Assembly: GCA_013812465.1 (NCBI GenBank)
Contig: JACCTK010000066.1
Location: 1 to 11,200, forward strand
Source: Actinomycetota bacterium
Lineage (GTDB): Bacteria > Actinomycetota > Thermoleophilia > Gaiellales > Gaiellaceae
Reading direction: 5' to 3'
Length of the DNA stretch: 11,200 bases
Part shown: one piece after another, positions 1-11,200 of the stretch
Layout of the letters: each line of letters opens with the position of its first letter
How positions within the stretch are numbered: the stretch's first letter is position 1
Notes under the pieces: model-generated
The model's database searches: none
What the model saw: only the letters and a program-made list of their open reading frames with translations
What the model was told of the DNA's origin: nothing
Program-made: the position numbers and the translations under genes

Positions 1-108
1 ATGACCGCGATCTGCGCGCTGATACTGGCCAAGCATCCCGAGCTGACGCCCTTCCAGCTGAAGAGCGTTCTCTACCTGACGGCGACCAACGTGGGAGGTG
101 GACGATGA
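1..108 (+). CDS. C-terminal end of a subtilisin-like (S8) serine protease, partial
   Basis: The first 35 codons, ending in TGA, read as the helix that follows the catalytic Ser in subtilases: TAICALILAKHPELTPFQLK, then SVLYLTATN. Subtilases usually have G-T-S-x-A-A-P-H-V just before an A-x-x-A-L-L-x-x-x-x-P-x-L-T-P-x-Q-V-K segment, and the match to the second part is close. The catalytic Ser and everything before it would lie left of the window, so the ATG at position 1 is probably internal rather than the true start. The TGA overlaps the ATG of the GAF gene (ATGA, 105-108), which implies a shared transcript and coupled translation. The assignment rests on a short C-terminal segment only. Confidence 0.6.
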   Translation: MTAICALILAKHPELTPFQLKSVLYLTATNVGGGR

Positions 109-746
109 GCGAGAAGACCGAGCTGCAGGCCGCTGTCGCGGCCGGCGTGATCGGCTCCGAGGAGGCGTTCCGCGGTCTGTTGGCCGCGATCGTCGAGGTC
201 GCGCGCTCGATCTTCGGCGCAAGAGCCTCGTCGATCCTCCTCCTCGACGAGGAGACAGAGGAGCTGGTCTTCGAGGCGGTCGTGGGGGAGGGAGAGGAGG
301 AGCTCCTTGGAATGCGCTTCCCCGCCGGCAAGGGCATCGCGGGCTGGGTGCTGGCGACCCGGACGCCTCTGGTGATCGAGGACGTTCGTGAGGATCCGCG
401 CTTCGCCACCGATGTCGCGGAGGACACGGGCTACGTGCCGAGTGGCCTGATGGCGGCGCCGCTCCTGCACGACGAGCAGTCGCTCGGGGTGCTCGAAGTG
501 CTCGACCGGCCGGGCGCGTCGCTCTTCAGCCTGCAGGAGATGGAGCTCCTTGGCCTTTTCGCGAATCAGGCCTCAATCGCCGTCGATCTGCTGCAGCGGG
601 CGCGGAAAGCAAGTCGGCTGCTGGATGCGGACGGCGAGCTTCAGGTCGTGGCGCGGCTCGCCGCGGCGGTCGACAAGCTGGAGGACGATCGGCGCGAAGC
701 GGGCCTGAGGCTTCTCGGCGAGCTTGCAGACACGCTCGGGAAGTAG
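105..746 (+). CDS. GAF domain-containing sensor protein
   Basis: This is a 213-residue soluble protein. A single GAF domain spans roughly residues 20-165, with the family's typical run: RASSILLLDEETEELVFEAV, then a GEGEEELLGMRFPAGKGIAGW turn, TRTPLVIEDV, DPRF, the S-x-L-x-A-P-L segment, GVLEVLDR, and a closing F-S-x-x-E-x-x-L-L-x-x-F-A-N-Q-A helix. GAF domains bind small ligands (cyclic nucleotides, chromophores, metabolites) or mediate dimerisation. No output domain follows, only a C-terminal helical tail of about 45 residues that could be a dimerisation helix, so it probably works with a partner protein. The ATG at 105 has a GGGAGG at 93-98 and overlaps the upstream protease stop by 4 nt, so the two are likely co-translated. 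The ligand cannot be told from the sequence. Confidence 0.88.
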   Translation: MSEKTELQAAVAAGVIGSEEAFRGLLAAIVEVARSIFGARASSILLLDEETEELVFEAVVGEGEEELLGMRFPAGKGIAGWVLATRTPLVIEDVREDPRFATDVAEDTGYVPSGLMAAPLLHDEQSLGVLEVLDRPGASLFSLQEMELLGLFANQASIAVDLLQRARKASRLLDADGELQVVARLAAAVDKLEDDRREAGLRLLGELADTLGK

Positions 747-757
747 ACGAAGAGCCC

Positions 758-779
758 GGTGGCTGTCACCCGCTTCTCG
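758..779 (+). repeat. Dispersed repeat, left copy (GGTGRCTGTCACC type)
   Basis: GGTGGCTGTCACC followed by CGCTTCTCG. The same 22 bases recur with one mismatch at 1818-1839. The first 13 bases are a near-palindrome around a central CTG, with GGTG and CACC arms. This copy lies between the convergent GAF and oxidoreductase genes, where such a hairpin could also help transcription end. Confidence 0.6.
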
Positions 780-790
780 CCGCCAACCGA

Positions 791-1759
791 CTACGGAATC
801 TCCAACACAACCTTTCCGACCGCGCCCTGCTCTCCGGCGCGGTGGGCTGCGCGCACCTCCTCGAGTGGAAACCGGAGGAGCGGGAGCGGCTTCAGCGCGC
901 CGTCCGCAAGCGCTCGACTGAGCTCGGCGACCGCCTCGCGCTTTGCCTCCTCCGGCACCGCGAAGACGAGCAGCCAGCGGAGGGTGATGTTGTCCGGCAG
1001 CAGCCAGCGAACGGGGATCGCGGGCATCTCCTCGTCCACCGCATACGTCGCAATCGTCCCGTTCGCCGCGAGGACCTGACGATTCAGGTCGAGGTTGGCC
1101 GCGAACGCGACCTCGATGACACGGTCGACGCCCGCGCCAGCTGTGAGCTCGGCGACACGCGCCGGAACATCGTCCTGACGGTAGTTGAGAATGGAATCGG
1201 CTCTCGCGGTCCGCGCGATCGCGGCCTTGTCGTCGCTCGACACCGTCGTGACGACCCTTGCTCCACCGAGGCGGGCGAGCTGGATCGCATAGAAGCCGAC
1301 CGCGCCGGCGCCGCCTGCAACGAGAATCGTCTGCCCGGAGACGGGACCGTCGGCGAAGACCGCTCTATGAGCAGTCTTCGCGGGAATGCCGAGACAGACG
1401 GCGAGGTCGAACGAGACATCGGCTGGTAGCGCCACCGCCTGCGCCTCGGGAACGACCGAGAACTGTGCGGCTGTTCCCCACTGTCGCAGGTACGCCGCAT
1501 CCCAGAGCCACACCCGCTCCCCGACGCGACCCGGATCGACCCCTGCGCCGACCGCGTCGATCACCCCCGCGGCGTCGTGGTGCGGGATCTGAAACGGGAA
1601 CGACAGCTCGCCACGCGCCCGTCCCTTCCAGTCTGTTGGGTTGATACCGGAGAGGGCGATGCGGACGCGCACTTCCCCGCCGCGCGGCTCCGGCGTCGGA
1701 AGCTCGCCGACCTCGAGCACGTCGACATCCCCAGTGGACTTGTAGTACGCCGCGATCAT
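791..1759 (-). CDS. Zinc-independent quinone oxidoreductase / MDR-family NAD(P)-dependent alcohol dehydrogenase-like
   Basis: About 322 residues, the usual length for NADPH:quinone reductases of the medium-chain dehydrogenase/reductase superfamily. The N-terminal GroES-like domain shows AYYKSTGDVDVLEVGELPTP, GINPTDWKGR and HHDAAGVIDAVGAGVDP. The Rossmann domain carries the dinucleotide-binding AGGAGAVG at about residues 148-155, followed by the AIQLARLGGARVVTTVSS strand. The cysteine-rich structural zinc loop of alcohol dehydrogenases is absent, which favours the QOR branch. The expected reaction is NAD(P)H-dependent reduction of a quinone or enone; the substrate is not predictable. The frame stays open to a GTG at 1813, but those extra 18 codons are encoded by the repeat at 1802-1814 and resemble no family N-terminus, so the ATG at 1759 is preferred although its RBS is weak. 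The gene stands alone and is convergent with the GAF gene. Confidence 0.88.
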   Translation of the reverse strand: MIAAYYKSTGDVDVLEVGELPTPEPRGGEVRVRIALSGINPTDWKGRARGELSFPFQIPHHDAAGVIDAVGAGVDPGRVGERVWLWDAAYLRQWGTAAQFSVVPEAQAVALPADVSFDLAVCLGIPAKTAHRAVFADGPVSGQTILVAGGAGAVGFYAIQLARLGGARVVTTVSSDDKAAIARTARADSILNYRQDDVPARVAELTAGAGVDRVIEVAFAANLDLNRQVLAANGTIATYAVDEEMPAIPVRWLLPDNITLRWLLVFAVPEEAKREAVAELSRALADGALKPLPLLRFPLEEVRAAHRAGEQGAVGKVVLEIP

Positions 1760-1801
1760 CGAAGGCTCTGCAAACGCGTCCAGGCTATCTCGCCGGAACG
1801 C

Positions 1802-1839
1802 GGTGACTGTCACCGAAGGTGACTGTCACCCGCTTCTCG
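1802..1839 (+). repeat. Tandem pair of GGTGACTGTCACC repeats, right copy
   Basis: GGTGACTGTCACC occurs at 1802-1814 and again at 1818-1830, 16 bases apart. The second copy is followed by CGCTTCTCG, as in the copy at 758-779. Both have the same orientation as the left copy, so the oxidoreductase gene sits between direct repeats about 1.06 kb apart. Confidence 0.6.
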
Positions 1840-1853
1840 TCGGACCGCAGAAA

Positions 1854-1884
1854 AGGCCCGGGCGCCACACGCTCGCCCGGGCCT
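1854..1884 (-). terminator. Rho-independent terminator of the GPVAE-repeat gene
   Basis: Perfect 11-bp stem, AGGCCCGGGCG (1854-1864) pairing with CGCCCGGGCCT (1874-1884), with a 9-nt loop. On the minus strand it lies 24 nt past the TAA at 1909-1911 and is followed by TTTTCTG. The plus-strand side has a shorter A-rich flank, so minus-strand use is favoured. Confidence 0.75.
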
Positions 1885-1908
1885 CGAAAATCTGATCGGC
1901 CGCTCCCG

Positions 1909-2112
1909 TTACTCCGCGACCGGCCCCTCTGCGACGGGACCCTCAGCGACCGGACCCTCTGCAACTGGCCCGTGAGCCTCGAAGTCCGGCTCGTCGTCGT
2001 CGTTCCGCTCAGCGACAGGACCTTCAGCGACGGGGCCTTCGGCGACGGGACCCTCTGCTACTGGGCCGTGGGCCTCGACCTCGTCCTCTGGGCGATTCGC
2101 CTCGTCCGACAT
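1909..2112 (-). CDS. Small acidic protein built of GPVAE pentapeptide repeats, function unknown
   Basis: A 67-residue protein with two copies of a 23-residue unit (residues 13-35 and 45-67). Each is E-A-H followed by four GPVAE pentapeptides. The spacer between them is acidic (R-N-D-D-D-E-P-D-F), and the first unit is also preceded by acidic residues. There is no Cys, Ser (apart from position 2), Thr or Lys, no signal peptide and no hydrophobic helix, so it should be cytosolic and probably disordered. The two copies differ at many third codon positions while encoding the same peptide, which suggests the amino-acid sequence is under selection. An excellent RBS (AAGGAGG, 8 nt before the ATG) and a strong terminator after the stop show a real single-gene unit. 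Repeated-core peptide (RiPP) precursor or disordered stress/buffer protein are both guesses; no maturation enzyme is next to it. Confidence 0.72.
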   Translation of the reverse strand: MSDEANRPEDEVEAHGPVAEGPVAEGPVAEGPVAERNDDDEPDFEAHGPVAEGPVAEGPVAEGPVAE

Positions 2113-2120
2113 TCGATGCT

Positions 2121-2127
2121 CCTCCTT
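2121..2127 (-). promoter_or_regulatory. Strong Shine-Dalgarno for the GPVAE-repeat gene
   Basis: CCTCCTT on the plus strand, AAGGAGG on the minus strand, 8 nt before the ATG at 2112. It fixes the start and is the main reason to accept such a low-complexity ORF as a gene. Confidence 0.75.
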
Positions 2128-2228
2128 TTCGGCGCGGGATGCGCGGTCTGCTCAACAAGACATGGGGTGCGGGCGAAATCTTCCCTGCGCGACTTCAAAT
2201 ATGCAAGGTGGAGTGAGATGCTGCCGCG

Positions 2229-3911
2229 GTGCGCGGACTCGGCAAACGACTCCGGGACACCGGCGCCGCGTTCGGAGCGATTGCGCAGAACGCGAATCTG
2301 CGTTGGCTCGAGCTCGCGTGGACAGCCTCCATCGTCGGACACTACGCCTTTCTCATCGCCGTCTCCGTCTATGCGTACAACGAGGGAGGAGAGAAGGCGG
2401 TCGGTCTCGTCTTCCTCGTGCGGCTCATCCCGGCTGCCCTGATCTCCCCCTTCGCCGGTCTTCTCGGTGACCGCTACCGAAGAGACCGGGTTCTGCTCAT
2501 CACCAACGCGACGCGCATCGTGCTGGTCGGAGCGGCCGCCGGCGCCGTGTTCCTCGACGCGTCCTCGACCGTCGTCTACGCGCTCTCGATCGCGGCAACG
2601 ATCGCGACGACTCCGTTTCGCTCCTCTCAGGCGGCCCTGACCCCGACGCTCGCTCGGACACCGACGGAGCTGACCGCGGCCAATGCGGTGGCAAGCGGAA
2701 TCGAGAGCATCGCCATCTTCGTCGGGCCCGCGCTCGCGGGCATCCTCCTCGGCATTGCCAGCACTGGGCTCGTCTTCGCGCTGACGGCGCTGATGATCGT
2801 CGCTTCGACAGTCTTTCTCCTTTTGATCCGGTTCGAACATGTGCCCACGCCCAAGCGCGAGATCGAAGCGGGAACCATCCTCTCCGAGGCATTCGCGGGC
2901 TTCACGACGCTCGGGCGGCACCCTGCGCTCCGCGTGATGATGGTGCTCCTGACTGCGCAAACTGCGATCGCCGGCGCGGTGCAGGTGTTCATCGTCGTGT
3001 CGGCGATCGAGCTGCTCGACCTCGGAGAGGGAGGAGTCGGCTACCTCAACTCGGCCATCGGCATCGGAGCGTTCATCGGCGCGGTCGGAGCCCTCTCGCT
3101 CGCTGGGGCCGACCGGCTCAGCACGCCGTTCATGGTGGGCATCGCGCTCATGGGACTGCCGCTGATCGCAATCGGCATCTGGCCCAACGTCCTGACCGCG
3201 GTCGTCGTTCTGGCCGTGCTGGGAATCGGGAGCTCGCTCGTGGACGTGTCCGGGTTGACTCTCGTGCAGCGCGCTGTCCCCGACGAGGTGATGGCGCGGG
3301 TTTTCGGGGTCATCCAGATGCTCTGGCTCGCCTCGATCGGCATCGGCGCCGCGCTCGTGCCCGTGCTGATCGCTTGGCTCGGCATCAAGGCAGCCCTCAT
3401 CGCAGCGGGCGCGTTCCTGCCCGTCCTCGTAGTCTTGCTCGGCGCCAAGGTCGCCAGGATCGACGCTGCTGCGCCCGCTCCGGACGCGGACGAGCTCAGG
3501 ATCCTCGCCTCGGTGCCGATCTTCGCCCCGCTGCCCGGAGGATCCCTCGAGCACCTGGCAGGGCGTCTCGTCCCGATGCGCCTAGAGGCGGGCGCGATGA
3601 TCGTCCGCGAAGGCGACTCCGGCGATCGCTTCTACATCGTCGCCGAGGGCGAGGTTCAGGTCTCCCAGGGCGGCGCCGTTCTCTCCGAGCTCGAAGCCGG
3701 CGGGTACTTCGGTGAGATCGCGCTCATACGCGACATTCCGCGGACCGCGACGGTGACGGCACGCACTCCGGTCGTGCTCTACGCGCTCGATCGGGAAGAC
3801 TTCCTCGCCGCGGTGACCGGCCACTCGCAGGCGGCTGAAGCTGCCGAGTCGGTAATGAGCGCCCGGTTGGCCGGGCCGGCTGCGATCGGCTATCGGTCGA
3901 CGGCGTCGTGA
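2229..3911 (+). CDS. MFS transporter with C-terminal cyclic nucleotide-binding domain
   Basis: A 560-residue fusion. Residues 1 to about 410 form a major facilitator of the MFS_3 (EntS-like exporter) type: hydrophobic helices begin near residue 25, and the loop after TM2 carries the signature GLLGDRYRRDRVLL. Residues about 421-545 are a cNMP-binding (CRP/PKA regulatory-like) domain: ILASVPIFAPLPGGSLEHLA, GDSGDRFYIVAEGEVQV, and the phosphate-binding cassette YFGEIALIRDIPRTATV, which keeps the Gly-Glu pair and the Arg. The likely role is an efflux pump at the inner membrane gated by a cyclic nucleotide, or carrying a degenerate sensor domain. The GTG at 2229 is the only start after an in-frame stop at 2214-2216. 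A GGAG at 2210-2213 is rather far from it, so translation initiation here is not ideal. The stop (TGA 3909-3911) overlaps the next gene's ATG. Confidence 0.88.
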   Translation: MRGLGKRLRDTGAAFGAIAQNANLRWLELAWTASIVGHYAFLIAVSVYAYNEGGEKAVGLVFLVRLIPAALISPFAGLLGDRYRRDRVLLITNATRIVLVGAAAGAVFLDASSTVVYALSIAATIATTPFRSSQAALTPTLARTPTELTAANAVASGIESIAIFVGPALAGILLGIASTGLVFALTALMIVASTVFLLLIRFEHVPTPKREIEAGTILSEAFAGFTTLGRHPALRVMMVLLTAQTAIAGAVQVFIVVSAIELLDLGEGGVGYLNSAIGIGAFIGAVGALSLAGADRLSTPFMVGIALMGLPLIAIGIWPNVLTAVVVLAVLGIGSSLVDVSGLTLVQRAVPDEVMARVFGVIQMLWLASIGIGAALVPVLIAWLGIKAALIAAGAFLPVLVVLLGAKVARIDAAAPAPDADELRILASVPIFAPLPGGSLEHLAGRLVPMRLEAGAMIVREGDSGDRFYIVAEGEVQVSQGGAVLSELEAGGYFGEIALIRDIPRTATVTARTPVVLYALDREDFLAAVTGHSQAAEAAESVMSARLAGPAAIGYRSTAS

Positions 3912-4330
3912 TGGCGACAGAGACGGAGGTCGCGCGCATCCAGGCGGTGCTGGACGGCTTTCATGCCGCTGCCTCGAGCGCTGACGAGGCCGGATATCTG
4001 GCGCTACTCGCGCCGGACGCGGTCTTTCTCGGCACGGACGCGGGCGAGCGCTGGGCAGGCGAGACCTACCGCGCCTTCATCCACTCGTACTTCTCGCGTG
4101 GGATCGGCTGGACGTACGCGCCGTCGCAGAGATCGGTCGATATCGCCGCCGATGGCCGAACGGCATGGTTCCACGAGCAGCTCGAGAACGAGTCGTACGG
4201 GGTTTGCCGCGGGACGGGAGTCCTGCAACTACGGGATGGCGAATGGCAGATCGAGCAGTACAACCTCACCATTCCGATCCCGAACGAGCTGGCCGGGGAG
4301 ATCGTGGCGAGGATCCGGGAAACGAAGTGA
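3911..4330 (+). CDS. SnoaL-like / NTF2-like domain protein
   Basis: A 139-residue soluble protein covering one NTF2-like alpha+beta barrel. The N-terminal helix (EVARIQAVLDGFHAAASSAD), YLALLAPDAVFLGTDAGERW, AFIHSYFSRGIGW, and the strand pair ending GVLQLRDGEWQIEQYNLTIPIP are typical of SnoaL_3 / DUF4440-like proteins. The fold serves as a small-molecule pocket in isomerases, cyclases and binding proteins; no catalytic set specific to one reaction is evident. The ATG at 3911 overlaps the transporter stop (TGATG), indicating coupled translation. A GTG three bases earlier is also in frame but less likely. Its link to the transporter suggests a shared substrate or signal, which is inference. Confidence 0.85.
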   Translation: MATETEVARIQAVLDGFHAAASSADEAGYLALLAPDAVFLGTDAGERWAGETYRAFIHSYFSRGIGWTYAPSQRSVDIAADGRTAWFHEQLENESYGVCRGTGVLQLRDGEWQIEQYNLTIPIPNELAGEIVARIRETK

Positions 4331-4331
4331 C

Positions 4332-4348
4332 GTAGCGCGCGACGCTAC
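4332..4348. terminator. Possible bidirectional terminator hairpin between convergent genes
   Basis: GTAGCG (4332-4337) pairs perfectly with CGCTAC (4343-4348) over a 5-nt loop. It sits at the meeting point of the NTF2-like gene and the DUF421 gene and overlaps the latter's stop codon. The stem is short and T-tracts are poor. Confidence 0.35.
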
Positions 4349-4785
4349 TTCCGCTCGATAAAGCTGATGCGCCCGCTGGTCTCGAGAACCGCCCACTCCA
4401 CGCGATCGAGCGACCCGATGCCCTCCTGTCTCGCCGCTGCGAGGAGCTCGCCGAGCGTGATGCGGTTTCGCGCCAGGTTCCGGTCGATGGGCTCGCCATC
4501 CTGCACGACGATGACGGGCTCGCCGTCGATCACCGGCCGCAGGAACGGAACCTTGAAGCTCCCGTAGGAGACGACCACCGTGAGCACCGCGATCGTCCCG
4601 CCAGCGAGGACGAGCCCGGTCACCGAGAAGTCGTTCTGCGTCACGCCCTGTTGGACGAGATCCCCGATCATCACGAGCAGGATCAGGTCGAACGGCTGCA
4701 GCGAGGCCAGCTCTCGGCGCCCGACTATCCGGGTCACGAAGAGGACGAAGAAGAACGCGAGTGTCGCTCGGAGGACGATGTCCAT
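4345..4785 (-). CDS. DUF421 (YetF-like) membrane protein
   Basis: A 146-residue protein with two or three N-terminal membrane helices (residues about 4-20, 34-48 and 56-74) and a soluble C-terminal domain. Family signatures visible are TRIVGRRELASLQPFDLILLV in the membrane part, then VIDGEPVIVVQDGEPIDRNLARNRIT, and L-L-A-A-A-R-Q-E-G-I before a terminal strand (RVEWAVLETSGRISFI). This matches DUF421/YetF proteins, whose biochemical role is not well defined. The upstream gene ends at 4795, 9 nt before this ATG, and an AGGA next to that stop would serve as RBS, so the two form an operon. Length is short for the family but both expected parts are present. Confidence 0.87.
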   Translation of the reverse strand: MDIVLRATLAFFFVLFVTRIVGRRELASLQPFDLILLVMIGDLVQQGVTQNDFSVTGLVLAGGTIAVLTVVVSYGSFKVPFLRPVIDGEPVIVVQDGEPIDRNLARNRITLGELLAAARQEGIGSLDRVEWAVLETSGRISFIERK

Positions 4786-4794
4786 TGCTCTGTC

Positions 4795-5334
4795 CTAGGG
4801 CCAGACGATCGCGTCGCGGTCGAGGGAGAGCAGCAGGCGCTCGCCGTCGTAGAGATCGACATCCTGCGAGCGCGTTCCGAGCGCGGTCGGATTGACCTGG
4901 AAGTGAAGGTAGAGCCGGTGCTCGTCACCTGCGGGAATGCGTCCGAGCTCGAGCGCGATGCGACCGTTTCTGCTCGCCTCGCCCACGGGCGAGGGCTCGA
5001 CGGTGTTCAGCGTGATGTCCTCGAGCCAGTCCGAGTCGAGCACGAGCGTCGCGCTCTCGAGCTCCTCGATCGCCTGGACGCGGAATCGGGCCTGAAAGAA
5101 GATCCCACCGCGGACCTTCGTCGGCGCCGAGACCTCGAGCCGCGCCGCGCTGGTCTCCGCGGAGCTGACGTCGACCTGCTGGCCGAACACGCTGAAGAGC
5201 CCGAGCACGAGAATCGCGGCGAGTAGCCCGACGAGCACACGACGAACGATCGGGCGCCGCTCGCGATCGACCAGGTCGCGATCGTGCTTGAGCGTCAGCC
5301 CCTGCGGGACGGCCATCACCTTGCGGTTCGGCAT
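4795..5334 (-). CDS. Single-pass membrane protein with extracytoplasmic domain, unknown function
   Basis: A 179-residue protein. Residues 1-32 are hydrophilic and charged (R-R-P-I-V-R-R just before the helix), residues about 33-50 are one transmembrane helix (LVGLLAAILVLGLFSVFG), and the rest is a beta-rich domain without Cys. By the positive-inside rule the C-terminal domain faces outward. I do not recognise the family. Strand-like alternation (RLEVSAPTKVRGGIFFQARF, SATLVLDSDW, HRLYLHFQVNP) suggests an immunoglobulin-like or beta-sandwich fold. The ATG at 5334 has GGGG 3 nt upstream and GGAGG slightly further away; an internal ATG (codon 7, with AAGG before it) is possible. It is the first gene of the operon with DUF421, so a joint role at the envelope is plausible. 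Confidence 0.72.
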   Translation of the reverse strand: MPNRKVMAVPQGLTLKHDRDLVDRERRPIVRRVLVGLLAAILVLGLFSVFGQQVDVSSAETSAARLEVSAPTKVRGGIFFQARFRVQAIEELESATLVLDSDWLEDITLNTVEPSPVGEASRNGRIALELGRIPAGDEHRLYLHFQVNPTALGTRSQDVDLYDGERLLLSLDRDAIVWP

Positions 5335-5384
5335 TTGCCCCGCTGGCCCTCCTTCACGCAGCCGCAGATGCTCCCCTGGATGAT

Positions 5385-5493
5385 TGACTTGCCGCGACAG
5401 GGTCGGTCTTTCTCGCTCAGCCTGATCACATCCAGCGCACGACGGTCACGCAGCAAACAGGTGTCGATGAGCTGACTCGTGTTCAGGCGCGCG
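5385..5493 (+). pseudogene. Degraded 5' fragment of a GyrI-like paralogue (compare 7331-7450)
   Basis: In one frame this reads SVFLAQPDHIQRTTV and then TQQTGVDELTRVQA. The intact gene at 7343 reads SVFLAPPDRTERHDVAV and then MQQTTVDELTQIQA. The two DNA stretches align with many synonymous third-base differences and one 6-base in-frame gap, so both descend from coding sequence. Similarity stops after the shared V/I-Q-A (about 5489). The codon matching the intact gene's GTG start is GCG here, and an in-frame TGA lies at 5385-5387. No gene can be expressed from it. It is a remnant of a duplicated or deleted paralogue. Confidence 0.6.
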
Positions 5494-5896
5494 GGGACCT
5501 ACGTAGCGCTAACTGGCCGACGACTCGGCTCGGCCTACGCAGCGCGTCGGCGTCGACCCCCGAAAGGATGCGTAGGCCGTGGAGCGTCGCGCGGCGGCCG
5601 ACCACGCCCCGGGGCTCAAGCCGGTCGCGTCGGCGACCGGGATCCGGGCAGCGTCGGCGTGCCGTCTTCGCGAAGGCTCAGGCAGGCGTAGAGCTCGAAT
5701 CAGAAACGCTTCGTCGCCGGGCGGCCCGGGCGAGTGCATGCAAGGACGCAGGGAGCCCCGATACACATCGGGGCAAGGCTTCGGCGCCCCAGCGGCGCGC
5801 AGCACTTTCTGGGGCAGAGCTGAGGACGCCGCCCCGTCGAGGACGTCGAGCACGTCCACCAGCTCCAGACGCTGCCTGCCGATGCCGTTGTCGCGA
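5494..5896. other. Gene-free stretch with a run of strong inverted repeats
   Basis: No ORF here resembles a protein. Perfect inverted repeats follow one another: 5531-5541 with 5569-5579 (11 bp, 27-nt loop); 5621-5628 with 5633-5640 (8 bp, 4-nt loop GTCG); 5755-5762 with 5767-5774 (8 bp, loop ACAC); 5786-5792 with 5809-5815 (7 bp). None is followed by a T-tract on either strand, so they are not obvious terminators. A structured RNA is possible, but I could not match it to RNase P RNA, tmRNA, SRP RNA or a riboswitch class I know. Confidence 0.4.
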
Positions 5897-6463
5897 CTAT
5901 TGGGCCGCCGAGGCGCGCAGCCGTGTCACCGTGCCGAGAAAGAACGGGACCAACAGCAGGCCGAAGACGGCGTGAATGAAGAGCTGGAACGACTGGTCGA
6001 TCATCGGGCTCGTGAACCACTCGAACACGAACCGACCAAGGATCTGGATGTTTACGACGTAGAGCACGATGCCGTACGCGAGGCCGGCGCCGAGCAACAC
6101 CAACCAGTTGCGGAAGAACGGCGTCAGCAGCGCGAAGGCGATGCCGAAAGCCAGCGACAGGTTCAGATGCGTGATCAGTCCGATGACGACGTCGCCCGGG
6201 ATGAGTGCCGGATCCATCGTAGGTGCGTCGGTGCCGTGGAAGATCGTCGACATGTCGAGCATCGGCGCGACTCCAGGCAGTCCGGCTCGCGTCGCCCAGC
6301 CCATCTCGGCGAGCAGGAACGCCAGTCCTGCGGCGAGGCCGGCAACCGCGCCACGGGCGACCCAGTCGCCCAGACGGAAGACGAGCGCTTCCTGCGGCGA
6401 AGCAAGCTCGACCGGTCGCTGATCGACGGCGTTCCCATCGACGCGTCTCTGGCTCGTATCCAT
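5897..6463 (-). CDS. Multi-pass membrane protein, unknown function
   Basis: A 188-residue protein: about 33 hydrophilic residues, then four hydrophobic stretches at roughly residues 35-55 (GAVAGLAAGLAFLLAEMGWA), 92-112 (VIGLITHLNLSLAFGIAFAL), 118-138 (NWLVLLGAGLAYGIVLYVVN) and 160-178 (QLFIHAVFGLLLVPFFLG). Two His and an Asn lie near or within the helices (T-H-L-N-L-S and F-I-H-A-V-F-G). I cannot name the family. The arrangement recalls small integral membrane proteins of unknown function (DUF1440/DUF6789 type), and this comparison is only an impression. The start is well supported: ATG at 6463 with GGGAG about 10 nt upstream. No partner gene is adjacent, so it is probably monocistronic. Confidence 0.75.
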   Translation of the reverse strand: MDTSQRRVDGNAVDQRPVELASPQEALVFRLGDWVARGAVAGLAAGLAFLLAEMGWATRAGLPGVAPMLDMSTIFHGTDAPTMDPALIPGDVVIGLITHLNLSLAFGIAFALLTPFFRNWLVLLGAGLAYGIVLYVVNIQILGRFVFEWFTSPMIDQSFQLFIHAVFGLLLVPFFLGTVTRLRASAAQ

Positions 6464-6770
6464 CTAAAAGTCTCCCTTCCGTTCTGTTGTGCGCTGGTCT
6501 TCCCCACGGAGGGGTAGGGAAACCGTTTGTGAGCACATCTGGACAACCGCGGCAAACATGTGACTCTCCACGCCGCGTCGCGCGCGAGCGGGAAGACGGG
6601 CCAAGCTGAACATCGCGCGGCGACGACACAGACGAGATCGACGTGCAGTCTTGGTCGCCGCTGCGGGCACCTTCCGCCGGAGGATCCGCCCGAAGCGGCC
6701 GCCGCGGCAACCGCCATGTGGGCGGATCGGCACGAGCTACGGGGCGCCGTCCCGGTAAGAATCAGCAGAC
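6464..6770. other. Intergenic stretch without a supported gene
   Basis: About 300 bases upstream of the membrane-protein gene at 5897-6463 (-). The ORFs here are Arg/Ala/Ser-rich reading-frame shadows without RBS. A small hairpin (CCCC 6502-6505 with GGGG 6511-6514) lies about 40 nt before the membrane-protein start and could sit in its leader. The promoter of that gene should be here, but I cannot pick convincing -35/-10 boxes. Confidence 0.4.
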
Positions 6771-6956
6771 GTGTCTGAGCTTCGTGTCCGCCGCGATGAG
6801 CTTTCCGTCTGCGAGATGTTGGAGGGTGAGCGGTTACGCGCGCTCTCCGGCGAGGGCGAGGCGCAGCTTCTGGTCGAGCGCTTCTCCTTGAGCGCCGCCG
6901 CAGGCTACGTCGTCAGCCTCGATCCAGCCCAAATAGATGTTCCGACGCTTCTTTAG
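6771..6956 (+). CDS. Doubtful small ORF, 61 residues
   Basis: GTG start, reading MSELRVRRDELSVCEMLEGE at the N-terminus, then helical, Leu/Glu/Ala-rich sequence with a short beta-like end (AAGYVVSLDPAQIDVPTLL). The amino-acid mix and moderately high GC at third positions look more protein-like than the surrounding frames, and nothing better occupies the stretch. Against it, there is no clear Shine-Dalgarno before the GTG, no family is recognised, and its stop overlaps that of the convergent gene (6953-7222) by three bases. It may be a real short gene, the tail of a decayed one, or chance. Confidence 0.3.
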   Translation: MSELRVRRDELSVCEMLEGERLRALSGEGEAQLLVERFSLSAAAGYVVSLDPAQIDVPTLL

Positions 6957-7222
6957 TCGGCCGCCTCGAGCAGGTCCGAGTAGACCGCCGAGGACGCCTC
7001 GGCCACCCTGCTCGCGAGCCAGTCGCGATCCATTCCGCCCTCGACTGCCGGGACGAAGATGACGCCCGCGCGGTTGACGTTCAGGTCGAACTCGGCCACC
7101 GTCGCCTCGGCGATCGCGAACCAGCCCTGCGGCCGGCCTGCGCGCTCCACGGCGGCGGCGGCGTCGTGGATCAGGTAGCGACGTCCTCGCTTCCGGACGT
7201 AAACCGGCATCGGCTCGCTCAT
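6953..7222 (-). CDS. Small conserved-looking hypothetical protein, 89 residues
   Basis: A soluble protein with a basic N-terminus (P-V-Y-V-R-K-R-G-R-R-Y-L-I-H-D), a central block GRPQGWFAIAEATVAEFDLN followed by VNRAGVIFVPAVEGG, and a C-terminal helix (WLASRVAEASSAVYSDLLEA). The even composition and alternation of strands and helices argue for a genuine folded protein of about 90 residues, perhaps alpha/beta. No known domain or catalytic motif is evident. The ATG at 7222 has no strong Shine-Dalgarno; an in-frame ATG four codons later (7210) follows GAGCGAG and is an alternative. The gene is divergent from the GyrI-like gene, with about 120 bp between them. Confidence 0.68.
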   Translation of the reverse strand: MSEPMPVYVRKRGRRYLIHDAAAAVERAGRPQGWFAIAEATVAEFDLNVNRAGVIFVPAVEGGMDRDWLASRVAEASSAVYSDLLEAAD

Positions 7223-7342
7223 GCGAGAAGCGTAGTCAGGCCCGACTCACCTCGCGAGCGTGGGCTCAGATCGAGAGCTCGGCGATCGAGAACATCCAGA
7301 CGCTCTGGCGACCCGCGCGTTTCCTTGTGCTTGACTCGCGCC

Positions 7343-7768
7343 GTGACACGGTCGGTCTTCCTCGCCCCGCCCGATCGCACCGAGCGGCACGACGTCGCGG
7401 TCATGCAGCAGACCACCGTCGATGAGTTGACCCAGATTCAGGCGATCTGGCCCGCCTTCGAGCAACTCCTCGGACTGCGGGGACGCAAGATGTACGCGTT
7501 GATCGACGAGCGCTTGAACACCTACACGGTGTGCACTCCCCTCAAGGACGGCGACCGCCCCGACGATCTGGGTCTGCAGCTCGGCTCCTTGGCCGGAGGC
7601 TGGTATCTGCGAGGCCGCATCGTCGGCGAGCCTCCCCAGGTCTACGAGCGGATCGCCGAGGGGATGGCAGAGCTCGAGGCGGCGATGACCCGCGACGACA
7701 CCCGGCCGCTCGTCGAGTTCTACCGCCGTCGCGATGAAATCGAGCTCTGGCTGCCGATAGAGATTTGA
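7343..7768 (+). CDS. GyrI-like / effector-binding domain protein
   Basis: A 141-residue protein. The core GRKMYALIDERLNTYTVCTP, then DLGLQLGSLAGGWYLRGRIVGEPPQVYERIAEGMAEL, RPLVEFYRRRDEIELWLPI matches the GyrI-like small-molecule-binding fold (as in SbmC/GyrI and the effector domains of Rob/BmrR regulators), including the late E-x-Y/F-R and the closing E-L-x-x-P-I. No DNA-binding domain is attached, so it is a stand-alone ligand-binding protein. Two starts are possible: GTG at 7343 or ATG at 7403. The longer form is preferred because the degraded copy at 5385-5493 is similar through the same upstream codons with synonymous changes. The frame is open further upstream, but that part lacks protein character. 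It faces the cupin gene across a short gap. Confidence 0.72.
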   Translation: MTRSVFLAPPDRTERHDVAVMQQTTVDELTQIQAIWPAFEQLLGLRGRKMYALIDERLNTYTVCTPLKDGDRPDDLGLQLGSLAGGWYLRGRIVGEPPQVYERIAEGMAELEAAMTRDDTRPLVEFYRRRDEIELWLPIEI

Positions 7769-7781
7769 CCGGAAAGGTCTA

Positions 7782-7796
7782 CGCCCCTACGGGGTT
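7782..7796. terminator. Weak terminator-like hairpin between convergent genes
   Basis: CCCC (7784-7787) pairs with GGGG (7791-7794) over TAC, with a possible G-U extension and TTTCGG following on the plus strand. It lies 13 bases after the GyrI-like stop and before the cupin stop, the right place for a bidirectional terminator. The stem is short. Confidence 0.35.
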
Positions 7797-7827
7797 TCGG
7801 TGCAACGTCATGAAAGGCCGCTAGTCG

Positions 7828-8382
7828 CTAGCCGAGCCGCGCGCAATAGGTGGGCTGATAGCCGAGCGCTCGCCCGAGCGGCGCCCCGAACGCCAGTGCT
7901 GTCCGCTGGAGCGCCGCGGGCGGGAAGGGCAGCCGCACCGTGTCGAAGTGCGCTCTCGCGATCACGGCGAGCCGAAGCGGGTTGGGCAGGCCCTTCCCGT
8001 TGGTCTTGCCATCTGCGGCGAGACCGAACATCGTCTCGATGAGCGACTCGAACATGAGCGCCGGCGTGATCTCGGTGAGGAAACGAAGCTCGTAGTCGCC
8101 TGCGTTCCAGAACTTGTGTGCTCGGCCGGGCTCGATCGTGAGCTTCTCGTTCGGACGGGCGGTGATCGTCTCACCTCCTAGCTCGAGGCCGAGCGTCCCG
8201 GAGAGGACCTCGAAGCGCTCCGTCTGGTAGGGGTGCACGTGGGCGGCGGCCACGACCCCGTCGGGGCGGACGGTGGTCTCGACCAGCACCGCGGCGCCGT
8301 TCGTCTCCGCGGCGGTGCGCCTGAAGGTGAGGCGCTCACCGGTCACCGGGTTCTCGAGGATGTCTCCTGGGCGAATCATCAT
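7828..8382 (-). CDS. Cupin domain protein
   Basis: 184 residues from the ATG at 8382. Cupin motif 1, G(X)5HXH(X)4E(X)6G, is complete (G42, H48, H50, E55, G62), and motif 2 keeps the G-R-A-H-x-x-x-N part (H89, N93). The four metal ligands of a single-domain cupin are therefore present, most likely holding Fe, Mn or Zn. Residues about 100-184 are a mostly helical extension (SLIETMFGLAADGKTNGKG and onward) common in cupin-2 proteins of actinobacteria and proteobacteria. The reaction is not predictable; dioxygenase, isomerase or simple sugar/metal binding are all seen in this fold. An AGAGGAA sits about 5 nt before the chosen ATG; a TTG (8385) and a second ATG (8379) flank it. Confidence 0.87.
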   Translation of the reverse strand: MMIRPGDILENPVTGERLTFRRTAAETNGAAVLVETTVRPDGVVAAAHVHPYQTERFEVLSGTLGLELGGETITARPNEKLTIEPGRAHKFWNAGDYELRFLTEITPALMFESLIETMFGLAADGKTNGKGLPNPLRLAVIARAHFDTVRLPFPPAALQRTALAFGAPLGRALGYQPTYCARLG

Positions 8383-8508
8383 CAATTCCTCTCGTCTGGT
8401 TTCTCTCGACCAGGAGAGGGTGCTCGCGAAGGCGTCGGAAATCGTCGCCCCCCGACGGGATCTCGAGTCCTCCCGCGAGGGGATCCTCAGAGGCGGAACG
8501 GGGGGAGG

Positions 8509-9189
8509 TCAGGCTTCGGTCGCCGGCTCGGTCCGAGTGAGGCCGCTCTCGTAGGCAAAGATCACAGCCTGGACTCGGTCACGCAGGTGGAGCTTCCTGA
8601 GGATGTGCTTGACATGGGTCTTGACGGTTGATTCCTCCACCATGAGCGTCGTGGCGATCTCGCCGTTCGAGAGCCCGCGCGCGATCAACCCGAGTACCTC
8701 CCGCTCGCGTGCCGTGAGCTCTTCCAGGCGCGCCTCCGTCGCGGTGTCGGGCGCGGGTTGCCGCGCCATCCGCTGGATCACGGTTCGGGTGACCGAGGGA
8801 GATAGGAGCGAGTCGCCGGCTGCGATTGTGTGGATGGCCGCGATCAGCTCCTCCGGTCGCGTGCGCTTGAGCAGGAACCCCGACGCGCCCGCGTCGAGCG
8901 CGCCGAAGATGTAGTCCTCCTGCTCGAACGTGGTGAGAATCACGACCCTTGCGTCGGGTGAGAAGGCGACGATCTCGCGCGTCGCCGAGATGCCGTCGAG
9001 GTCGGGCATGCGGACGTCCATCAGCACGACGTCAGGAGCGAGGCCACGCGTCTCGACGACCGCGGCGCGGCCGTCGCCCGCCTCGCCGACGACCTCGATC
9101 GACGCGTCGCTAGAGAGCACTGCTTTGAGGCCTGCGCGCATGAGGGCGTCGTCGTCGACCAGCAGGACACGGACCCTCCCGAAGCTCAA
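8509..9189 (-). CDS. NarL/FixJ-family response regulator (REC + LuxR HTH)
   Basis: A 226-residue transcription factor. The receiver domain (residues 5-122) has the acidic pocket D12-D13, phospho-acceptor D58 in VVLMDVRMPDLDG, T86 and K108. The C-terminal LuxR-type HTH (about 153-215) shows LTAREREVLGLIARGLSNGE, followed by EESTVKTHVKHILRKL. Phosphorylation by the adjacent kinase should trigger dimerisation and DNA binding. The start is TTG (9187-9189), which overlaps the kinase's TGA as TTGA with GGAGAG upstream, so the pair is translationally coupled. All key residues are intact although the partner kinase appears truncated. Target genes cannot be deduced. Confidence 0.93.
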   Translation of the reverse strand: MSFGRVRVLLVDDDALMRAGLKAVLSSDASIEVVGEAGDGRAAVVETRGLAPDVVLMDVRMPDLDGISATREIVAFSPDARVVILTTFEQEDYIFGALDAGASGFLLKRTRPEELIAAIHTIAAGDSLLSPSVTRTVIQRMARQPAPDTATEARLEELTAREREVLGLIARGLSNGEIATTLMVEESTVKTHVKHILRKLHLRDRVQAVIFAYESGLTRTEPATEA

Positions 9190-9950
9190 CGCCGCTCTCC
9201 GCTTCGGTAAGGCAGGCGGACGCGCACACTGAAGCGGCCGTCGCCCGCCTCAGCGGCGAGGCGACCACCGAGCATTGCCGTTCGCTCGCGCATTCCGACG
9301 ATCCCGTGCCCCTCGAGGGAAGACCCACCGACAGCGGTCGGGTTGGTCACGAGGAGCTCGAGCGCATCGGCGCCGAAGGTGACCACGACCTCCGCGTTTC
9401 CACTTCCGTGCCGGGCGGCGTTGGTGAGGGCCTCCTGGAGGATCCGATACGCGGCTCGGTCGACACCGGGAGTGAGTGGCGGACGTGATCCATCGATGCG
9501 AACGGCGACGGCATGTCCGGACGCGCGATGGCGCTCGACGAGCAAGTCGAGCGCGGCGAGGCCGGGAGGTGGCTCCACCTCGCCCGACGCCGCGGCGTCG
9601 TCGTCACGCAGCGCGCGTACGAGCTGGTCGATCTCGCCAACCGTCTCGCGGGCGACGTTCTCGATCGTCTCGAGCGCGGCCCGCGTTCCCACCGGGTCCT
9701 GCTCTTGCAAGAGGCGCGCAGCGCCAGCCTGCACGAGGATCACGTTGATCGCGTGACCGGCGGAGTCGTGAAGCTCGCGCGCGATCCGAGTGCGCTCCTC
9801 CGCGGTGGCAAGCCGGCGCTCGCGCTCCGTGTCCCGCTCGGCCCGCAACGCTCGCTCCTCCAGGTCTGTGATCCGTTGGCGGCGCTGTCGCACCCGGTCG
9901 CCGATCATCCAGGCGCCGCCCCAGACGACAGCGCCGAAGAGCAGCGGCAC
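9186..9950 (-). CDS. Sensor histidine kinase (HisKA_3 + HATPase), N-terminally truncated
   Basis: The catalytic half is complete: dimerisation/phosphotransfer helix with ERTRIARELHDSAGHAINV (phospho-accepting His at 9768-9770), N-box EALTNAARHG and G-box GHGIVGMRERTAMLGG. This is the NarX/DesK-like class that pairs with NarL-type regulators, and the regulator gene overlaps it downstream. Before the coiled coil there is one membrane helix (PVVPLLFGAVVWGGAWMIG), matching the last helix of the usual four to six. The other helices are missing: the kinase-like frame ends near 9970 and an oppositely oriented excisionase gene begins at 10029. A GTG at 9950 (254 aa) is taken as the start; an ATG at 9908 would give a soluble 240-aa form. 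The frame is open to an ATG at 10124, but that part is antisense to the excisionase gene. Relatives are usually near 400 residues. Confidence 0.83.
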   Translation of the reverse strand: MPLLFGAVVWGGAWMIGDRVRQRRQRITDLEERALRAERDTERERRLATAEERTRIARELHDSAGHAINVILVQAGAARLLQEQDPVGTRAALETIENVARETVGEIDQLVRALRDDDAAASGEVEPPPGLAALDLLVERHRASGHAVAVRIDGSRPPLTPGVDRAAYRILQEALTNAARHGSGNAEVVVTFGADALELLVTNPTAVGGSSLEGHGIVGMRERTAMLGGRLAAEAGDGRFSVRVRLPYRSGERR

Positions 9951-10016
9951 GACGGGGAACTCGTCTGCCGCGATTCCAATGGGCCTGGAACGGGGATTGC
10001 AGGCTGGTTGCCACGC

Positions 10017-10021
10017 GGAGG
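10017..10021 (+). promoter_or_regulatory. Shine-Dalgarno of the excisionase-like gene
   Basis: GGAGG, 7 nt before the GTG at 10029. It decides the start against the much longer open frame, which extends left through the kinase gene. Confidence 0.7.
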
Positions 10022-10028
10022 TCCGGGG

Positions 10029-10256
10029 GTGAGCGCCCGCCCGACCGCCGCTGACCGCTTGCTCAGAACCTCCGAGGTCGCCGATCGCCTTGCGGTCAGC
10101 GCCGAGACCGTGCTCCGCTGGCACCGGAGCGGGAAGCTGCCCGGTGGCCGGCGTCTCGGTTCCAACGTGCTCCGGTTCTCCGAGGCCGAGCTCGAGGCGT
10201 GGCTCGAGGGGACGCGGCCGGAGTGCTCACTTGTGTCGGTCCGGGAGGAGGCGTAG
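10029..10256 (+). CDS. Excisionase-like helix-turn-helix protein (Xis / HTH_17)
   Basis: A 75-residue protein that is almost entirely one MerR-like winged HTH: LLRTSEVADRLAVSAETVLR, then WHRSGKLPGGRRLGSNVLRFSEAELEAWLEG. The T-S-E-V-A-x-x-L-x-V-S-x-x-T-V-x-R-W core and the R-F-S-x-x-E-L-E-x-W-L end are the hallmark of HTH_17 / excisionase proteins, which bind next to attachment sites and bias tyrosine recombinases toward excision. The recombinase gene 0.7 kb downstream on the same strand fits this. The start is GTG with GGAGG 7 nt upstream. It is the first gene after the point where the kinase loses its N-terminus. A small transcription regulator of the same fold remains possible. Confidence 0.85.
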   Translation: MSARPTAADRLLRTSEVADRLAVSAETVLRWHRSGKLPGGRRLGSNVLRFSEAELEAWLEGTRPECSLVSVREEA

Positions 10257-10259
10257 TGT
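10231..10259 (+). promoter_or_regulatory. Candidate promoter for the small-gene/integrase operon
   Basis: TTGTGT at 10231-10236 and TAGTGT at 10254-10259 are separated by 17 bp, close to actinobacterial housekeeping spacing and the TAGnnT type of -10. It lies at the end of the excisionase gene and would drive the genes from 10382 on. Found by eye only. Confidence 0.3.
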
Positions 10260-10272
10260 TCGGTTCATGCCT

Positions 10273-10339
10273 GATTGCGCCAGGCGCCTTCCGAGATCAT
10301 TGCGAAACTGCGAGAGCCCGTCGGGCTCGCGGCGCAATC
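10273..10339 (+). other. Nested inverted repeats in the leader of the 10382 gene
   Basis: GATTGCGCC (10273-10281) is matched perfectly by GGCGCAATC (10331-10339). Inside the loop lies a second hairpin, GAGCCC (10314-10319) with GGGCTC (10323-10328). The structure ends about 40 nt before the ATG. It could be an operator, a recombinase-related site or an RNA leader. Confidence 0.4.
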
Positions 10340-10381
10340 GCGACGCTCGGCGGGCTTCGCTTATCTGAGAGGAGGCCGTCC

Positions 10382-10687
10382 ATGACGACGGCAACCAAGT
10401 CCGCGACAAGCCAGGTCGAGCAGGTTGATGCCTTGCTTGAGAAGGCGGAAGAGCGGGCGAATCAGGCGGCGACCGACCTCACGGACGTCGTCACGCTCTG
10501 CACGGACGAGGCCGACGGTGAGAGGCTCTTGGTACAAGAGGCCCTCGCTCTGCTCGGTCGCGCCTACCTCGTTCGGCGCTCTGCCCGGTGGACTGTCGGG
10601 GAAGCCGACAAAGCTATCGAGCAGCTCGTGTTCCAGGTGCAGCTCGCCGAGGAGCACGTCGAGAGGAGCATTCACCATGCGAGCTGA
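10382..10687 (+). CDS. Small helical protein of the putative integrative element, unknown function
   Basis: A 101-residue protein, almost all helix-forming: QVEQVDALLEKAEERANQAA, then a middle helix (DGERLLVQEALALLGRAYLV), and a third (EADKAIEQLVFQVQLAEEHV). Charged/hydrophobic spacing suggests a coiled coil or helical bundle. There is no transmembrane segment, signal peptide or known motif. The start is firm: ATG at 10382 with GGAGG at 10371-10375. The next gene's ATG lies inside its last codons (11-nt overlap), so the two are produced together and may interact. The position between excisionase and integrase genes points to a mobile-element accessory protein; its job is not visible from sequence. 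Confidence 0.7.
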   Translation: MTTATKSATSQVEQVDALLEKAEERANQAATDLTDVVTLCTDEADGERLLVQEALALLGRAYLVRRSARWTVGEADKAIEQLVFQVQLAEEHVERSIHHAS

Positions 10688-10946
10688 AACCGTCACCATC
10701 GACCGCGACGTCGTCGAGAGCTTCGTGGTTGAGGTCGATGCCCTCGGGCTCTTCGACTCGCTCCTGAACGCCGGGAACGAGACGAAGTTCTGCGAGCACG
10801 TCTACTCGATCCTCGACCCATTCGAGCGTGCCGCGTTCGGCTCACTGAGCGACGAGGCTGCGGAAGAGCTCCACAACCGTGCGCACGAGCGAGCCCGCTC
10901 GCTAGCCCATTCGTGGTTTGGGGAGGTCCTCGACGGTGCCCGCTGA
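10677..10946 (+). CDS. Small hypothetical protein between excisionase and integrase
   Basis: An 89-residue acidic, soluble protein beginning MRAETVTIDRDVVESFVVEV, with a central DALGLFDSLLNAGNETKFCE segment and a C-terminal helix containing E-E-L-H-N-R-A-H-E-R-A-R-S-L. I recognise no domain. One Cys and several His are scattered and do not form a metal-binding pattern. The ATG at 10677 is preceded by GAGAGGAG at a suitable distance, and the gene overlaps its neighbours on both sides (11 nt upstream, 11 nt with the integrase GTG). This tight packing is typical of phage and plasmid early operons. A helper of integration or a toxin/antitoxin partner are guesses only. Confidence 0.7.
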   Translation: MRAETVTIDRDVVESFVVEVDALGLFDSLLNAGNETKFCEHVYSILDPFERAAFGSLSDEAAEELHNRAHERARSLAHSWFGEVLDGAR

Positions 10947-11200
10947 GCAACGCGGCTCCGTTTACACGACGTCGACCGGCGTCGGCATCCGCTGGACTGA
11001 CGAGACAGGAGCCCGCCGCCGTCAGGCGGGCTTCTCCTCGCCCTCGAAGGCTCGAGCGTGGTTCCGGGACGTCGAGCTTCCCCGCATGCGAGGCGGGCTC
11101 ATCAATGAGCCGCTCACACTCCGCGAGTTCTCCGATCGCTACGTCGCTCGTTACCGCGTCGACCGAGCACCCGCCACCGTGCGCTCGCTCGAGTGGCGCC
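10936..11200 (+). CDS. Tyrosine recombinase / phage integrase, N-terminal part (cut by window edge)
   Basis: 88 codons are visible and the frame is open at the right edge. The first 45 residues form an arm-binding-type domain (GSVYTTSTGVGIRWTDETGA, then RQAGFSSPSKARAWFRDVE), as in actinobacterial integrases where a short three-strand domain precedes the recombinase. Next comes the start of the SAM-like core-binding domain: LTLREFSDRYVARYRVDRAP, then ATVRSLEWR. The catalytic R-H-R-Y residues would lie outside the window. The start is GTG at 10936 with GGGGAGG at 10919-10925, overlapping the preceding gene. With the excisionase-like gene at 10029 it defines a site-specific integrative element (prophage, integrated plasmid or genomic island). 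Confidence 0.85.
   Translation, partial: MPAEQRGSVYTTSTGVGIRWTDETGARRRQAGFSSPSKARAWFRDVELPRMRGGLINEPLTLREFSDRYVARYRVDRAPATVRSLEWR

What the first reader, a model, noticed from the sequence alone, without database searches (positions are those of the whole stretch)
9950..10029. Probable boundary of an integrative element inside a histidine kinase gene
Reading the kinase gene from its 3' end, family-like sequence continues through the last membrane helix to about 9970 and then stops. The expected upstream sensor helices are absent, and an excisionase-like gene with its own RBS begins at 10029 on the other strand, followed by the small genes and the integrase. Kinases of this class normally carry several more helices, so an insertion or element-associated deletion within the gene is the simplest reading. 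The att core should lie within this interval.
Basis: partly seen in the sequence, partly recalled or inferred. Interest (0 to 1): 0.72.

Follow-up and report, generated by a model that had tools for sequence, protein, structure and literature searches.

The report
Gene island at an arginine tRNA
The clipped kinase gene next to an excisionase is real, but comparison with related genomes puts the edge of the inserted DNA about 4.6 kb further left, at an arginine tRNA site, so the clipped gene most likely lies inside an ordinary tRNA-targeting island and does not mark its attachment site.

Summary
The kinase keeps only its last ~263 residues; 113 of 120 listed homologues are 363-440 aa. Homology stops at ~9977, and an HTH_17/AlpA excisionase with its own RBS starts at 10029.

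The inference that this is the element boundary and holds the att core is not supported. Relatives of this xis/int module have a tRNA gene 60-346 bp past the int 3' end in 9 of 11 loci, and in three complete elements xis lies 6.6-18 kb from the distal end. The closest integrase relative (73% over 88 residues) sits at a tRNA-Arg(gcg) gene. The genes at the left of the window flank that same tRNA-Arg(gcg) locus in related genomes, and DNA homology to the closest empty site stops at ~5375, at the tRNA 3' end.

Left flank and integrase thus point independently to one tRNA-Arg(gcg) island running from ~5375 past 11200, with the tRNA expected beyond the right end. The kinase break is then an internal junction, most likely a deletion scar. 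No tRNA copy lies at 9930-10050, and the inverted repeat there is background. A convincing left att copy was not found, the right end is unseen, and an assembly chimera cannot be excluded. Ordinary kind of element; the boundary call needs correcting.

The parts
105..5334 (.). Chromosomal flank: GAF (105-746 +), MFS with cNMP-binding domain (2229-3911 +), SnoaL (3908-4330 +), YetF/DUF421 (4345-4785 -), membrane-protein-like gene (4795-5334 -)
   Evidence: Pfam (4795-5334 has no Pfam match). Subsets of these genes lie beside tRNA-Arg(gcg) in G039, G284, G015, G296
5369..5400 (.). Proposed left end of the inserted DNA, at the place of the tRNA-Arg(gcg) 3' end; possibly a decayed attL
   Evidence: 84.7% DNA identity to G296 over 1023 bases ends at 5375, where the tRNA 3' end follows in G296; identity to G284 ends at 5338. 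The attL resemblance is weak: 25 of 4462 overlapping segments score as well
5897..8385 (.). Proposed island cargo: ORFs 5897-6463 (-), 6953-7222 (-), 7166-7768 (+), cupin 7828-8385 (-)
   Evidence: Cupin_2; first three without Pfam match. 5897-6463 found in 0 of 9 close genomes (no positive control); cupin in 5 of 9, at positions outside the syntenic stretches fetched
8509..9189 (-). LuxR-type response regulator
   Evidence: Response_reg and GerE
9186..9977 (-). Histidine kinase fragment: last membrane helix, HisKA_3, ATPase region
9977..10016 (.). Junction between kinase homology and the xis module; origin of these ~40 bases unknown
   Evidence: Kinase homology ends at 9977; no tRNA 3' end, no TTC[AG]A T-loop motif in 9900-10060
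10029..10256 (+). xis-like gene (HTH_17/AlpA), RBS GGAGG at 10017-10021
10382..10687 (+). orfA, small ORF of unknown function
   Evidence: No Pfam or PHROG match
10677..10946 (+). orfB, small ORF of unknown function; one relative, P0242 (57%)
   Evidence: 2 proteins, one of them the window's own
10936..11199 (+). N-terminal 88 residues of a tyrosine-type integrase, cut by the window end
   Evidence: 73-74% to L151; more distant relatives carry Phage_integrase PF00589

Best explanation
[quoted passage not shown] The left end is at about 5375, next to gene 4795-5334. The right end, with the intact tRNA, is inferred to lie beyond 11200, past the 3' end of int. Inside the island, cargo genes (cupin, response regulator, kinase fragment) meet the integration module xis-orfA-orfB-int at 9977/9978. 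That join is most likely the scar of a deletion or illegitimate recombination that removed the kinase N-terminus and whatever element body once lay upstream of xis. The module would work in the usual way: Int recombines the tRNA 3' end with attP, and Xis directs excision. Shown: the truncation, the module, the tRNA-Arg(gcg) position of the closest int relative, and the stop of synteny at the tRNA 3' end. Inferred: the right end, the cargo status of 5.4-9.98 kb, the deletion, and the function of Int and Xis. The island may no longer excise, since no good attL copy is seen.
For: Module orientation: tRNA 60-346 bp past int, 3' end facing int, in 9 of 11 loci. Three complete elements bounded by 36-47 bp tRNA 3' repeats, with xis 6.6, 18 and 9.6 kb from the distal end. 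Closest int relative L151 (73-74%) beside tRNA-Arg(gcg), followed by a GCV_T/ygfZ-like gene and a molybdopterin oxidoreductase gene. The same two genes follow tRNA-Arg(gcg) in L174, L172 and L176, whose other flank carries the window's GAF, MFS and, in part, SnoaL, DUF421 and 4795-5334 genes. In G296, homology to the window ends at 5375 and tRNA-Arg(gcg) follows. A second int of this type (45% and 37% to two parts of the L151 int) lies beside tRNA-Arg(gcg) in L175. The window holds no tRNA gene. A tandem palindrome in the window's flank occurs in 1 of 129 genomes of the order, G354, home of L151. The kinase is sporadic: 4 of 103 genomes of a family at E <= 1e-60.
Against: No clear attL: the last 20 bases of five tRNA-Arg(gcg) genes match nowhere in the window with fewer than 6 mismatches, and the weak resemblance at 5369-5400 is not significant on its own. 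The tRNA orientation varies: its 3' end faces the relative of gene 4795-5334 in 10 of 15 loci, and in G015 and G057 the tRNA lies on the other strand relative to MFS. L158 has no tRNA past int. L151's own xis-like gene is only 37% similar and on the other strand from int. The right end was not seen. No parental sequence shows the deletion.
Confidence: 0.65

Rival explanations
1. The stretch 5.4-9.98 kb is native chromosome of this lineage. The element proper begins only at the xis module, and the kinase junction is a deletion scar between chromosome and element.
For: The 5.4-9.98 kb genes are of ordinary bacterial kinds; kinase and regulator have 75-80% relatives in Gaiellaceae and in G237 and G325. 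No attL copy marks 5375 clearly.
Against: The homology stop falls at the tRNA 3' end in the closest relative. None of L172, L174, L176, L177 shows cupin, or the kinase or regulator, between the flank genes and the tRNA; L175 has an unrelated-looking kinase pair (31-38%) there, which leaves room for this reading.
Confidence: 0.13
2. Assembly chimera: the contig joins two unrelated fragments at 9977/9978.
For: No whole genome is held; a 11200-base contig is reported for orfB, so the contig may end here; no reads are available.
Against: Left flank and integrase point independently to one tRNA-Arg(gcg) locus; GC is 67.4% and 67.0% on the two sides.
Confidence: 0.12
3. One reading: the element integrated site-specifically inside the kinase gene, with the att core at 9950-10029 and the kinase N-terminus on the far side.
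For: The break is sharp and abuts xis; a 5-bp inverted repeat with 7-bp spacer lies on it. PMC3218068 (passages) reports a subfamily of AICE tyrosine integrases, pSLS, that is an exception to tRNA targeting.
Against: Orientation of the module in relatives, lack of a tRNA copy, background level of the repeat, and the earlier synteny stop at 5375.
Confidence: 0.1

Closest known systems
Actinomycete integrative and conjugative elements (AICE, pSAM2 type)
   Same: Order xis, int, then tRNA 3' end; L159, a relative of the module, has the RepSA initiator of pSAM2 just upstream of xis and tRNA-Asp past int
   Different: The window shows no rep or transfer gene in what it holds
Gaiellales prophage-like and Prim-Pol elements with the same xis/int kind (L122, L152, L105/L157)
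   Same: xis and int relatives; L152 and L105/L157 are bounded by tRNA 3' repeats
   Different: They carry capsid, tape-measure, terminase or Prim-Pol genes; the window has ordinary bacterial genes left of xis
Element in G354 (L151)
   Same: Closest integrase (73-74%), at the tRNA-Arg(gcg) locus that the window's flank also belongs to; shared tandem palindrome
   Different: Prim-Pol, a different xis-like gene, no orfA or orfB match; its integrase reads in two frames

Membership tests
tRNA-targeting tyrosine-integrase island | Tyrosine integrase gene | tested here: inconclusive
   Only 88 N-terminal residues in the window, without Pfam match; relatives have Phage_integrase
tRNA-targeting tyrosine-integrase island | tRNA gene past the int 3' end | not testable with these tools
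   Beyond the window end; met in 9 of 11 relatives' loci
tRNA-targeting tyrosine-integrase island | Copy of the tRNA 3' end at the distal end | tested here: inconclusive
   Homology stops at the right place, 5375, but only a weak resemblance is left there
tRNA-targeting tyrosine-integrase island | Empty site in relatives at the same tRNA | tested here: met
   G296: gene 4795-5334 relative joined to tRNA-Arg(gcg); G039 and G284 likewise by gene order
AICE | Replication initiator and Tra translocase genes | tested here: not met
   None among the window ORFs scanned with Pfam; the part right of 11200 was not seen, so the element is not filed as an AICE
att site inside the kinase gene | Core at 9950-10029 repeated at the other end, followed by the kinase N-terminus | not testable with these tools
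   Other end outside the window; kinase N-terminus absent from the window

The most novel reading that the evidence does not exclude
The sensor-less kinase and its regulator are kept as island cargo: loss of the N-terminal sensor makes a signal-independent kinase whose regulator controls island genes, the kinase reading frame running antisense into xis being a link between the two.
Probability: 0.05. Interest if true: 0.5.

Novelty: new member of a known kind. Interest (0 to 1): 0.3.

Why it matters
It corrects where the inserted DNA begins: a clipped gene next to xis looks like an att site, but comparison with empty sites moves the boundary 4.6 kb and names the likely target, tRNA-Arg(gcg). 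It also shows that locus with an integrase of this kind in two sequenced relatives (L151, L175). For biology at large the element is ordinary.

Tried and rejected
Rejected: TTCCA-ATGGGCC-TGGAA (9974-9990) as a recombinase core site, because such repeats are background. Rejected: a tRNA remnant at the junction. Rejected: kinase N-terminus elsewhere in the window. Led nowhere: phage DNA search (no match); viral-contig scans with single proteins (one weak xis relative, none); orfB in 129 genomes (none, no positive control); paper searches (0 papers, 2 papers, listing only, 3 papers, listing, of which passages of one, PMC3218068, were seen). A possible conserved peptide upstream of xis was too weak to use. 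The short kinases P0015, P0029 and P0030 (269-274 aa) start 9, 4 and 9 residues before the position of the window's break; their contigs could not be reached, so I cannot tell internal starts from similar truncations.

Rows dropped or counted as misses: for the int-tRNA count, L108 and L110 (contig ends in or near int) and L109 (contig ends about 140 bp past int) were left out; L106 (tRNA match at E 0.06) and L158 (none) count as misses; L155's integrase is remote (25%). L175 was found later, is not in the 9 of 11, and has a run of N between two copies of the tRNA end. The xis search scored at most 15 candidates per genome, so its 43 of 399 is a lower bound. In G264 the xis is on the strand opposite to int, with Prim-Pol between the two and terminase on its other side. 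The name ygfZ is recalled; the calls give GCV_T.

Full report
What is there. The minus-strand kinase gene loses its family homology at 9977. Of the 120 homologues listed (of 7274 found), 113 are 363-440 aa and 7 are 253-326 aa. P0001 and P0002, the best two, carry DUF7134 at the N-terminus. The window keeps the last membrane helix, HisKA_3 and the ATPase region. By eye, DNA from copies in G237 and G325 resembles the window up to the GGA codon at 9975-9977 and not beyond. The excisionase starts at 10029 with GGAGG at 10017-10021, followed by two small ORFs and an integrase N-terminus.

Which way the module points. Relatives were sought in Thermoleophilia genomes: xis in 43 of 399 genomes and int in 11 of 399, both at E <= 1e-6. 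Among 11 loci with sequence past int, 9 have a tRNA gene 60-346 bp past the int 3' end, on the other strand, 3' end facing int; L106 has a weak match and L158 none. The tRNAs differ (Val, Ala, Asp, Arg, Thr, Met). Direct repeats of the tRNA 3' end bound three complete elements: 40 bp in G366 (about 9.7 kb), 47 bp in G093 (about 19.3 kb), 36 bp in G264 (about 14.3 kb). The xis lies about 6.6, 18 and 9.6 kb from the distal end. Prim-Pol and capsid genes lie between in G366 and a terminase gene in G264. Other neighbours on the upstream side of xis are RepSA in L159, TrwC relaxase in L108, and capsid and tape-measure genes in L122. [quoted passage not shown] By this pattern the att site of the window's module belongs to the right of int, not left of xis.

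Where the inserted DNA begins. The closest integrase relative is L151 in G354 (73-74% over 88 residues), beside tRNA-Arg(gcg), which is followed by a GCV_T/ygfZ-like gene, a molybdopterin oxidoreductase gene and nitrile hydratase alpha. The best matches of the window's MFS gene are in G039, G346, G015 and G296, and of its GAF gene in G081, G346, G039 and G015. In L174 (G039), L176 (G284) and L172 (G015), GAF and MFS, with SnoaL in L174 and DUF421 and the 4795-5334 gene in L176, are followed by tRNA-Arg(gcg) and then by the same GCV_T/ygfZ-like and oxidoreductase genes as in L151. In G296, closest for gene 4795-5334 (88% protein), 84.7% DNA identity runs to window 5375 and the tRNA-Arg(gcg) 3' end follows. 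Relatives of that gene were found in 41 of 129 genomes; of the 30 loci fetched, 15 hold tRNA-Arg(gcg) in their flanks, its 3' end facing the gene in 10. L175 (G057) has another integrase of this kind beside tRNA-Arg(gcg). The window has no tRNA gene.

Reading. The left flank says that something is inserted at tRNA-Arg(gcg) at ~5375. The integrase at the right, by kinship, targets tRNA-Arg(gcg). These were found independently, and both fit one island from ~5375 to beyond 11200 in the orientation seen in the relatives. The kinase, its regulator and the cupin then lie inside it, and the 9977/9978 join is internal. A tRNA copy at that join, expected if two islands were stacked, is absent. A deletion or illegitimate recombination is therefore the likeliest cause, but no parental sequence is at hand to prove it. 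The kinase fragment is probably a pseudogene; whether it is made was not tested.

Weak points. No clear attL copy was found. The stretch 5369-5400 resembles the tRNA 3' end only with gaps; 25 of 4462 overlapping segments score as well, though it sits at the predicted spot. In G284 the homology stops at 5338 rather than 5375. The tRNA orientation at this locus varies between genomes. Related integrases can use different tRNAs, as the list above shows, so a 73% relative makes tRNA-Arg(gcg) likely rather than certain. The right end is unseen, and an assembly chimera cannot be excluded without reads, though it would have to join two fragments that both belong to the same tRNA locus.

Noticed in passing
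window 1802-1830; L151 1637-1665: Two 13-bp palindromes GGTGACNGTCACC three bases apart, none expected by chance in the window. Among 129 genomes of the order only G354 has the pair, at two places.
   Followed up: partly
window 1909-2112: ORF with repeated EGPVA-type pentapeptides from two short 15-bp tandem arrays (1912-1962 and 2009-2052).
   Followed up: no
   Followed up: partly
L172 15376-15449 against L174 5721-5794: tRNA-Arg(gcg) lies on opposite strands relative to the same neighbours in G015 and G039, as if the gene had flipped in place.
   Followed up: no
L175 about 8140-8340: A whole tRNA-Arg(gcg) and, after a run of N, a second copy of most of it, next to an integrase.
   Followed up: no
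L152 2550-3551: A transposase-like ORF (by eye, not scanned) lies between xis and int of the G366 element.
   Followed up: no
window kinase, xis and orfB in the protein database: The database lists the window's orfB (two contigs, longest 11200 bases) but no identical protein for its kinase or xis among the 120 best.
   Followed up: no
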